NCBI RefSeq assembly: GCF_028553805.1
Contig: NZ_CP067140.1
Span: 1,922,001-1,986,000, forward strand
DNA length: 64,000 nucleotides
DNA from: Paracoccus saliphilus
GTDB lineage: Bacteria; Pseudomonadota; Alphaproteobacteria; Rhodobacterales; Rhodobacteraceae
Reading direction: 5' to 3'
Shown here in pieces: positions 1 through 64,000 of the stretch (positions are counted from its first letter, which is position 1; the number at the start of each line of letters is the position of its first letter). A program made the position numbers and the translations under genes. A model generated the notes under the pieces. It made no database searches and had not been told where the DNA came from. It saw only the letters and a program-made list of their open reading frames with translations.

Positions 1-1096
1 CGACGGTGGCGCCACGGATCACGTCATCCTCCATGTCATGCACGATCACACCGTCTTTCTTCGGTGTCAGGTCGGTCATGAAGTGACGGATATTGTTGCC
101 ATAAAGCTCGGAGGACTGCGCCCCCATCCGGCTGGCAAAATCGGTATAACCGACGATGGTCACGCCGTTTTCCGTGACGATTCGCTCATCCGCGACGGTC
201 AGTTCGCAATTGCCGCCCTTTTCCGCCGCAAGGTCAACGATGACGCTGCCCTGCTTCATCGCCTCGACCATGTCCTTGGTCCACAGGACCGGCGCATCCC
301 GTCCGGGAATCAGCGCGGTGGTGATGACCACATCCATGTCGGGGGCAAGTTCGCGGAATTTCTCGAGCTGCTTTTCGCGGAATTCCGGGCTGGACGGCGC
401 GGCATAGCCACCGGTCGCGGCCCCGTCCTGCGTCTGCTCCTCGAAATCGAGGAACACGAATTCGGCGCCCATCGATTCGATCTGTTCTGCCACCTCTGGG
501 CGCACGTCGAAGGCGAAGACCCGCGCGCCAAGGCTGGTGGCAGTGCCGATGGCAGCCAGGCCGGCCACACCAGCGCCCACGACCAGCACCTTGGCTGGTG
601 GCACCTTGCCCGCCGCCGTCACCTGCCCGGTGAAGAAGCGGCCGAAATTGTTCGCCGCCTCGATGACCGAGCGATATCCGGCGATATTCGCCATCGAGGA
701 CAGCGCGTCCATCTTCTGGGCGCGGCTGATGCGCGGCACCATGTCCATGGCAATCGCGGTAATGCCCTGCTCTTTCGCCTTTTCAAGCAATTCAGCGTTC
801 TGCGCCGGGTAAAAGAACGAAATCAGCGTCTGCCCCTCGCGCATCTGCCCGATCTCGGCATCCGCAGGCTCGCGCACCTTGGCCACGACATCAACGGCCT
901 TGATCAGGTCGGCCACGGTTTGTGCGACAGTGACCCCGGCCTTCTCATAGTCGGAATTCGAAAAACCAGCCCGTACCCCGGCACCGGATTCGACGAAAAC
1001 CTCGTGTCCAAGCTTCTGGAGATGCGCTGCCGAAGACGGCGTGATCGCCACCCGTGCCTCGCCCTCGTAACTCTCCTTCAAAGCGCCAATCTTCAT
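1..1096 (-). CDS. pntA: NAD(P) transhydrogenase subunit alpha, 5' part (runs off window)
   Basis: Proton-translocating Re/Si-specific NAD(P)+ transhydrogenase, alpha subunit; it contributes the NAD(H)-binding domain I on the cytoplasmic side of the membrane enzyme that makes NADPH. Reading down from the ATG at 1096, the protein starts MKIGALKESYEGEARVAITP, as is typical of PntA and of the related alanine dehydrogenases. The nucleotide fold VLVVGAGVAGLAAIGTA lies near residue 170, and the domain continues with VIVDLAAEKGGN. About 365 codons are visible and the frame is open at base 1, so the C-terminal part and any pntB lie outside. Alanine dehydrogenase is the alternative family, but PntA-typical segments such as SSMANIAGYRSV and the YGNNIRHFMTDL tail region favour PntA. 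Confidence 0.93.
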   Translation of the reverse strand, partial: MKIGALKESYEGEARVAITPSSAAHLQKLGHEVFVESGAGVRAGFSNSDYEKAGVTVAQTVADLIKAVDVVAKVREPADAEIGQMREGQTLISFFYPAQNAELLEKAKEQGITAIAMDMVPRISRAQKMDALSSMANIAGYRSVIEAANNFGRFFTGQVTAAGKVPPAKVLVVGAGVAGLAAIGTATSLGARVFAFDVRPEVAEQIESMGAEFVFLDFEEQTQDGAATGGYAAPSSPEFREKQLEKFRELAPDMDVVITTALIPGRDAPVLWTKDMVEAMKQGSVIVDLAAEKGGNCELTVADERIVTENGVTIVGYTDFASRMGAQSSELYGNNIRHFMTDLTPKKDGVIVHDMEDDVIRGATV

Positions 1097-1267
1097 GGCG
1101 TTCTAGCCCCCCATTCTCTGATTTCGCAATCGAGCCTGCATAGCATCGCGCAACAATCTTTCACAAGTGCGCGAAGCGACGATATCTCATGAACATAACT
1201 GTTTCATGGACCTTCCATAGATTATCGCTCGTCCCGAACGATTCTGCCCGACCTTGCAAAAGTTAAA

Positions 1268-1291
1268 GGCCGCGCGGCAGTGCGCGCGACC
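1268..1291 (-). terminator. GC hairpin terminator downstream of the Ala-rich gene
   Basis: GGCCGCGCG (1268-1276) pairs with CGCGCGACC (1283-1291) across a six-base loop, with one G-U pair. On the minus strand it is followed by TTTAACTTTT, so it can end transcription of the gene stopping at 1325. The CCCTTTTTT on the other side could make it bidirectional. Confidence 0.7.
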
Positions 1292-1324
1292 CCTTTTTTC
1301 AAATATTCCACCGAAAGGTTGGTA

Positions 1325-2074
1325 TCAGTTCCCGGTCGGCTCGTCCGCGGCGGGCTCTTCTTCGATGGTGATCGCATTATCGAGCGCTTCAGCGGCGTCA
1401 TTCGCGGCGCCTTCGACAGCGGATGCAGCATCCGAAGCCGCGTCAGCCGCAGCATCGCCTGCATCCTGCATCGCATCGGCTGCGCCGCTTTCCTCAGCGG
1501 CCGCTTCTTCGTCGGTTCCAGCCGCCGCGTCGTCAGTTGCCCCTTCTTCTGTGTCCGCAGCCGCATCGTCGGCTGCGCCTTCCTCGGCACCTGCAGCCGC
1601 CTCATCGGTGGCTTCGTCGGTTGCAGCAGCCGCGTCATCCATGGCTTCATCAGTTGCAGCCGCCGCATCGTCCGCAGCTTCTTCCGTCGCAGCGGCCGCG
1701 TCATCAACGGCGTCCTCCGTCGCGGCAGCCGCATCATCTGCGGTCGCTTCGGCCTCGGCGGCGGCGTTATCCGCAGCCGCTTCCGCTTCGCTGGCGGCGT
1801 CATCGACAGCAGCCTCTGCATCCGCAGCCGCATCGTCAGCCGGAGCTTCCTCGGTGGTCGTCACGGTGGTCGTGTCGCCTTCGGTCGCGGCCGTGTCATC
1901 ACCCATGAACTGCTGCAGCACGAAATAGGCCAGCGCCAACGCCACCAGCACACCGAGGATCAACGGCAGCGGCGACGAGCGACGCTCGACCGGCTCGACA
2001 TAGGTCTCTTTCGGAGCCGCCGGATCGCTGTCGACGGGATTGGTGCGGTTGGGATCGTTGGGATCATATGTCAT
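1325..2074 (-). CDS. Membrane-anchored Ala/Asp/Glu-rich hendecad-repeat protein
   Basis: 249 residues. The start at 2074 was chosen over an upstream in-frame start because AAGGAGG sits 6 bases before this ATG. Residues 1-35 are polar and proline-rich, about 36-58 form one membrane segment (LPLILGVLVALALAYFVLQQ), and the rest is almost entirely Ala, Asp, Glu and Thr. From about residue 80 the sequence is a run of roughly ten 11-residue units such as DDAAAATEEAA and DDAAAATDEAM, a hendecad pattern expected to form a long amphipathic or coiled helix. A signal-peptide lipobox is absent. It is divergent from pepN. Function unknown; a cell-envelope spacer or LEA/apolipoprotein-like helix is inference. 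A gene of the same style occurs at 30336. Confidence 0.75.
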   Translation of the reverse strand: MTYDPNDPNRTNPVDSDPAAPKETYVEPVERRSSPLPLILGVLVALALAYFVLQQFMGDDTAATEGDTTTVTTTEEAPADDAAADAEAAVDDAASEAEAAADNAAAEAEATADDAAAATEDAVDDAAAATEEAADDAAAATDEAMDDAAAATDEATDEAAAGAEEGAADDAAADTEEGATDDAAAGTDEEAAAEESGAADAMQDAGDAAADAASDAASAVEGAANDAAEALDNAITIEEEPAADEPTGN

Positions 2075-2253
2075 TGCTGGCCTCCTTAATGACTTCTTAA
2101 CACCCTCTTGGCGCCTACCTCTTGAACAGTGACGCCCATGTGTCAATCGATAACCTGCGTTGCCCGGCTTGCGGCCCGGCTCACAGGCGACTAACACCTC
2201 GGATAGTGTCCAGTTCCCTGAACCTAGACACTTTTTTAAGGCGGAGAGTGAAA

Positions 2254-4830
2254 ATGACCCGATCCAACACCCCCGATAAGCGGTTTCTTGCCGATTACAG
2301 GCCGTATCCCTTCATCCTCGAACAGACGAAGCTGAGCTTCGATCTGTCCCCGGACGCGACCCGCGTAAGGGCCGATCTGGCGCTGAAACCGAGGGATCGA
2401 ACCGAGGATCTGGAGCTCGACGGCGGCAAGGAGGTCCGGCTGATGTCGATCCTGATCGACGGAACCGCTCCCGCGCCCGATCACGTCCGACGCGATCACG
2501 AACGCCTGGTGATCGCCGCCGCCGCCTTGCCCGACGGCCCCTTCACGCTGACAACCGAAGTCGAGATAGATCCTTCTGCCAATACCGCCTTCGAGGGGCT
2601 GTATATCTCGGGCGGGATGTTCTGCACGCAATGCGAGGCCGAGGGTTTCCGCCATATCACCTTCTATCCCGACCGCCCCGATGTGATGGCGCCTTTTCAC
2701 GTGACCATCCGCTCGGACAAGCCGGTGATTCTGTCGAACGGCAACCCGGTTCGCCAGGAAGACGGCCTGGCCGAATGGCATGATCCATGGCCCAAGCCTG
2801 CCTATCTCTTTGCATTGGTGGCGGGCGATCTGGTCGCCATCAGCGACCGTTTCTCCACGAAATCCGGACGCGATATCGCGCTGAATGTCTGGGTACGTCC
2901 CGGCGACGAGGATCGCGCCGGATTCGCCATGGAATCGCTGATCAAGTCGATGAAATGGGACGAGGATGTCTATGGCCGCGAATATGACCTCGATGTCTTC
3001 AACATCGTCGCCGTCGATGATTTCAACATGGGCGCGATGGAGAACAAGGGGCTGAACATCTTCAATTCCAAGCTGGTTCTCGCCTCGCCCGAAACCGCGA
3101 CCGACGCCGATTACGAACGCATCGAAGGTGTGATCGCGCATGAATATTTCCACAACTGGACCGGCAACCGCATCACCTGCCGCGACTGGTTCCAGCTTTG
3201 TCTCAAGGAAGGGCTGACGGTTTTCCGCGACCAGCAGTTCACCTCCGACATGCGAAGCGCCCCAGTCAAGCGGATCGGCGATGTGCAGAGCTTGCGCGCC
3301 CGGCAGTTCCGCGAGGATCAGGGACCCCTGGCCCACCCGGTGCGGCCCGAGGAATACGAGGAAATCAACAACTTCTACACCGCGACCGTTTATGAGAAGG
3401 GCGCCGAGGTGATCGGCATGCTTAAGCGCCTGGTTGGCGATGACGGTTATGCCAAGGCGCTGGACCTCTATTTCGAGCGGCATGACGGTGACGCGGCGAC
3501 CATCGAGGATTGGCTGAAGGTCTTCGAGGACGCCACGGGCCGCGACCTGACGCAGTTCAAGCGCTGGTACACGGATGCCGGAACCCCGCATCTGAAGGTG
3601 ACCGAGGAATGGAGTGACGACGGCCGGCTGACCCTGCATTTCAGCCAGCATACGCCGCCCACGCCGGGACAGGATGAGAAACCGCCGCGCGTCATTCCCG
3701 TCGCCGTCGGGCTGATCGGTCCGAATGGCGACGAGGTCGCCGCGACCCGTATGCTTGAAATGACCGAAGCAGAACAAAGCTTTACCTTCGACAACCTCGG
3801 CGCTCGCCCAATCGTGTCCGCGCTGCGCGGCTTTTCGGCCCCGGTGATCCTGGAACGGCAAATCGACAACGCGACCCGCGCCTTCCTGCTGGCCCATGAC
3901 ACCGATCCCTTCGCAAGATGGGAGGCCGGTCGCGAGCTGGCCCTTTCGGCCCTGACCGCGTTGGCGCAGGGCCAGGATGGCGGCGAAGAATATGTCTATG
4001 CCATCGGCCAACTGGCCGCCGATACCGATGCCGATCCGGCTTTCCGCGCGCTCTGCCTGAACTTGCCGGGAGAGGAAGAGATCGCTACGCGCCTCTCTGC
4101 CGCCGGCGTCACTCCAGATCCCGATGCGATCTTTGACGCACGCAGCGGGTTGGCTCGCCGCGTGGCCGAGGCTCATGCCGATCTGCTGTCCTCGCTTTAC
4201 GACGAGATGACGGTCCCCGGCCCCTATTCCCCCGATGCCGGGGCGGCGGCGCGGCGGGCACTGCGGATCGCGGCGCTTGGATTGCTCAATCGCATCGACC
4301 GGGGCGACCGGGCCGAGGTCTTGTTCGGCACTGCTGGCAACATGACCGAACGCATGGCCGCGCTGACCTGCCTGATCCGCCGTGGGCGCGGACAGGCGGC
4401 GCTGGAAGCACTGCATCAACAGTTCGGCGACAACCGGCTGGTCATGGACAAGTGGTTTGCCGTTCAGCCCATGGCAGCGGCGCCGGACGAGGCAGCGATG
4501 ATCGCGCGGCGCCTGTCCGAACGCGATGATTTCGACTGGAAGAACCCCAACCGCTTCCGCTCGCTTCTGGGCGGGCTCGCGGCGAACCATGGCGGCTTCC
4601 ATGCCGCAGATGGTTCGGGCTATGAATTCACAGCCGAGTGGCTGATGCGGATGGATCGGGTCAATCCCCAGATCGCGGCCCGCCTGTCCACCGCTTTCGA
4701 GACATGGCCACGCTATGATACGGATCGTCGTGCCAAGGCCCGCGCCGCATTGCAGCGGATGGCCGAGATGGACGGAATCAGCCGCAACCTGCGCGAGATG
4801 GTGTCGCGGATGATCGCCGCTGGCGCATGA
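2254..4830 (+). CDS. pepN: Aminopeptidase N (M1 family)
   Basis: Zinc aminopeptidase of family M1 that removes N-terminal residues from peptides in the cytoplasm. 858 residues from the ATG at 2254, preceded by GGCGGAGAG; an upstream in-frame start would add a stretch unlike the family. The exopeptidase motif GAMEN is at residues 260-264. The zinc site is HEYFH at 296-300 with the third ligand E319 in KEGLTVF, exactly the H-E-x2-H-x18-E spacing of M1. The length matches bacterial PepN (about 870). The long antisense frame overlapping it has no recognisable domain. The gene is followed 42 bp later by a PlsC-like acyltransferase on the same strand, which may be co-transcribed. Confidence 0.96.
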   Translation: MTRSNTPDKRFLADYRPYPFILEQTKLSFDLSPDATRVRADLALKPRDRTEDLELDGGKEVRLMSILIDGTAPAPDHVRRDHERLVIAAAALPDGPFTLTTEVEIDPSANTAFEGLYISGGMFCTQCEAEGFRHITFYPDRPDVMAPFHVTIRSDKPVILSNGNPVRQEDGLAEWHDPWPKPAYLFALVAGDLVAISDRFSTKSGRDIALNVWVRPGDEDRAGFAMESLIKSMKWDEDVYGREYDLDVFNIVAVDDFNMGAMENKGLNIFNSKLVLASPETATDADYERIEGVIAHEYFHNWTGNRITCRDWFQLCLKEGLTVFRDQQFTSDMRSAPVKRIGDVQSLRARQFREDQGPLAHPVRPEEYEEINNFYTATVYEKGAEVIGMLKRLVGDDGYAKALDLYFERHDGDAATIEDWLKVFEDATGRDLTQFKRWYTDAGTPHLKVTEEWSDDGRLTLHFSQHTPPTPGQDEKPPRVIPVAVGLIGPNGDEVAATRMLEMTEAEQSFTFDNLGARPIVSALRGFSAPVILERQIDNATRAFLLAHDTDPFARWEAGRELALSALTALAQGQDGGEEYVYAIGQLAADTDADPAFRALCLNLPGEEEIATRLSAAGVTPDPDAIFDARSGLARRVAEAHADLLSSLYDEMTVPGPYSPDAGAAARRALRIAALGLLNRIDRGDRAEVLFGTAGNMTERMAALTCLIRRGRGQAALEALHQQFGDNRLVMDKWFAVQPMAAAPDEAAMIARRLSERDDFDWKNPNRFRSLLGGLAANHGGFHAADGSGYEFTAEWLMRMDRVNPQIAARLSTAFETWPRYDTDRRAKARAALQRMAEMDGISRNLREMVSRMIAAGA

Positions 4831-4872
4831 GCCCGCTTGTGATCGCGTAAATAGCGGGGCAAGATACCCGGA

Positions 4873-5784
4873 ATGAGTAAGCATGATCTTGACCCAAGGG
4901 CCGAAATGCAGGCTCGCCTGGACCCGCTGATCGCCGAGCGGGCACCTTGGCTGTATTCGCCCAAGGCTCATCACCGACTCGCGCGCCAGTTGATGATGGG
5001 CATCTTGCATTACCCCCGCACGGTCGACCTGGGGGCCGAGTTCCGCGACTTGCCAACTCCCGAGATCATGCGCCGGATGACACAGCTCATCGTCCGCGAT
5101 GTCCGCGTTGAAGGGATGGAAAACCTGCCCGCGACCGGTCCTGCGCTGATCGTCTCGAACCATCCGACCGGTATTGCCGATGGCATTGTCATGCATGCGA
5201 TGATGTCGCCCTTGCGGGACGATCTGTTCATCTATGCGAATTACGACATGATCCGGGTGCTGCCGCAGACCGAGGATTTCATCGCGCCGGTCGAGTGGCG
5301 GTTGGAAAAGCGCAGCCATGCCAAGACCAAGGCCACGATGGATTACACCCGCCAAGCCCTTGAGGCAGGACGGATCGGGCTGATCTTTCCGTCGGGCCGT
5401 CTGGCCAAGCGGCGCGGGCTGAAACTGCATGAGCGGCCCTGGATGGCCAGCGCCGCGATGATCGCGCGCAAGTTCGGAGTGCCGGTGATTCCGCTCAATA
5501 TCCGGGCCCGCAACTCGCTGCTCTTCTACCTGCTGGATGCGATCCACCCGACATTGCGCGATGTGACGCTGTTCAACGAGGTGCTGAACAAGACCAACCA
5601 GCCCTATCGCATCACCGTCGGTCAGCCGATAGATCCTGCCACCCTGCCCCGGAGCAGCGAAGAGGCCATCGCGGTCCTGCGCGAAGCGGCTCTGTCGCTA
5701 CCGGCGCCGGGTCCCGACGCCGCCCGGCTGATGCATGAACGTGGCCGCGGACGCTTCGTGCGGCCGCGTCAAAGTGTGGCGTGA
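4873..5784 (+). CDS. PlsC-like lysophospholipid acyltransferase
   Basis: 303 residues. Expected to transfer an acyl group to a lyso-glycerolipid or related acceptor at the inner face of the membrane. The LPLAT motif is seen as SNHPTGIADG, with H97 and D103; the H-x5-D spacing is that of the COG3176-like subgroup rather than the H-x4-D of classic PlsC. Block III-like FPSGRLAKRRG lies near residue 175, and VPVIPLNI near 200 resembles block IV. No signal peptide or clear transmembrane segment. It follows pepN in the same direction. It could belong to ornithine-lipid or phosphatidic acid synthesis; the acceptor cannot be told from sequence alone. Confidence 0.8.
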   Translation: MSKHDLDPRAEMQARLDPLIAERAPWLYSPKAHHRLARQLMMGILHYPRTVDLGAEFRDLPTPEIMRRMTQLIVRDVRVEGMENLPATGPALIVSNHPTGIADGIVMHAMMSPLRDDLFIYANYDMIRVLPQTEDFIAPVEWRLEKRSHAKTKATMDYTRQALEAGRIGLIFPSGRLAKRRGLKLHERPWMASAAMIARKFGVPVIPLNIRARNSLLFYLLDAIHPTLRDVTLFNEVLNKTNQPYRITVGQPIDPATLPRSSEEAIAVLREAALSLPAPGPDAARLMHERGRGRFVRPRQSVA

Positions 5785-5811
5785 CGGTAGCGACAGTTTC
5801 TCGGGTTCGCG

Positions 5812-6348
5812 TCAGCCGCAATCCGCGCCCATCACCACGCTCCACCACAAGCGGCCGTCACCGCCACGGGTGACGCCAACACCGATCTCTTCGTTGAGCT
5901 GTGCCAATAGTTCGGCCCTGTGCGGCGTGGAATTCATCCAGCCTCCGACGATCCCCTCGGGTGATCCCTCGACCGAAACGAGTTGCGTTACTCCGCAGGT
6001 AGAATAGCCCGCCGCCCGTGCCCGCTCCACCACGTTGGACCCGTCCGATCCCGCCACCGAGGCACGTCCCGTGGCGGCGATATCGCAGGCATGGGACTGG
6101 GCAATCGAAGACAGGGTTCCATCGGTTTCAAGCTGCGTCTTGCCTTCTCGTCCGCGGGCGGCATTGATCGCCTCGGCCATCCGCTGACTCAGGGCCGGAT
6201 CGCCGGCGCACATCGCGCCCGGCGCATCCTGACCGGTCTGCGCGACAGAGGGATCGCCGGCAAACCGGGGCAGATATCCGTCCGTCGGCTGACAGGCCGT
6301 CAGCGCGGTCAAGCATAGAGCGAAAGCGAAAACGGGATGGAACTTCAT
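5812..6348 (-). CDS. CAP/SCP-domain lipoprotein
   Basis: 178 residues. The N-terminus MKFHPVFAFALCLTALTACQ is a signal peptide ending in a lipobox (LTAC), so the mature protein should be lipid-anchored at Cys19. Residues about 50-178 form a CAP (cysteine-rich secretory, SCP-like) domain: MAEAINAARGREGK, then SHACDIAATG, then WMNSTPHRAELL and a terminal WWSVVMG strand, the usual order in bacterial CAP proteins. Biochemical role of these proteins is poorly defined. GAGGTG 5 bases before the ATG is a fair ribosome site. It converges with the acyltransferase gene, with only 27 bp between the stops, and its start faces guaA. Confidence 0.85.
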   Translation of the reverse strand: MKFHPVFAFALCLTALTACQPTDGYLPRFAGDPSVAQTGQDAPGAMCAGDPALSQRMAEAINAARGREGKTQLETDGTLSSIAQSHACDIAATGRASVAGSDGSNVVERARAAGYSTCGVTQLVSVEGSPEGIVGGWMNSTPHRAELLAQLNEEIGVGVTRGGDGRLWWSVVMGADCG

Positions 6349-6478
6349 GACGCACCTCGAAGCATGGATTTGTTTCGACAGTAGATTTTCAACATATGAA
6401 GAGGCGAGTCGGTTCCGCCAAGGGGAAAGGCGCGGCAGACCTCTTGCGCCGTCGCTGATCCGCCCTTAAAGCGCAGTC

Positions 6479-8038
6479 ATGACCCAGCATCAGCGCCTCC
6501 TCATCATCGATTTCGGCTCTCAGGTGACACAGCTGATCGCGCGCCGCCTGCGTGAGCTGAACATCTATTCCGAAATCCGCCCCTTCAACACTGTCACCGC
6601 CGATACGCTGCGAGAGATGGCTCCGCAAGCCGTCATCCTGTCGGGCAGCCCGGCCAGTGTGACCGAAACCGACAGCCCGCGCGTTCCTCAGGAACTGTTC
6701 GAGATGGGCGTGCCAGTCTTCGGCATCTGTTATGGGCAGCAGGTGATGATGGCGCAACTCGGGGGCCGGGTCGAAGCGGGGCATCACGCCGAATATGGCC
6801 GCGCCTTCATCTCCCCTGCCGCCGGGCACAAGGGCGACAGCATTTTCGCGGGCCTGTTCGAGACCGAGCGCGAGCAGGTCTGGATGAGCCATGGCGACCG
6901 GGTGACGGAACTGGCTCCGGGATTCGAGATCATCGGCACCTCGCCCAATGCGCCGATGGCGATGATCGCGGACGAGGCACGGCATTTCTATGCGGTGCAG
7001 TTCCATCCCGAGGTGCATCACACGCCACACGGGCGCAAGATATTCGAGAATTTCGTGAAGCTGGCGGGCTTTACCGGTGACTGGACCATGGCCAGCTATC
7101 GCGACGAGGCGATTGCCACGATCCGCGCGCAGGTCGGCGACCGCAAGGTGATCTGCGGCCTGTCCGGCGGTGTCGATTCTTCTGTCGCGGCGGTGTTGAT
7201 CCACGAGGCGATCGGGGATCAGCTGACCTGCGTCTTCGTCGATCACGGGCTGCTGCGGTTGAACGAGGCCGAGGAAGTCGTCTCGATGTTTCGCGACAAT
7301 TACAACATCCCCCTGATCCACGCCGATGAGAGCGATCTGTTCCTCGGCGCGCTGGAGGGCGTTTCCGACCCCGAAACCAAGCGCAAGACCATCGGCAAGC
7401 TGTTCATCGACGTGTTCCAGAAATACGCGAATGACATCGAGGGGGCAGAATTTCTCGCCCAGGGGACGCTCTATCCTGACGTGATCGAAAGCGTATCCTT
7501 CAGCGGCGGTCCGTCGGTAACGATCAAGTCGCATCACAATGTCGGTGGGCTGCCCGAGAAGATGGGCCTGAAGCTGGTCGAGCCATTGCGCGAATTGTTC
7601 AAGGACGAGGTCCGCGCTCTTGGCCGCGAGTTGGGCTTGCCCGACAGTTTCATCGGGCGCCACCCCTTCCCCGGCCCCGGTCTCGCCATCCGCTGCCCCG
7701 GAGAGATCACCCGAGACAAGCTGGAGATCCTGCGCAAGGCCGATGCGGTCTTCATCGACCAGATCCGCAAGCATGGCCTTTACGACGAGATCTGGCAGGC
7801 ATTCGTCGCGATTTTGCCGGTGCGCACGGTGGGCGTGATGGGCGACGGGCGGACCTATGATTACGCCTGCGCATTACGCGCCGTCACATCGGTCGACGGG
7901 ATGACCGCGGATTACTATCCGTTCAGCCATGAATTTCTGGGCGAGACCGCGACGCGGATCATCAACGAGGTCAAGGGCATCAACCGCTGCACCTATGACA
8001 TCACCTCGAAACCTCCCGGCACGATCGAGTGGGAGTGA
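6479..8038 (+). CDS. guaA: GMP synthase (glutamine-hydrolysing)
   Basis: Converts XMP, ATP and glutamine to GMP in the cytoplasm, the last step of guanine nucleotide synthesis. 519 residues, the normal length. The N-terminal class I glutamine amidotransferase has its nucleophile Cys84 in GICYGQQ and the HPEVHHT block near residue 180. The ATP pyrophosphatase domain has the P-loop SGGVDSS near residue 230. The C-terminal dimerisation domain ends in KPPGTIEWE, a hallmark of GuaA. The gene stands alone. The 130 bp upstream show no riboswitch that I can recognise, and a strong hairpin lies just downstream. Confidence 0.98.
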
Positions 8039-8050
8039 TCCGGGCTACCC

Positions 8051-8077
8051 GCGCTGCCCGAACGAACCGGGCAGCGC
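8051..8077. terminator. Strong hairpin between convergent guaA and RND genes
   Basis: GCGCTGCCCG (8051-8060) and CGGGCAGCGC (8068-8077) form a perfect 10-bp stem with a 7-base loop, 12 bp after the guaA stop. There is no T-run on either side, so it may act as a 3'-end stabiliser or weak bidirectional terminator rather than a classic intrinsic terminator. Confidence 0.55.
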
Positions 8078-8093
8078 AAATTCTCCGGCCCGA

Positions 8094-11000
8094 TCAGCCC
8101 TTTGCCTTTCTCGTGAACAGCTTCACCGCCTGCAACACGGCGACATAGAAGACCGGCACCAGGAAGATCCCGATCACCGCCGACGACGCCATGCCGCCCA
8201 GCACCCCGATCCCGATGGAGTTCTGCGCCCCTGCCCCGGCACCCGAGGCGATGGCCAGCGGCAACACGCCCAGCATGAAGGCAAAGGTCGTCATCAGGAT
8301 CGGGCGAAGCCGCATCCTCGACGCCTCGATGGCAGCATCCAGCAGCGATTTGCCCTGCGCTACCAAGGATTGAGCGAATTCCACGATCAGGATGGCATTT
8401 CGCGCGGCAAGCCCGATGGTGGTCAGCAGGCCGACCTTGAAATAGACATCATTCGACTGCCCGAAGATCAGCGCCGCCGCCAATGCGCCCAACACGCCAA
8501 TCGGCACGGTCATCAAAACTGCCAGCGGCACGGTCCAACTTTCATACAGGGCCGCCAGCGCAAGGAACACCACCAGCGCCGAAAGTGCGAACAGCATCGG
8601 TGCCTGATTTCCCGACAAGCGTTCCTGATAGGAAAGACCGGTCCAGGCCGTGCCATAGCCGCCATCCAGATCGGCGACCAGTTCCTCCATCGCTTCCATC
8701 GCCGCGCCCGAGGACAAGCCTTGCGCCGCCGCACCGCTCAGTTCCAGCGCGCGTGTGCCGCCATAGCGGGCAAGCGCCTGCGGCTCCTGCTCCCATGCCT
8801 GGGTCGCGAAGGCTGCGAAGGACACCATCTCGCCTTGTGAGTTTCGCGCATACCAGGTTTCGATATCCTCGGGTTGGGACCGGGCCTCTGCCTCTCCCTG
8901 CACGATCACCGGGCGCAGCTCCGAGCCAAGGGCGAAATCATTCACGTCCCGCCCGGCAAAGATCACCGACAGCATCGCGTTGACCTCGGAAATCGAGAGG
9001 CCGAAGGCCGCCGCTTTCTGCTGGTCGATATCCAGCCGCAACGAGGTCTCGAACGGGGCCTCGTTGCCGCGCAGATTGGTAACGCGGCCATCTTCCTGTG
9101 CATTTGCCACAAGCTGGTCGGCGGCCGCCGAAAGCGCCTCTTGCCCCTGTCCGGCCTGATCAACAAGATATGTCGTAAAGCCCGAGGACGCGCCCATACC
9201 CTGGATGGCTGGAGGCTGTAGGAAATAGACCTGCCCCGACCGGTTGGTCATGAAGAAATGCGCATTGGCGCGCGTGACCAGCGACGCGACGTCATGGCCC
9301 TCGCGCTCCTCGTAATCATGCAGCTTGGCAAAGATCATCGCGTTGTTTTGCCCCGATCCGCCAAAGCTGAAGCCAAGCGCGGCAAAGACGGATTCAACCG
9401 TCTCGGATTCCTCGGTCAGCAGGTAGTCCTCGACCTTTTCGACCAGCGCCCGTGTCTGTGCCGTGGTGGACCCGTCCGGTGTCTCGACCATGACCAGCAT
9501 CACGCCCTGATCCTCTTCGGGCAGGAAGGAGCCCGGCAGTTTCTGATACAGCATCGCCACCCCTGCGCCGATCGCGACCAGCACCACCAGCATGCGGAAA
9601 GGCCGTTTGACCAGCCCCGCGACCACGCTGGCATAGCCGCCCGTCGCGCGGTCGAGGTTGCGGTTGAACCAGCGCGCAGGTGCAATCCCGTCGCCATGCT
9701 TGCGCGGCCTCAGCAGGGTGGCGCACATGGCGGGTGTCAGGATCACCGCGACACCAAGCGACAGGACCATGGCCGTGATGATGGTGATCGAGAATTGCCG
9801 ATAGATCACTCCGGTCGCGCCACTCATGAAGGCCATCGGCAGGAACACTGCCGACAGGACCAGCACGATGCCGACCAGTGCCGAGGTGATCTCGCGCATG
9901 CTCTTCTCGGTCGCCTCGACGGGGCCGAGCCCCTCTTCCTCCATCACCCGCTCGACATTCTCGACCACCACGATGGCGTCATCGACCAGCAACCCGATGG
10001 CCAGCACCATCGCGAACATGGTCAGCGTGTTGATCGAGAACCCCGCGAAGGCCAGCACCGCGAATGTGCCAAGCAGCACGACCGGGATCGCGATGACCGG
10101 GATGATCGTCGCGCGCCAGCTTTGCAGGAAGCACAGGATAACCAGGAAAACCAGCACCACTGCCTCGGCAAGCGTGTGGTAGACTTGGCTGATCGATTCC
10201 TCGACAAAGGGCGATGTGTCATAGGGGTAGACGATATCGACACCATCGGGCAGCGATGGCGCGATTCCGGCCAGCACCTCGCGCACGGACTGAGCGGTTT
10301 CGACCGCATTCGCGCCGGTCGCCAGGTTGACCGCGAACCCCGCCGCCGGATTGCCGTTATAGCGCGACGCGCCGCCATAGCTTTCCTGCCCGATTTCGAT
10401 CCGCGCGACATCGCCCAGGAAAACCGTCGAGCCGTCCGGATCGACGCGCAGCAGGATACGCTCGAACTCCTCGACGCTCGAGAACTGCGATTGCGCCGAA
10501 AGCGACAAGGTCAGACGCTGACCTTCCGAGGCGGGCTGTGCGCCGAGGCTGCCCACGGTGACATTGCTGTTCTGCTCGGATACTGCCGAAGTCACGTCGG
10601 CGGGCGTGACCTGGTATTGCGCCATCTTCATCGGATCGAGCCAGATCCGCATGGCATAACCCGACCCGAAAGTGCTGATAGAGCCGACACCGGGCGTGCG
10701 CTTGACCGGGTCCTCGATCATTTGCGACGTCAGATCGCCCAACTCTACCGTCGAATAATGCCCATCGCTGCTGGTCAATGCGCCGACCAGCAGGATGGAC
10801 GAGGTGGAGCGCGACACCGACACACCAGCTTGCTGCACTATGTCAGGCAGTTGCGACGTGACGAGCTGCAGCTTGTTCTGCACCTGCACCTGCGCGATAT
10901 CGGCATCTACCGTGTCGTCAAAAGTCAGCGAGATCGAGGCCGAACCCGGCGTCGAATTCGACGTCATGTAGATCAGCCCGTCGATCCCGGTCATCGCGTC

Positions 11001-11198
11001 CTCGATGACAGTGGTGACCGAGCTTTCGACGATCTCCGCCGAGGCGCCGTTATAGCCCGCGCTGACCCGCACCGTGGTCGGGGCGATCTGGGGATATTGC
11101 TCGATCGGCAGGGTGGACAGGCCAAGCGAGCCGACCAGCATGGTCACGAAGGCAATGACCCACGCGAAAACCGGGCGGTGAATGAAGAAACGTGCCAT
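8094..11198 (-). CDS. RND multidrug efflux permease (AcrB/MexB type)
   Basis: 1034 residues, the standard length of hydrophobe/amphiphile efflux RND pumps. Inner-membrane proton-drug antiporter. It starts MARFFIHRPVFAWVIAF as the family does. The proton-relay aspartates appear in TM4 as GLLVDDAIVVVENVER at D406-D407, aligning with D407-D408 of AcrB. The periplasmic porter segments and the second TM bundle (LLTTIGLAARNAILIVEFA) are all present. It follows the adaptor gene by 6 bp, so the two form an operon. No outer-membrane channel gene is adjacent, so a TolC-like protein encoded elsewhere is presumably used. Substrates cannot be predicted from the sequence. Confidence 0.96.
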   Translation of the reverse strand: MARFFIHRPVFAWVIAFVTMLVGSLGLSTLPIEQYPQIAPTTVRVSAGYNGASAEIVESSVTTVIEDAMTGIDGLIYMTSNSTPGSASISLTFDDTVDADIAQVQVQNKLQLVTSQLPDIVQQAGVSVSRSTSSILLVGALTSSDGHYSTVELGDLTSQMIEDPVKRTPGVGSISTFGSGYAMRIWLDPMKMAQYQVTPADVTSAVSEQNSNVTVGSLGAQPASEGQRLTLSLSAQSQFSSVEEFERILLRVDPDGSTVFLGDVARIEIGQESYGGASRYNGNPAAGFAVNLATGANAVETAQSVREVLAGIAPSLPDGVDIVYPYDTSPFVEESISQVYHTLAEAVVLVFLVILCFLQSWRATIIPVIAIPVVLLGTFAVLAFAGFSINTLTMFAMVLAIGLLVDDAIVVVENVERVMEEEGLGPVEATEKSMREITSALVGIVLVLSAVFLPMAFMSGATGVIYRQFSITIITAMVLSLGVAVILTPAMCATLLRPRKHGDGIAPARWFNRNLDRATGGYASVVAGLVKRPFRMLVVLVAIGAGVAMLYQKLPGSFLPEEDQGVMLVMVETPDGSTTAQTRALVEKVEDYLLTEESETVESVFAALGFSFGGSGQNNAMIFAKLHDYEEREGHDVASLVTRANAHFFMTNRSGQVYFLQPPAIQGMGASSGFTTYLVDQAGQGQEALSAAADQLVANAQEDGRVTNLRGNEAPFETSLRLDIDQQKAAAFGLSISEVNAMLSVIFAGRDVNDFALGSELRPVIVQGEAEARSQPEDIETWYARNSQGEMVSFAAFATQAWEQEPQALARYGGTRALELSGAAAQGLSSGAAMEAMEELVADLDGGYGTAWTGLSYQERLSGNQAPMLFALSALVVFLALAALYESWTVPLAVLMTVPIGVLGALAAALIFGQSNDVYFKVGLLTTIGLAARNAILIVEFAQSLVAQGKSLLDAAIEASRMRLRPILMTTFAFMLGVLPLAIASGAGAGAQNSIGIGVLGGMASSAVIGIFLVPVFYVAVLQAVKLFTRKAKG

Positions 11199-11204
11199 AT
11201 GGGC

Positions 11205-12401
11205 TTACTCCGTCGCCGGTGTGTCGTCGGTGTCCGCCGAGGGATCATCCCCTGCCGGGGCCTCGACCTCGCGCACTACGCCGTTTTCGTCGAAAGTGAC
11301 GGGAACCGTGGCGACTTCCATGCCTTCGCTGAGGCCGGTCAGCCCGTCCACCGCCAGCAGGTCGCCCTCTTCCAGACCGTCGGTGACGATCCAGTGATAC
11401 TGCCATGTGCCATCATCGGTCAATTCGCGGCGCATGGCCTTGCCATCCTCGATCACCCATGCGGTCAGCTTGCCGGTGCGGTCGCGCGTCGTTGCCGATT
11501 GCGATACCAGGAATGCCCGGACCGTGCCCAGTTCCACCTGCCCGCGGACGAACATCCCCGGCAGCAGCAGGTTGCGCGGATTGTCGAAACGAAACCGTGT
11601 ATCCACCGCTCCGGTCGAGGTCGATACGCTGAAACCCGGCGCCACCAACTCGCCGGTCGCCTCGTAGGTCTGACCGGTCTCCAGTGTCAGCGTCGCGCGC
11701 AGCTTTTCGTTCATTTGCAAGCGTCCCTCGGTGATGTCGCTGATGACCGACAGCATCCGGGCCGAGGGCTCGTACATGTCCACCTCGATCGGGTCCAGCC
11801 GCGTCACAGTGGCCATTGCCTCGGCCTGCCCGGCCGTCACCAGATCGCCCACCGACACCCCGGCCACGCTGGCCATACCGGCGATGGGGCTGGTCACCGT
11901 GGTCCAATCAAGCTCTGCCTGCGCCAGACTCAAAGCAGCCTGCGCCGATTGCAGCGAGGCCCGGGCCTGTTCCAGCGTCGCCCGCGAGGCCTCGACCTGC
12001 GCCAGCGTGGTTCCCGACCCCTGCAGCCGCTCGGTCCGCTCATAGGCCGATTCCGCCTCGGTCACAGACGCTCTTGCAGAGGCCACATCCGCCTCGGCAC
12101 TGCTCAGATTGGCCTCGTATGTGGTCGCGTCGATGCGAAACATCGGATCGCCTTGCTCCAGCGGGCGGCCCGCATCGTAGAGGATCTCGATGATGATTCC
12201 CCCGACACGAGGCCGGATTGCCGCCTCGGCCCCCGATACCGCCCGCCCCGGCAAGGTCACGACCCGAGGCACCGGCTGCGAAGTGATCTCGACCACACCG
12301 ACCTGCTTGGGCGGCGCGCCTTCCTGCGCGGAGGCTGCGGAAGCGAATGCCAGCAGCGCGACGGCCGCAAGGCGGATCGTGTGACGAATATCAGGCATCA
12401 T
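11205..12401 (-). CDS. RND periplasmic adaptor (membrane fusion protein)
   Basis: 398 residues. Adaptor that links the RND permease to the outer-membrane channel. Signal peptide at residues 1-25 (LAAVALLAFASAASAQ), then the lipoyl half-motif (VVTLPGRAVSGAEAAIRPRV), an alpha-hairpin with heptads rich in Ala, Glu and Ser (about 90-165), the second lipoyl half (SPIAGMASVAGVSVGDLV), a beta-barrel and an acidic tail. There is no lipobox Cys, unlike AcrA. Two ATG codons are in tandem; the outer one is annotated. It is first in the efflux operon and divergent from a TetR-family gene, with an inverted repeat between them. Confidence 0.94.
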   Translation of the reverse strand: MMPDIRHTIRLAAVALLAFASAASAQEGAPPKQVGVVEITSQPVPRVVTLPGRAVSGAEAAIRPRVGGIIIEILYDAGRPLEQGDPMFRIDATTYEANLSSAEADVASARASVTEAESAYERTERLQGSGTTLAQVEASRATLEQARASLQSAQAALSLAQAELDWTTVTSPIAGMASVAGVSVGDLVTAGQAEAMATVTRLDPIEVDMYEPSARMLSVISDITEGRLQMNEKLRATLTLETGQTYEATGELVAPGFSVSTSTGAVDTRFRFDNPRNLLLPGMFVRGQVELGTVRAFLVSQSATTRDRTGKLTAWVIEDGKAMRRELTDDGTWQYHWIVTDGLEEGDLLAVDGLTGLSEGMEVATVPVTFDENGVVREVEAPAGDDPSADTDDTPATE

Positions 12402-12469
12402 TGGTCATCCCGGATAAAGAGCAGCCCGCCGCGATGCGGAGCTTGATTAATCGGGCTCCTTGCATAAAT

Positions 12470-12484
12470 TTGCATGGTGTGCAA
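12470..12484. promoter_or_regulatory. Inverted repeat, candidate TetR operator
   Basis: TTGCA-N5-TGCAA is a perfect 15-bp inverted repeat in the 119-bp region between the divergent efflux operon and the TetR gene. Another TTGCAT lies 10 bp to the left (12460), giving one-turn spacing of half-sites. Position and symmetry suit an operator for the adjacent regulator; binding is inference. Confidence 0.6.
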
Positions 12485-12520
12485 TGATTGCTTTAAGTGA
12501 AATCATGGAAATGCCAGCCG

Positions 12521-13132
12521 ATGCCCGCTTCCTCAACGCTTCGTGATCGCCGCCGCCTGCAAACCGGGCACGAGATCCAATCGGCCACACTGCGGCTTGC
12601 GTTGCGCGAGGGGTTCGAGGCGGTAACGACCGAGATGATCGCGGCAGAGGCCGGGGTCAGCCTGCGCACCTTCTTCAACTATTATGCGAACAAGGAGGCC
12701 GCGCTGGTCGGCAGGCGCCCGGAAATCGACCCCGAGATCATCGACTGGTTTGAACAGGCCTCAGGGCCGCTCATGGATGACCTGTTTGAGGTCCTCAGCC
12801 GCCATCTTGACGATGGTCATCTAAGCCGCGAGACGATCAGGCTAATCAGCACCTTGCTGGAACGGTCTCCCGAACTGGTCCCGATCTTTCAGGCCTCGCT
12901 TCGAAATCTCGCCGGTCAGATCGTCAGCCTTGTCACATCCCGCTTGGGCGAGGCGGCGCGGCCAGAGGCGGAACTGCTGGCAGAGCTTGTTTCACATGCA
13001 TTGGGCCACGCCATCCGTAGCTGGTCGCAATCCGATGATATGAGCGAGGCCGAAATCACCGGACTCGCCCGGCAGCATATCGAAAATGTGGGGAAACTCA
13101 TTGGGAACGGCAATGAAACGCCAAGCCGCTGA
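12521..13132 (+). CDS. TetR-family transcriptional regulator
   Basis: 203 residues from ATG 12521. A GTG at 12497 would add eight residues, but the later ATG is closer to the usual distance to the helix-turn-helix and has a GGAAA in front. The N-terminal TetR DNA-binding domain is clear: ATLRLALREGFEAVTTEMIA, then AEAGVSLRTFFNYYANKEAA, the recognition-helix pattern (FFNYYxNKE) common in Rhizobiales and Rhodobacterales efflux repressors. The C-terminal domain is helical and variable, as expected for ligand sensing. The gene is divergent from the RND efflux operon, so it most likely represses that operon and itself. Confidence 0.92.
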   Translation: MPASSTLRDRRRLQTGHEIQSATLRLALREGFEAVTTEMIAAEAGVSLRTFFNYYANKEAALVGRRPEIDPEIIDWFEQASGPLMDDLFEVLSRHLDDGHLSRETIRLISTLLERSPELVPIFQASLRNLAGQIVSLVTSRLGEAARPEAELLAELVSHALGHAIRSWSQSDDMSEAEITGLARQHIENVGKLIGNGNETPSR

Positions 13133-13180
13133 CGCATATCCGAAACGCGTCAGGCCGTCCATTCCGGATCATTGAGGAAT

Positions 13181-13218
13181 GGGCAGGGCAGCCGCGAAAC
13201 GACGCGACCGCCCTGCCC
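13181..13218. terminator. Long hairpin between convergent genes
   Basis: GGGCAGGGC (13181-13189) pairs perfectly with GCCCTGCCC (13210-13218), leaving a 20-base apical region that is itself GC-rich. It lies between the TetR gene stop and the stop of the minus-strand dehydrogenase gene. No T-run, so terminator function is only suggested. Confidence 0.45.
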
Positions 13219-13223
13219 CGGTG

Positions 13224-15725
13224 TTATCCATCCACCCGGATACGGGCGTTCTGCGGATCATAGGGGCTGTCCTCGGCCACCTCGGCATCCCAGAATTCGC
13301 GGAACATGCGGACCTTCAGCCGGGTGCCCGGCTCGGCCAGATCGGGGCGGACATAGCCCATGCCGATCTGCTTGCCGAACGCCACGGAATAGCCGCCCGA
13401 GGTCAGTCGTCCGACCTTTTCGCCATCCGCGAACAGCGCCTCGCGCCCCCAGGGATCGGCATCCTCTGGCCCGTCGATCAGCAGCGTGACGCATTTGGAT
13501 CGGATGCCCGCAGCCTCCATCGCCGCTTTGCCCTTGAAATCCTTGGACAGATCGACAAACCGGTCCAGCCCGGCTTCAAGCGGAGTCGCGTCGCGGCCCA
13601 GTTCGTTGCCAAAGGCGCGATAGGATTTCTCTTGCCGTAGCCAGTTCTGCGCGCGCATGCCGACCAGCTTCAGCCCCAAGGGCTCTCCCGCCTCCATCAA
13701 CCGGTCGAACAGGCGGTTCTGCATCTCGATCGGGTGATGCAGCTCCCATCCCAATTCGCCGGTATAGGCGACCCGGATAGCCTGAACCGGCACCATGTCC
13801 AGTTCGATCCGCTTCGAGGAAAGCCACGGGAAACGCTTGTTCGACAAGGCGGTTTCCGGCGTTGCATCGCGAATCAACCTGGCCAGCACATCGCGCGAAG
13901 CAGGCCCGGCGATAGCGAACACGCCCCATTGCGAGGTCACGTCCTGAGTATGGACGAATTCGCCGCCCGCGGCCATGAAGTCCTCGGCCGATTTCAGCAG
14001 GTTGTCCTGATCGTAATCCGCCCATGCGCCCGCCGAGACAAGGTAATAGTCATTCTCGGCGCGCCGCACGATCGTGTATTCGGTGCGCGTGGTCCCCGTC
14101 TCGGTCAGCGCATAGGTCAGGTTGATGCGTCCGACCTTGGGCAGCTTGTTGGTGGTCAGCCAATCAAGAAAGGCAGTCGCCCCCGGCCCGGTCACCATAT
14201 GCTTGGCGAATGCCGTCGCGTCGATCAGGCCCGCCGCGTTCCGGACCGCCTCGGCCTCGGATTTGGCATATTGCCACCAGCCGCCCCGGCGGAAGCTGCG
14301 CGCATCATGGTCGAAATTGTCCGGCGCATCCACCGGGCCGAAATAATTCGGCCGTTCCCAACCGTTCACGCAGCCGAACTGCGCGCCTCGCGCCTTCAGC
14401 CGGTCATAGGACGGAGCACAGCGCAAGGGGCGACAGGCCGGACGCTCTTCGTCGGGGTGGTGCAGGATATAGACGTGGTCATAGGCCTCTTCGTTCTTGC
14501 GCGCGGCATATTCCGTGGTCATCCAGCGGCCGAAGCGGCGCGGGTCCAGCGATGCCATGTCGATCTCGGCCTCGCCCTCGGTCATCATCTGCGCCAGGTA
14601 ATGGCCGGTGCCGCCCGCCGCCGTGATGCCAAAGCTGAAGCCTTCGGCCAGCCACATGTTGCGCAGCCCCGGCACCGGACCGACCAGCGGGTTGCCATCC
14701 GGCGTATAGCAGATCGGACCGTTGAAATCGTCCTTCAGCCCCACCTCTTCAGAGGTCGGAATCCGATGGATCATCGCCATGTATTCCTCTTCGATCCGGT
14801 CAAGATCCAGCGGGAACAGGTCGGCGCGGAAGGTTTCAGGCACGTCGTAAAGGAAGCGCGCCGGAGCGTTCCGCTCATATGGCCCCATGATCCAGCCGCC
14901 GCGTTCCTCGCGCACATACCATTTGGCATCGGCATCGCGCAGCACCGGATGCTCGGGATTGCCGTCCTCGCGCCACTTGATCAGCGCCGGATCCTTTTCG
15001 GTGACGATGAACTGATGCTCGACTGGGATCGCCGGAATCCGCACCCCAAGCAGACGCGCGGTGCGCTGCGCATGGTTGCCGGTCGCCGTCACCACATGCT
15101 CGGCCCGAATCTCGAACAGTTCCCCGGTGGGAACCAGGTTGCCGCCCTTCTCGCCCATCTTCTCGCAGGTGACGATCCATTCGGAACCGGTCCACTGATA
15201 ACCGTTCACCTGGATCTTGCGCTCGATGGAACAGCCTGCCATCCGCGCGCCCTTGGCCATGGCCTGGGTCACATCGGCGGGGTTGATATAGCCATCGGTG
15301 GGATGGAAGATCGCGCCCTTCAGATCCTCGGTCCGGACCAGAGGCCAGCGTTCCTTGATCTGGGCGGGGGTCAGGAACTCATGCTCGATCCCCACCGTTT
15401 CGGCGGTCGAGGAATAGAGCATATATTCATCCATCCGCTCCTGCGTCTGCGCCATGCGCAGGTTGCCGCAACGGGTGAACCCGGCATTCAGCCCCGTCTC
15501 GGCTTCCAGCCCGGCATACAGCTTGACCGAATAATCATGGATATGGCTGGTCGCATATCCCATGTTGAACAATGGCAGCAGCCCGGCTGCGTGCCATGTC
15601 GAGCCCGATGTCAGCTCGTCACGCTCGACCAGCAGCGTCTCCCACCCGGCGCGGGCCAGATGCAGGGCGATCCCGCAACCGACCGCGCCGCCCCCGACGA
15701 CTAGAACCTTCACATGCGACTTCAT
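13224..15725 (-). CDS. FAD-dependent dimethylglycine/sarcosine dehydrogenase-like protein
   Basis: 833 residues from ATG 15725, which has AGAGGAG 8 bases upstream; an upstream in-frame start adds a non-conserved stretch. Expected to oxidise an N-methyl amine (dimethylglycine, sarcosine or similar) and pass the C1 unit to tetrahydrofolate. Residues 1-400 form a DAO-type flavoprotein domain with the FAD-binding GGGAVGCGIALHLARAG near residue 10 and SGSTWHAAGLLP, the usual flavinylation-site region of this family. An FAO_M linker follows. Residues about 450-833 are a GcvT-like folate domain with a GcvT C-terminal barrel (YTGELGWELHHP, GGYSVAFGKQIGMGYV). It stands alone and is divergent from panC. 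Exact substrate is uncertain. Confidence 0.9.
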   Translation of the reverse strand: MKSHVKVLVVGGGAVGCGIALHLARAGWETLLVERDELTSGSTWHAAGLLPLFNMGYATSHIHDYSVKLYAGLEAETGLNAGFTRCGNLRMAQTQERMDEYMLYSSTAETVGIEHEFLTPAQIKERWPLVRTEDLKGAIFHPTDGYINPADVTQAMAKGARMAGCSIERKIQVNGYQWTGSEWIVTCEKMGEKGGNLVPTGELFEIRAEHVVTATGNHAQRTARLLGVRIPAIPVEHQFIVTEKDPALIKWREDGNPEHPVLRDADAKWYVREERGGWIMGPYERNAPARFLYDVPETFRADLFPLDLDRIEEEYMAMIHRIPTSEEVGLKDDFNGPICYTPDGNPLVGPVPGLRNMWLAEGFSFGITAAGGTGHYLAQMMTEGEAEIDMASLDPRRFGRWMTTEYAARKNEEAYDHVYILHHPDEERPACRPLRCAPSYDRLKARGAQFGCVNGWERPNYFGPVDAPDNFDHDARSFRRGGWWQYAKSEAEAVRNAAGLIDATAFAKHMVTGPGATAFLDWLTTNKLPKVGRINLTYALTETGTTRTEYTIVRRAENDYYLVSAGAWADYDQDNLLKSAEDFMAAGGEFVHTQDVTSQWGVFAIAGPASRDVLARLIRDATPETALSNKRFPWLSSKRIELDMVPVQAIRVAYTGELGWELHHPIEMQNRLFDRLMEAGEPLGLKLVGMRAQNWLRQEKSYRAFGNELGRDATPLEAGLDRFVDLSKDFKGKAAMEAAGIRSKCVTLLIDGPEDADPWGREALFADGEKVGRLTSGGYSVAFGKQIGMGYVRPDLAEPGTRLKVRMFREFWDAEVAEDSPYDPQNARIRVDG

Positions 15726-15899
15726 GGCTAGCGACTCCTCTGGCCCCGAATGTTCCCCGTTAGTGCCAGAGCAAATTCCGAACGGTCCCATTGGCCCGAC
15801 CATTGGCAGCAAAAAACGACATGCTGCATCGCAGCGCTTGCACTGAACGCGGTCCGAAGGCTAGTTTGAGCCCCATCCCGCGGGAGGAGGACAAGCAGA

Positions 15900-16757
15900 A
15901 TGCAGATTTGCCGCAGCAAGCAGGCCATGCGCGAATGCGCGGATGCGTGGCGGGCCGAGGGGCAGCGCATCGCGCTGGTGCCCACCATGGGGGCGCTGCA
16001 TGACGGCCACATGACATTGGTCGCCCGCGCGCGCGACTGGCTGAAGGCACAGGGCGGCGGGCGGCTGGTGACCTCGATCTTCGTGAATCCGACGCAATTC
16101 GGCCCGAACGAGGATCTCGACAAATATCCCCGCGACGAGGAAAACGACCTGGCGCTGTTGCGGCAGGCGGGTGTCGACGCGGTCTTCCTGCCCACGGTCG
16201 AGGATATCTATCCCCCCGGCACACAGACCATCGTCGAAGCCACGGGCTTGTCGCGGATGCTGATCGGGCGGCTGCGCCCCGGACATTTCCGCGGCGTGAC
16301 CACGGTGGTGACCAAGCTGTTCAACATCACCCGCTGCGATGCCGCGAGTTTCGGTGAAAAGGATTACCAACAGCTCACCATCATCCGGCAGATGGTCGGC
16401 GATCTGGACATGCCGGTCCAGATCATCCCCGTGCCCACGGTGCGCGAGGCGGACGGGCTCGCCATGTCCTCGCGCAATCTCCGCCTGACCCCGCAGGACA
16501 GGGCAGCCGCCCCGGTGCTGAACCGCGCCCTCGACCGCGCGCAGGAAATGGTGGCGGACGGCGTTACCCTCACCGCGCTGCGCCGCGAGATCCGCGGCGT
16601 TCTGAACAATGAGCCGCGCGGCGAGACGCGCTCTATCGATATCCGTGACGCTTCCGACCTGTCGCGGATCAACCGTATCGACCGCCCCGTGGTGATCCTG
16701 CTGGCCGTCCGCTTCGGCGATGTGCTGCTGATCGACCAACGCGTCGCGCATCCCTGA
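15900..16757 (+). CDS. panC: Pantoate--beta-alanine ligase
   Basis: Joins pantoate and beta-alanine with ATP to give pantothenate, the coenzyme A precursor, in the cytoplasm. 285 residues, normal length. The HIGH-like nucleotide-binding motif is MGALHDGH (30-37), followed by [20 protein letters not shown], the pantoate site [12 protein letters not shown], the FGEKDYQQL block and the KMSKS-equivalent MSSRN. GGGAGGAGG about 8 bases before the ATG is a strong ribosome site. It precedes panB by 10 bp, so the pair forms a pantothenate operon. No panE or panD is nearby. Confidence 0.97.
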
Positions 16758-16767
16758 AGAGGCCCGC

Positions 16768-17577
16768 ATGTCCGCACAAGCCCCGATCAAGCGTATCACC
16801 ACGCCCGAAATCGCCATTCGCAAGGGCGGCACGCCCATCGTCTCGCTGACCGCCTATACCGCGCCGATGGCCGCCATGGTCGATAGGCATGCCGAGGTGA
16901 TCCTTGTCGGCGACAGTCTCGGTATGGTGGTGCATGGCCTGTCCTCGACCATCGGCGTCACGCTCGAGATGATGATCATGCATGGACAGGCCGTCATGCG
17001 CGGCAGCCAGCGGGCGCTGGTGGTGATCGACATGCCCTTCGGCAGCTACGAGGAAAGCCCCGAACAGGCATTCCGCAACGCCGCCCGGATCATGGCCGAG
17101 ACCGGCGCCGGCGCCGTCAAGCTCGAGGGTGGCGCCCGCATGGCCGAGACCATCCGCTTCCTGACCGAGCGCGGCATCCCGGTCATGGGCCATGTCGGCC
17201 TGACCCCGCAGGCGACCAACACGATGGGCGGCTTCAAGACCCAGGGCCGCGACGAATCCGACTGGCCCGCCCATATCGCCGATGCACAGGCCGTGGCCGA
17301 GGCCGGCGCCTTCAGCATCGTCGTCGAGGGCGTGATGGAGGCGCTTGCCGACCGCATCACCGAAGCCGTCCCGGTGCCGACCATCGGCATCGGTGCCTCG
17401 AAACGCTGCGACGGGCAGATCCTCGTGCTGGACGACATGCTGGGCCTGTCCGGGCGCGTGCCGCGTTTCGTGCGCAAATTCGGCGATCTCGGTCCCCAGA
17501 GCGAGGAGGCCATCGCCGCCTATGCGAGAGCCGTCCGCGACGGCAGCTTTCCGGGGGACGGACAGGTTTACAGGTAG
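16768..17577 (+). CDS. panB: 3-methyl-2-oxobutanoate hydroxymethyltransferase
   Basis: Adds a hydroxymethyl group from methylene-tetrahydrofolate to 2-oxoisovalerate, making ketopantoate, the first committed step of pantothenate synthesis. 269 residues. Family blocks are in order: [10 protein letters not shown], then the metal ligand Asp in [41 protein letters not shown], and the catalytic Glu in [10 protein letters not shown], ending with the [20 protein letters not shown] region. AAGAGG precedes the ATG. It is the second gene of panCB. It lacks the C-terminal extension seen in some homologues but is otherwise complete. Confidence 0.97.
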
Positions 17578-17616
17578 GAAACCTGCCGGGCATTTACGTC
17601 TGGCTTGCGGCAAATT

Positions 17617-17687
17617 CCGTCCGACCCCAAAACGGGGAGCGCGGGGCCGGACGGGACGCCATCGCCCGGAGAGATCAAGGCGATGGC
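17617..17687. terminator. Two hairpins between convergent panB and Hint gene
   Basis: Stem 1 is CCGTCCG (17617-17623) with CGGACGG (17648-17654), enclosing further CCCC/GGGG pairs. Stem 2 is GCCATCGCC (17658-17666) with GGCGATGGC (17679-17687), a perfect 9-bp stem. They stand side by side in the 118-bp gap between the stops. No T-run is present. Confidence 0.5.
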
Positions 17688-17695
17688 GGTTCCGG

Positions 17696-18883
17696 TCAGC
17701 CGTTCAGAAGCGGCATGTCATGCTTCTGGTGCTGCGCGATCAGCTTTTTGATTTCCATGCCCTTTCCCGGAATCACCCGCGCCGGTTCAGTCGTGAAATC
17801 CGGATCGGTGATTTCGGGAAACAGCGTCTCGATCTCCTTCCGCGCCTCGCGCGGGACGCTTTTCAGCGCCTCCGGCCCAGTGAACAGGCTTTCGGTCGGC
17901 GCGTCCTCGGAAAAGATCACCTGATGCCTGTCGAAGAGAATGTGGAAATAGGTCACATCGTCGATGTCATCCGCGATACCGATTCCGGGCAGCCCGATCA
18001 GCTTGTTGGCCGGGACCAGGATTTCCTCGGCTCCGAACATCCGCTGGGCGATCTTCGACTTGACTAGGACCCGGTGCTGCCGACTGACCATCAGGTCCCG
18101 CTTCGGCAGCCCGTTCCCCAACGCGCCTACCCGGATACGAACTGGACGTAATTTCGGCTCATGGAAAAGATCCACGGCATCCCGCCTGGTCGAGCCGATC
18201 CAGCGAATCGGCTGGTAACCGTCATCCATGGTGCAGATCAGGTCGCCGACCGCCAATTCCTCGACCGGCTTGTTGCCCTGATCGGTCTCGATCAGCGTAC
18301 CGATGGTGAAACAGACGACCGGTTCGGGGTCGTTATCGGGAATCCCGTCATAGAGAAGCCATTCCGAAAACGGTGCGCTTGTCAGTGCCGCGTCCGGCGC
18401 GATGCGGATGCTGGCAATCCGCATATCTCCGCCCGCGTCCAGCCAGGTGTCCGGAACGTCCACCCAGACATTCCCGTTATCCAGGGTTCTGATTTGCAGG
18501 CCGGCCGGAAGATCGTCCTGTGACAGGACCGTCCCGTCTTCCAGCGTGACGGTGAACTTGTCGACATTGTAGATCTTGTCAAGACGACCGGATTGATCCC
18601 CGAAAGCCGGGCTGCTCAAGCCCAAGACGTCCGAAAGTGCACCACTGTCTGTGCCATTCAGATGATAACGAGAGGCTTCGTTATCGTAGTTGTTGATCAC
18701 ACTTGCAGGATATTGATCATCGCGATCTCCAAACTGACGGGCAATGAATGCCTCGTGATCGCCCTGGGCAAGACCCTGAACACCGAATGTCACCCCCCGC
18801 ACCTGGCCGCCAGCTTCCAGAGCGGGATCCCAGATCATATTGGTGTAAATGGAATATTTGTCGATGGTATAAAAAGATGGCAT
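17696..18883 (-). CDS. Hint-domain secreted-type protein
   Basis: 395 residues from ATG 18883; an upstream ATG at 18928 lacks a ribosome site. Residues 1-185 form an N-terminal region rich in Asp, Asn and Gly that I do not recognise, with no Sec signal. Residues about 190-330 are a Hint (hedgehog/intein) fold of the Rhodobacterales type: it starts at Cys191 in CFTIGTLIETDQG, has VEELAVGDLICTMD and IRWIGST, and the block-B-like SRQHRVLV with His270. There is no C-terminal His-Asn splice site or extein, so splicing is not expected. Family members are often presumed to be secreted by type I systems. Inverted repeats lie upstream (18931-18998). Confidence 0.8.
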   Translation of the reverse strand: MPSFYTIDKYSIYTNMIWDPALEAGGQVRGVTFGVQGLAQGDHEAFIARQFGDRDDQYPASVINNYDNEASRYHLNGTDSGALSDVLGLSSPAFGDQSGRLDKIYNVDKFTVTLEDGTVLSQDDLPAGLQIRTLDNGNVWVDVPDTWLDAGGDMRIASIRIAPDAALTSAPFSEWLLYDGIPDNDPEPVVCFTIGTLIETDQGNKPVEELAVGDLICTMDDGYQPIRWIGSTRRDAVDLFHEPKLRPVRIRVGALGNGLPKRDLMVSRQHRVLVKSKIAQRMFGAEEILVPANKLIGLPGIGIADDIDDVTYFHILFDRHQVIFSEDAPTESLFTGPEALKSVPREARKEIETLFPEITDPDFTTEPARVIPGKGMEIKKLIAQHQKHDMPLLNG

Positions 18884-18930
18884 GATTGTTAACCTATTAA
18901 CCAGATTGATCCCGCGCATGGACAACATGT

Positions 18931-18998
18931 CGCAACTGTTTTCCAGTCGGGCACAGCATTTTCTTCCCCCGACCTGTTCGGAATACGGAACAGTTGCG
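18931..18998. promoter_or_regulatory. Nested inverted repeats upstream of the Hint gene
   Basis: CGCAACTGTT (18931-18940) is repeated inverted as AACAGTTGCG (18989-18998). Inside the second arm, CTGTTC (18974-18979) and GAACAG (18988-18993) form another dyad of 20 bp. The half-site AACTGTT/GAACAGTT thus occurs three times, 48-115 bp upstream of the chosen start. Suggestive of a dimeric regulator site. The remainder of the gene-free stretch 18884-19319 holds a composite repeat copy and otherwise nothing I can name. Confidence 0.45.
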
Positions 18999-19163
18999 AG
19001 GATGATTCCTCACTTCGAGCCGAAAAACGCATTCCGGCCCTCATCCGGCATGAGGGCAGATGTCCTGAAGGGATCGCTTGTGGAGGTTCATCCGGCCTAT
19101 TGCCGTTAACCCCCGCGAAACCGTCTCTTTACGGAAAAGCAGGATTTGACGTGGCGTCATCCA

Positions 19164-19312
19164 CGCAACCTGCGCAGGCTGTGTACGCCCTGTGTACAGG
19201 CTGTGCACATCCGGTGTACGCGCTGTGCGGCCCGAAACCCGGCATTTTCCGTGTCAGGCCGCTTCCGCGTTGCGCGATGTCACCGATGCAACGCACGGCC
19301 CCGTTGCACGCG
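19164..19312 (+). repeat. Composite iteron repeat, copy 1
   Basis: Five GTGTAC/GTGCAC-like cores start at 19181, 19192, 19203, 19214 and 19225, exactly 11 bp apart (the last is GTGCGG). A GCATTT half-hairpin begins 17 bp after the last core, at 19242. GTTGC (19269), GCAAC (19288) and GTTGC (19303) follow with 14- and 10-bp spacers. The element ends 8 bp before the stop of the minus-strand MFS gene. Three more copies lie at 23982, 43241 and 58951. Family not recognised. Confidence 0.85.
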
Positions 19313-19319
19313 CCGGCCC

Positions 19320-20504
19320 TCAAGCCGCCGAGGCGACCTCTTCTTCGTCGTTGAATTCTGCCGTCCGTGCCAGCGGCGACAGCAGCAAGGGCACGATCAG
19401 CAGCCCGGCGAGGCCAAGATAAATGCTGGAAAAGCTCATTTTCTCGGCCAGGAACCCGATGCTTCCCGGAGCCAGCAGGATGCCGGAATAACCCATCATC
19501 GTCACCACCGCGAGCCCGACCCCCGGTGCCAGCAGGGGCAGGTTTCCGGCTGCGGAAAAGGCGATTGGCACGAGGTTGGCGATGCCCAGACCCGCGAAAC
19601 CGAATCCGATGATCGCCATTACCGGCCCCGAGGCCATACCGGCGATGCCAAGGCCCGCGATAGCCACCACAGCACTGATCCGTAACATGCTGACCGCGCC
19701 TAGTTTTTGCCGCAAGATATCGCCCAGGAAACGCATCACCGCCATGGTCGCCGCGCAGGCTGCAAAGCCCCAGCCCGCCAGCGAAAGCGACGCCCCCATC
19801 TCGCGTTGCAGATAGACCGCCGCCCAATCGAGGATGGCGCCCTCGGGCACCATGCAGCACAGCGCCATGAAACCGATGATATAGGGCAGCGGCGAGCGCG
19901 GCAGTCTCAGCGGCGCCTTGGCCTCGCGCGCATCTGGTGCGTCGCGCAGCATCCTCGGCAGCGCAAAGCCTAGCACGGCACCGAAAATCAGCGTTGCAAG
20001 CAGTGCGTGGCCCAGCTCTCCCAGGCTGGACAGCGCCATGCCCCCCAGCCCTGCTCCGACCACGCCGCCAAGACTCCAAAACCCGTGGCAAGAGGACATG
20101 ATCGCCCGGCGGCGCGCACGCTCGACCGCGACTGCATTGGCATTCATCGCCACATCCATGCCGCCCAGGAAACCGCCGAAAAGCAGGACCGTAGCCGCCA
20201 CCAGCAGCAGGTTTGGAGCCAGTGACATCAGCAACAGAATCGGTAGCGCCAGAAGCGCCGAGATCCGCACGGCCCGCGCCGATCCATGCCGCGCCGTCAT
20301 CGCACCGAAAACCGGCATCACCAGCAGCGACCCAAGCCCCAGCATCAGCACCACCATTCCCGCGGTGCCCTCGCTGATCCCAAGCCGTGCCATCAGTGCC
20401 GGCAGCTTGGGCGCCCAACTGCCGATCATCAGCCCATTGGCGAAGAACAATGCCGATACGGCCATACGGGCCGAACCGGCGGGCCGGTCATCGCGGTCGA
20501 TCAT
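19320..20504 (-). CDS. MFS transporter
   Basis: 394 residues with about twelve hydrophobic segments, so an inner-membrane transporter of the major facilitator superfamily. N-terminal ALFFANGLMIGSWAPKLPALMARLGIS is typical of the YbjJ-like branch (inner-membrane protein related to the fucose permease group). MPVFGAMTARHGSARAVRIS fits the loop 2-3 motif. The gene starts 21 bp after the stop of a 2-hydroxyacid dehydrogenase gene on the same strand, so the two are probably co-transcribed, and the substrate may be an organic acid or sugar acid. That link is inference. A composite repeat lies right at its 3' end. Confidence 0.85.
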   Translation of the reverse strand: MIDRDDRPAGSARMAVSALFFANGLMIGSWAPKLPALMARLGISEGTAGMVVLMLGLGSLLVMPVFGAMTARHGSARAVRISALLALPILLLMSLAPNLLLVAATVLLFGGFLGGMDVAMNANAVAVERARRRAIMSSCHGFWSLGGVVGAGLGGMALSSLGELGHALLATLIFGAVLGFALPRMLRDAPDAREAKAPLRLPRSPLPYIIGFMALCCMVPEGAILDWAAVYLQREMGASLSLAGWGFAACAATMAVMRFLGDILRQKLGAVSMLRISAVVAIAGLGIAGMASGPVMAIIGFGFAGLGIANLVPIAFSAAGNLPLLAPGVGLAVVTMMGYSGILLAPGSIGFLAEKMSFSSIYLGLAGLLIVPLLLSPLARTAEFNDEEEVASAA

Positions 20505-20525
20505 CTGCTGCCTCCGTCCCGCCGC

Positions 20526-21533
20526 CTACAACATGCTCGGCACGACCAGGTCGGGCGGCCGATGCCCATCGGCATATGTCTTGACATTGATGATGACCTT
20601 CTCGCCCATCTCGTTGCGCCCCTCGACCGTGGCCGAGCCCATATGCGGCAGCAGGACCACGTTGGACAGTTCGCGCAGACGCGGATTGATCTCGTGCCCA
20701 TGTTCGAACACGTCCAGCCCCGCCCCGGCGATCTCTCCGGCGCGCAGCATCCGGGTCAGGGCGTTCTCGTCGATCACCTCCCCGCGCGAGGTATTCACGA
20801 CGACGGCGGTCGGCTTCATCAGCTTCAGCCGCCGGGCGTTCATCAGATGGAAGGTCGAGGGCGTGTGTGGTGCGTTCACGCTGACGATATCCATCCGCGC
20901 CAGCATCTGGTCCAGGCTTTCCCAATAGGTCGCCTGCAATTCCTCTTCGATTTCGGGGCGCAGGCGCTTGCGGTTGTGGTAGTGCACCTGCATCCCGAAG
21001 ACATTGGCCCGCCGCGCCACCGCCTGCCCGATCCTGCCCATGCCAAGGATACCAAGCCGCCGACCGCCGACGCGCCCGCCCAGATGCGCGGTCGGCGCCC
21101 ATCCGCCCCAACGTCCTGCCTGCATCTCGGCCAGGCCTTCGGGAATGCGGCGGGTCACGGCAAGGATCAGCGCCATGGTCATATCGGCGGTGTCTTCGGT
21201 CACGACACCGGGCGTGTTCGATACCAGCACCCCACGCTGCCGGGCCGACATGACATCGATATGGTCCACCCCGGCGCCGTAATTCGCGATCAGCTTCAGA
21301 CGCTCTCCGGCCTGCGCCAGCATACTGGCGTCGATCTGGTCGGTGACCGTCGGCACCAGCACATCGCTGTTCTTCATCGCGGCGACCAGTTCCTCCCGGC
21401 TCATCTTGCGGTCATCCTCGCGCAGGACGACATCGAAAAGCTCCTTCATCCGGGTCTCGATGGGTTCCGGCAGGCGGCGGGAAACGGTGACCCGCAGTTT
21501 CGGGCGAGCCGAGGTCGGGCTGGTTGGGTGCAT
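20526..21533 (-). CDS. D-isomer-specific 2-hydroxyacid dehydrogenase (glyoxylate/hydroxypyruvate reductase-like)
   Basis: 335 residues from ATG 21533, which has GTGAGG 6 bases upstream. NAD(P)-dependent oxidoreductase acting on 2-oxo/2-hydroxy acids such as glyoxylate or hydroxypyruvate. The Rossmann motif GMGRIGQAVARR lies near residue 155. The catalytic Arg is in VNTSRGEVIDE, the catalytic Glu follows in the EINPRL region, and the His is in VLLPHMGSAT. NYGAGVDHIDV is the usual substrate-binding block. It is co-directional with and 21 bp upstream of an MFS transporter gene, and divergent from an SH3-domain protein gene. Specificity between glycerate, glyoxylate and other acids is not decided by sequence. 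Confidence 0.92.
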   Translation of the reverse strand: MHPTSPTSARPKLRVTVSRRLPEPIETRMKELFDVVLREDDRKMSREELVAAMKNSDVLVPTVTDQIDASMLAQAGERLKLIANYGAGVDHIDVMSARQRGVLVSNTPGVVTEDTADMTMALILAVTRRIPEGLAEMQAGRWGGWAPTAHLGGRVGGRRLGILGMGRIGQAVARRANVFGMQVHYHNRKRLRPEIEEELQATYWESLDQMLARMDIVSVNAPHTPSTFHLMNARRLKLMKPTAVVVNTSRGEVIDENALTRMLRAGEIAGAGLDVFEHGHEINPRLRELSNVVLLPHMGSATVEGRNEMGEKVIINVKTYADGHRPPDLVVPSML

Positions 21534-21737
21534 GATTGCCTCACTTTCTCGAAACCGTGTCGGTGGCGCACTTCCAATGCGGTGCGGCTTTTGGCAAACT
21601 GCCCGCGTTGAGGGGCAGGCACAAGACCCCTGAAAGGCCGGGCCCCGCCGCCAGCCGCCGAATACGGGCGGCGACACGGGATTATCGGCCCATAATCATG
21701 AAGGCCGGGCAGTCGGTCAGGCAGGAACGGAAAACGG

Positions 21738-22355
21738 ATGACGAAGCGGGCGGTTTTCAGGAATGGCGCAGTAATCGGTCTGACGCTGGCAGCATTGGTG
21801 ACAGGCCAGATGACCTTCGGGGGAAGTGCCGGGCAAGGCGGCGGCAATCACATGCAGGACCCCAATGTCATATTGGTCCAGAACAGCCTCTCGGCGGATG
21901 CGCAGATCAGCCGCAATTCGGCCCAGCAGCGCGGTCCGGTCACCAACCTGCCGATTCCCCGCTATGTCAGCCTCAAGGGCAGCGAGGGCAATGCACGCCG
22001 CGGTCCCAGCCTCTCGCATCGCATCGATTGGGTCTTCCGCCATGCCGGGATGCCATTGCGCGTGGTCGCCGAATTCGGCCATTGGCGCCGGGTCGAGGAC
22101 AAGGACGGCGCGGGTGGCTGGGTGCATTACGCGCTCTTGTCGGGCGTCCGCACCGCCATCGTCACCGAGGACATGGCCGAGCTGCGCACCCGCCCCAATG
22201 CCGATTCCGATGTTGTCGCACGGGCGGAATCCGGTGCAATCGTGCGCCTGAACGAATGCAATCCCGACTGGTGCCAGATCTCCGGCGGAGGCGAGCGGGG
22301 CTGGGTCCCCAAGCCGTCGATCTGGGGCGTGGATCCCGACGAAATCCGCGAGTAA
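21738..22355 (+). CDS. Bacterial SH3-domain protein with N-terminal signal
   Basis: 205 residues. An N-terminal hydrophobic stretch (FRNGAVIGLTLAALVTGQM) should direct export or anchor it. Residues about 75-200 hold two SH3-like halves: RYVSLKGSEGNARRGPSLSH with WVFRHAGMPLRVVAEFGHWRRVED, and AELRTRPNADSDVVARAESG with WCQISGGGERGWVPK. These are the signature repeats of COG3807-type SH3 proteins, thought to bind cell-wall or protein ligands. It is divergent from the 2-hydroxyacid dehydrogenase gene. Start chosen at the ATG following GGAACGG. Function in the envelope is inferred only. Confidence 0.85.
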   Translation: MTKRAVFRNGAVIGLTLAALVTGQMTFGGSAGQGGGNHMQDPNVILVQNSLSADAQISRNSAQQRGPVTNLPIPRYVSLKGSEGNARRGPSLSHRIDWVFRHAGMPLRVVAEFGHWRRVEDKDGAGGWVHYALLSGVRTAIVTEDMAELRTRPNADSDVVARAESGAIVRLNECNPDWCQISGGGERGWVPKPSIWGVDPDEIRE

Positions 22356-22386
22356 GCCGAAGCCAGACGGATTTTCAAACCGGATC

Positions 22387-22413
22387 TGTCACAAAGCGCG
22401 GGCCTGCCTCGTC
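22387..22413 (+). promoter_or_regulatory. ECF41-type sigma promoter, TGTCACA-N16-CGTC
   Basis: TGTCACA (22387-22393) and CGTC (22410-22413) are separated by exactly 16 bases. This is the promoter consensus reported for ECF41 sigma factors, and it lies directly before a carboxymuconolactone decarboxylase-like gene whose downstream partner encodes an ECF41-type sigma factor. Autoregulation is therefore very likely. The start of transcription would fall near 22420. Confidence 0.85.
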
Positions 22414-22446
22414 TTCTTCATGTAAACCAAACATGAGGAAGACGAG
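22408..22446. promoter_or_regulatory. 16-bp inverted repeat over promoter and ribosome site
   Basis: Left arm 22408-22423 (CTCGTCTTCTTCATGT) and right arm 22431-22446 match over 16 bases with a single mismatch, around a 7-bp centre. The left arm includes the -10 CGTC and the right arm includes the GAGGAAG ribosome site and ends one base before the ATG. It could be an operator. Since transcription probably starts inside the left arm, an mRNA hairpin would be only partial. Confidence 0.6.
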
Positions 22447-22911
22447 ATGACCACGACACGCATGGAATATTTCAAGGCCGCCCCCGATGCGATGAAACCG
22501 CTGGTCGCCCTTGAAAACTCGACCAGGGAGCTTTCGATCCCGACCCGGCTGCGCACGCTGATGAAGATGCGTGCGTCACAGATCAATAGCTGCGCCTATT
22601 GCCTCGACATGCATGCACCCGATGCCCGCGAGGCCGGAATCACACAGCAGCAGCTTGATGTTCTGGCCGCATGGCGCGAAAGCCCGGCCTTCGATGCGCG
22701 GGAACGGGCGGCGCTTGGCTGGTGCGATGCACTGACCCGGATCGAGGCGACCGGCGCGCCCGATGCCGATTATCAGGCGCTGGCCGCCGCTTTCAGCGAA
22801 CGCGAATGCACGGAACTGACCCTGATCATCACCACGATCAATGCCTGGAACCGCTTTGCCGTCGGGTTCAGATCGGCCCATCCGATCCGGGACGAGGCCG
22901 ATGAGCACTGA
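22447..22911 (+). CDS. Carboxymuconolactone decarboxylase/AhpD-like protein
   Basis: 154 residues. An AhpD-like all-helical protein whose SCAYCLDMH segment (residues 46-54, CxxC plus His) is the redox and proton-relay site found in alkylhydroperoxidase AhpD and related carboxymuconolactone decarboxylase-like proteins. Likely a cytoplasmic oxidoreductase acting on peroxides or quinone-like substrates; substrate unknown. Its gene overlaps the following sigma factor gene by 11 bp, so the two are translated together. Such COE genes (carboxymuconolactone decarboxylase, oxidoreductase or epimerase) are the usual partners and targets of ECF41 sigma factors, which fits the exact ECF41 promoter in front of it. 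Confidence 0.93.
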   Translation: MTTTRMEYFKAAPDAMKPLVALENSTRELSIPTRLRTLMKMRASQINSCAYCLDMHAPDAREAGITQQQLDVLAAWRESPAFDARERAALGWCDALTRIEATGAPDADYQALAAAFSERECTELTLIITTINAWNRFAVGFRSAHPIRDEADEH

Positions 22912-23794
22912 CCCGAACCTGGCCATATTCCAGGCAGAGCGCCGCCGACTGGCGGGGCTCGCCTATCGCATGACCGGATCGGTGACCGAAAGTGAAGACA
23001 TCCTGCAACAGGCATGGATCATCTGGTCGCGGCAACGCCCCGACAGGATCGAGAGCCCCGGCAAATGGTTGGGAACAATCGTGACGCGGCTCTGCCTCGA
23101 TTTCCTGAAATCGGCACATCGGCGCCGCGAAACTTATATCGGCGCATGGCTGCCCGAACCATGGCTGCAGGACGAGGCCCCCGATGCCGAGCAGGACTGG
23201 ATCGTGACCGAGGATGTCTCGATCGCGCTGATCCTGACACTCGACAAGCTCACGCCCGAGATGCGCGCCGGTTTCATCCTGCGCGATGCCTTCGATTTCT
23301 CCTTCGACGAGATCGCCACGGTTGTCGGCCGCTCGCCCGAAAACTGCCGGCAACTGGTATCACGCGCCCGGCGTCGCATCGCCGGGGCCGAGATGCCGGC
23401 GCAGATCCCGACCCAGGATGCGCAACAGATCACCAAGGCTTTCTGGCAGGCCAGCCGGGGAGGCGACATGCAGGCATTGCTGGATCTGTTTACCGAAGAG
23501 GTCGAGATTCACACGGATGGCGGCGGCAAGGTGCCCGCCGCCATGAACGTGCTCAAGGGAAAGGACCGGGCCGCGCGGTTCTTTGTCGGCATCGCTCGCA
23601 AGGGACTGGTCCGGTCCCAGCCCTTCCCGCCTTTGCGCCGCATCAACGGTTCGCCGGGTGTCGTCTCGGTCGAGCTCGGCGATGTCGTCCAGACCACCGC
23701 GCTCGACATCAGGGATGGCCGGATCGCCGCCGTCTGGATCACCCGCAACCCCGACAAGCTCCGCCATCTGCAAGGCAACCCGGCAATATGCTGA
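22901..23794 (+). CDS. ECF41-family RNA polymerase sigma factor
   Basis: 297 residues. Sigma region 2 is at residues about 10-75 (RRLAGLAYRMTGSVTESEDILQ) and region 4 near 125-165 (LTPEMRAGFILRDAF, VVGRSPENCRQLVSRARRR). A SnoaL-like extension fills residues about 175-295. All three ECF41 signatures are visible: WLPEP in the inter-region linker, DGGGK in the extension, and NPDKL near the C-terminus. In this family the extension replaces an anti-sigma factor and tunes activity. No anti-sigma gene is adjacent, which agrees. It overlaps the upstream CMD gene by 11 bp and should recognise the promoter at 22387. Confidence 0.96.
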   Translation: MSTDPNLAIFQAERRRLAGLAYRMTGSVTESEDILQQAWIIWSRQRPDRIESPGKWLGTIVTRLCLDFLKSAHRRRETYIGAWLPEPWLQDEAPDAEQDWIVTEDVSIALILTLDKLTPEMRAGFILRDAFDFSFDEIATVVGRSPENCRQLVSRARRRIAGAEMPAQIPTQDAQQITKAFWQASRGGDMQALLDLFTEEVEIHTDGGGKVPAAMNVLKGKDRAARFFVGIARKGLVRSQPFPPLRRINGSPGVVSVELGDVVQTTALDIRDGRIAAVWITRNPDKLRHLQGNPAIC

Positions 23795-23879
23795 TCCGCC
23801 GCCGCCGCGCACAATTCACCCGCAACAGGTGACCTGGGCAAGCAGCGTGACCCGGCCCCACCAACCGGCCTCAAAAAAG

Positions 23880-23912
23880 CCGCTTCTTCTTCATCCAAAT
23901 ATCCATCCCGAG
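23880..23912 (-). repeat. Truncated copy of the CATGAAGAAGAA repeat
   Basis: On the minus strand this reads GGATATTTGGATGAAGAAGAAGC preceded by GGGAT, matching the 3' half of the repeats at 42001, 55136 and 60857 but lacking their GC hairpin. It lies in the 340-bp gap 23795-24134, which otherwise holds only a composite repeat copy. Confidence 0.6.
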
Positions 23913-23981
23913 GGTTTCACCGGGCGACACGCAGGCGCGACAACCTGCCGGAGACGCATCCTCAGGCGGCAAAAAAATTTA

Positions 23982-24126
23982 GCAGCGCACGCTGGCTGTG
24001 TACAGGTTGTGTACAGCCTGTGCACGCGCCGTGCACACATAGTGCAGGCAGTTTCCCAGCATTTGCTGGCTGAAATCGATCCGGTGTTGCGCGCCGTGCC
24101 GAATGCAACGCACGCTGCTGTGGCGG
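23982..24126 (+). repeat. Composite iteron repeat, copy 2
   Basis: Five cores GTGTAC, GTGTAC, GTGCAC, GTGCAC and GTGCAG start at 23998, 24009, 24020, 24031 and 24042, 11 bp apart. The hairpin CCAGCA-TT-TGCTGG follows with GCA at 24059. GTTGC is at 24086, GCAAC at 24105, and a degenerate GTGGC at 24120. The copy ends 8 bp from the stop of the minus-strand lipoprotein gene. It begins with GCAGCGCACGCTG and ends with GCAACGCACGCTG. Confidence 0.85.
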
Positions 24127-24134
24127 CCCGAGTG

Positions 24135-24485
24135 CTACACCGGACAGCGGTGGTAACGCCGCCTCTCACCGTCTTCCATCATATCCAGAAAATCGCCATC
24201 GGCGCGCAGGTTCACCCGGCGCTCGAAACTTTCGCCTTCGCCGGTGCAGATCAGCCGCGCCTGCAGGCCATCCGGCCCCGGCCCGACAGGTTCCATCCTG
24301 CAAGCGGACTCGTAAAAGCGGAAGTTGTCACCAGAAACGGTCAGCCGGGTCAAGGAAAGCTCTTCACCGCAACCATCGGGATTCAAATCATAAATCCCGC
24401 TAGAAATTTCTGCGACTGGTTCGCTTTCTTCGACACATCCGGCCAGCAGAACCACTCCCAGAACCATCATCCCACGCGTCAGCAT
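24135..24485 (-). CDS. Small hypothetical lipoprotein
   Basis: 116 residues from ATG 24485, with GGGAGGG 7 bases upstream; an earlier in-frame ATG would push the signal peptide inwards. The N-terminus MLTRGMMVLGVVLLAGCVEE is a signal peptide with lipobox LAGC, so a lipid-anchored envelope protein is expected. The mature part of about 98 residues has four Cys besides the lipid-anchor one (DGCGEE, SACRM, LICTG, RCPV), enough for two disulfides, and a beta-rich pattern. I recognise no domain. It starts 22 bp after the M3 peptidase stop on the same strand, so they may share a transcript. Confidence 0.75.
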   Translation of the reverse strand: MLTRGMMVLGVVLLAGCVEESEPVAEISSGIYDLNPDGCGEELSLTRLTVSGDNFRFYESACRMEPVGPGPDGLQARLICTGEGESFERRVNLRADGDFLDMMEDGERRRYHRCPV

Positions 24486-24507
24486 ATTCCGCCCTCCCCG
24501 AAAATCT

Positions 24508-26532
24508 CTAGACAAGGTCACGCCCTTTCAGCAACGCATCAACCCCCGGCATGCGTTCCCTGAAGGCGAGCCACAATTTCTCGGCAGGCGCAGAGCCGCC
24601 ACGCGACAGGATATTTTCCTCCAGCCGCCGCGCCACGCCCGGATCGAAAATTTCGCCCGCCTCCTCGAAGGCCGCAAATGCGTCGGCATCCATAACTTCC
24701 GACCACATGTAACTGTAATATCCGCTGGCATAACTATTGCCCGAGAAGATATGCGCGAAATGCGGAGTGGCATGGCGCATCGGGATCGCTCGCGGGGCCT
24801 CCAGCCCGGCCAGGATCTCGCGCTGTCGCGCCATCGGATCGGCGGGCGGATCGCCACGGTGGAAAGCCAGATCGACCAGCGCGCTTTCCAGGTATTCCAC
24901 CGTTGCGAAACCGGCATCCGCCTTGCCCGCGGCCACGACCCGGTCGCGCAGATCGGCGGGCATCGGCTCTCTGGTCCGGAAATGCCGCGCATGGGCATCC
25001 AGCACCTGCGGCTGTTCCAGCCAATGTTCATATAACTGGCTGGGCAGTTCGACGAAATCCTGCGCCACCGAGGTGCCGGAAATCGAGGGCCAATGCACGT
25101 CCGACAGGATTTGATGGGTCGCATGGCCGAATTCATGAAACAGCGTCAGGGCGTCATCCCATGACAGGAAGGCAGGCTCGCCCGGCGCATCCGGGGCGGT
25201 GAAATTGCACACATTCACCACGATGGGCCGCTGCCCCTCGCCGATCTTGTGCTGGTCCTGCAGCGCCGAGCACCACGCGCCAGAACGCTTGCCGGGCCGG
25301 GCAAAGTAATCGCCCAGGAAGATCGCCATCAATTTGCCGTTCCGCGTCACCCGCCATGCCTTTACATCCGGCGACCAGAGCGGCGCCTCGATTGTCTGGA
25401 ACTCCAACCGATACAAGCGATGCGCCACATCGAACACCGCGCCCAGCATCACGTCCAGCGTCAGGTAGGGCTTGACCTCGGCCGGGTCGACGTCGTGACG
25501 CATGCGTCTCAACCGCTCGGCATAGAGCCGCCAGTCCCATGGCTCCAAGGCGGTATTCACGCCATCCTCCCGCGCCAGCCTCGACAATTCCGCCTCGTCT
25601 TCCGCGACGCGTTTGCGGGCCGCCTTCCAGACCTGCCCCAGCAAGGTCTCGACCCGCCCGGCATTGCCCGCCATCTCGGGTTCCAGCTTGTAGGCGGCAA
25701 AATCCTCGTAACCCAGCAAGCCGGCCAACTCGTGCCGCAATGCCAGGATCTCGGTGACGATGGGCAGGTTGTCGGTTGCCTCGCCGCCGGCGCCCTGCCC
25801 CGACCCCCGCGCGGCCCATGCCTTGAACGCCAGTTCACGCAGCGCTCGATCCTGCGCATGTTCCAGGAATGGCACGATCAGAGAACGGTTCAGCGTCACG
25901 ATCTGCCCGGGCAGGTCGCGCTCTTTCGCAGCCGCCCGCATCGCGCGGATCAGCCAGTCGGGCAGTCCCTCCAGGCGATCATCGGCAATCGGCAGGACAT
26001 AGTCACGTTCATCGGCCAGCACATTTTGCGCGAATTGCGTGGTCAACACCGCCATGCGCGCGCGAATTTCGGCCATCCGTTCGCGTGCCGCGCCCTCCAG
26101 CCCGGCCCCGGCCCGGGTCAGGTCGCGCAATGCCAGTTCGGTGATCCGCCGATCCTCGGGCGCGAGCGTTTCCGCCTGTTTCGCCACCGTCTTGACCCGC
26201 GCATAAAGCCGCGGATCCATGCTGGTCCTGCTGTTATACGCCGCCAATTTCGGCGCAAAATCGCGCTGCAATGCCTCGCGCTCCGGGTTCGAATCCACGC
26301 CTGCCAGCGTGTAGAAGATGGCCAGCACGCGGCTCAGTCCTTCTTCGGCGGTCTCCAGCGCAGCAACCGTGTTGGCGAAACTCGCGGGCTCGGGATTGGC
26401 CGCGATCTTTTCCATAGCCGCCTCGGCACCAGTCAGTTCGGCCTCGAATGCGGGCGCGAAATCCTCGTCGGAAATCAGGTCGAAACGGGGCAGCCCCTCG
26501 GGGCCGGTCCAGCGGGTCAGTTCCGGGTTCAT
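24508..26532 (-). CDS. M3-family metallopeptidase (oligopeptidase A/Dcp type)
   Basis: 674 residues, the usual length of OpdA and Dcp enzymes, which cleave short peptides in the cytoplasm during peptide recycling. The zinc motif HEFGH is at residues 466-470 in LTLFHEFGHATHQILS, followed by SGTSVAQDFVELPSQLYEHW, which contributes the third zinc ligand. The C-terminal FAHIFSGNSYASGYYSYMWSEV is the substrate-binding tyrosine segment of the family. No signal peptide. The sequence alone does not separate oligopeptidase A from peptidyl-dipeptidase Dcp. It is followed by a small lipoprotein gene and preceded by an ArsR-type regulator gene 27 bp upstream on the same strand. Confidence 0.94.
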   Translation of the reverse strand: MNPELTRWTGPEGLPRFDLISDEDFAPAFEAELTGAEAAMEKIAANPEPASFANTVAALETAEEGLSRVLAIFYTLAGVDSNPEREALQRDFAPKLAAYNSRTSMDPRLYARVKTVAKQAETLAPEDRRITELALRDLTRAGAGLEGAARERMAEIRARMAVLTTQFAQNVLADERDYVLPIADDRLEGLPDWLIRAMRAAAKERDLPGQIVTLNRSLIVPFLEHAQDRALRELAFKAWAARGSGQGAGGEATDNLPIVTEILALRHELAGLLGYEDFAAYKLEPEMAGNAGRVETLLGQVWKAARKRVAEDEAELSRLAREDGVNTALEPWDWRLYAERLRRMRHDVDPAEVKPYLTLDVMLGAVFDVAHRLYRLEFQTIEAPLWSPDVKAWRVTRNGKLMAIFLGDYFARPGKRSGAWCSALQDQHKIGEGQRPIVVNVCNFTAPDAPGEPAFLSWDDALTLFHEFGHATHQILSDVHWPSISGTSVAQDFVELPSQLYEHWLEQPQVLDAHARHFRTREPMPADLRDRVVAAGKADAGFATVEYLESALVDLAFHRGDPPADPMARQREILAGLEAPRAIPMRHATPHFAHIFSGNSYASGYYSYMWSEVMDADAFAAFEEAGEIFDPGVARRLEENILSRGGSAPAEKLWLAFRERMPGVDALLKGRDLV

Positions 26533-26559
26533 GCGGGTCTCCTGTCTGCGTGGCGCAGC

Positions 26560-27264
26560 CTAGTCCGAGCCAGAGGTGGTTTCCAGAGCCGTCGGGAAAC
26601 ACGTCGCAAAGGCACGCTCGCCATCGCGCGAGAATTCCACGATCCGGCTGTTCGGGCGCAAGCGTGCCCATCCCAGAACCTCGATCCGGCTCAGCAAGGC
26701 GCGGCCGAGGCTGCCCGCCAGATGCTTGCGCCGCTCGCTCCAGTCCAGGCAGTCGCGGCATAGTGGCGCACGCCCTTGCCGCAGACCGTCGAGGTCGATC
26801 CCGAAATCGCGCATGAAGCCCTGCCCGGCAGATGTCAGCCGGGGACCATCCTCGCAATCGAGAAGTCCGCGCGCTTGCAGGCTGTCGTAAAGCTGCGTCC
26901 CCATCTCGCCCGCCAGGTGGCGATAACAGATCCGCGCCTTGCGCAGCGCCGCGTCGCGCGGACCGATGCGGCTGCGCAGATGGCCAGCCCCGGCGGCAAC
27001 GCCCATCAGCGTTTCCAGCAGATGCCCGACATCGTCGCTGGCCAGCGCCAGATATTTGTGCCGCCCCTGTTTTTCCTGCCGCAAGAGTCCCCCTTCGGTC
27101 AGCCGCGCCAGATGGGTGCTGGCGGTCTGTTGGGTCACGCCGGCCTCATGCGCCAGTTCGGTGGCGGTCAATGCGCGCCCGCTGAGCAGCGCGACCAGCA
27201 TATTGGCGCGGGCGGGATCGCCGATCAGCGCGGCGATTCGGGCGATGTCGGGACCATCTTTCAT
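26560..27264 (-). CDS. ArsR-family winged-helix regulator
   Basis: 234 residues, longer than a minimal ArsR protein. Residues 1-80 form a winged helix: IAALIGDPARANMLVALLSG, then ALTATELAHEAGVTQQTASTHLARL as the HTH and GRHKYLALASDDVGHLLETL as the wing. The C-terminal 150 residues are helical with CRDCLDW, which could bind metal or sense redox, but no classical ArsR metal site is seen. It is divergent from a NIPSNAP-ABM gene pair, with a dyad (TTCGA-N6-TCGAA) in the 78-bp gap, so it probably controls that pair and itself. The downstream M3 peptidase gene may be read through. Confidence 0.88.
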   Translation of the reverse strand: MKDGPDIARIAALIGDPARANMLVALLSGRALTATELAHEAGVTQQTASTHLARLTEGGLLRQEKQGRHKYLALASDDVGHLLETLMGVAAGAGHLRSRIGPRDAALRKARICYRHLAGEMGTQLYDSLQARGLLDCEDGPRLTSAGQGFMRDFGIDLDGLRQGRAPLCRDCLDWSERRKHLAGSLGRALLSRIEVLGWARLRPNSRIVEFSRDGERAFATCFPTALETTSGSD

Positions 27265-27266
27265 AG

Positions 27267-27282
27267 TTCGATCATAGTCGAA
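27267..27282. promoter_or_regulatory. Inverted repeat, candidate ArsR operator
   Basis: TTCGA-N6-TCGAA sits 2 bp upstream of the regulator ATG, in the gap between the divergent ArsR-type and NIPSNAP genes. Its position would let one protein cover both start regions. The motif CATAGT(T)CGA is also directly repeated here. Confidence 0.5.
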
Positions 27283-27342
27283 GCATTTCCGTGCGCCAAG
27301 ATGCTAACTTGTTCGCATCACCTGTCACGAAAGGATAACGGC

Positions 27343-27666
27343 ATGCTGACCTGCATCATCCGATACGAGATCGACCCGACACGCCCCGAGATGTTCGCCG
27401 AATACGCCCGCAACTGGGGTCAGGCGATTCCGCGCTGCGGTGCCGATCTAATCGGGTATTTCGCCCCGCATGAGGGCTCGGCCACGCTGGCCTATGGCAT
27501 TTACAATATCCCCAACCTCGCAGAATACGAAAGCTATCGCGCCCGGCTGTCGGCCGATCCGCTCGGCCAGCGCAATTACGATTTCGCGCGCAGCGAGGGT
27601 TTTATCCGCCGCGAGGACCGCACATTCCTGAAACTGGCCTCGGCCCCGCATGGAGATGCCGCATGA
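27343..27666 (+). CDS. NIPSNAP-family protein
   Basis: 107 residues, the size of a bacterial single-domain NIPSNAP protein, which folds as a dimeric alpha-beta barrel. MLTCIIRYEIDPTRPEMFAE and the segment LIGYFAPHEGSATLAYGIYNIPNLAEYESYR match the family pattern. Enzymatic role is not established for these proteins. AAAGGATAA precedes the ATG at 27343. The stop overlaps the next gene's start by 4 bp (ATGA), showing translational coupling with an ABM-domain protein. Both are divergent from the ArsR-type gene. Confidence 0.88.
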   Translation: MLTCIIRYEIDPTRPEMFAEYARNWGQAIPRCGADLIGYFAPHEGSATLAYGIYNIPNLAEYESYRARLSADPLGQRNYDFARSEGFIRREDRTFLKLASAPHGDAA

Positions 27667-28013
27667 TCGCCGTGATTTTCGAAGTTCAACCCGCAGGCGC
27701 CAAGGCCCGCGAGAATTACATGGCCATCGCAGCCTCTTTACGTCCACTGCTGGAGCAGATCGACGGCTTCATCTCGATCGAACGGTTCCAGAGCCTGAAC
27801 GACCCCGACCGCATCCTGTCGCTGTCCTTCTTTCGCGACGAAGAGGCCGTGCAGCAGTGGCGCAATCTCAGCCAGCATCGCGAGGCGCAGCGGCAGGGGC
27901 GCGGCGGGGTCTTTGCCGATTACCGGCTGCGCGTGGCCCATGTGATCCGCGATTACGGCATGGAGCGGCGCGAGGAGGCCCCCACGGACAGCCGCGAGAC
28001 CCATCAGGCGTGA
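27663..28013 (+). CDS. Antibiotic biosynthesis monooxygenase (ABM) domain protein
   Basis: 116 residues, a dimeric ferredoxin-like (ABM) fold: MIAVIFEVQPAGAKARENYM, ASLRPLLEQIDGFISIERF, and SLSFFRDEEAVQQWRNLSQHREAQ, the strand-helix order of this family. Members include quinol monooxygenases, haem-degrading enzymes and proteins of unknown role; no haem ligand pattern of IsdG type is obvious. It is coupled to the NIPSNAP gene by an ATGA overlap, so two small barrels are made together. Its 3' end overlaps the convergent MoeB/ThiF gene by 10 bp. Confidence 0.86.
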   Translation: MIAVIFEVQPAGAKARENYMAIAASLRPLLEQIDGFISIERFQSLNDPDRILSLSFFRDEEAVQQWRNLSQHREAQRQGRGGVFADYRLRVAHVIRDYGMERREEAPTDSRETHQA

Positions 28014-29047
28014 CGATGCCCCCGGCAAACCGGACAATCTTCGCGCTGCGTGATCGAGATCATCCGGGTTTCGCCATAGAGACCGTCGAAGATCAGCATC
28101 CGCCCACGCAGCCCTTCGCCCGCGCCGGTCAGATGCTTTATCGCCTCCAACGCCATGATGCTGCCGACCACACCGGGTAACGCGCCGACAACCCCCGCCT
28201 CGGCGCAGGCGGGGGCCAGGCCCGGCGCGGGAGCTTCGGGGAACAGGCAGGCCATGCAAGGCCCGCCTTGGGCGGGGTGATATAGCGTCACCTGTCCCTC
28301 CCATTGAGCGATCGCCCCGGCGATCAGCGGGACGCCCGCCGTCACGCAGGCACGGTTCACCTCGTCACGCGAAGCGAAGCTATCGGTGCCGTCAATGACC
28401 AAGTCGTGCCGGGCGACAAGATCGGCATCGGCCCCGGTGATGCGGCGATGCAGGGGTGTCACCTCGATATGCGGGTTCAATTCGGCCATGTTCCCGGCGG
28501 CGGCATCTGCCTTCATCTCGCCACGCTGGCCGCTTCGGAAGATTACCTGCCGCTGCAGGTTCGACAGGCTGACCGTATCGTCATCGGCCAGCGTGATGCG
28601 ACCAACGCCTGCCGCGGCGAGGTAAAGGCAGATCGGGGCACCCAGCCCCCCTGCCCCGACCACGAGCACCCGGGCATCGCGCAGCCGCATCTGGCCGGGG
28701 CCGCCGATCTCGCGCAGCACAAGGTGCCGGGCATAGCGGTCAAGTTCCGCATCCGACATCTGGCCATCATCTGCAGGGGAGATTCCGGTATCGGCTTCGG
28801 GAGCAAGCGCACGCAGGCGCCGCAAGCCCACGCGATAGGCAAGAACCAGCGCGGCAAGCCCTCCACCGAACAGCCATCCGTTCAAGGTCCCGCCGATGCT
28901 CTGGGCCATCCCGCTCTCTGGCGCCAATCCAAGCAGCAGAACGATGGCCAGCCACGCCCCACCGGCCATCAGCAATGCGATCCGTCCCGGAAGCCGAAAC
29001 ACCAGGGCCAGAGCAGTCAACCCAGCAATCAGCGACAGCCCCAGCAT
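28004..29047 (-). CDS. MoeB/ThiF-type adenylyltransferase with N-terminal membrane segments
   Basis: 347 residues. Residues about 100-345 are an E1-like adenylyltransferase that activates the C-terminal Gly of a ubiquitin-like sulfur carrier (MoaD or ThiS). ARHLVLREIGGPGQMRLRDARVLVVGAGGLG holds the ATP site, followed by ADDDTVSLSNLQRQVIF, DGTDSFASRDEVN and Zn-ligand pairs CMAC and CPVC. No C-terminal rhodanese domain. Unusually, residues 1-75 contain two or three hydrophobic segments (LSLIAGLTALALVF, IALLMAGGAWLAIVLLLGL, WLFGGGLAALVLAYRVG), so it should be membrane-bound. It overlaps dut by one base (TGATG), indicating coupling. Gene symbol is left open since MoeB and ThiF are not separable here. 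Confidence 0.88.
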   Translation of the reverse strand: MLGLSLIAGLTALALVFRLPGRIALLMAGGAWLAIVLLLGLAPESGMAQSIGGTLNGWLFGGGLAALVLAYRVGLRRLRALAPEADTGISPADDGQMSDAELDRYARHLVLREIGGPGQMRLRDARVLVVGAGGLGAPICLYLAAAGVGRITLADDDTVSLSNLQRQVIFRSGQRGEMKADAAAGNMAELNPHIEVTPLHRRITGADADLVARHDLVIDGTDSFASRDEVNRACVTAGVPLIAGAIAQWEGQVTLYHPAQGGPCMACLFPEAPAPGLAPACAEAGVVGALPGVVGSIMALEAIKHLTGAGEGLRGRMLIFDGLYGETRMISITQREDCPVCRGHRHA

Positions 29048-29517
29048 CAGCTCGCTCCGGTCGATCCGAACCCGCCGGAGCCTCGGGCCGTCGCGGCGAT
29101 ATCCTCGACCTCGACGAATTCGGCTTGCGGCGCGGGCGCGACGACGATCTGGGCGATCCGGTCGCCATGCCTCACATGATGGGATGCCTCGCCCAGATTG
29201 ATCAGAATCACGCCGAGCGGGCCGCGATAGTCGCTATCGATGGTGCCCGGCGCATTGACCAGCGACAACCCATGCTTCAGCGCCAGCCCCGAGCGGGGCC
29301 TGACCTGCACCTCCCATCCCGCCGGGATTTCGAGGGTCAGCCCGGTCGGGATCAACGCCCTCTGACCTGGAATCAGCTCTACCCCGCCCCGCTCGGCTTC
29401 GGGGAAATTCGCACGCAAATCCGCCCCCGCGGCACCAGCGGTTTCGTAAGATGGCAATGCCAGCGCAGGATCCGCACCTTCCAGCCGCTTGATCCTGATT
29501 TTCGGCGCGTCGGTCAT
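29047..29517 (-). CDS. dut: dUTP diphosphatase
   Basis: Hydrolyses dUTP to dUMP and pyrophosphate, keeping uracil out of DNA and feeding thymidylate synthesis. 156 residues, a homotrimeric dUTPase. Motif 1 [15 protein letters not shown], motif 2 [11 protein letters not shown], motif 3 [22 protein letters not shown] with the catalytic Asp, motif 4 [10 protein letters not shown] and the P-loop-like motif 5 [10 protein letters not shown] are all present and in order. It lies directly downstream of infC (separated by the infC terminator) and is translationally coupled to the MoeB-like gene. Confidence 0.97.
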
Positions 29518-29537
29518 CTTGTCCCCCTCAAAGCAAA

Positions 29538-29563
29538 GGCCGCGCGGCGATGCCTGCGCGGCC
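29538..29563 (-). terminator. infC intrinsic terminator
   Basis: GGCCGCGC (29538-29545) pairs with GCGCGGCC (29556-29563) over 8 bp with a 10-base loop. On the minus strand it follows the infC stop by about 28 bases and is followed by TTTGCTTTG. Confidence 0.75.
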
Positions 29564-29590
29564 CGAATTTCGCGATCACTCGTGCCCCGA

Positions 29591-30130
29591 TCAGCGCGGC
29601 GAGATCATCATGACCATCTGTCGACCTTCCATCTTGGGCATGGAGTCGATCTTTCCGATCTCGTCGACATCGTCCCTGACGCGGTTCAGCAGTTCCAGCC
29701 CCAGATTCTGGTGCGCCATCTCGCGGCCACGGAAGCGCAGCGTGATCTTGACCTTGTCACCCGATTCGAGGAATCTCATGACATTGCGCATCTTGACGTC
29801 ATAGTCATGCGTATCGGTCCCCGGACGGAACTTGACCTCCTTGACTTCGATGACCTTCTGCTTCTTGCGTGCCTCGGCCTCGCGTTTCTGCTGTTCATAC
29901 TTGAACTTGCCAAGGTCCATGACCTTGCAGACCGGAGGAGTGGCGTTCGGCGAGATCTCGACCAGATCGAGCCCGGCTTCCTGAGCCATCTGCAACCCGA
30001 CCGAGGGCGACACGACGCCGACATTCTCTCCATCTGCGCCGATCAGGCGAATTTCGGCCACACGGATGCGTTCATTGACGCGGGGACCTGTGTCACGGGT
30101 GGGCGGTGCGTTATGCGGTCTGCGGGCTAT
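29591..30130 (-). CDS. infC: Translation initiation factor IF-3, probable AUA start
   Basis: Binds the 30S subunit, keeps it apart from 50S and checks initiator tRNA and start codon. 179 residues if read from the ATA at 30130. The conserved alphaproteobacterial N-terminus [20 protein letters not shown] is encoded upstream of the first GTG (30061), and no ATG, GTG or TTG exists in frame before it. AAAGGAG lies 8 bases ahead of this ATA. A start at the GTG 30061 would remove 23 conserved residues. IF-3 discriminates against non-standard start codons, and infC of E. coli uses AUU for autoregulation, so an AUA start fits the same logic. The rest ([44 protein letters not shown]) is typical. A terminator follows at 29538. 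Confidence 0.93.
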
Positions 30131-30168
30131 GGTATTGCTCCTTTTATAACCATGGCGTGAATGGACGG

Positions 30169-30197
30169 AAAATAAGCGCAGCGCGGCGGCGATTCAA
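30169..30197 (-). promoter_or_regulatory. Candidate infC promoter
   Basis: On the minus strand, TTGAAT (30197-30192) and TATTTT (30174-30169) are 17 bases apart, a good sigma-70 match. Transcription would start near 30162, giving a leader of about 32 bases before the AUA start. Confidence 0.5.
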
Positions 30198-30335
30198 CCG
30201 AATTCACCCGTACGAGTCGCGCAAAACACCGCTTTTGTCGCGCTTTTGTCGCAATGGAGGGATGGTTGGTGTCTTTTCGCGACGCGCGGCCTGTGCAATA
30301 GACGGGACGACCGGGCCCGAGCCGAAGGACAAATC

Positions 30336-31070
30336 ATGCGCAAGTTACTACTTCCGATCCTGATTCTTGCCGCTGCTGCCATTGCGTGGTGGTGGTATCA
30401 GCAACAGGCAGCCGTAACCGGAAACACCGATTCCGAAACGGTCGAAACCGCGCCAGAGACATCTCCGGAGAATGCGGCCGACATCGCCGAGGAGACTGCC
30501 GGGGACACGGCGGAAGCCGCAGAAGAGGTTGCCGAGGAAACCTCTGCAGAGCAGCCCACCGAATCCGATGCGGAGGATACGACAGACGCGGCCAATGAAG
30601 CGGCGGATGCTGCCGCGGATGCCGCTGCCGTCGCCGCCGACGCTGCGGCAGAGGCGGTGCAGGCGTCCGAAGAAACCGATATCACGGCCGCGGATGCAGC
30701 CGCCCAAGAGGCCGAGGCCGCAGCCGAAGCTGCGCTGGACGCGGCCGATCGCGCCGCCGATGCCGCGGCGAATGCAAGCAATCAGGATGCTCCCGCCGCC
30801 GTCGAGGACTCTGCCGATGCCGCCGCAAGCGCTGCCGAGGAAGCCGCAACCGCCACCGATGAGGCTGCCGATGCCGCCTCTGCGGCAACCGGGATCGAGG
30901 CGGCCCTGACCCCTGACGGCTTCGACGCGGAGAAGGTCAATGAACTGATCGAATCCGCGTCGATTTCCGACGCGCAGAAAGCAACTCTGAAGCGCCTGAT
31001 CGAAAGTGCCAGCAGCAATCCCGACTTGCTGCGGGCCGCCCTGGATCAAGTTAAATCCGTGATGAAATAA
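30336..31070 (+). CDS. Membrane-anchored Ala/Asp/Glu-rich protein
   Basis: 244 residues from ATG 30336, preceded by GAAGGAC. Residues 3-22 (KLLLPILILAAAAIAWWWYQ) are a single membrane anchor or uncleaved signal. Residues about 30-190 are nearly all Ala, Asp, Glu and Thr, with AADAAADAAA-type runs predicted to be one long helix. The last 50 residues differ: TPDGFDAEKVNELIESASIS and KATLKRLIESASSNPDLLR look like a folded helical tail. No known domain. The overall plan resembles the protein at 1325-2074, although the membrane anchor is closer to the N-terminus here. It is followed 12 bp later by a glycosyltransferase-like gene. Role unknown. Confidence 0.75.
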   Translation: MRKLLLPILILAAAAIAWWWYQQQAAVTGNTDSETVETAPETSPENAADIAEETAGDTAEAAEEVAEETSAEQPTESDAEDTTDAANEAADAAADAAAVAADAAAEAVQASEETDITAADAAAQEAEAAAEAALDAADRAADAAANASNQDAPAAVEDSADAAASAAEEAATATDEAADAASAATGIEAALTPDGFDAEKVNELIESASISDAQKATLKRLIESASSNPDLLRAALDQVKSVMK

Positions 31071-31082
31071 GCAAGTATTACA

Positions 31083-31955
31083 ATGGTATCCGAGTTTCCA
31101 AATCTTCATGATTATCTGCGCAGCAAGCCGAAAACCCTCGCCAAGGGGCCATTGGCGATTATCCTGATCGAAGACGATGTCGCAGTGGCCGAAACATTGC
31201 AGCATCATCTGAAACTGGGTTTCCGGCATATCCTGGTCCTGTCTCCCGAACCGGTCGCCCTGCCGGAAAGCGGCTCTGCCCGCATGACCAACGTTCATTG
31301 GCAGACCCGTCGCCCCGGCGCGCATGTCGACGCCGTCAATGCGATCAATGACGCGGTGCCCGAGGGAACCTGGCTCTATTACTGTTTCAACGCCGAGTTT
31401 CTTTTCTTCCCCTTTTCCGAGACACGCGGCATCGGCGAAATGCTGACCTTCCATGTCGAAGAGCGTCGCTCGGCGATGCTGACCTATGTCGTCGATCTCT
31501 ACGCTCCCGACCTGGATCGCTGCCCGAACGCGGTCGATCTGGAAGCAACCATGTTCGATCGCACTGGCTATTACGCATTGGCGCGGACCGACCGCCATGA
31601 TCATCCGATAGAACGACAACTGGATTTCTTCGGCGGTCTGCGCTGGCGCTTCGAGGAACATCTGCCCAAGGACCGGCGGCGGATCGACCGGATCTCGCTT
31701 TTCCGGGCCGCCAGGGACCTGCGGATCGGCGCGGATCACAGTTTCAACATCGCGGAATACAATACCTATTCCTGCCCATGGCACAACAACCTGACAGCCG
31801 CGATCGGTTCTTTCCGTGTCGCCAAGGCACTGATGACCAATCCCGGATCGCGCGACAGTATCGGCAGTTTCGTCTGGCGCAACTCGCTTCCCTTCGACTG
31901 GAAAGCACAGCAATTGATGGATTTTGGCCTTATGGAGCCCGGCCAGTGGTTCTGA
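31083..31955 (+). CDS. Hypothetical protein, glycosyltransferase-2-like in Rhodobacterales
   Basis: 290 residues, soluble. The start LAIILIEDDVAVAETLQHHLKLGFRHILVLSPE is the pattern of GT2-like proteins: a Rossmann strand, then ETLxHHLxLGFxxI. GTWLYYCFNAEFLFFPFSETR and DFFGGLRWRFEEHLP further along, and ACPW-like SCPWHNNLTAAIGSFR with a terminal LMDFGLMEPGQWF, agree with a conserved family I associate with Rhodobacterales genomes. The usual DxD metal motif is not obvious, so catalytic activity is doubtful. The gene is 12 bp after the Ala-rich membrane protein gene and upstream of fabA. Function not established. Confidence 0.65.
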   Translation: MVSEFPNLHDYLRSKPKTLAKGPLAIILIEDDVAVAETLQHHLKLGFRHILVLSPEPVALPESGSARMTNVHWQTRRPGAHVDAVNAINDAVPEGTWLYYCFNAEFLFFPFSETRGIGEMLTFHVEERRSAMLTYVVDLYAPDLDRCPNAVDLEATMFDRTGYYALARTDRHDHPIERQLDFFGGLRWRFEEHLPKDRRRIDRISLFRAARDLRIGADHSFNIAEYNTYSCPWHNNLTAAIGSFRVAKALMTNPGSRDSIGSFVWRNSLPFDWKAQQLMDFGLMEPGQWF

Positions 31956-32005
31956 TCGGTCGAAGCTCTGCCTAAATCTGCAATAATCCACACAAGGCCT
32001 TGCGC

Positions 32006-32034
32006 TTGCACGGGCTTCGCTGCGAATGATAGAT
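32006..32034 (+). promoter_or_regulatory. Candidate promoter of the fabA operon
   Basis: TTGCAC (32006-32011) and ATAGAT (32029-32034) are 17 bases apart, a plausible sigma-70 promoter about 64 bases before the fabA start. Confidence 0.4.
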
Positions 32035-32097
32035 GAAACGTCAACTTGAACACCGAGCGGTCGACAGGACCACGCATGACAGGGAAGGCAGGACTGA

Positions 32098-32607
32098 ATG
32101 GCGATGACGCAAACGAGCTTTGACCGCGACGAGCTGCTTGCCTGCGCGCGGGGCGAGCTGTTCGGGCCCGGTAACGCCCAATTGCCGGAACCGCCGATGC
32201 TGATGATGGACCGCATCACCGAGGTGTCGGAAGATGCTGGCGAACATGGCAAGGGCCATATTGTCGCCGAGTTCGATATCCATCCCGACCTGTGGTTCTT
32301 CCCCTGCCATTTCCCCGGCAACCCGATCATGCCCGGCTGCCTTGGCCTCGATGGGCTGTGGCAGCTGACCGGCTTCAATCTTGGCTGGCGCGGCTGGCAG
32401 GGGCGCGGCTATGCGCTCGGCGTGGGCGAGGTCAAGCTGACCGGCATGGTCCGCCCCGACCGCAAGATGCTGCGCTATTTCGTCGATTTCACCAAGGCGG
32501 TGCAGACACGTCGCCTGACCATGGGCGTGGCGGATGGCCGCGTCGAGGCGGATGGCGACGTGATCTATCAGGTCAAGGACATGAAGGTCGCCCTGTCGGC
32601 CAGTTAA
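32098..32607 (+). CDS. fabA: 3-hydroxydecanoyl-ACP dehydratase/isomerase
   Basis: Dehydrates 3-hydroxydecanoyl-ACP and isomerises trans-2- to cis-3-decenoyl-ACP, the entry to unsaturated fatty acid synthesis. 169 residues. The hot-dog fold has the active-site His71 in [12 protein letters not shown] and Asp85 in LGLDGLWQL, matching H70 and D84 of E. coli Fab[12 protein letters not shown] and [12 protein letters not shown] are also conserved. First gene of a fabA-fabB-fabI operon, with fabB starting 22 bp downstream. In many Rhodobacteraceae an irr gene precedes fabA; here a glycosyltransferase-like gene does instead. Confidence 0.97.
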
Positions 32608-32629
32608 CCCAATACTCAAGGAGGCCCCC

Positions 32630-33859
32630 ATGCGACGCGTCGTTATCACCGGGCTCGGTATCGTTTCTCCCATCGGCAATAATGCCGACGAGGTCACCGA
32701 AAGCCTGCGCGCCGGGCGCTCGGGCATCGTCTTCGCGCCGGAATATGCCGAGCATGGCTTTCGCAGCCAGGTCCATGGCATGCCGCAGATCGACCTGACC
32801 GAGCATATCGACAAGCGCAACCTGCGCTTCATGGGACCCGGCGCGGCCTATAACTTCATCGCGATGGAACAGGCCATCGCCGATAGCGGGCTCGAGGAAA
32901 ACGACGTTTCCAACCCGCGCACCGGGTTGATCATGGGCTCGGGCGGGCCTTCGACCTCGAATTTCTTCGATGCCCACCGGATCGTCATCGAAAAGGGCAG
33001 CCCCAAGCGGATGGGGCCGTTCATGGTGACCCGCTGCATGTCCTCGACCAACTCGGCCTGCCTTGCGACGCCGTTCAAGATCAAGGGCGTGAACTACTCG
33101 ATCACCTCGGCCTGCTCGACCAGCGCGCATTGCATCGGCAACGGGGTCGAACAGATCCAGATGGGCAAGCAGGATATCGTCTTCGCGGGCGGCGGCGAGG
33201 AACTCGACTGGACGCTCTCATGCCTGTTCGACGCCATGGGGGCGATGTCGTCCAAGTATAATGACACGCCCGAGACCGCCTCGCGCCCCTATGACGAGAC
33301 CCGCGACGGTTTCGTGATCGCGGGCGGCGGCGGAGTCCTCGTGCTGGAGGAACTGGAACACGCCAAGGCCCGCGGCGCGAAGATCTATGCCGAGGTCACC
33401 GGCTATGGCGCCACCTCGGATGGTTACGACATGGTCGCCCCGTCCGGCGAAGGTGGTGAGCGGTCCATGCGGCTGGCGGTCGAGACCCTGCCCGAAGGGC
33501 GCAAGGTCTCTTACGTAAACGCTCATGGCACCTCGACCCCGGTGGGCGATGTGGGTGAAATCAGGGCATTGCGCCGCCTGTTCGGGGAAGGCAGCACCCC
33601 GCCGGTCAGTTCGACCAAGTCGCTGACCGGTCACAGCCTTGGTGCGACCGGCGTGCATGAGGCTGTCTATTGCCTGCTGATGCTGCAAAATGACTTCATC
33701 GCGGCATCGGCGAATGTCCAGACACTTGATCCCGAGATCCAGCCAAGCGAAATTGCGACGAGCCGGGTGGACAATGCCGGTCTGGATTCGGTTCTATCGA
33801 ACAGCTTTGGATTCGGCGGCACGAATGCCTCGCTGCTGATGTCCAAATTCTTGGAATAA
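32630..33859 (+). CDS. fabB: 3-oxoacyl-ACP synthase I
   Basis: Condenses malonyl-ACP with acyl-ACP, including cis-3-decenoyl-ACP from FabA. 409 residues. The Cys-His-His triad is Cys162 in [10 protein letters not shown], His299 in [11 protein letters not shown] and His335 in [12 protein letters not shown], the order of [22 protein letters not shown] is the typical N-terminus, and GFGGTNASL the C-terminal glycine loop. AAGGAGG lies before the ATG. It is placed between fabA and fabI, the arrangement that supports unsaturated fatty acid synthesis. Confidence 0.97.
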
Positions 33860-33887
33860 AAGAAGAAACAAAAATTGAGGATGAAAT

Positions 33888-34676
33888 ATGGGCGATCTTC
33901 TTAAGGGCAAGCGAGGGCTTGTGATGGGGGTCGCCAACGAGCGCTCCATCGCTTGGGGTATTGCCCGCGCCGTGGCGGCCGAAGGGGCCGAGTTGGCATT
34001 CAGCTATCAGGGCGAGGCTTTCGGCAAGCGTGTCGCGCCCTTGGCGGAATCGGTGGGATCGGATTTCCTGCTGGATGTCGATGTGACCGATGATGACAGC
34101 CTGGAAGCAGCGTTTTCCAGCCTCGCCAATCGATGGGGCCAGCTGGATTTCCTGATCCATGCAATCGCCTATTCTAACAAGGATGAGTTGACCGGGCGAT
34201 TCGTCGATACCAGCCGCAAGAATTTCAAGCACTCGCTGGATATTTCCTGCTACTCGCTGATCGAAGTCGCCCGCCGCGCCAAGCCGATGATGGCACCGGG
34301 ATCGACGATCCTGACCATGACCTATGAAGGCTCGAACCGGGTGACACCGTTCTACAATGTCATGGGCGTGGCCAAGGCCGCACTGGAATCGAGCGTTCGC
34401 TACCTCGCCAATGATCTGGGCAGGGACGGGATTCGCGTGAATGCCATTTCTCCCGGCCCGATGAAGACGCTTGCCGGGGCGGCAATTGGCGGTGCGCGCA
34501 AGACCTTCCGTCATACCGAGGCGAACGCGCCGCTGCGCGCCAATGCCACGCTGGAGGCGATCGGGGGCACTGCCGTTTGGCTGATCTCGGATTGGGGCGC
34601 CTGCACCACCGGCGAGATAGTAAAGGTCGACGGTGGCTACCACGTTCTCGGCATGCCGCAGAGCGAAAATATATGA
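33888..34676 (+). CDS. fabI: Enoyl-ACP reductase (NADH)
   Basis: Reduces trans-2-enoyl-ACP in the last step of each fatty acid elongation cycle. 262 residues. It is an atypical SDR of the FabI group: the N-terminus GKRGLVMGVANERSIAWGIA is the nucleotide-binding signature, and the catalytic Tyr156-x6-Lys163 in FYNVMGVAKAA matches FabI exactly. SPGPMKTLAGAAI follows. Its stop overlaps the next gene's start by 4 bp (ATGA), coupling it to a haloacid dehalogenase. Third gene of the fab operon. Confidence 0.97.
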   Translation: MGDLLKGKRGLVMGVANERSIAWGIARAVAAEGAELAFSYQGEAFGKRVAPLAESVGSDFLLDVDVTDDDSLEAAFSSLANRWGQLDFLIHAIAYSNKDELTGRFVDTSRKNFKHSLDISCYSLIEVARRAKPMMAPGSTILTMTYEGSNRVTPFYNVMGVAKAALESSVRYLANDLGRDGIRVNAISPGPMKTLAGAAIGGARKTFRHTEANAPLRANATLEAIGGTAVWLISDWGACTTGEIVKVDGGYHVLGMPQSENI

Positions 34677-35320
34677 TCTGGGTCTTCGACGCCTACGGGA
34701 CGCTGTTCGACGTGGATGGCGCGGCCCGTCAGGCGGCGAATGACGATCCGTCATTGGCGGATATTTGGGCCGCGCTATCGGCTGACTGGCGGCGCAAGCA
34801 GCTTGAATACTCATGGATGCGAGCCATAACCGGCGATCACGCCGATTTCTGGCAGGTCACGGCCGAAGCATTGGACTGGGCCGCCGAGCGTCACGGGGCG
34901 ACAATGGATCAATCCGCCCGTCTGCTGGAGCTTTATCGCCAATTACCCGCCTATCCCGAAGTGCCGCAGGTCCTTGACAGGTTGCGCGCGGATGGCGCGC
35001 AAACCGCGATCTTCTCGAATGGCAGCCCCCGGATGCTGGCCGATGCGACAGCCTCTGCCGGACTGGAGGAGCGGCTGGACGCCCTGCTTTCGATTGAATC
35101 GGCCGGACGTTTCAAACCTTCGACCGAGGCCTATCGAATTGTCACCGATCATTTCGCCTGCGGGCCGGGCGACATTACCTTCGTCTCGTCGAATGGCTGG
35201 GACGTCTATGGCGCCACCCGCTTCGGCTTCTCGACTGTCTGGGCCAATCGCGCAGGATTGCCGGTCGATCGCCTGCCCTGCCGGCCCGGTCGCATCCTGT
35301 CCGATCTCGGGGAACTTTGA
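34673..35320 (+). CDS. (S)-2-haloacid dehalogenase-like (HAD type II)
   Basis: 215 residues. Nucleophile Asp6 in VFDAYGTLFDV, then AIFSNGSPRML (motif 2 with Ser/Asn), Lys in GRFKPSTEAYRI, and SSNGWDVYGATRFG in motif 4, where the SNxWD pattern is typical of type II haloacid dehalogenases (EC 3.8.1.2) rather than phosphatases. WMRAITGDHADFW fits the family cap domain. Real substrate in the cell may be a different 2-halo acid or unknown. The gene overlaps fabI by 4 bp and the following hydrolase gene by one base (TGATG), so it is embedded in the fab transcript. Confidence 0.88.
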   Translation: MIWVFDAYGTLFDVDGAARQAANDDPSLADIWAALSADWRRKQLEYSWMRAITGDHADFWQVTAEALDWAAERHGATMDQSARLLELYRQLPAYPEVPQVLDRLRADGAQTAIFSNGSPRMLADATASAGLEERLDALLSIESAGRFKPSTEAYRIVTDHFACGPGDITFVSSNGWDVYGATRFGFSTVWANRAGLPVDRLPCRPGRILSDLGEL

Positions 35321-36159
35321 TGACCGCATTCTTCACCGCACCAGACGGCGCGCGCCTCGCCTATCGCGATGAGGGAGAAGGGCTGCCCATCCTCTGCCTC
35401 GCCGGGCTGACCCGCAACATGGCCGATTTCGACTATGTCGCACCGCATCTGCCGAATGCCCGGCTGATCCGAATGGATTATCGCGGTCGCGGCCAGTCCG
35501 ACTGGACCGGGGCCGAAACCTATACCGTGCCGCAGGAAGGCAAGGACGCGTTGGCCCTGCTGGATCACCTGGGAATCGGTAAGACGGCGGTCCTCGGGAC
35601 TTCTCGCGGCGGGCTGATCGGGCTGCTGCTGGCTGCGACCGCCCATGATCGGTTGCTTGGCCTCTGCCTCAACGATGTCGGCCCCGAGATAGAGCGCGCG
35701 GGGCTGGAGCGGATCTTCGACTATGTGGGCCGCAACCCGTCAGCGAAAACCCATGCGGCGCTGGCCGAACGCCTGCCAGCGGCAACGCCCGGATTTACCG
35801 ATGTGCCCGAAGGCCGATGGCTCGCCGATGCGCAGAGACATTATGAGGAAACACCCGAGGGGTTGCGGATCAAGTATGACGCGGCACTTCGCATGGCATT
35901 CCTTGCTGCATTCGAAGGCCAATCCCCGGATCTCTGGCCACTCTGGGATGCGACGGCAGGCCTTCCCGTCGCATTGATTCGCGGTGCGAATTCCGACCTG
36001 CTCTCTTCAACGGCTGCAAAAGAGATGAAACGCCGTCGTCCGGATCTCGTTTTCGGCGAAGTACCGGGCCGAGCCCATGTGCCATGGTTGGACGAATCCG
36101 TGTCTGTGCGGGTCTTGGCCGACTGGTTCAGCATGTTGCACAGGGACCCTAGACGCTAG
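35320..36159 (+). CDS. Alpha/beta hydrolase
   Basis: 279 residues from the ATG at 35320; a TTG one codon earlier is possible. The fold has the oxyanion region LAGLTRNMADFDYVA, the strand RLIRMDYRGRGQSDW, and the nucleophile elbow GTSRGG with Ser. The acid is probably in ALIRGANSDLLSS and the catalytic His in PGRAHVPWLDE. GRWLADAQRHYEETP belongs to the cap. It resembles the esterase/haloalkane-type branch; the substrate is unknown. Fifth gene in line with fabA-fabB-fabI and the dehalogenase gene, translationally coupled to the latter. Confidence 0.87.
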   Translation: MTAFFTAPDGARLAYRDEGEGLPILCLAGLTRNMADFDYVAPHLPNARLIRMDYRGRGQSDWTGAETYTVPQEGKDALALLDHLGIGKTAVLGTSRGGLIGLLLAATAHDRLLGLCLNDVGPEIERAGLERIFDYVGRNPSAKTHAALAERLPAATPGFTDVPEGRWLADAQRHYEETPEGLRIKYDAALRMAFLAAFEGQSPDLWPLWDATAGLPVALIRGANSDLLSSTAAKEMKRRRPDLVFGEVPGRAHVPWLDESVSVRVLADWFSMLHRDPRR

Positions 36160-36388
36160 GATCCGCATGGCATATGGCTTCCGTAAATGAGTGTTTTGTA
36201 AGAATGGGTAATGGCTCTGGTTCTTGCCAGGATTGGTTCGCCTCGGTGTTCATGAGGATTCCGTTCATGCCCGGTCGCATCGGGCTACGAGTTCTTAGAA
36301 GACCATTATTTCTTCTACAGTTTTAGTGACCTGCCCGTAGAGATGACATGAGCGATCATCCCGACGGGCGCCGATCAAGGCGGTGCAG

Positions 36389-38398
36389 ATGGATTGTCCC
36401 GATCTCCAGTTTCATTCGCAGATGGCGAATTGGAATGTTGTTTCCTACGCCACCAATTACGAGTCCGTGGTCACGGAACCCGAAAAGGTCGTCACGCGTG
36501 ACGGAACCGGGATTCCCGACGATATGCGTGGCGCGGTCTTCACCAATATCAACGGCAAGACGCGATATCTTCTGAATCCCGCGGATCGCGACCTCCTGTC
36601 CGAATTGCGCGAGGGCAAGCGTGTCGCGGTGCTGGTCGACCCCGAAACCGGCGAGGCCGAGCGTGACGAATCCGGCAAGCTGATCTTGCTGGATGCTCCC
36701 CGCAAGAAAAAGAAACCCATGGGCTTCGACCGGATGGTGGGCTGGCGCACGCCCGGTGGCGTCACGTTGCAGCATGGCGGCAGCGTTCCCCGGATGCTCG
36801 ATGCGTTGCAGGGCAGCTTCCCCGAGGTGAACGTCATCCGGCTGGATTTCAACGCCGCGACCGTGACGAATGAAAAGCGGGCCGAGAACTGGGCACGTTT
36901 TGCCAATGAGGCCGCCGCCCGTGGCTATCGTCTCATCATCCAGAATTCCGATGGCGAGCTGGCAGGTGGCTTCGTCGAAGGCGGCACCTCCGGTAAGGAA
37001 GTCGTCCCGCGCGCGCAGCTGGGACCGGTCGATGCGCTGGATGACCCGGACGGTGACTGGAAGATAAACGATGTCCGCGATGACTGGGAAACCATGCTGC
37101 AATGGTTCCGCGAGCCCGAAAATGAGCGTATCCTCGGGGCGGTGGCTGGTTGGGAATTGATCAACGAGCCCATGGCCTATGGGAACAAGCCCGAGGAAGC
37201 CGCACTCTATAGCAGGCACATCGCCGATCTGATCGGTTCCTTAGATTGGGGCGACAAGCGCTTGTTCATTGGCGGGATGCGCGCCTCGGCGCAATTCGCC
37301 GATCTCGATCATCAGGCGATCCGGCAGGCTGCCGGCGATCGGCTTGTCTGGTCGGCGCATATGTATCCGGGTTGGGTCATGCCAGGCTTCCCGCAAAGCA
37401 GCGGCGAAACCTTCGAAAAGCAAATCTGCCACCGCATCGGAACGCTCGATCAGCCCGGTGACGATATCGTCGTCACCGAATCGCAACTCTACACCAAGGC
37501 CGGATCGCTGGACCCGGCAACACCCGGGAAGCGCGCCCGCACCAGCTTCAACATGGCCCGCAAACTGCCCTGGTTCGCGGATCAGGGGATCGGCTGGACA
37601 TGGTGGCCGCCCACGGCGCGGAACAGCGATCTCTTGCAATGGCACGGCGCCCAAGATGGCTGGCAAGTCGAGATCGAATCCGCCGCCTTCGCGCATTGGG
37701 GCTGGATCCGCGATGAGACCGACCCGTCCAAAACTGACGAACATTGGGGCAGCGGCAACGCAGATGAAATCAGCGTCGATCCGCAAGCCGATGCCGTCAC
37801 CGACAACCTGGTTGACGGCGTCAACAATCCACATGGGCTGATCTATGCGCTCGACGGCGATGATTCAGTGAGCGGGCATGACGGCATCGACATGCTCTAT
37901 GGCGGTTCCGGGAATGATGTGCTGGATGGCGGGACAGGCGATGACTGGCTCTTCGGGGATCGCGGCGATGACAGGCTGGATGGCGGCGATGGCAATGATG
38001 TGCTTATCGACCCGGAAGGCCGCAACCATCTGGTCGGCGGCCCGGGTGACGACCACCTGGAAGGCAGTGGCACCCTGGAAGGCGGTCCCGGCGCGGATGT
38101 CCTGATCGCATCCTATGATGGCGAGGATCTGCTTGTCGGGGGCGACGGTTCCGACCGTTTCCTGCCCGACATGCGCGGACAGGTCACGATCCGGGATTTC
38201 ACCCGGGGAGAGGACAAACTGGATCTGTCGATGATCTCCGGCACGAAACCCTGCAGGATAGGGCTCCGGATCATCGCAGATGGCGAAGGTACCGAACTGT
38301 CATGGGACGGAGCAAAGATCCTCTTGCCCGAAGCAGGAGGGTTGACGCGCGCCGACCTGACACAGGCCGGCGCATGCCGGCTACAGATCAGGAACTGA
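36389..38398 (+). CDS. GH5-like glycosidase with C-terminal RTX repeats
   Basis: 669 residues from ATG 36389, chosen because AAGGCGG lies 5 bases upstream; a GTG two codons earlier is the alternative. Residues about 100-440 form a cellulase-type TIM barrel (GH5 clan): acid/base Glu260 in GWELINEPM, nucleophile candidate Glu364 in VVTESQLYTK, HMYPG and WTWWPP as aromatic substrate sites. Residues about 490-585 contain glycine-rich calcium-binding nonapeptides such as GGSGNDVLD and GGDGNDVLI, with a final beta region as in type I secreted proteins. No Sec signal, in agreement. Substrate is probably a beta-glucan-like polysaccharide. No type I exporter is nearby. Confidence 0.85.
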   Translation: MDCPDLQFHSQMANWNVVSYATNYESVVTEPEKVVTRDGTGIPDDMRGAVFTNINGKTRYLLNPADRDLLSELREGKRVAVLVDPETGEAERDESGKLILLDAPRKKKKPMGFDRMVGWRTPGGVTLQHGGSVPRMLDALQGSFPEVNVIRLDFNAATVTNEKRAENWARFANEAAARGYRLIIQNSDGELAGGFVEGGTSGKEVVPRAQLGPVDALDDPDGDWKINDVRDDWETMLQWFREPENERILGAVAGWELINEPMAYGNKPEEAALYSRHIADLIGSLDWGDKRLFIGGMRASAQFADLDHQAIRQAAGDRLVWSAHMYPGWVMPGFPQSSGETFEKQICHRIGTLDQPGDDIVVTESQLYTKAGSLDPATPGKRARTSFNMARKLPWFADQGIGWTWWPPTARNSDLLQWHGAQDGWQVEIESAAFAHWGWIRDETDPSKTDEHWGSGNADEISVDPQADAVTDNLVDGVNNPHGLIYALDGDDSVSGHDGIDMLYGGSGNDVLDGGTGDDWLFGDRGDDRLDGGDGNDVLIDPEGRNHLVGGPGDDHLEGSGTLEGGPGADVLIASYDGEDLLVGGDGSDRFLPDMRGQVTIRDFTRGEDKLDLSMISGTKPCRIGLRIIADGEGTELSWDGAKILLPEAGGLTRADLTQAGACRLQIRN

Positions 38399-38485
38399 GC
38401 CCTCGTATCGCGCCGATGCGCCCCCCGGTAGATGGCAGCGCTGCCACTCCCCTTCACGATGAAGCATGGGAACGGCCCTGCCCTT

Positions 38486-38501
38486 ATTTTTCATGAAAAA
38501 T
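38486..38501. terminator. 16-bp AT palindrome between convergent genes
   Basis: ATTTTTCATGAAAAAT is a perfect palindrome between the GH5-like stop (38398) and the M32 stop (38515). With GGCCCTGCCC before it, it could terminate on either strand, but it lacks a GC stem. Confidence 0.4.
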
Positions 38502-38514
38502 CCGGATCCAGCGG

Positions 38515-39987
38515 TTACAAGCCGTAGATCCGCCCGAATTTCTCTTCCAGGTAATCCAGCAGTGGCTCCGGGCCGATCGCAGCGCCGGTTGCCTCTTCGA
38601 TCAAGCGGCGTGGCGGCATCAATCCACCATGACGCTGCAAGTTCTCGCGCAGCCATTCCACTCCCGGCGATGCGTCACCCCGTGCAAGAGACTCGTCAAG
38701 ATCGGGCACTGCCTTGCGCAGCGCCGTATTCAGGCATCCCGCATAGACATTGCCCAATGCATAGGTTGGGAAATAGCCGAACAGGCCCACGGACCAATGC
38801 ACATCCTGCAGAAGGCCGTTGGAGGGCCGGTCCACCGCAACCCCGAAATCCTTGAGGAAACGCGCATTCCATGCCTCGACCAGATCCTCGGTTTCAAGCC
38901 GCCCAGAGATCAGCTCGCGCTCCAGATCGAAGCGCAGCATGATGTGCAGGTTATATTGCACCTCGTCGGCCTCGGTGCGGATATAGCCCGGCGCGACCCG
39001 GTTCACCGTCGCATAGAAGGCATCCGCATCGCCGATGTTCAGCCCGTCAAAGGCATCCGACATACGGTTGAACAGCCACCCGGTAAAGGCGCGGCCCCTG
39101 CCCATCTGGTTCTCATAGATACGGCTCTGGCTTTCATGAACGCCCATCGACACGCCGCGCCCCAGAGGCGTGAAGGCGTAATCGTCGTCGATCCCCTGCT
39201 CATAGCTGGAATGGCCGACCTCGTGAATGGTCGAATAGAGACAGTTGAACGGATCGGTCTCGACCACCCGCGTGGTGATGCGGCTGTCCTGCCAGCGTCC
39301 GCTGCTGAACGGGTGCACGGCCAGGTCGAGACGCCCCCTCGTCCAATCATAGCCGAAACCGGCGGCGCAGACACGGGCCAGCCGAAGCTGGGTCTCCTGC
39401 GGGAAATGCCCGTCCAGCTGCTGCGGCTGACGCTCTGCCCCCAGCACATCCTCGCGCAAGGCGACAAGGCGTGGGCGCATGGCGTCGAACAGCGTGGCGA
39501 TCTCTGCCCCCGTCGTCTCGGGCTCGTAGTCATCCAGAAGCGCATCGTAAAGATCGCCACCATCGGCCAGCGCCGCCGCCTCTTCGCGCTTCAGCGACAG
39601 CACCTTGTCCAGCACCGGCAGGTAATCCTCCGGCGCCTCGTTGGCGCGGGCCTCGGCCCAGATCCCCTGCGCCAGCGAGGTGGTCCTGGCAATCTCGCTG
39701 GCGAGGCGGGAGGGCACCCGGCAAGCGCGGGTGAAGTCGCGGTTGATCAGCTCGACGATGCGCGTCTCGGCCTCGGTCGAGGGTTCGGCCGCGGCCAGCC
39801 ATTCGCCGATGCGCGGATCGGTGCGGCGCTCATGCAGCACCTCCTCCATCGCCGCCATTTCCTCGGAACGCTGTTCGGTTGCGCCGCGCGGCATCACCGT
39901 TTCCTGGTCCCAGCCCAACCGCTCGGCGACAGAGGATAGCGCCTCGGTCTGCCGCTGGAATGCGAGAAGATCGTCCATGGCACTCAT
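38515..39987 (-). CDS. Carboxypeptidase M32 (thermostable carboxypeptidase 1 family)
   Basis: Metallocarboxypeptidase of broad specificity, cytoplasmic. 490 residues, normal for M32. The zinc motif is HEVGH at 255-259 in HEVGHSSYEQG, followed by HESQSRIYENQ with the third ligand Glu, and the C-terminal IRTEADEVQYNLHIMLRFDLE block. The N-terminal LGWDQETVMPRGATEQR is typical. The gene overlaps haem A synthase by 4 bp (the haem A synthase stop and this ATG), so they are translated from one message. No signal peptide. Confidence 0.95.
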   Translation of the reverse strand: MSAMDDLLAFQRQTEALSSVAERLGWDQETVMPRGATEQRSEEMAAMEEVLHERRTDPRIGEWLAAAEPSTEAETRIVELINRDFTRACRVPSRLASEIARTTSLAQGIWAEARANEAPEDYLPVLDKVLSLKREEAAALADGGDLYDALLDDYEPETTGAEIATLFDAMRPRLVALREDVLGAERQPQQLDGHFPQETQLRLARVCAAGFGYDWTRGRLDLAVHPFSSGRWQDSRITTRVVETDPFNCLYSTIHEVGHSSYEQGIDDDYAFTPLGRGVSMGVHESQSRIYENQMGRGRAFTGWLFNRMSDAFDGLNIGDADAFYATVNRVAPGYIRTEADEVQYNLHIMLRFDLERELISGRLETEDLVEAWNARFLKDFGVAVDRPSNGLLQDVHWSVGLFGYFPTYALGNVYAGCLNTALRKAVPDLDESLARGDASPGVEWLRENLQRHGGLMPPRRLIEEATGAAIGPEPLLDYLEEKFGRIYGL

Positions 39988-41129
39988 TTTCTGGTCTCCC
40001 TGACCGAGGTTTCATATGGATAACGGGCGTGGTGGCGGGCGCGGATGATCAGCGTGAACAAGGCCACCGCCGCAAGCTGATGGGTGAGCGCAAGCGGCAA
40101 GGGCGAGGCATGAAGCACATTCATGATCCCCAGCCCCACCTGCATGGCGACCATGACGATCATGACCGTGAAAGCCCCCCGCGTCACCGGATGCGGAGAC
40201 CGGCGGGCACGCAGCCAGACCACCACCGCGAATATCGCCAACAGATAGCCTGCCATGCGATGGATGAACTGCACCAGTGCCGGGTTCTCGAAAAGGTTCC
40301 GCCAGCCAAGCGCCGGGTCCCAGATTGCCTCGGGAATCCACTCGCCTCCCATGGTCGGCCAGCCGGTATATTGCCGCCCCGCATCGATCCCTGCGACCAG
40401 CGCGCCCAGAAGGATCTGCAGGAAGGCCAGATGCATCAGCCCGGTGGACTTGGAAAACAGCTTGGCCTCGCCCGCCCTTCGCGAGCGCAGCAGATCCGCC
40501 TCGGTCCGTGACAGCAGCGTGACATACCACGCGATCAGGCCAAGGATCAGGAAGGCCAGCCCCAGATGGATCGCCAGCCGGTAAGAGGCCACGCGGGTCA
40601 TCCCCTCGACCAGGCCCGAGCTGACCATCCACCAGCCGATCGCGCCCTGCAACCCGCCAAGCGCGCCAAGCGTCAGCAGCCGGGGCGTCCAGCCCACCGG
40701 GATGCGCCGGGTCGCAAGGAATGCCACGAATCCCGCGGCCCAGATCAGCCCGACCAGCCGCCCCAGCAACCTGTGCGACCATTCCCACCAATAGATCTTC
40801 TTGAAGCCCGCCAGATCCATGTCCGGATTGACCTCGGTAAATTGCGGGATTTGCTTGTAAGCCTCGAATTCCGCTTGCCAATCCGCTTCCGATCCCGGTG
40901 GCAGCGCCCCCGTCACCGGCGCCCATTCGGTGATCGACAGGCCCGATCCGGTCAACCGCGTCGCTCCCCCAAGGGCGATCATCGCGGCCACCAGGACGAA
41001 AAGGACCACCAGCCATAGCCGGATGGCCTTGCGCGCACCCCTTGGGGCGGCATCAATCAGGCCGGTCCGGGCCATGGGGCGGCTGGCGGTGTCATCCGAG
41101 ACTTCCTCGAAAACAGGGCGCTTGGCCAT
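39984..41129 (-). CDS. ctaA: Haem A synthase (COX15/CtaA)
   Basis: Converts haem O to haem A for cytochrome aa3 oxidase, in the inner membrane. 381 residues with eight hydrophobic segments. Sequence blocks of alphaproteobacterial (type 2, COX15) proteins: RLWLVVLFVLVAAMIALGGATRLTGSGLSITEW, KIYWWEWSHRLLGRLVGL with the first His ligand, ASYRLAIHLGLAFLIL, VQFIHRMAGYLLAIF and LTHQLAAVALF, giving four His in membrane helices. An N-terminal 30-residue cytosolic part precedes TM1. It is coupled at its 3' end to the M32 peptidase gene. No ctaB/ctaG or oxidase genes in this window. Confidence 0.96.
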   Translation of the reverse strand: MAKRPVFEEVSDDTASRPMARTGLIDAAPRGARKAIRLWLVVLFVLVAAMIALGGATRLTGSGLSITEWAPVTGALPPGSEADWQAEFEAYKQIPQFTEVNPDMDLAGFKKIYWWEWSHRLLGRLVGLIWAAGFVAFLATRRIPVGWTPRLLTLGALGGLQGAIGWWMVSSGLVEGMTRVASYRLAIHLGLAFLILGLIAWYVTLLSRTEADLLRSRRAGEAKLFSKSTGLMHLAFLQILLGALVAGIDAGRQYTGWPTMGGEWIPEAIWDPALGWRNLFENPALVQFIHRMAGYLLAIFAVVVWLRARRSPHPVTRGAFTVMIVMVAMQVGLGIMNVLHASPLPLALTHQLAAVALFTLIIRARHHARYPYETSVRETRK

Positions 41130-41169
41130 CGCTTGCTCCTCTCAGGGTCGGGCGGACAGTAGGTCGGGC

Positions 41170-41898
41170 CTAGCGGCGGGTCAATTGCCGCAGCATCCCG
41201 TGCAGGATGCGGACATCGCCCCGGGTCAGCACCAGCCGCGACCACATGTTGCGCAGGTTCAGCCGCATATTGGCGGCCTTCGATTCGGGAAAGAAGAAAC
41301 CCGCCTCGGTCAGCTTTTCCTCGTAACGATCGCCGAGCCGCTCGATCTCGACGCGGTCCGCCAGTTGTTCGCCCACCGGGCGGCGGCCATGCGGTGCGGG
41401 CTCGGGCGGCAGCTCGACGCGGCCCCATTCGTAACCCATCAACAGCACCGCCTGCGCCAGGTTGAGCGAAGGGAAATCGGGATTCACCGGCACCGTCACA
41501 ATGGCATTGGCGCGGGCGACATCGTCATTTTCCAGCCCCGCCCGCTCGGGACCGAAGATGATCGCCACGCGACCCTGATGACTGCGCGCCACCTCCATCG
41601 CGGATTGCGGGCTATGGACGGGCTTGGACAGTTCCCGCCCCCGCGCGGTGGTGGCGAAGGCGAATTTCACGCCCTCCATCGCCTCGGCCAATGTCGGATA
41701 GATCCGCGCATGGTCCAGCACCCGGCCCGCCGCGCCCGAGGCCATCGCCACCGCCTTCGGATTGGGCCATCCGTCGCGCGGCGCGACCAGCCGCATCTCG
41801 GTCAGGCCGAAATTCAGCATGGCACGGGCGGCGGCGCCGATATTCTCGCCCATCTGCGGGCGCACGAGGATGATGACAGGTTGGCGGTCATTTTGCAT
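41170..41898 (-). CDS. trmJ: tRNA (cytidine/uridine-2'-O-)-methyltransferase, TrmJ-like
   Basis: 242 residues from ATG 41898; an upstream start would add residues unlike the family. SPOUT-class RNA methyltransferase, using S-adenosylmethionine to 2'-O-methylate position 32 of tRNAs in the TrmJ group. The N-terminal PVIILVRPQMGENIGAAARAMLNFG carries the conserved Arg and Asn of the fold, and GRVAIIFGPERAGLENDDVARANAIVTVPVNPDFPSLNLAQAV the knot motifs 2 and 3. The C-terminal 80 residues are the family extension. It is divergent from the ThiE-like gene, with a repeat in the gap. Confidence 0.9.
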   Translation of the reverse strand: MQNDRQPVIILVRPQMGENIGAAARAMLNFGLTEMRLVAPRDGWPNPKAVAMASGAAGRVLDHARIYPTLAEAMEGVKFAFATTARGRELSKPVHSPQSAMEVARSHQGRVAIIFGPERAGLENDDVARANAIVTVPVNPDFPSLNLAQAVLLMGYEWGRVELPPEPAPHGRRPVGEQLADRVEIERLGDRYEEKLTEAGFFFPESKAANMRLNLRNMWSRLVLTRGDVRILHGMLRQLTRR

Positions 41899-42000
41899 GC
41901 CTGCGCAATAGTCCGTCTGGCGGCGGCGGGCAAGCTGCGCTATCTGCGGCAATGCGAAGCGGTCCGGATCTGATAGGTCGAAATTTCACGAGACGGTCCG

Positions 42001-42062
42001 CGTCCCGCGATGGCCGGGGGCTCTGCCCCCGGACCCCCGGGATATTTACATGAAGAAGAAGC
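42001..42062 (+). repeat. GC-hairpin/CATGAAGAAGAA repeat, full copy
   Basis: CGTCCCGCGATGG is followed by the hairpin CCGGGGG-CTCTG-CCCCCGG, then ACCCCCGGGATATTTACATGAAGAAGAAGC. Related copies are at 55136, 60857 (minus) and 23880 (truncated, minus). This one lies between divergent genes, 70 bp before the ThiE-like start, so it is not simply a 3'-end terminator. Confidence 0.8.
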
Positions 42063-42131
42063 AGGGAGCGAGGAGATGGCAATGCCGTTAATCGCTTGCA
42101 GTCACCCGGTTGGAATGTGAAAGAATAAGTC

Positions 42132-42734
42132 ATGATCGAGGCACCGCAGCTTTATTTGACAACCCCCGCCGGCGCGCAAGCTTCGGCGCTTGGCCCCCTG
42201 TTGACCGAGGTGATGGACCGTTTTCCCGTCGCCTGCCTGCGAATTCGCGGCGGCACGGACGAGGACGAGCTGGGCCGGCTCGCCGATCTGGCGCGCGAGA
42301 TTGCCCATGCCCGCGACGTGGCAGTGGTCATCGACGACCATCTGCAATTGGCGCAGCGGCACGGGCTGGACGGGGTGCACCTGACCGATGGCGCGCGCAG
42401 CGTACGCTATGCCCGCAAGGAACTGGGCCCGGACGCCATTGTCGGCGTGTATTCCGGTTCCTCCCGCCATGACGGCATGGCCGCTGGCGAGGCCGGGGCG
42501 GATTATGTCAGCTTTGGTCCAGTCGGCGAAACCGCATTGGGTCGCGGTGACCGTGCTCCGTTCGATTTGTTCCAATGGTGGTCCGAGGTGATCGAGATCC
42601 CGGTCGTGGCCGAAGGCGCCCTCTCGCGCGAGTTGATCCAGGAAATCTCGGCCGTCTGCGATTTCGTCGCCATCGGCCCCGAGATCTGGAGCGAGGACGA
42701 TCCGGTCGCGGCGCTTTCCGCAATGTGGGGCTGA
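42132..42734 (+). CDS. Thiamine phosphate synthase-like (ThiE/TenI fold) protein
   Basis: 200 residues, a TIM-barrel of the TMP synthase family, which joins the pyrimidine and thiazole halves of thiamine. Family blocks are recognisable but weak: PQLYLTTP at the start, VVIDDHLQLAQRHGLDGVHLTDG in place of the usual DDxxLA..ADGVHxG block, GVYSGSSRHDGMAAGEAGADYVSFGPVGET, and IPVVAEGALSRELIQEIS at the end. No thiazole or HMP-kinase genes are adjacent. It may be a TenI-like paralogue rather than the biosynthetic enzyme, so no symbol is given. Confidence 0.75.
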   Translation: MIEAPQLYLTTPAGAQASALGPLLTEVMDRFPVACLRIRGGTDEDELGRLADLAREIAHARDVAVVIDDHLQLAQRHGLDGVHLTDGARSVRYARKELGPDAIVGVYSGSSRHDGMAAGEAGADYVSFGPVGETALGRGDRAPFDLFQWWSEVIEIPVVAEGALSRELIQEISAVCDFVAIGPEIWSEDDPVAALSAMWG

Positions 42735-42817
42735 TCGCGGCCTGGCGCGGCACCCTCCGCGCATTCCCTTGCGACCAGCCACAGCATTGCTACACTGATT
42801 CGGAATTGGAGGAGAAA

Positions 42818-43165
42818 ATGGCCTATCACGGATCCTGTCATTGCGGAGCGGTCGAATTCTCGGTCGAGGGCGACCTGCCCTCGGAAGTCATGGAGTGCAA
42901 TTGCTCGCATTGTCGCCGCAAGGGATTTCTTCTGACATTTGTCCCGGCCGAGAAATTCACACTTGTCAGCGGTGCCGGGAAACTGTCGAGCTATCGCTTC
43001 AACGCCCATGTGATCGAGCATCGCTTCTGCGCGGATTGCGGCACGCAGCCCTTTGCCGAGGGCGAACAGGACGGCCAGCCAGTACGGGCGATCAACATTC
43101 GCTGTGTCGCCGAAGCCGATCTCGACCAGATCAAGCGCATGGCCGTGGACGGGGCGTCTTTCTAG
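42818..43165 (+). CDS. GFA-family zinc protein
   Basis: 115 residues from ATG 42818, with GGAGGAG 5 bases before it. The glutathione-dependent formaldehyde-activating (GFA)/CENP-V fold is shown by its zinc ligands: SCHCGAVEF near residue 7, ECNCSHCRRKG near 28, and FCADCGTQPF near 72, with RAINIRCV at the end. Members bind two zinc ions; most are not proven to act on formaldehyde. The gene ends 76 bp before a composite repeat, then meets purN tail to tail. Confidence 0.92.
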   Translation: MAYHGSCHCGAVEFSVEGDLPSEVMECNCSHCRRKGFLLTFVPAEKFTLVSGAGKLSSYRFNAHVIEHRFCADCGTQPFAEGEQDGQPVRAINIRCVAEADLDQIKRMAVDGASF

Positions 43166-43240
43166 CGATCCGGAACCGGGATATCCGCTGAACCGCCCGC
43201 GGATCGGCGTGAACTGCGACAATCTGTCGTGAATTCCGCC

Positions 43241-43378
43241 GCAACGCACGCTGCCTGTGTACAGATTGTGCACCCCCGGTGTACGGCTTGTGCAGGCCAA
43301 AACCCCGCATTTGCCGGGTCAAACGCATTTGGATGTTGCGAATCGCCAGCCGTGCAACGCGCGCAGACGTTGCATCCG
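43241..43378 (+). repeat. Composite iteron repeat, copy 3 (one iteron fewer)
   Basis: Cores GTGTAC, GTGCAC, GTGTAC and GTGCAG start at 43257, 43268, 43279 and 43290, 11 bp apart: four units instead of five. The GCATTTGC hairpin has GCA at 43307, again 17 bp after the last core. GTTGC is at 43335, GCAAC at 43354 and GTTGC at 43369. It begins with GCAACGCACGCTG and ends 2 bp before the purN stop. Confidence 0.85.
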
Positions 43379-43380
43379 TC

Positions 43381-43968
43381 TCACAGCATCAGCGGGGTCC
43401 TGTCACCAGCGGCAAAGCGGCGCAGCACAGCCGGGTACAGGCGATGTTCTTGCTTTAGCACCCGGTCGGCCAGTGCCTGAGGCGTATCTTCCGGCCGCAC
43501 CGGCACCCGCACCTGCCCGAGGATCGGCCCGGAATCCAGTTCCGGCGTCACCTCGTGAACGGTCGCCCCGGCCTCGGCATCGCCCGCCGCGATGGCGCGG
43601 GCATGGGTATCAAGTCCCTGATATTTGGGCAAAAGAGATGGATGGATATTCAGCATCCGTCCCGAGAACCGGGTCACGAATTCCGGCGTCAGGATCCGCA
43701 TGAAACCCGCCAGGCAGATGATGTCGGGTCTTGCGGCCAGCAACGGCTCCAACAGCGCGGCCTCGAACCCTGCCCGATCCTTTGGGAAGTCGCGGTGGTT
43801 CACGGCGGCGGTGGCGATCCCTTTCGCCGCGGCCTTTTGCAACCCGGCCGCATCCGGATCATTCGAGGCCACCAGGACAGGCCGCGCCGGATGATCCCCG
43901 GTCATGTCCTCGATCAGCCGCAGCATGTTGGAACCGCCGCCCGAAATCAGGATCGCTACTCGTTTCAC
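43381..43968 (-). CDS. purN: Phosphoribosylglycinamide formyltransferase
   Basis: Transfers a formyl group from 10-formyl-tetrahydrofolate to GAR in purine synthesis. 195 residues. [18 protein letters not shown] is the phosphate-binding start, [15 protein letters not shown] the folate region, and [20 protein letters not shown] includes the catalytic Asn-His pair, with Asp in [12 protein letters not shown]. It overlaps purM by 4 bp (ATGA), giving a coupled purM-purN pair. A composite repeat abuts its 3' end. Confidence 0.97.
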
Positions 43969-45005
43969 GCAAGCGTCCCGCTATAAGTAACACCTTCACC
44001 AGAAACGATTTTCCCAATGGGGTGCACGCGTTCTCCTGCTTCTGTCAGCAGATCGGCCAACGCCTCTGCCCGGTCCTCGGCCACGGCGAGGATCAGCCCG
44101 ATTCCGCTGTTGAAGGTTTTCAGCATCTCGTCCTGACCGATGCCACCGGCCTCGGCCAACCATTTGAAAACAGGCGGCAAGGGCCATGAATCCAGATCGA
44201 TTTCAGCGCCCATCCCTTTTGGCAGAACCCGCGGCAGGTTCTCGGTCACGCCGCCGCCGGTGACATGCGCCAGGGCATGTACCCCGCCGGCCCTGATCGC
44301 CGCCAGTGCCGGGCGCACATAAAGCCGGGTCGGCACCAGCAGCGCCTGCCCAAGGGTTCCATCGGCGAAAGGCGCGGCATCCTCCCAGTTCAGCCCGGCC
44401 CGTTCCGCCACCTTGCGCACCAGCGAATAGCCGTTGGAATGCACGCCATCCGAGCCCAGCCCCAGCAATACATCGCCCTCAGTCACATTCGCGGGCAAGG
44501 CCGTGCCACGCTGCATCGCACCTACAGAGAAACCGGCCAGGTCGAAATCGCCGTCGTGATACATGCCGGGCATCTCGGCCGTTTCACCGCCGATCAGTGC
44601 ACAGCCCGCCTCTTTGCAGCCTCGCGCGATACCTTCGACAACCCGGGCACCCTCATCCACCGAGAGCTTCCCCGTTGCGAAATAGTCAAGAAAAAACAGA
44701 GGCTCGGCACCTTGACACACAAGATCATTGACGCACATCGCCACCAGGTCCTGGCCGATACCGTCCAGATGGCCGGTATCGATGGCAATCCTCAGCTTGG
44801 TTCCGACCCCATCGGTCGCGGCAACCAGCACCGGATCGTCATATCCCGCCGCCTTCGGATCGAACAGCGCCCCGAAACCACCAAGCGCATCCATGACGCC
44901 TGATCGTGAGGTCGCGGCCGCGGCAGGTTTTATCCGTTCCACCAGCGCATTTCCCGCGTCGATATCGACGCCCGCGTCACGATAGCTGATCCCGTTCTTT
45001 GTCAT
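43965..45005 (-). CDS. purM: Phosphoribosylformylglycinamidine cyclo-ligase
   Basis: Closes the imidazole ring, making aminoimidazole ribonucleotide from FGAM with ATP. 346 residues from ATG 45005, with GGGGGT before it; an earlier in-frame start is less like the family. [24 protein letters not shown] is the conserved start, [18 protein letters not shown] the ATP region, [21 protein letters not shown] the catalytic block, and [11 protein letters not shown] and [16 protein letters not shown] the glycine loops. Coupled to purN. Confidence 0.98.
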
Positions 45006-45112
45006 GGCGACCCCCGGCTCTATGTCGCGCCCCCGATAGCCCAACCCGGACATGGGAGCAACGAGAATGCTTGACCAACTCCCAAGCTGCGACTAGTCAG
45101 ATGCCGCTGCAG

Positions 45113-45189
45113 GGGCCTGTAGCTCAATTGGTTAGAGCAGGGCGCTCATAACGCCTTGGTTGGGGGTTCGAGTCCCTCCGGGCCTACCA
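45113..45189 (+). tRNA. tRNA-Ile2 (anticodon CAU, lysidine type)
   Basis: A full cloverleaf of 77 bases including the encoded CCA. Acceptor GGGCCTG/CGGGCCT, D-stem GCTC/GAGC, anticodon stem GGGCG/CGCCT around CTCATAA, T-stem GGGGG/CCCTC with TTCGAGT. Anticodon CAT could be Met or Ile2. The acceptor carries C4-G69 and C5-G68, which are reported positive determinants for TilS lysidine modification, so isoleucine reading AUA is favoured. Length and loop exclude initiator Met. Confidence 0.85.
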
Positions 45190-45540
45190 GCAAATGTTAT
45201 TTCCATACAATATCAATATTTTACAAAATCCTTTCCCTAGGCGGAACACCAGTGGGCACCTTATACTGCTTCGCCGTTCAATTTCAGCAATCCATCAAGA
45301 AGCAACTGCTCCATGGCGTAGGCACTTCTATCCTCCGAGCAAATCAGCCAACTTCTTCGACGCTTGGATAGTCGCATCGGTCAGTATTCATCTAACAGGT
45401 ATGTTGCTTTGGAGTCGGCCTCATTCTGACAATTCAATCCATCCAAGATTGTCTTTTGAGTTATGTCAGGATAGATAAGCGAAATTTCGCGTAGTGAGTA
45501 AATCCATCTATCCTGACATACCTATGGAGTTGCTCGTCAC
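45190..45540. other. AT-richer gene-free stretch after the tRNA
   Basis: The sequence directly after the tRNA is clearly richer in A and T than its surroundings (for example AATATCAATATTTTAC). Its short frames look random and none shows a domain. It contains the nested palindrome at 45462-45520. No integrase and no second copy of the tRNA 3' end was found within the window, so it may be the remnant of an island, but that is inference. Confidence 0.5.
45462..45520. repeat. Nested palindrome with 15-bp arms
   Basis: TATGTCAGGATAGAT (45462-45476) is repeated exactly inverted at 45506-45520. The 29-bp spacer contains a second perfect palindrome, GCGAAATTTCGC (45479-45490). It ends 20 bp before the start of a small membrane ORF. 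It could be an operator, an RNA hairpin or the ends of a tiny mobile element. Confidence 0.8.
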
Positions 45541-45855
45541 ATGCATGGTCCACCGCTCTTCGCTGTCGATTTCAAGTTCGCAATTACGCGTCTCGAACTC
45601 GAGCGGGATAAAAAACGCATGCAGAGATTGTGGACCAATATCATTGTCTTGGCTTTCATCGCGCTACTATTCTGGTTCAGCGTAGCCAACATGTCCTACG
45701 ACCACAGCATCATGATCCTGATGAATTTGGCAACATTCGGTTTCCTCATGGATCGAATAAACAGGCTGCACATCAAGTATATAGGAGATCAGCTCAATCT
45801 GCTGATCTGTATCGAACGAAAAGGCTGTGAAGCCTTGGAAATCCAGCAAGCGTAA
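45541..45855 (+). CDS. Small hypothetical membrane protein
   Basis: 104 residues. After a polar N-terminal helix (FKFAITRLELERDKKRMQRL) come two hydrophobic segments, TNIIVLAFIALLFWFSVANM and SIMILMNLATFGFLM, then a soluble C-terminus with ICIERKGCEALE. GGAG lies 11 bases before the ATG, a loose spacing; an internal ATG at 45619 is an alternative. Codon use is less GC-biased than in its neighbours, consistent with the AT-richer DNA around it. No family recognised. It might be real, because the hydrophobic pattern is ordered, but no comparative support is available here. Confidence 0.4.
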   Translation: MHGPPLFAVDFKFAITRLELERDKKRMQRLWTNIIVLAFIALLFWFSVANMSYDHSIMILMNLATFGFLMDRINRLHIKYIGDQLNLLICIERKGCEALEIQQA

Positions 45856-46302
45856 TTTCCGATTCCGTACGGATCGTGCTCCCGAAAACACTCGAATTGG
45901 TAAAACCGCGCTGAACGGACTTGAAATAGCCCGCATGAGGCGGGCTCGATGAAACGACTGAATCGGGAGTTATTGCGAAAACCTGCCCATCTCGCCTTGG
46001 AACGGCATGCTCCCTATGTTTAGTCATGAAAACCGCCAAAGTGGATATCTGGTCTTGGTGAAACTCATATCCGCTGCGGCAAGAGCCTGTCTCTCGCTTC
46101 GCTGGTCAACTTCAACACGCCATATTCGATGCATGAGCCGATTTCCGATGGTTGATCGTCCCTTTCATCAGTGATCGGGCGGCACAGGATCGTGACGCAG
46201 AAGTATTAAAATATGAGTGGAATCTCGGTCTTTGCGTTACCATTTCTATTATGAGGCCTGAATTGCCGCTGATTCTGTCCCTTAACGAATGGTGTGAAGA
46301 AA
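45856..46302. other. Gene-free stretch before prkA
   Basis: About 450 bp with no convincing gene. A 7-bp hairpin AGCCCGC-ATGAG-GCGGGCT lies at 45928-45946, without a T-run. A small minus-strand frame (45794-46039) has no domain. The prkA promoter should be in the right-hand part, but no sigma-54 or ECF motif was recognised. Confidence 0.4.
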
Positions 46303-48237
46303 ATGGAGGTTTTCAACCGTTTCTCAGAAGCTTACGACCGACTGAAGGTCGAGGAAATGTCCCTGCAGGACTATCTGCTTGGATGTCGCGAAGATCCGAG
46401 TCTGCGCGCCACAGCAGCCGAACGGATGATTTCGGCCATCGGGAAACCCGAACTTGTCGATACCAGCCAGGAACAGCGTTTGGGGCGTGTTTTCCTGAAC
46501 CGCACCATCAAGCGCTACCCGGCATTTTCCGAAATGCACGGCGTCGAGGATACGATCGAACGGATCGTCGGCTTCTTCCAGCATGCCAGCCAGGGCCTGG
46601 AAGAGCGAAAGCAGATCCTCTACCTGCTTGGCCCGGTCGGCGGCGGCAAATCCACCATGGCCGAAATCCTCAAGCGCCAGATGGAACAAGAGCCGATCTA
46701 TGTTCTCAAGGCCGGAGATCAGCTTAGCCCGCTATTCGAATCTCCGCTCGGGCTGTTTGATCCTGAACGCTTCGGCGATCTGCTGGAAGACAAGTACAAC
46801 ATCCCCAAGCCCTTGTTGAATTATCCCCTCTCCCCCTGGGGCGTGAAGCGCCTCGAGGAACTGGACGGGGATATCTCGAAATTCACCGTCGCCAAGCTGC
46901 GCCCCTCGATGCTGCGGCAGATATGCGTCGCCAAGACGGAACCCGGAGACGAGAACAACCAGGACGTTTCGGCGCTGACCGGCAAGCTGGATATCCGCCA
47001 ACTCGAACATCTGAGCCAGAACGACCCGGACGCCTATGATTATTCCGGCGGGCTGAACCGGACGACGCAGGGGCTCTTGGAGTTTGTCGAGATGTTCAAG
47101 GCGCCGATCAAGGTGCTGCATCCGCTACTGACCGCGACGCAGGACGGCAGCTACATGGGGACCGAGAATATCGGGGCATTCCCCTATCACGGCATCGTGC
47201 TGGCCCATTCCAACGAAGCCGAGTGGCAGCAATTCAAGTCGAACCGCAATAACGAGGCCTTCCTGGACCGCATCACCGTGGTAAAGGTGCCCTATTGCCT
47301 GCGCGCCACCGAAGAGGCGCAGATCTATGACAAGCTGATCGCCAGCAGCAGCCTCAAGGACGCTTCATGCGCACCCGAAACCCTGCCGATCATGGCGCGG
47401 TTCAGCGTTTTGACCCGCCTGCGCGAACACGAGAACTCGACGCTCTATTCCAAGCTTCGGGTCTATGATGGCGAGAATCTCAAGGACACCGATCCCAAGG
47501 CCAAGTCCATCCAGGAATACCGTGACAAGGCCGGTGTGGATGAGGGCATGACCGGAATCTCGACCCGTTTCGCCTTCAAGGTGCTGTCAGAGACGTTCAA
47601 TCACGACAATACCGAGATCGCGGCGGATCCGGTTCATTTGATGTATGTGCTTGAACAGACCATCCTGCGCGAGCAGTTCCCGGAGGAAACCCAGGGCCGC
47701 TATCTCGAATTCATCAAGACAGAGCTGACTTCACGCTATGCCGAGTTCATCGGCGAGGAGATCCAGAAGGCCTATCTCGAATCCTATTCGGATTACGGTC
47801 AGAACCTGTTCGACCGCTATATCGCCTATGCCGATGCCTGGATCGAGGATCAGGACTACAAGGATCCCGATACCGGCCAGATGTATGATCGCGAAGTGCT
47901 GGAGCAGGAGCTTGAGAAGATCGAGAAACCGGCGGGCATCGCCAATCCCAAGGATTTCCGCAACGAGGTAGTCAAGTTCGTGCTGCGCGCCCGGGCCGAG
48001 AACGAGGGCAAGAATCCCGACTGGCACAAATATGCCAAGCTTCGCCGGGTGATCGAGAAGCGCATGTTCTCGAATGTCGAGGACCTGCTGCCGGTCATCA
48101 GCTTCGGGGCCAAGCGTGACCGGGAGACCGATGCCAAGCACGCGGAATTCGTCGAGCGCATGACCGATCGCGGCTATACCCAAAGCCAGGTCCGGCGGCT
48201 GGTCGAATGGTACATGCGGGTCCGGAAAGCCGGATAG
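46303..48237 (+). CDS. prkA: PrkA-type serine protein kinase/AAA protein
   Basis: 644 residues from ATG 46303, the length of E. coli YeaG; a GTG three codons earlier lacks a ribosome site. A stress- and starvation-linked protein with an AAA domain and an associated kinase-like domain. MEVFNRFSEAYDR and MSLQDYLLGCREDP form the N-terminus, the Walker A is GPVGGGKST near residue 110, and NYPLSPWGVKRLEEL and GLLEFVEMFKAPIKVLHPLLTATQDGSY are family blocks. First gene of a prkA-yeaH-spoVR cluster, followed after 11 bp by the DUF444 gene. The three genes form a conserved operon in many proteobacteria. Confidence 0.96.
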   Translation: MEVFNRFSEAYDRLKVEEMSLQDYLLGCREDPSLRATAAERMISAIGKPELVDTSQEQRLGRVFLNRTIKRYPAFSEMHGVEDTIERIVGFFQHASQGLEERKQILYLLGPVGGGKSTMAEILKRQMEQEPIYVLKAGDQLSPLFESPLGLFDPERFGDLLEDKYNIPKPLLNYPLSPWGVKRLEELDGDISKFTVAKLRPSMLRQICVAKTEPGDENNQDVSALTGKLDIRQLEHLSQNDPDAYDYSGGLNRTTQGLLEFVEMFKAPIKVLHPLLTATQDGSYMGTENIGAFPYHGIVLAHSNEAEWQQFKSNRNNEAFLDRITVVKVPYCLRATEEAQIYDKLIASSSLKDASCAPETLPIMARFSVLTRLREHENSTLYSKLRVYDGENLKDTDPKAKSIQEYRDKAGVDEGMTGISTRFAFKVLSETFNHDNTEIAADPVHLMYVLEQTILREQFPEETQGRYLEFIKTELTSRYAEFIGEEIQKAYLESYSDYGQNLFDRYIAYADAWIEDQDYKDPDTGQMYDREVLEQELEKIEKPAGIANPKDFRNEVVKFVLRARAENEGKNPDWHKYAKLRRVIEKRMFSNVEDLLPVISFGAKRDRETDAKHAEFVERMTDRGYTQSQVRRLVEWYMRVRKAG

Positions 48238-48248
48238 GCGGCGCGGGC

Positions 48249-49565
48249 ATGGCACAGTTCATAGACAGGCGGCTCAACCCCAAGGACCGCAGCCTCGCCA
48301 ACAGGCGGCGCTTTATCCGGCGTGTCCGCGGGGCGGTCAAGAAGGCGGTCGATGCCTCGGTGCAGAAGCGCGGCATCGCCGATGTCGATCGCGGCGAAAA
48401 TGTCACCGTCCCCGGCAGCGACATCCAGGAGCCGAGCTTTCACATCGCACGCGAAGGCGGATTTCGCGAACATGTGCTGCCTGGCAACAGGGCCTACCGG
48501 AAGGGCGACCGCATCGACAAGCCACCGGGCGGTGCGGGCGCGGGCCGCGACGGCGCGCCCGAAGGCGATGGCGAGGACAATTTCCTGTTCGTCCTGTCGC
48601 GCGACGAGTTCCTCGATCTCTTCTTCGAGGATCTGGAACTCCCGGACCTGATCAAGCGCAACATGAAAAGAAGCGAGGCAACGAAGCCACGGCGCTCGGG
48701 GCTGTCAGTCAGCGGGGCGCCCGCCAATCTCAGTGTCCAGCGAACCATGCGCAACTCCATCGGCCGCCGGATAGCCCTGAGACGCCCGAAGAATGAACAT
48801 GTGGACGAGTTGCGGGAAGAGATGCGCGACCTGGAAATGCGGCTCGATCCCGATGACAAGACGGGCTGGGCAAGGCTGGAACGGCTGCGGGCGCGGATCG
48901 ACGCACTTGTGCACCGGCAGAAACGCATCCCCTTCCTCGACCCGCTGGATGTCCGCTATCGCTTTTACGAGAAACAGCCGGAACCAACGGCGAACGCGGT
49001 CATGTTCTGCCTGATGGATGTATCCGCCTCGATGGGCGAGCGCGAGAAGGATCTCGCCAAGCGGTTCTTCACGCTTCTGCACCTGTTCCTGAAACGCCGC
49101 TACGACAAGGTCGATCTGGTCTTCATCCGCCACACGCATCAGGCGCATGAGGTCGACGAAGAGACCTTTTTTCATTCCCGCGAAAGCGGTGGCACCGTGG
49201 TCAGTACCGCCCTGACCGAGATGAAGCGGATCATCCGGGAGCGGTATGCGCCGTCAGACTGGAACATCTATGCCGCGCAGGCATCGGATGGCGAGAACTA
49301 TTCCGGCGACTCGGCCAAATGCATCGAGATCCTGAATAGCGGCTTGATGAAGCTTTGCCAGTATTTCGCCTATGTCGAGATCATCGGCAAGGACGAGGCG
49401 CTGATCCTGACCAATAACGACAACGGCACCGAACTCTGGCGCTCCTATCTGGAGGTCGCGGCGAGCTGGCCGAACTTCGCGCTGAAACGGGTCGCCAAAC
49501 GATCGGATATTTACCCGGTGTTCCGGGAACTCTTCTCGACCGCGACGGAGACATCGGATGGCTGA
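48249..49565 (+). CDS. yeaH: YeaH/YhbH (DUF444) family protein with vWA domain
   Basis: 438 residues. The N-terminal MAQFIDRRLNPKDRSLANRR and FIRRVRGAVKKAV blocks are the family hallmark, followed by a Gly-rich linker with EDNFLFVLSRDEFLDLFFEDLELPDL. The C-terminal third is a von Willebrand A-like domain with the MIDAS start DVSASMG near residue 262, GGTVVSTAL and ASDGENY. Thought to work with PrkA in stress survival; the mechanism is not settled. It starts 11 bp after prkA and overlaps the SpoVR gene by 8 bp. Confidence 0.95.
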   Translation: MAQFIDRRLNPKDRSLANRRRFIRRVRGAVKKAVDASVQKRGIADVDRGENVTVPGSDIQEPSFHIAREGGFREHVLPGNRAYRKGDRIDKPPGGAGAGRDGAPEGDGEDNFLFVLSRDEFLDLFFEDLELPDLIKRNMKRSEATKPRRSGLSVSGAPANLSVQRTMRNSIGRRIALRRPKNEHVDELREEMRDLEMRLDPDDKTGWARLERLRARIDALVHRQKRIPFLDPLDVRYRFYEKQPEPTANAVMFCLMDVSASMGEREKDLAKRFFTLLHLFLKRRYDKVDLVFIRHTHQAHEVDEETFFHSRESGGTVVSTALTEMKRIIRERYAPSDWNIYAAQASDGENYSGDSAKCIEILNSGLMKLCQYFAYVEIIGKDEALILTNNDNGTELWRSYLEVAASWPNFALKRVAKRSDIYPVFRELFSTATETSDG

Positions 49566-51063
49566 GGCGGCAAAAAGCGGTGACCTGCTGTTCGACGGCA
49601 GCGATTGGGATTTCGACACGCTATGGCGAACCTATGACGTGATCGAGGGCATCGCGCGGGATGACCTCGGCCTCGACCTCTATCCCAACCAGATCGAGAT
49701 CATCTCTTCCGAGCAGATGCTTGACGCCTATTCCTCGGTCGGCATGCCGCTGATGTATCACCACTGGTCCTTCGGCAAGCAGTTCATCTTTCACGAGCGC
49801 CAGTATCGCAAGGGCATGCGGGGGCTCGCCTACGAGATCGTCATCAATTCCAGCCCCTGCGTCAGCTATTGCATGGAGGACAACACCATGCCCCTGCAAG
49901 CGCTGGTGATCGCCCATGCGGCCTGCGGGCATAACCATTTCTTCAAGAACAACCACCTGTTCCGGCAATGGACCGATGCCGAGGGCATCCTCGATTACCT
50001 CGACTATGCCCGCGACTTTATCCAGAACTGCGAGGAACGGCATGGGCCAGCCGAAGTCGAGCAATTGCTCGATGCCGCCCATGCGCTCATGCCTGCGAGC
50101 GTGTTTCGCCACCGGCGCCCTCCCACACCGTCGATGCGTGCCGAGAAAGAGCGTGAACGCAAGCGCAGCGAGGAAGCGGAGCGCGCCGTCTATTACCTCT
50201 GGTCAACGCTGGATCGGGGCGACAAGTCGAAGAACAAGACGGAGGAGGTGGAAGAATACAAGTCGAAGATGCACCTGCCCGAAGAGAACATCCTGTATTT
50301 CATCGAATGCTACAGTCCGGCGCTGAAGCCGTGGGAACGGGAAATCCTGCGCATCGTCCGCAATATAGGCCAGTATTTCTATCCTCAGCAGCAGACCAAG
50401 ATCATGAACGAGGGCTGCGCCTGTTTCGTTCACTACCATATCCTCAACAAGCTGCATGAGACGGGCCGCATCACCGATGGCGCGATGCTGGAGATCCTGC
50501 ACAATCATACGAATGTATTAACCCAACCGGTCTTTGACGATCCGCGCTATGGCGGCCTCAACCCATATGCGATCGGCTTCGCGATGATGCGCGACATTCA
50601 GAGGATCTGCCTGGAACCGACCGAGGAGGATCACCGCTGGTTTCCCGACATTGCCGGCTCCCGCGACTGGAGGAATGTGCTCAAGCAGGCGTGGGAGGGT
50701 TACCGCGACGAAAGCTTCGTCCAGCAATTCCTTAGCCCCAAGGTCATCCGCGATTTCCGCATGTTCGCGCTGACCGACGATGCCAGGAACAACTGGTACA
50801 CGGTTTCAGGCATTCACGACGAGTCCGGCTATCAGACCGTCCGGGACACCTTGGAACGGATCGGCGATCTGTCCCTGTCACAACCGATCATACAGGTCGT
50901 CGATGTCGATCTTCTCGGGGACCGGGTGCTGCATCTCCAACATCGCAAGGTCGCAGACATGCCGCTTGATGACGATGATGCCAAGGCCACCTTGGAGCAT
51001 TGCAAGCGCCTGTGGGGCTATGAGGTGAAGCTGACCGAGACCTCGGTGTCTTCCTCCGAATAG
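49558..51063 (+). CDS. SpoVR-family protein
   Basis: 501 residues, like E. coli YcgB. The N-terminal block ARDDLGLDLYPNQIEIISSEQMLDAY, then YHHWSFGKQFIFHERQYRKGMRGLAYEIVINSSPC, GHNHFFKNNHLFRQW and ILRNIGQYFYPQQQTKIMNEGCACFVHYHI-like segments are all conserved in SpoVR. In spore formers it is involved in cortex formation; in non-sporing proteobacteria it joins PrkA and YeaH, with an unknown role. The repeated His and Glu residues hint at a metal site. It overlaps the upstream gene by 8 bp and closes the operon. Confidence 0.95.
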   Translation: MAEAAKSGDLLFDGSDWDFDTLWRTYDVIEGIARDDLGLDLYPNQIEIISSEQMLDAYSSVGMPLMYHHWSFGKQFIFHERQYRKGMRGLAYEIVINSSPCVSYCMEDNTMPLQALVIAHAACGHNHFFKNNHLFRQWTDAEGILDYLDYARDFIQNCEERHGPAEVEQLLDAAHALMPASVFRHRRPPTPSMRAEKERERKRSEEAERAVYYLWSTLDRGDKSKNKTEEVEEYKSKMHLPEENILYFIECYSPALKPWEREILRIVRNIGQYFYPQQQTKIMNEGCACFVHYHILNKLHETGRITDGAMLEILHNHTNVLTQPVFDDPRYGGLNPYAIGFAMMRDIQRICLEPTEEDHRWFPDIAGSRDWRNVLKQAWEGYRDESFVQQFLSPKVIRDFRMFALTDDARNNWYTVSGIHDESGYQTVRDTLERIGDLSLSQPIIQVVDVDLLGDRVLHLQHRKVADMPLDDDDAKATLEHCKRLWGYEVKLTETSVSSSE

Positions 51064-51133
51064 AATCAGCAGGCGGATACTCCACCTGACGCCCAAGCGG
51101 GCATTTCCTTCGAAACCGTTTCATCGATGAATT

Positions 51134-51209
<76 letters not shown>

Positions 51210-51359
51210 ACCGGAGGTCTCGCAACATGTCTCGATCATCTTGCGTGGGGCGTCGTATAGGGGGCTGCAGGCCGGGGTGCAAGCGGAAAATTCGCGGTCA
51301 CCGGATGATTTTTCCGGTCTGAGAAGGAAGCTGTCCGAACTCGTGCGCCATATGAAAAA

Positions 51360-51377
51360 CGGGGCCGAATGGCCCCG
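51360..51377 (-). terminator. Intrinsic terminator of the DoxX gene
   Basis: CGGGGCC (51360-51366) pairs with GGCCCCG (51371-51377) around a GAAT loop; on the minus strand it is followed by TTTTTC. It lies 28 bases past the DoxX stop. Confidence 0.85.
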
Positions 51378-51405
51378 CTCAACAACTCGTTCCGGATAGA
51401 TGATT

Positions 51406-51798
51406 TCAGGTCCGGCCGGCCTTGGCGTCAAGGCTGATCGGGCCGGGTCCGGCAAAGAACAGGTAGAGGAAGATGAAGCAGTAAAGTATCGCTGCATCAC
51501 CGCCATTCAGCGCCGGGAACAGGTTCTGTGGCGCATGAACCATCCAATAGGCGAAGGCCATCAGCCCCGACAGCAGGAACGCCACCGGGCGGGTGAACAG
51601 GCCCAGGATCAGCAGCGCCCCGCCGACCAGTTCCATGATCCCGGCGATCCAGGGCAAGGACATCACCCCCGGGTTCATGTCGCTGGCAGGGAAGCCGAGG
51701 ATCTTCTGCGTGCCATGCGCCATGAAGATCAGTGCCGAGACGATACGCAGCAGGCTGAGCATATAGGGCGAATAGCGCGAAAGGAATTTGAGAGACAT
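51406..51798 (-). CDS. DoxX-family membrane protein
   Basis: 130 residues with four hydrophobic segments, an inner-membrane DoxX protein. LLRIVSALIFMAHGTQKILGFP is the family's first helix, GIMELVGGALLILGLFTRPVAFLLSG the central pair, and FPALNGGDAAILYCFIFLYLFFAGPGPISLD the C-terminus. Function is linked in some bacteria to redox and sulfur or thiosulfate metabolism; unproven here. AAGGAG lies 9 bases before the ATG. A strong terminator follows, so it is probably a single-gene transcript. Confidence 0.92.
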   Translation of the reverse strand: MSLKFLSRYSPYMLSLLRIVSALIFMAHGTQKILGFPASDMNPGVMSLPWIAGIMELVGGALLILGLFTRPVAFLLSGLMAFAYWMVHAPQNLFPALNGGDAAILYCFIFLYLFFAGPGPISLDAKAGRT

Positions 51799-51866
51799 CG
51801 TCGCGTTCTCCTTGCATTCGATGAAAGCGCCCCGGAGCCCAAGCGATACCGGTCTCCGGGTCGGGG

Positions 51867-52187
51867 TTATTCTTCGTCCTTGTCGTCGGCGACGTCGGCG
51901 ATGTCGTCCAGGGACACATCTCCGTCATCGTCGTCGTCTTCGAGCAGGTCATCATCCAGTTCCCCGCTCTCGCTATCCAGTTCCTCGCTGTCGTCGACCA
52001 GATCGGTTTTCTGCTCACGCGAAGATGTCTTTTCGCTGACAAGCGACTTGGTGCGCCCTTCGCTCAGGCTTTCCACAGTCATTTCGCTGCCGCAGGCCGG
52101 GCAGGTCATCGGATCGTTGGTCAGGTCATAGAACCGGGTCGCACAATGCGGGCACAGACGTTTCGTGCCCCATTCCTCTTTGGGCAT
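51867..52187 (-). CDS. TIGR02300 (FYDLN acid) family protein
   Basis: 106 residues. The start EWGTKRLCPHCATRFYDLTNDPMTCPACGS carries the FYDLN motif and two CxxC pairs, a small zinc ribbon of the TIGR02300 family, which I know mainly from alphaproteobacteria. The C-terminal half is extremely acidic, with DDDDDGD near the end, as the family name states. Function unknown. AAGGAG lies before the ATG. It is divergent from the YgjP-like peptidase gene with 86 bp between the starts. Confidence 0.95.
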   Translation of the reverse strand: MPKEEWGTKRLCPHCATRFYDLTNDPMTCPACGSEMTVESLSEGRTKSLVSEKTSSREQKTDLVDDSEELDSESGELDDDLLEDDDDDGDVSLDDIADVADDKDEE

Positions 52188-52273
52188 GGTATTCTCCTTC
52201 CGCCGCGATTAGGGAATTTCGCGATCCCCTGCCACAAGGTCCGGGGGGTGTCAAAGGCTTTCTTCCTGACCGC

Positions 52274-52978
52274 ATGAATGAGGCAAAAGCGGTGACCGAG
52301 ACCATCACGACCTCCAGCGGTTTCCGGATCGCGCTGCGCCGCTCGGCGCGGGCGCGGCGGATGACACTGCGTGTGCCCCGGACGGGCGGGGATCCGGTGC
52401 TGACCCTGCCGCCCCGCATCAGCCTGAGCGAGGGCCGCGCCTTTGCCGAGGCACAGGCCGAATGGCTGCGCCGGGCGACGTCGCGTCAGATCGTGGCGCA
52501 AAAGGTCGACGTCGGAACGCTGCTTCCCGTCGAGGGGCGCCCGCTGCAGGTCACCCCCTTCCCGATCCGCAATGCCCGCATCGAGGGCGCGGCCCTGCTG
52601 ATCCCCGAGAGGCGGCCCGCAGCACCCGTCATACAGGCATTTCTGAAGCATCTGGCGCTGCAGCGCCTTCGTGCCGCCTGTGACGCTTTCGCCACGGTCC
52701 TGGGGCGCGAATACCGTACCATTGCGCTGCGCGACACCAGATCGCGTTGGGGAAGCTGTTCATCGGACGGGCGCCTGATGTTCTCCTGGCGGCTGGCGAT
52801 GGCACCGCCCGAGGTGCTGGACTACGTCGCCGCCCACGAGGTCGCGCATCTGGCCCATATGGATCATTCGCCGCGCTTCTGGGCGCAGGTCGAAACATTG
52901 ATGCCCGGTCACAAGCCATATCGTGACTGGTTGCGCCAGAATGGCAATCAGTTGCTGGCATGGCGATTCCGCGATTGA
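52274..52978 (+). CDS. YgjP-like zinc metallopeptidase
   Basis: 234 residues. The C-terminal half has the zinc site HEVAHLAHMDHSPRFW near residue 185 (HExxH, third ligand His in MDHSPRFW) and upstream RDTRSRWGSCSSDGRLMFSWRLAMAP, the signature of the YgjP-like (SprT/WLM-related) family. The N-terminal RRSARARRMTLRVPR and ISLSEGRAFAEAQAEWL blocks are also typical. Cytoplasmic; role is not established. No strong ribosome site can be seen; the start is the first ATG of the frame. Next to it lies a GntR gene on the same strand. Confidence 0.92.
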   Translation: MNEAKAVTETITTSSGFRIALRRSARARRMTLRVPRTGGDPVLTLPPRISLSEGRAFAEAQAEWLRRATSRQIVAQKVDVGTLLPVEGRPLQVTPFPIRNARIEGAALLIPERRPAAPVIQAFLKHLALQRLRAACDAFATVLGREYRTIALRDTRSRWGSCSSDGRLMFSWRLAMAPPEVLDYVAAHEVAHLAHMDHSPRFWAQVETLMPGHKPYRDWLRQNGNQLLAWRFRD

Positions 52979-52991
52979 CGGCGCTGACGCT

Positions 52992-53001
52992 TGTGATCAC
53001 A
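52992..53001. promoter_or_regulatory. Palindrome TGTGATCACA before the GntR gene
   Basis: A perfect 10-bp palindrome 8 bp upstream of the GntR start, in the form of a GntR/FadR-type half-site pair. It overlaps the expected ribosome site, so binding would block translation initiation or transcription. Autoregulation is inferred. Confidence 0.45.
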
Positions 53002-53009
53002 TAACCGCC

Positions 53010-53654
53010 ATGAATTCTTCCCGCCCCGTCGATCCCGCCGCGCATGAGCGGCTTTACCGCAGCCTGCGCAGCCGCATCATGCTGGGAGAGCTGCCGCCGG
53101 GCCATGCCATGACCCTGCGCGGGCTGGCCCAGGAATATCACATGTCGATGACCCCCGCGCGCGAGGCGGTGCGGCGGCTGGTGGCCGAAGGGGCGCTGAC
53201 GCTCTCCGGCTCGGGCCGGATCTCGACGCCGGAACTGTCGGATGAGCGTATCGAGGAACTGGCCGCAATGCGCGCCCTGCTCGAGCCGGAACTGGCCGCC
53301 CGCGCCCTGCCCCGTGCCCATTTCGCGCTGATCGACCGGCTGGCCATGATGAATGCGCAGATCGGGGACGCGGTCGAGCGTCACGACGCAATCGGCTATA
53401 TCCGCTGTAACCTGGATTTTCACCGGATGCTTTACCTGCGGGCGCAGGCGCCTCTGATGCTGGCCATGCTGGAAACGATCTGGCTGCAACTCGGTCCGAC
53501 GATGCGGCAGCTTTATGGCCGCGTCCGCCGCAACGAGCCGCCTCGCCATCACCGGATGATCCTGGCCGCGTTGCGCGCCGGGGATGAACCCGCCCTGCGC
53601 CTTGCCATCCGCGCCGATGTGACCCATGGATTGCGGCACCTGACGGCGGGGTAA
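53010..53654 (+). CDS. GntR-family (FCD) transcriptional regulator
   Basis: 214 residues from ATG 53010. The N-terminal winged helix is HERLYRSLRSRIMLGELPPGHAMTLRGLAQEYHMSMTPAREAVRRLVAEGALTL, the GntR pattern. The C-terminal helical FCD domain (ERIEELAAMRALLEPELAARA, DLDFHRMLY-like NLDFHRMLY, HHRMILAALRAGDEPALRLAIRADV) holds the Asp and His residues that bind metal and small acids. It lies 56 bp before gnd in the same direction, so a link to gluconate or other sugar-acid metabolism is reasonable but not shown. Weak ribosome site. Confidence 0.92.
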   Translation: MNSSRPVDPAAHERLYRSLRSRIMLGELPPGHAMTLRGLAQEYHMSMTPAREAVRRLVAEGALTLSGSGRISTPELSDERIEELAAMRALLEPELAARALPRAHFALIDRLAMMNAQIGDAVERHDAIGYIRCNLDFHRMLYLRAQAPLMLAMLETIWLQLGPTMRQLYGRVRRNEPPRHHRMILAALRAGDEPALRLAIRADVTHGLRHLTAG

Positions 53655-53710
53655 GCAAGCGGGCAAGACCGCCGGGGAAAACAGACATCACGATGAAAGG
53701 CGAAAACATC

Positions 53711-55105
53711 ATGGCAGAGGCGGCTATCGGGCTGATCGGGCTTGGAACCATGGGATCGGCGCTGGCGCTGAATATCGCGGAAAAGGGATTTCCCATCGCG
53801 GTCCATAACCGCACCGCGCAGGTGACGCGCGATTTCCACGCCGGGGCGGGTGAACTCGCCCCACGCGTGATCCCGACGGAAAGCCTCAAGGAACTGGTTG
53901 CCGCGATCAAACCGCCCCGCGCGATCATCCTGATGGTGCCTGCGGGCAAACCGGTGGATCAGCAGATCGAGGCGCTCGCGCCGTTGCTCGACCCGCAGGA
54001 CCTGGTGATCGATGCCGGCAACGCGAATTTCCACGACACCAATCGCCGTGCCGAGGCCGGCCTGCCGATGCGCTTTCTGGGCATGGGCGTGTCGGGTGGC
54101 GAGGATGGCGCGCGGCACGGCCCCTCGATCATGGGCGGCGGCGCGCAGCAGGACTGGGACCGCATCGCCCCGATCCTGACCGCCATCGCCGCCAAGGCCG
54201 AGGACGGCACCCCCTGCGCCACCCGGATGGGCGAAGCCGGAGCCGGGCATTTCGTCAAGGCCGTCCATAACGGCATCGAATATGCCGACATGCAGATGAT
54301 CGCCGAGATCTATGGCCTGATGCGCGACGGCTTGGGCCTGCCCGCCGACCGCATCGCCGGGATCTTCGAGGGTTGGAACGATGGCCCTCTGCAATCCTAC
54401 CTGGTCGAGATCTCGGGCAAGGTTGCGCATGCCTCGGACCCGCATTCCGGCGAACCGATGCTCGATATGATCCTCGACCGTGCCGGGCAAAAGGGCACCG
54501 GGCGCTGGACTGCCATCGAGGCGCAGCACCTGGCCGCCCCCATCCCGGTGATCGAGGCGGCGGTAATGGCGCGCAACGTCTCGGCCCAGCTGGAAGAGCG
54601 CAAGGCGGCCGAGGATCGTTTCGGCCCCGCCCCGCAGCCCTGCGACCTTGACGAGGATCTGCTGGAACGCGCCCTGATCGCGGGCAAGATCCTGTGCTAT
54701 GCGCAGGGCTTCGCCATGATCTCGGCGGCCTCCGGGACATTCGGCTGGTCCCTGCCCCTGCCCGATATCGCCCGCGTCTGGCGCGCAGGCTGCATCATTC
54801 GCTCGACCATGCTGAACGACATGGCCGAGGCGCTGACCGAGAACCCCGGCCGCAACCTGATCATGGCACCCGGCTTTGCCTCGCGCATCGAAGAGGCCCT
54901 GCCCGCCCTGCGCCGGGTCGTGGCCGAGGGACTGGCCAAGGGGCACCCCCTGCCTGCGCTGGCGCAGGGCCTGACCTGGTTCGACATGATGCGCACCGCT
55001 CGCGGCACCGCGAACATGATCCAGGCGCAGCGTGATTTCTTTGGCGCGCATGGCTTCGAACGCGTTGATGGGCGCGACGATCCGCATGGACCCTGGGGGG
55101 CATAG
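53711..55105 (+). CDS. gnd: 6-phosphogluconate dehydrogenase, decarboxylating
   Basis: Oxidises 6-phosphogluconate to ribulose 5-phosphate and CO2, making NADPH in the pentose phosphate pathway. 464 residues from ATG 53711; an ATG 18 bp earlier is possible, but AAAGGCG is better placed for this one. The Rossmann start AAIGLIGLGTMGSALALNIAEKGF, NRTAQ (NADP selector), and VSGGEDGARHGPSIMGGG and VKAVHNGIEYADMQMIAE, which carry the catalytic Lys, are present. The C-terminal ends AQRDFFGAHGFERVD. Length agrees with the homodimeric Gnd of E. coli. It follows the GntR gene and ends before a repeat copy. Confidence 0.97.
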   Translation: MAEAAIGLIGLGTMGSALALNIAEKGFPIAVHNRTAQVTRDFHAGAGELAPRVIPTESLKELVAAIKPPRAIILMVPAGKPVDQQIEALAPLLDPQDLVIDAGNANFHDTNRRAEAGLPMRFLGMGVSGGEDGARHGPSIMGGGAQQDWDRIAPILTAIAAKAEDGTPCATRMGEAGAGHFVKAVHNGIEYADMQMIAEIYGLMRDGLGLPADRIAGIFEGWNDGPLQSYLVEISGKVAHASDPHSGEPMLDMILDRAGQKGTGRWTAIEAQHLAAPIPVIEAAVMARNVSAQLEERKAAEDRFGPAPQPCDLDEDLLERALIAGKILCYAQGFAMISAASGTFGWSLPLPDIARVWRAGCIIRSTMLNDMAEALTENPGRNLIMAPGFASRIEEALPALRRVVAEGLAKGHPLPALAQGLTWFDMMRTARGTANMIQAQRDFFGAHGFERVDGRDDPHGPWGA

Positions 55106-55135
55106 CAGAGAGGCGCGATCCGGGATGACCGGCTT

Positions 55136-55215
55136 GCGTCCCGCGATGGCCGGGGGTTTCACACCCCCGGCCCCCCGTGGGATATTTTCATGAAGAAGAA
55201 TTTCATGAAGAAGAA
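55136..55215 (+). repeat. GC-hairpin/CATGAAGAAGAA repeat with tandem duplication
   Basis: GCGTCCCGCGATGG, a GGGGG/CCCCC hairpin, CCCCGTGGGATATTT, then TTCATGAAGAAGAA twice in tandem (55187-55200 and 55201-55214). It lies 30 bp past the gnd stop and can act as its terminator or 3' end. Confidence 0.8.
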
Positions 55216-55251
55216 ATTGTAGGGGCCCTGAGCAGGTGACGGCAGCTTTGG

Positions 55252-55281
55252 GCCCGGCCGCGATTTGTGCCGCGGCCGGGC
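55252..55281. terminator. 11-bp GC hairpin at the Bcr/CflA 3' end
   Basis: GCCCGGCCGCG (55252-55262) and CGCGGCCGGGC (55271-55281) pair perfectly around an 8-base loop, 16 bp from the stop of the minus-strand exporter gene. No T-run. Confidence 0.5.
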
Positions 55282-55296
55282 TGTCGTCGTTTGGGC

Positions 55297-56493
55297 TCAG
55301 ACCATGCGTCGAAGGCGTAACCGGGGCAGCGAGGCTGCCGCGGCACACCATGCCAGCAAGGCGCAAAGCGCGATCCCGGCAACCATCGTCGCGGAAGTGT
55401 TATCCATGAACGGTCCGGTAAGCGCGATCATCAAGCCGCCGGTCAGCATCTGGATCGTGCCGCCAAGCGACGAGGCCAGCCCGGCGATATCGGGATGCGG
55501 ATCCAGCGCCATGACCATCGTGGTCGGGATGACCAGCCCAAGGCAGGCATTCGCCACCAGCAGCCCTGCCACCACCAGCGGCAGCGCATCCGCACCCGAC
55601 CAGACCAGCGCCGTCACCAGCAGAGTCAGCCCGGTGAACCCGGTGATCGCCAGCGAGATGACCCGCTCCATCCCGAATTGCTCCGCCAGTCGTCCCGCGA
55701 ATTGCGAGGCGCTGAAGAAGCCGATGGCATTGATCGCGAAGGCGATGGAGAATCCAGTCGGGCTCAGCCCGTATTGATGCTTGTAGACGAAGCTCGCCGT
55801 GGACAGGAAGACGAAGAAGCTGGCCATGCCGAAACCGCCGATCATGGTCAGCCCCATGAAACGCTTGTCGGTCAGAAGCCGCCGTGCCCCTGCCATCATC
55901 TGCCCCAAACGGACCGGCTGACGATGCAGCGGATCCGAGGTCTCGGGCAAGACAACGAGGATCAGGAACAGGCTCAGCAGCGCCGCCGCCCCGAGCACTC
56001 CGAAGATCTCGCGCCAGCCGCCCCAGGCCATGACCAGCGAACCGGTCAGCGGCGCCAGCATGGGCGAGATCGAGATGACGATCATGATCGCCGCCATCAT
56101 CTTGGCCGCGGCCGGGCCGGTGGCGACGTCGCGGATCACCGCGCGCGGCACCACCATCAGCGTCGCCGCTCCGAAGCCCTGTACCGCCCGTGCAAGGATC
56201 AGCCAGCCAATCGTCGGCGCCAGCGCCGCCGCGACGGTCGCGACCAGGAAGATCACCACGCCCAGGGCCATTGGCTTCTTGCGCCCGATCGCGTCGGCCA
56301 TCGGGCCATAAATCATCTGCGCGAGCCCGAAGGCGATGAAGTAAGAGGTCAGCGTCAAAGCCGCGCCAGCCTCGGTCGTATTCAGATCGGCGGCCACCTG
56401 CGGCATTGCGGGTAAATACATGTCGATCGCGAAGGGACCGACGGCGGATAATAGCCCCAAGACAAGGGCCATGCGGAACATTGGGTCACGCAT
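55297..56493 (-). CDS. Bcr/CflA-family drug exporter (MFS)
   Basis: 398 residues from ATG 56493; a longer frame upstream is not family-like. Twelve hydrophobic segments. LLSAVGPFAIDMYLPAMPQVAADLNTTEAGAALTLTSYFIAFGLAQMIYGPMADAIGRKKP is the hallmark of Bcr/CflA transporters, which export drugs such as bicyclomycin or chloramphenicol by proton antiport; GFGAATLMVVPRAVIRD is motif C-like. Substrate unknown. Divergent from tdk with 178 bp between starts; no regulator next to it. Confidence 0.94.
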   Translation of the reverse strand: MRDPMFRMALVLGLLSAVGPFAIDMYLPAMPQVAADLNTTEAGAALTLTSYFIAFGLAQMIYGPMADAIGRKKPMALGVVIFLVATVAAALAPTIGWLILARAVQGFGAATLMVVPRAVIRDVATGPAAAKMMAAIMIVISISPMLAPLTGSLVMAWGGWREIFGVLGAAALLSLFLILVVLPETSDPLHRQPVRLGQMMAGARRLLTDKRFMGLTMIGGFGMASFFVFLSTASFVYKHQYGLSPTGFSIAFAINAIGFFSASQFAGRLAEQFGMERVISLAITGFTGLTLLVTALVWSGADALPLVVAGLLVANACLGLVIPTTMVMALDPHPDIAGLASSLGGTIQMLTGGLMIALTGPFMDNTSATMVAGIALCALLAWCAAAASLPRLRLRRMV

Positions 56494-56671
56494 CGTAATA
56501 AACCTATGATGTAGATATGAAAGGACGGCGCACAGAATCGCGCCATGGATTTCGCCGCCGCCGTTAATCGTATTTGCCACCGGTTCACGAATTTGGCAAC
56601 CCCGTGGAACGGCAAATTGCGGAACTCCGCCACCTTGCCGACGGTCGCAGCTGGCGCTATCTGCTACCGCC

Positions 56672-57244
56672 ATGGCCAAGCTGTATTTCCATTACTCGAC
56701 CATGAATGCCGGCAAGAGTACGCTTTTGCTGCAAGCTTCCTACAACTATCGCGAGCGGGGAATGCAGACGCTGCTCCTGACCGCCGCGCTTGACGATAGG
56801 GCGGGCGAAGGCCGCATCGCCAGCCGGATCGGTATCGCCGATGAGGCGCTGACCTTCGACAGCCGAAGCGACCTCTTCGCGCTCATCGAGGAACATGGCA
56901 AAAGCTCTGCCTGCGTCTTCATCGACGAAGCGCAATTCCTGACACGCGAACAGGTCTGGCAATTGGCTCGCGTGGCAGACGACCTGAAAATTCCCGTCAT
57001 GTGCTACGGCCTGCGTGTCGATTTCCAGGGAGAGCTGTTCCCCGGTTCTGCCGCCCTGCTGGCGCTGGCCGATGACATGCGCGAGGTCCGAACCATCTGC
57101 CATTGCGGCAGGAAAGCGACCATGGTGATCCGCCGCAATGCCGAGGGCCGCGCCATCACCGAGGGCGCGCAGGTGCAGGTCGGCGGCAACGAGACCTATG
57201 TCTCGCTTTGCCGCCGCCATTGGCGCGAGGCGGTAGGGCGCTGA
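56672..57244 (+). CDS. tdk: Thymidine kinase (type II)
   Basis: Phosphorylates thymidine in the salvage path. 190 residues. The P-loop is STMNAGKST near residue 10; the DExQ-like FIDEAQFLTREQV (catalytic Glu in the lasso/loop region) and LRVDFQGELFPGS are family motifs; ICHCGRKATMV and VSLCRRHW hold the structural zinc cysteines. It stands alone between the divergent exporter gene and the convergent SDR gene. Confidence 0.97.
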   Translation: MAKLYFHYSTMNAGKSTLLLQASYNYRERGMQTLLLTAALDDRAGEGRIASRIGIADEALTFDSRSDLFALIEEHGKSSACVFIDEAQFLTREQVWQLARVADDLKIPVMCYGLRVDFQGELFPGSAALLALADDMREVRTICHCGRKATMVIRRNAEGRAITEGAQVQVGGNETYVSLCRRHWREAVGR

Positions 57245-57287
57245 CATCCGCACGCCCCGCTGATCGCGCCGGAACCCGGCCACAGCC

Positions 57288-58046
57288 TCAGCTCAGCCGC
57301 ACGGACATGCCGCCATCGACCACCATCGCGCTGCCGGTCATGAAGGAGGACCGCTCCGACAGCAGGAAAAGGGCACCCTGCGCGATCTCTGTCGCGCTCG
57401 CCATCCGCTTCATCGGGTGCAGGTTCGAGACGAAATCCAGGACCTCCGGATTGCCCTCGCCCCCCGACGGCGTGACGGTACCGCCCGGCAACAGCGCATT
57501 GATCCGAATCCCCTCACCCGCGAATTCCGACGCCATCGATTGCGTCAGGCCGATCAGCCCGGCTTTCGCAGCCGCATAGGCCGTCATGCCCGGCAATCCT
57601 CCATTGCTGAATCCCACGAATGACGAGGTATAGACGATCGTGCCGCCGCCATTCCGCCTCAGCGCCGGGATTTGGGCCTTCGCGGACAGGAAGGCGCTTG
57701 TCAGATCGGTCGCCATCACGTCGTTCCAGTTGGCCAGCTCCATCTCGGGCACCGACACCATCTCGCCAACGATCCCGGCATTGTTGAACGCGCCGTCAAG
57801 CCGGCCGAACTCGGAGACCGCAAACTCGACCAGTTCCGAGGCATAGGTTTCGTCCCTCACATCGCCCGGCAGGAAAACCGCCCGGCCACTGCCCTGGTTG
57901 ATGGTCTGCGCCAGAGCCTTCAACTCGGCCGATCTGCGGGCGCCAAGGACGACATTCGCCCCCTCTCTCGCGAACAAGAGCGCCGCCGCCGCGCCGATCC
58001 CGCTGCTGGCGCCCGTTATGATGATGGATTTACCCTTCAGTTCCAT
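57288..58046 (-). CDS. SDR-family oxidoreductase
   Basis: 252 residues, a classical short-chain dehydrogenase. The cofactor loop is TGASSGIGAAAALLF, with ARRS after strand 2 suggesting NADP preference; NNAGIV is the structural motif, and the catalytic Ser-Tyr-Lys is TSSFVG...AYAAAKAG. The C-terminal DVRDETY (strand D) and VVDGGMS are typical. Substrate unknown. GGAGAAG before the ATG. Its start faces the DUF2270 gene with a leader-like region between. Confidence 0.92.
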   Translation of the reverse strand: MELKGKSIIITGASSGIGAAAALLFAREGANVVLGARRSAELKALAQTINQGSGRAVFLPGDVRDETYASELVEFAVSEFGRLDGAFNNAGIVGEMVSVPEMELANWNDVMATDLTSAFLSAKAQIPALRRNGGGTIVYTSSFVGFSNGGLPGMTAYAAAKAGLIGLTQSMASEFAGEGIRINALLPGGTVTPSGGEGNPEVLDFVSNLHPMKRMASATEIAQGALFLLSERSSFMTGSAMVVDGGMSVRLS

Positions 58047-58169
58047 GTTCTCTTCTCCATTGAGTCATATTCACGGGTCATCGATACCGAACCCGCCGGA
58101 CCGCAGGGCGCGTGAAACGGGCGCGACATTCATTTGTTCGTGGAGGGCTGATAAAGACGCGGCGACAGG

Positions 58170-58226
58170 CCCCGACGGCCTTTTTCCGAAGATCTCGGCA
58201 AAGTCCGGCCCCTTGCCGAAATCTTC
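58170..58226 (+). promoter_or_regulatory. Terminator-like hairpin plus 14-bp hairpin in the DUF2270 leader
   Basis: AGGCC-CCGAC-GGCCT followed by TTTT looks like an intrinsic terminator. Directly after it, GAAGATCTCGGCAA (58188-58201) pairs with TTGCCGAAATCTTC (58213-58226) with one mismatch, 34 bases before the DUF2270 ATG. The order resembles an attenuator leader, or a short RNA ending upstream of the gene. No promoter was identified. Confidence 0.45.
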
Positions 58227-58260
58227 CCATGCTGCCAATCTGTTAGGCAGGGAGAGTGTG

Positions 58261-58935
58261 ATGATTGACGATTTCAAGCCGCGCGAAGGACTCGATTCAG
58301 CCGAAATGGGGGTGATCGCCCATCTCTATCGGGGCGAGATCTATCGCTCGACCTTGTGGCGAACGCGGCTGGACACCACGACCAACTGGTCGGTGGTGAC
58401 CTTGGGCGTCGCCCTGTCGATTGCCTATTCCTCGCCGCAGGCCTCGCCCCTGCCCCTGGTACTGGTCGGCATCCTGATCGTGTTCTTCCTGATGCTCGAG
58501 GCGCGGCGCTATCGCTATTTCAATGTCTGGCGGGCGCGCTGCCGCTGGATCGAGCTGCATTTCATGGTCCCGATGCTGACCGAGGGCGATCTGCACATGG
58601 AAGAGCGCTGGCAGGACCGGTTGGCCGAGGATTACCGCCGCCCCGCCTATCATGTCAGCATGTGGACAGCGATCGGGCGGCGCATCCGGCGCAATTATTT
58701 CTGGATCCTGCTGATCCAGACCATAGCCTATATCGGCAAGCTGGTGGTTCACCCCGAACCGCTGCAATCAACGGCAGAGCTGCTGTCGCGTGCCACGATC
58801 GGCCCCATTCCCGGCGTGCTGGTGCTGAGCTTTGGCGCAGTCTACTGCACAAGCTGGGGACTTATCGCCTTGTGGAGCGCACGAAGCGATGCCGAACGCG
58901 CCAGGCAACGCAGCGACCCGCTCGGCATGGGCTGA
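58261..58935 (+). CDS. DUF2270 membrane protein
   Basis: 224 residues with four hydrophobic segments. ALSIAYSSPQASPLPLVLVGI and IVFFLMLEARRYRYFNVWRARCRWIELHFMVPML form the conserved core, with the EARRYRYF motif typical of DUF2270; a second pair, NYFWILLIQTIAYIGKLVVHP and GVLVLSFGAVYCTSWGLIALWS, closes the protein. No enzymatic motif. GGGAGAG before the ATG. The gene stops 15 bp before composite repeat copy 4 and is followed by ccdA. Function unknown. Confidence 0.9.
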   Translation: MIDDFKPREGLDSAEMGVIAHLYRGEIYRSTLWRTRLDTTTNWSVVTLGVALSIAYSSPQASPLPLVLVGILIVFFLMLEARRYRYFNVWRARCRWIELHFMVPMLTEGDLHMEERWQDRLAEDYRRPAYHVSMWTAIGRRIRRNYFWILLIQTIAYIGKLVVHPEPLQSTAELLSRATIGPIPGVLVLSFGAVYCTSWGLIALWSARSDAERARQRSDPLGMG

Positions 58936-58950
58936 GGCTTTCGGAAAACC

Positions 58951-59100
58951 GCGCAACGCAGGCTGCCTGTGTACGTCCTGTGTACAGGCTGTGTACGCCC
59001 GGTGCACGGGTTGTGCGGCCGGAATCCCAGCATTTGCTGGGTAAATCGCATCCGTGTTGCGCATGGTGACAAATGCAACGCACGCTGATGTTGCATCCGG
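58951..59100 (+). repeat. Composite iteron repeat, copy 4 (best formed)
   Basis: Cores GTGTAC, GTGTAC, GTGTAC, GTGCAC and GTGCGG start at 58969, 58980, 58991, 59002 and 59013, 11 bp apart. The perfect hairpin CCCAGCA-TT-TGCTGGG follows, with GCA at 59030, 17 bp after the last core. GTTGC is at 59056, GCAAC at 59075 and GTTGC at 59090. It begins 15 bp after the DUF2270 stop. GCGCAACGCA and GCAACGCACGCTG flank it. Confidence 0.9.
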
Positions 59101-59190
59101 CCTTCCCGGCGATTGACATAAGCACATATTCGTATTCTTGATTGTCACGAGACAGGCATTTCGGACAATCACCATATAAAGGGCAGACTT

Positions 59191-59928
59191 ATGCTGGAGA
59201 TCGGCTATTGGGGCGCGGCACTGGCGGGCATCCTGTCCTTCCTGTCGCCCTGTATCCTGCCCATGGTCCCGTTCTACCTGTCCTACATGGCCGGGATCTC
59301 GATGTCCGAGCTGCGCGGCGACGGCAAGATCGCCGCCGGAGCCACAATGCGACTGGTCGTCTCGTCAATCGCATTCGCGCTTGGCGTCACCACGATCTTC
59401 GTGCTTCTGGGATTGGGTGCTACCGCGCTTGGGCAGTTATTCGCACAATGGAGACAACCACTTAGCTATGTTTCCGCCGCGATACTTGCCGTGTTCGGCC
59501 TGCATTTCCTCGGCGTCATCCGCATCCCTTTCCTCTATCGCGAGGCAAGGCTCGAAGGCCCGGCCAAGCCCGCCGGCATCGCCGGAGCCTATGTCATGGG
59601 CCTCGCCTTCGGCTTCGGCTGGACCCCCTGCGTCGGCCCGGCCCTGACCGCGATCCTGCTGGTCGCCTCGGGCAGCGGCGATCTGTGGCGCGGCGGCACG
59701 CTGCTGCTGGTCTTCGGTCTCGGCATGACGCTGCCCTTCGTTCTGGCGGCAGGTTTCGCCAAGCCCTTCCTCGCATGGGCGAACCGAAACCGTAAATACC
59801 TGGGATATATCGAGAAACTGATGGGGGTCATGCTGATCCTCTTCGCGATCCTGATCGCGACGAATACGGTAAACCTGATCGCCGCCTGGATGATCAGGCA
59901 TTTCGACTGGTCCGCGACACTCATCTGA
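59191..59928 (+). CDS. ccdA: CcdA-type thiol transporter
   Basis: Six-helix inner-membrane protein that carries electrons from cytoplasmic thioredoxin to periplasmic thiol proteins. 245 residues. The two redox Cys lie in TM1 SFLSPCILPMVPFY and TM4 FGFGWTPCVGPAL, the CcdA/DsbD-beta signature. YMAGISMSEL and LYREARL are loops between the repeats. It precedes a periplasmic thioredoxin-like gene by 11 bp, so the pair is likely an operon delivering electrons to one partner, as SoxV does to SoxW. Confidence 0.95.
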   Translation: MLEIGYWGAALAGILSFLSPCILPMVPFYLSYMAGISMSELRGDGKIAAGATMRLVVSSIAFALGVTTIFVLLGLGATALGQLFAQWRQPLSYVSAAILAVFGLHFLGVIRIPFLYREARLEGPAKPAGIAGAYVMGLAFGFGWTPCVGPALTAILLVASGSGDLWRGGTLLLVFGLGMTLPFVLAAGFAKPFLAWANRNRKYLGYIEKLMGVMLILFAILIATNTVNLIAAWMIRHFDWSATLI

Positions 59929-59939
59929 GGGAGGATGAC

Positions 59940-60497
59940 ATGAGCTTTCTTCGCGCCACCCTGCTGACACTGGCCCTCGCCCTGCCCGCCCATGCGGTCA
60001 CGCTCGGAGATGACGGGCTCTATGACGAGCCATGGATCCGCGAAACCTTCATGGACCTGCGCGAGGATCTGGCCGAGGCGAACGCTGAGGGCAAGCGCCT
60101 GCTGATCCTGATCGAACAGCGCGGCTGCATCTATTGCACCAAGATGCATGAAGAGGTGTTCTCGGATCCGGCCATCGCACAACTGATCACCGACAATTAT
60201 TTCGTCATCCAGATCAACATGTTTGGTGACATTCCCGTCACCGATTTCGACGGCACCGAACTGCCCGAGAAAGAGATGGTGAACCGTTGGAGCGCGATGT
60301 TCACCCCGACCATGATCTTCCTGCCCGAAGAGGTCGGGGAAGGCCTCACCGCCGCGCAGGCCTCTGTCGCGACCATGCCGGGCGCCTTCGGCAAGGGGAC
60401 GACTACGGCGCTCCTGGAATGGGTCCGCGATCACGGCTATGAATCCGGCGAGAATTTCCAGAAATATGTCCAGGAAAAAACCGCCGCGCCGAATTAA
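59940..60497 (+). CDS. SoxW-like periplasmic thioredoxin-fold protein
   Basis: 185 residues. A signal peptide (LRATLLTLALALPAHAV) directs it to the periplasm. The thioredoxin-like domain has the active site QRGCIYCTKMHEEV (CxxC near residue 63), then IAQLITDNYFVIQINMFG and the cis-Pro region FTPTMIFLP, as in SoxW and related DsbD-gamma-like proteins. GAGGGAGGA precedes the ATG. It is coupled in position to ccdA upstream, so it probably receives electrons from it. No sox sulfur-oxidation genes lie in the window, so the final target is open. Confidence 0.9.
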   Translation: MSFLRATLLTLALALPAHAVTLGDDGLYDEPWIRETFMDLREDLAEANAEGKRLLILIEQRGCIYCTKMHEEVFSDPAIAQLITDNYFVIQINMFGDIPVTDFDGTELPEKEMVNRWSAMFTPTMIFLPEEVGEGLTAAQASVATMPGAFGKGTTTALLEWVRDHGYESGENFQKYVQEKTAAPN

Positions 60498-60853
60498 TCC
60501 CCCAGGCCCGTCTCGCGCAGGTAATGGCGCATCGCATCGGCCACATGGCGAAACCGGTCGCCGCCCAGATGCTTGCCGCCATACCAGCGCGTCACCACGA
60601 CCACGTGATCCTGCAACCCGGCGCGCTCCAGCATCTGGAGCATCAGCGCACCCGCCCCGGACTCGCCGTCATCATCCTTGACCGGCTCCCCATTCAGGAT
60701 CGCCGCCCAGCTGTTATGCGTCGCCTTGGCAAAGCGCTTGTTCCGCTTCAGTTCCGCAATGAATGCCGCGACCTCGTCCCGGTTCCTCGCCGCCCCGCCC
60801 GAAACGGCATAACGCGACCCACGATCCGAGATGATCTTGTCGAAAACCTGCAT
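60494..60853 (-). CDS. YigZ/IMPACT-family protein
   Basis: 119 residues, an N-terminal UPF0029/IMPACT domain only. DRGSRYAVSGGAARNRDEVAAFIAELKRNKRFAKATHNSWAA is the conserved start, DDDGESGAGALMLQMLE the central block and VVVTRWYGGKHLGGDRFRHV the RWYGGxxLG signature. It lacks the C-terminal EF-G-like domain of E. coli YigZ (204 residues) and is therefore a short form. Overlaps the thioredoxin gene by 4 bp at the 3' ends. Its ribosome site AAGAAGG comes from a repeat copy. Confidence 0.88.
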   Translation of the reverse strand: MQVFDKIISDRGSRYAVSGGAARNRDEVAAFIAELKRNKRFAKATHNSWAAILNGEPVKDDDGESGAGALMLQMLERAGLQDHVVVVTRWYGGKHLGGDRFRHVADAMRHYLRETGLGD

Positions 60854-60856
60854 AAA

Positions 60857-60931
60857 CCCTTCTTCTTCATGGAAATATCCCGGGGGAGTCCAGCCCGGAC
60901 GGGCTGGGCGGGGGCAGAGCCCCCTTCCCTT
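60857..60931 (-). repeat. GC-hairpin/CATGAAGAAGAA repeat before the YigZ gene
   Basis: On the minus strand, GGGGGCTCTGCCCCC and a CAGCCCGTCCGGGCTG hairpin are followed by CCCCCGGGATATTTCCATGAAGAAGAAGGG. It fills the gap from the hydrolase stop (60930) to 3 bp before the YigZ ATG, ending in that gene's ribosome site. Same family as 42001, 55136 and 23880. Confidence 0.8.
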
Positions 60932-62102
60932 ATTCCGCTTCCAGGAACGCCCTTATCCGCTCGCCAGCCTGCGCTATTCCCAGCACCCCATCCAGATGCC
61001 CCCGCGTGCCCTCCAGTTCGACGAACTCCACGGGCGTGCCGTCCGACCTGATGATCGCGCCGGTCTCGCGCACCGCGTTTCCGGGAAAGACCAGGTCCTC
61101 GTCGGTATGGATCAGCATCACCGGCACGTCGATATCCAGCAATCCCTGATACAGGCTACCCTCGGGATGCCCCGCCACGAATAGCTGGTTGGCGCGCACG
61201 AGATACAGGAAATGGTTGGCATCCGACACCGATGCCCGCGCCGCGCCTGCCCCGTTCAGGACATCCACGACCTTGTATTCATTCGCCCAATCCTCCCCCG
61301 GATCGGCCCCCTCCTCGGCCCAGTCCCGCCCGAATGCGCCATTGGTCCATTCCGCCGAATTCGCGTGCAGCGTCACGATCTTGAGCGCCTGCGCCAATCC
61401 CGCCTCCGGAGCCGCGCTGTCATAGTAATCTCCGCCGTTCCAGTTCGGATCCAGCCGGATCGGCGAGCCCCAGACATCCAGCCACGCGATCAGATCGGCA
61501 TCCGCCCAGCCCGACGAGATCACCGGGATCACCCGCTCCAGCCGGTCGGGATAGCGCGCCGCCCATTCATAGCTCTGCAGCCCGCCCATCGAGGCGCCCA
61601 TGACGGCGTGCCATTTCTCGATCCCCAACTGTTCCATCAGGCCTAGCTGCGTATCGACGAAATCGCCAATGGTCAGGATCGGGAAATCCATGCCCCAGGG
61701 CTCTCCGGTCTCGGGATGGATCGTCGCGGGACCGGTAGTGATGACATTGGGATCACGTGCGCCCAGATTGACCGGCGTATCGACCGAGACGACGAAATAC
61801 CTGTCCGTGTCGATCGGCTTGCCCGAGCCGATGATCGAATCCCAGTAACCGGGCGCGGCATCGTCCTCGCTGTATTTCCCCGCCGCATGGCTGTTGCCGC
61901 TGAAATAATGCGGGATCAGGATCGCGTTGTCCCCGGCCTCGTTCAACTCGCCATAGGTCTCGTAGCCGAGGCGCATCTCGGGGATGACCTCCCCGCCGCG
62001 CGTAGTGAAATTCTCCAGGGTAAATTCCTGTTTCTCGACCAAAGGCTCATAACCCGCGGCCGGTCCAGCCAGCATCACGGCGATCAATATCGTCAAGCGC
62101 AT
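60930..62102 (-). CDS. Secreted alpha/beta hydrolase of the MetX (homoserine acetyltransferase) type
   Basis: 390 residues. It has a signal peptide, MRLTILIAVMLAGPAAGYEP, unlike cytoplasmic MetX. The body follows the MetX pattern: FTLENFTTRGGEVIPEMRLGYETYGELN, VNLGARDPN, DFPILTIGDFVDTQLGLMEQLGIEKWHAVMGASMGGLQSYEW with the nucleophile Ser in GASMGG, and the C-terminal acid in HTDEDLVFP and His in TRGHLDGV. Probably a periplasmic hydrolase or acyltransferase rather than a methionine enzyme. Starts 134 bp from the divergent GH1 gene. Confidence 0.85.
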   Translation of the reverse strand: MRLTILIAVMLAGPAAGYEPLVEKQEFTLENFTTRGGEVIPEMRLGYETYGELNEAGDNAILIPHYFSGNSHAAGKYSEDDAAPGYWDSIIGSGKPIDTDRYFVVSVDTPVNLGARDPNVITTGPATIHPETGEPWGMDFPILTIGDFVDTQLGLMEQLGIEKWHAVMGASMGGLQSYEWAARYPDRLERVIPVISSGWADADLIAWLDVWGSPIRLDPNWNGGDYYDSAAPEAGLAQALKIVTLHANSAEWTNGAFGRDWAEEGADPGEDWANEYKVVDVLNGAGAARASVSDANHFLYLVRANQLFVAGHPEGSLYQGLLDIDVPVMLIHTDEDLVFPGNAVRETGAIIRSDGTPVEFVELEGTRGHLDGVLGIAQAGERIRAFLEAE

Positions 62103-62236
62103 CCTTGTCCTCCCTCATTCCGCGTTCAGGGAACATCGCGAGGGCCGGAAAGTCCAGCGCCCCCGGCACGGAAACGGGTGGCCAGACCTGCCGGTCTTGC
62201 CCTATGTTTGCGCCAACAGCACTGAAGGAGCCCGAC

Positions 62237-63550
62237 ATGCTACCCTCCCGTTCCGAATTCCCCGACGGTTTCGTTTTCGGCGCGGCGACCGCCGCTTACC
62301 AGATCGAAGGATCGGGTTTCGGCGGTGCGGGACCGTCGCATTGGGACACATTCGCCGCCACTCCGGGCAATATCGCCGATGACAGCAGCGGAGCGCGGGC
62401 CTGCGATCACTATCACCTGTGGGAAACCGATCTCGACCTGATGCGCGATGCGGGGTTTGACGCCTATCGCTTCTCGACCTCTTGGTCGCGGGTCATGCCC
62501 GATGGCCGGACGCTGAATCCCGAGGGGCTGGATTTCTACGACCGCCTTGTCGACGGGATGCTGGAGCGCGGGTTGCAGCCCTTCCTGACCCTGTATCACT
62601 GGGACCTGCCCGCGGCACTTGCCGATCAGGGCGGCTGGCGCAATCGCGACATCGCTGCACTGTTCGCCGATTACGCGACCACGGTACAGGGCCGCCTCGG
62701 CGACCGGCTGACCAGCACCGCAACCCTGAACGAGCCCTGGTGCATCGCGTGGCTGTCGCATTTCCTTGGCCATCACGCTCCCGGTCTGCGCGACATTCGC
62801 GCCGCCAGCCGTGCCATGCATCACGTTCTGCAGGCGCATGGCACCGCAATCGACGCCTTGCGGGCCGAAGGCGCATCGAATCTTGGCATCGTGCTGAATT
62901 TCGAGACCTCGCATCCCGCAGATGACAGCCTTGAGGCAGCGGCATCCGCGGCGCGGCAGGATGCGATCTATAACCAGTGGTTCATCCGGGCGCTGATGGG
63001 GCAAGGCTATCCCGAGGCCGCGCTTGAGGGGATCGGGCCGCATCTGCCCGAAGGTTGGCAACACGATATGGAACGTATCGCCGCGCCGCTCGATTGGCTG
63101 GGTGTGAATTACTACACCCGCAAGCTGCACGGTCATTTGCCCGGATCATGGCCCAATGATCGGGCAGAGGACGGACCTCTGCCCAAGACCCAGATGGGCT
63201 GGGAAATCCGCCCCGAGGGGCTGACCGAATTCCTGGTTCGACTGGCCCGCGACCATACCGGCGACCTGCCGATCCTGGTGACCGAGAACGGCATGGCACT
63301 CGAAGCGCCCGAAGATGTCACCGAGGATGCAAGGCGTGTGGCCTTTATCGGCGACCACCTGCGGGCGGCTAGATCGGCACTGGATCAGGGCGTCAATCTG
63401 CGCGGTTTCTTTTACTGGTCGCTGCTCGACAATTACGAATGGGCCTTTGGCTACGGCCCCAGGTTCGGATTGGTCCATGTCGACTACCGGACCATGCAAC
63501 GCAGGCCCAAGAAAAGCTGGCACGCATTTCGGCGGATGCTGCACGGATGA
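62237..63550 (+). CDS. GH1-family beta-glucosidase
   Basis: 437 residues from ATG 62237, with GAAGGAG 6 bases before. Hydrolyses beta-glucosides in the cytoplasm. FVFGAATAAYQIEGSG is the N-terminal GH1 signature; the acid/base Glu166 is in TLNEPWC, the nucleophile Glu350 in VTENGMA, and YYTRKLHG, LLDNYEWAFGYGPRFGLVHVDY and KSWHAFRRML close the barrel. Length typical for GH1. No transporter gene is adjacent. Confidence 0.97.
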   Translation: MLPSRSEFPDGFVFGAATAAYQIEGSGFGGAGPSHWDTFAATPGNIADDSSGARACDHYHLWETDLDLMRDAGFDAYRFSTSWSRVMPDGRTLNPEGLDFYDRLVDGMLERGLQPFLTLYHWDLPAALADQGGWRNRDIAALFADYATTVQGRLGDRLTSTATLNEPWCIAWLSHFLGHHAPGLRDIRAASRAMHHVLQAHGTAIDALRAEGASNLGIVLNFETSHPADDSLEAAASAARQDAIYNQWFIRALMGQGYPEAALEGIGPHLPEGWQHDMERIAAPLDWLGVNYYTRKLHGHLPGSWPNDRAEDGPLPKTQMGWEIRPEGLTEFLVRLARDHTGDLPILVTENGMALEAPEDVTEDARRVAFIGDHLRAARSALDQGVNLRGFFYWSLLDNYEWAFGYGPRFGLVHVDYRTMQRRPKKSWHAFRRMLHG

Positions 63551-63823
63551 TTTATATGCAATGTTCACGCAGGGCAGTCGCGAATCAGGTTAAAATAGTT
63601 TAATGTCAATAGTTAAGTGGCAGTAAGCGGCTCCCTGACAGCCAACCAATAGACAATTGACTATTTTCGATAATCGTGTCCCCGCAAGTTTGTTCTCTGG
63701 TGTTGTTGTCGTTGTGATCTTGCGGGACGCAGGCTTCTCAAGGGCAAGCCGGTTCGCCAGATCGTTCAGCGGCATCTCGAAAGCAGGGAGCCCCTGTCAG
63801 CGCAGGTCATGTAACCGGCGCCA
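63551..63823. other. Gene-free stretch between GH1 and GMC oxidoreductase genes
   Basis: The left part is AT-rich and holds the dyad AATAG-N8-CTATT with CAATTG at its centre (63648-63665). A 61-residue minus-strand frame at 63590-63775 has no known domain and is left out. No T-run hairpin typical of a terminator is obvious. Confidence 0.4.
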
Positions 63824-64000
63824 TCAGCGCGAATGCACAAACCCGCCGGCAAGAATCATGTCGGCGGCCTTTTCCGCGATCATCGTCACCGGTGCATGCG
63901 TGTTCCCCGAGGGAATCACCGGCATGATCCCGGCATCCGCGATACGCAACCCGCCGATCCCGCGCAGCCGCAACTCCGGATTCACGACGGCCATCGGATC
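63824..64000 (-). CDS. GMC-family oxidoreductase, C-terminal end (runs off window)
   Basis: Only the last 58 residues are inside. They read [40 protein letters not shown] and [15 protein letters not shown], the C-terminal block of GMC (choline/alcohol dehydrogenase type) flavoenzymes; the [21 protein letters not shown] motif is diagnostic. Substrate cannot be told from this part. The gene is cut by the window's right edge. Confidence 0.92.

Follow-up and report, generated by a model that had tools for sequence, protein, structure and literature searches.

A composite repeat is found at positions 58,951 to 59,100 of the 64,000-nucleotide stretch of Paracoccus saliphilus DNA analysed here (the window), and three further copies are located elsewhere in the window, raising the question of what kind of element this is and whether it serves the cell. 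A preliminary description had assigned a single architecture to the four copies, consisting of cores phased at 11 bp, a hairpin and an array of GTTGC and GCAAC words, and had read it as either a protein-DNA array or a structured RNA.

Architecture and copy number of the element

The element is approximately 140 bases in length and comprises, in order, the palindrome GCARCGYRCGYTGC, three to five GTGYAC cores placed exactly 11 bp apart, a CCAG-CATTTG-CTGG hairpin and a terminal GTTGC/GCAAC/GTTGC array. All four copies described for the window are present, with their cores always 11 bp apart (Table 1), and 13 matches to adjacent-core pairs (<=1 mismatch) occur in the window against 0.09 expected, a count which takes in overlapping matches and one palindromic reverse match; none of 100 shuffles yielded more than one. 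The 14-bp palindrome GCARCGYRCGYTGC, which opens the element and recurs near its end, had been overlooked in the preliminary description. Copy 4 is the top-scoring copy in the genome and itself belongs to the set from which the search model was built.

Table 1. Coordinates of the repeat copies, their parts and neighbouring features in the 64-kb window
Feature	Position	Strand	Details
Element copy 1	19165-19307	+	Cores at 19181, 19192, 19203, 19214, 19225; stops 12 bp short of the MFS gene, on the side of the gene's stop codon
MFS gene	19320-20504	-	Beside copy 1
Sigma-70-region gene	to 23794	+	On one side of copy 2
Element copy 2	23982-24124	+	Cores at 23998, 24009, 24020, 24031, 24042
ORF	24135-24521	-	On the other side of copy 2; no Pfam match; stop-codon end 10 bp from element
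Element copy 3	43241-43373	+	Cores at 43257, 43268, 43279, 43290; amid convergent GFA (+) and formyltransferase (-) genes, the latter's stop-codon end 7 bp away
DUF2270 gene	58261-58935	+	Upstream of copy 4; stop to element 17 bp
Element copy 4	58953-59094	+	Cores at 58969, 58980, 58991, 59002, 59013
Copy 4, opening motif GCAACGCAGGCTGC	58953-58966	+	Palindrome GCARCGYRCGYTGC with 1 mismatch
Copy 4, core array	58969-59018	+	GTGTAC x3, GTGCAC, GTGCGG; exact 11-bp pitch
Copy 4, hairpin CCAGCATTTGCTGG	59027-59040		GCATTT starts 17 bp past the last core
Copy 4, 3' part	59056-59094	+	GTTGC (59056), GCAACGCACGCTGA (59075), GTTGC (59090)
DsbD_TM (CcdA-like) gene	59191-59928	+	Downstream of copy 4
GGATATTTnnATGAAGAAGA	23885-23904	-	
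GGATATTTnnATGAAGAAGA	42040-42059	+	
GGATATTTnnATGAAGAAGA	55180-55199	+	
GGATATTTnnATGAAGAAGA	60861-60880	-	

With 150 of 2957 first-look candidates scored, a covariance model built on 12 copies gave 70 matches in the genome at E <= 0.01. All of them lie on contig 1 (4,378,448 bases), and the 243-kb contig 2 has none. The preliminary description had been prepared to give up the repeat if no further copies came to light, and this did not happen. A pattern search of the same genome (<=1 mismatch) recovered 115 forward and 89 reverse occurrences, against 1 and 0 for a reversed control pattern. As 41 copies lie on the + strand of the chromosome and 29 on the - strand, the single orientation described earlier is correct locally, where all four copies are on the + strand, but not genome-wide.

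Among 308 core units admitted at <=1 mismatch from GTGYAC, G3 is present in 308, T2 in 306 and A5 in 304, with the Y4 position occupied by T in 207 and C in 101. Across the 70 copies the last core is degenerate (GTGCRG) or, in a subfamily, has GGATGTCACAGC in its place, and the 3' part following the CATTTG hairpin reads GTTGC, GCAACGC(A/G)CGCTG and GTTGC. The subfamily in which GGATGTCAC replaces the last core is represented by the copies at 208308, 844421 and 4209547 of this genome, and a similar ending, ATGTCACC, occurs in other genera (L311, L332). The start of GCATTT 17 bp past the last, degenerate core was confirmed in all four window copies and proved to be a genome-wide lock (modulo 11), observed in 64 of 70 copies; two of the six misses fall beyond the limits of the script and in fact show the normal offset. 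Similarly, the 15 bp from GCAAC to the final GTTGC (GTGGC in copy 2) hold in all four window copies and in 44 of the 58 measurable copies genome-wide. The 19 bp from GTTGC to GCAAC, also accurate for the four window copies, occur in only 24 of 62 copies and are not a rigid spacing, so that this part of the element is looser than the window suggests. The mean column identity of 12 aligned copies is only 75%, yet the cores and spacings are kept.

Further words accompany the element on its upstream side, with 29 of the 70 copies having at least one of four such words within 300 bp upstream. The four are a GC-rich hairpin region (CCGCGATGG, 18 copies), GGATATTT (21), AAGAAGAA (21) and the hairpin GTATGTTTTTC(G/A)TAC (16). 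The last of these lies approximately 100 bp from the array in, for example, L035 and L039, and has no occurrence in the 64-kb window. A second dispersed motif, GGATATTTnnATGAAGAAGA, has four window copies (<=3 mismatches) against 0.01 expected and occurs upstream of many array elements, where it adjoins the GC-rich hairpin. It is also found away from the arrays and in the opposite orientation, and this module at least is therefore independent.

Gene-end position and distribution in the Rhodobacteraceae

Genes were called with a codon-usage gene caller developed for this analysis rather than taken from curated annotation, and both neighbours were called for 68 of the 70 copies. These comprise 30 convergent, 21 and 12 tandem and 5 divergent arrangements, against 9 convergent, 30 tandem and 36 divergent among 75 unique element-free control gaps (>=100 bp) from the same loci plus the window; counted gap by gap, the 69 element-bearing gaps include 30 convergent, 33 tandem and 6 divergent ones. 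For 51 of the 68 copies the gene to the right runs on the opposite strand, its stop codon at a median of 14 bp from the approximate end of the element, and within 36 bp of the element in 41 of these 51. The copies thus avoid divergent promoters and frequently terminate some 14 bp away from a stop codon, and of the functions floated in the preliminary description a 3'-end element is the best fit to their positions. Arrays in other Paracoccus genomes and other genera are likewise near stop codons, without the orientation bias of P. saliphilus, which is not general: the right-hand neighbour is on the opposite strand at 16 of 34 sites from other Paracoccus genomes, at 12 of 20 from P. albicereus and at 15 of 28 from other genera, and 7, 3 and 3 of these sites, respectively, are divergent. 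A minority of the arrays outside P. saliphilus (2 and 4) lie within called ORFs.

Model matches are present in 38 of 101 Paracoccus genomes, including that of P. saliphilus, with counts varying from 70 to none within the genus; at most 33 candidates were scored per genome, so that high counts are floors. The full element was also found in four other genera of the family, among 294 other genomes searched at a strict, insensitive setting with 11 candidates scored each, while none of 24 genomes outside the family gave a model match. Searched for on its own as three exact cores, the array was recovered from 28 of 394 genomes of the family, P. saliphilus included, and almost every one of these represents a different genus; the reversed control pattern appeared in three of the 394, once each. 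A collection scan for four exact cores yielded 57 stretches, of which 21 are from P. albicereus, with others in P. isoporae, P. methylarcula, Yoonia, Planktomarina, Nioella, Palleronia, Octadecabacter and a Rhodobacteraceae MAG. Across 12 of the 28 array-bearing genomes (87 arrays), the core and pitch are constant and the linkers genome-specific, with a linker likeness of 0.71 within against 0.48 between genomes, a difference reached in none of 2000 permutations. Since the linkers are alike within and not between genomes, the core and pitch are constrained, with the linkers drifting or spreading jointly in each genome, and the genome-specific linkers show that the family is shaped by copying or conversion as well.

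Arrays of related appearance occur more widely. Nineteen viral stretches carry GTGYAC arrays, and these, like the matches to four GTGTAC cores outside the Rhodobacteraceae, are by eye mostly 11-bp minisatellites or unrelated repeats. An exception is the Prolixibacteraceae MAG UBA6029, which has its own dispersed repeats, with GTGTAC at an 11-bp pitch ahead of an inverted GTACAC half (L184, L188, L190, L191, L198, L211, L217, L220, L226, L232, L237 and L238) and which may be convergent with or related to the Paracoccus arrays. Short GTGTAC 11-bp minisatellites in unrelated bacteria (L199, Comamonadaceae; L221, Myxococcales; L196, Glaciecola) might in some cases be CarH-type operators. TTAAC/GTTAAC words, presumably resembling CtrA half-sites, occur near array ends in several genera (L205, L223, L224, L312, L313, L325 and L335).

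Four gene pairs with arrays are common to different genera, namely rpoA|rplQ (family genomes G154 and G454), the pair before lpd (G289 and G352), the gltD 3' end (G260 and G125) and a thiolase paired with an XRE-type regulator (G253 and G133). A number of sites are also shared within Paracoccus, beside mscL, efp, mog, metG and pheT; the genes are taken to be those named on the basis of recognition by eye from their sequences. At two shared sites parts of the element can still be made out: between the copy at 1352760 and L233 of P. albicereus the cores, hairpin and GCAAC are recognisable and the surrounding intergenic sequence no longer aligns, and the same parts, with one core changed, are recognisable between the copy at 3264194 and L183, where the flanks no longer align. 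The recurrence of the spacing and of some gene-end sites in related bacteria makes the element look functional.

The genome G018, presumably that of P. methylarcula, is 88-90% identical to P. saliphilus at the DNA level over the window. The model matches it nine times at E <= 0.1, in each case where P. saliphilus has a copy; one of the nine matches keeps a run of four exact cores, and in the other eight the runs are shorter than in P. saliphilus. None of the four window sites holds an element in this genome, only about 14 bp separating the GFA and formyltransferase genes at the site of copy 3. Because the sites of copies 3 and 4 seem by eye to keep 3' remnants, loss in P. methylarcula is favoured over gain in P. 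saliphilus, and the arrays appear to be decaying in P. methylarcula, as judged from this one species pair with the four window sites read individually. The PrkA/DUF444/SpoVR operon of the window (46303-51063) lies inside a segment (45218-51131) that has no alignment of more than 300 bp to contig C11 of G018.

Candidate binding proteins and competing explanations

The 11-bp pitch, the fixed 6-7 bp word and the free linkers suggest head-to-tail binding with one protein per turn. The protein-DNA array put forward in the preliminary description, in which each helical turn carries one core, is the best-supported reading, with G3 kept in all 308 units and the pitch kept across genera. OmpR/PhoB-type response regulators also use 11-bp arrays. 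CarH binds direct repeats of 11 bp in tandem, nnnnTnnACAn (PMC9304148) or nAnnTnnACAn (PMC8156234), class II LitR binds TGTACA pairs at a different spacing (PMC9758184), and the MerR-like BldC of Streptomyces forms a head-to-tail oligomer on a variable number of 9-bp direct repeats (PMC5859096). CarH/LitR operators share the tandem 11-bp direct repeats with the present arrays but are few and lie over promoters, as opposed to some 70 sites found mostly at gene ends. Both core G positions are fixed here, and the A which the PMC8156234 consensus has at position 2 is not kept. BldC resembles the head-to-tail protein proposed here in its oligomerisation on a variable number of direct repeats and differs in its 9-bp AATT-type repeats at promoters. 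TnnACR is in register with the array (in 278 of 308 units the core is followed by A or G), but the match to CarH operators is weak since 15% of random 11-bp repeats fit TnnACR.

The genome has 11 MerR_1 matches, of which P0001, a MerR protein whose HTH was read as CarH/LitR-like, is a candidate partner. Its HTH is closest among solved structures to 3whp, which is taken to be LitR, and 5c8d (CarH), at E ~1e-6, with 2jml, presumably CarA, also among its best solved relatives. No CarH-sized B12-binding (class I) MerR protein was found, both PF02607 matches lying in open frames of >900 aa. Of the 101 Paracoccus genomes 99 have P0001, that of P. methylarcula among them, and its DNA-binding domain is nearly invariant with or without arrays (24 of 30 loci read), so that it cannot alone explain the patchy arrays; being near-universal in the genus it does not discriminate, and it is retained as a lead only. 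The pitch, the TnnACR match and the CarH-like HTH would all suit an ordinary, if very large, regulon of P0001 or another CarH/LitR-like regulator. This is improbable, however, as the protein is universal in the genus and the arrays patchy, and the copies, as judged by called genes, are mostly at gene ends and not, like CarH operators, over promoters.

A distinctly unlikely reading is that the cores pair into a long + strand hairpin and form a structured 3' UTR RNA acting in stability, processing or termination. A 29-pair consensus leaves 95.4% of cells paired against 94.6% when shuffled, with two-sided changes in 17 against 5.0 cells, and across the 66 of 70 copies analysed for this, linkers 1 and 2 are complementary (7.61 against 6.22 shuffled, sd 0.24) and linkers 2 and 4 weakly so (6.59 against 6.18). 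On the + strand G-U outnumbers A-C in helix 1 (257 to 2), helix 3 (59 to 7), helix 4 (63 to 1) and the hairpin (14 to 9), although these counts come from an alignment fitted to the structure; an independent count over 51 copies gave 29 to 13. This excess and the covariation above shuffles could mean RNA. The covariation alignment, however, was likewise fitted to the structure, and sliding the partner by +2 columns gave double changes in 19 cells (10 pairs), no fewer than without the slide, with only 51.6% paired. Linker complementarity was rejected as proof of a hairpin since column pairs rise in parallel register too, and the swapping of linker blocks as whole units explains it equally. Fold z-scores are weak (-2.05 to +0.69 over eight folds), the arrays follow genes in either orientation, the 308 units never include GTATAC although pairing by itself would permit it, and no intrinsic terminator (GC-rich stem and T run) was found around copies 3 and 4. 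In agreement with the earlier view of the repeat as undescribed, Rfam has no family at gathering score in the window; of two copies scanned at E<=1, copy 4 has no match and the other has a single chance-level match beside it.

Genome-specific linker dialects are also what might be expected of a non-autonomous mobile repeat (MITE- or REP-like) moved by a transposase in trans, with the cores as transposase sites and gene ends as tolerated positions. The variation from 70 matches to none inside one genus fits such an element, as does the likeness of most of the 21 P. albicereus copies, which run from CTGAACCGCA to GTTGCCGTTCAG with inverted ends. The ends differ between the two species, being CTGAAC...GTTCAG in most P. 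albicereus copies and GCAAC...GTTGC in P. saliphilus. Mobility alone is nevertheless unlikely, if deserving of real weight, given the retention of cores and spacings at 75% identity, the occupation of identical gene pairs in different genera and the absence of BLAST matches to copy 4 in phage and plasmid collections. The notion of polar replication or segregation landmarks of the KOPS or matS kind could draw on the regular inner architecture, the lack of any copy on contig 2 and the largest copy-free gap, of 444 kb (G000:C1 2117985 to 2561765), near the point opposite dnaA. It is nonetheless very improbable indeed: with dnaA at position 349, strands are unbiased by replichore (+22/-14 and +19/-15), gaps are no more even than random, orientation clustering is not significant (29 runs against 35.1 expected, 0.08), and P. 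albicereus carries copies on a plasmid-labelled scaffold as well. Replication polarity and regular spacing were rejected on these random-like statistics, which also give no support to the nucleoid anchoring suggested earlier as a genome-scale pattern.

Relation to known repeats and proposed role at gene ends

REPs are palindromes of 20-40 bp (PMC3733652) with GTAG-type heads and RAYT genes, and roles in chromosome organisation and transcription termination have been proposed for REP/BIME sequences (PMC2817692). The element is similarly dispersed, extragenic, palindrome-containing, present in many copies and genome-specific in sequence. It differs from REPs in its length of about 140 bp and its 11-bp operator-like array, and REP heads within 13 bp on either side of the hairpin are rare in 67 copies (GTAG 0, GTGG 3, CGTC 2). 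The BrickBuilt MITE of Porphyromonas gingivalis (PMC4596501) has 19 copies in one strain and is likewise a dispersed intergenic element of tandem short repeats with leader and tail parts, but its 23-nt units without spacers differ from the conserved 6-bp cores, free linkers and many genera seen here. A literature search, with most subscription journals outside its scope, recovered no paper describing the repeat, and neither did a term search of PMC3281130 (Paracoccus mobilome) and PMC3733652. The repeat is apparently undescribed, falling within the broad kind of dispersed gene-end repeats.

The explanation favoured here, held tentatively and at a little short of probable, is that of a REP/BIME-like functional gene-end family, kept partly by selection, in which the core serves as operator array to a DNA-binding protein that assembles head-to-tail. 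The GTGYACR cores, one per 11 bp, would be head-to-tail sites for a sequence-specific protein lined up along one face of the duplex, with the hairpin and the GTTGC/GCAAC palindromes flanking the array; the target would thus be DNA rather than RNA. Bound at gene ends or between converging genes, the protein would act on transcription or supercoiling as a roadblock or insulator, along the lines proposed for BIMEs, and the position of the copies speaks for a role at gene ends as a read-through roadblock, in the insulation of converging genes or in supercoil management. The family would spread or homogenise within each genome, as the genome-specific linkers suggest, and some sites may be kept by selection. 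A wider view, possible if on the doubtful side, is of chromosome-wide gene-end punctuation in the Rhodobacteraceae, where short head-to-tail protein filaments on phased arrays near stop codons would insulate neighbouring or converging genes and the network would be gained or lost with the protein.

That bacteria carry dispersed repeats (REP/BIME) at the ends of genes is an old finding, and what these are used for continues to be debated. The alphaproteobacterial architecture differs, with a built-in operator-like array, genome-specific dialects, cross-genus sites and a sister species in which the arrays appear to be decaying, and with it the question of whose benefit such repeats serve, the cell's or their own, becomes directly testable.
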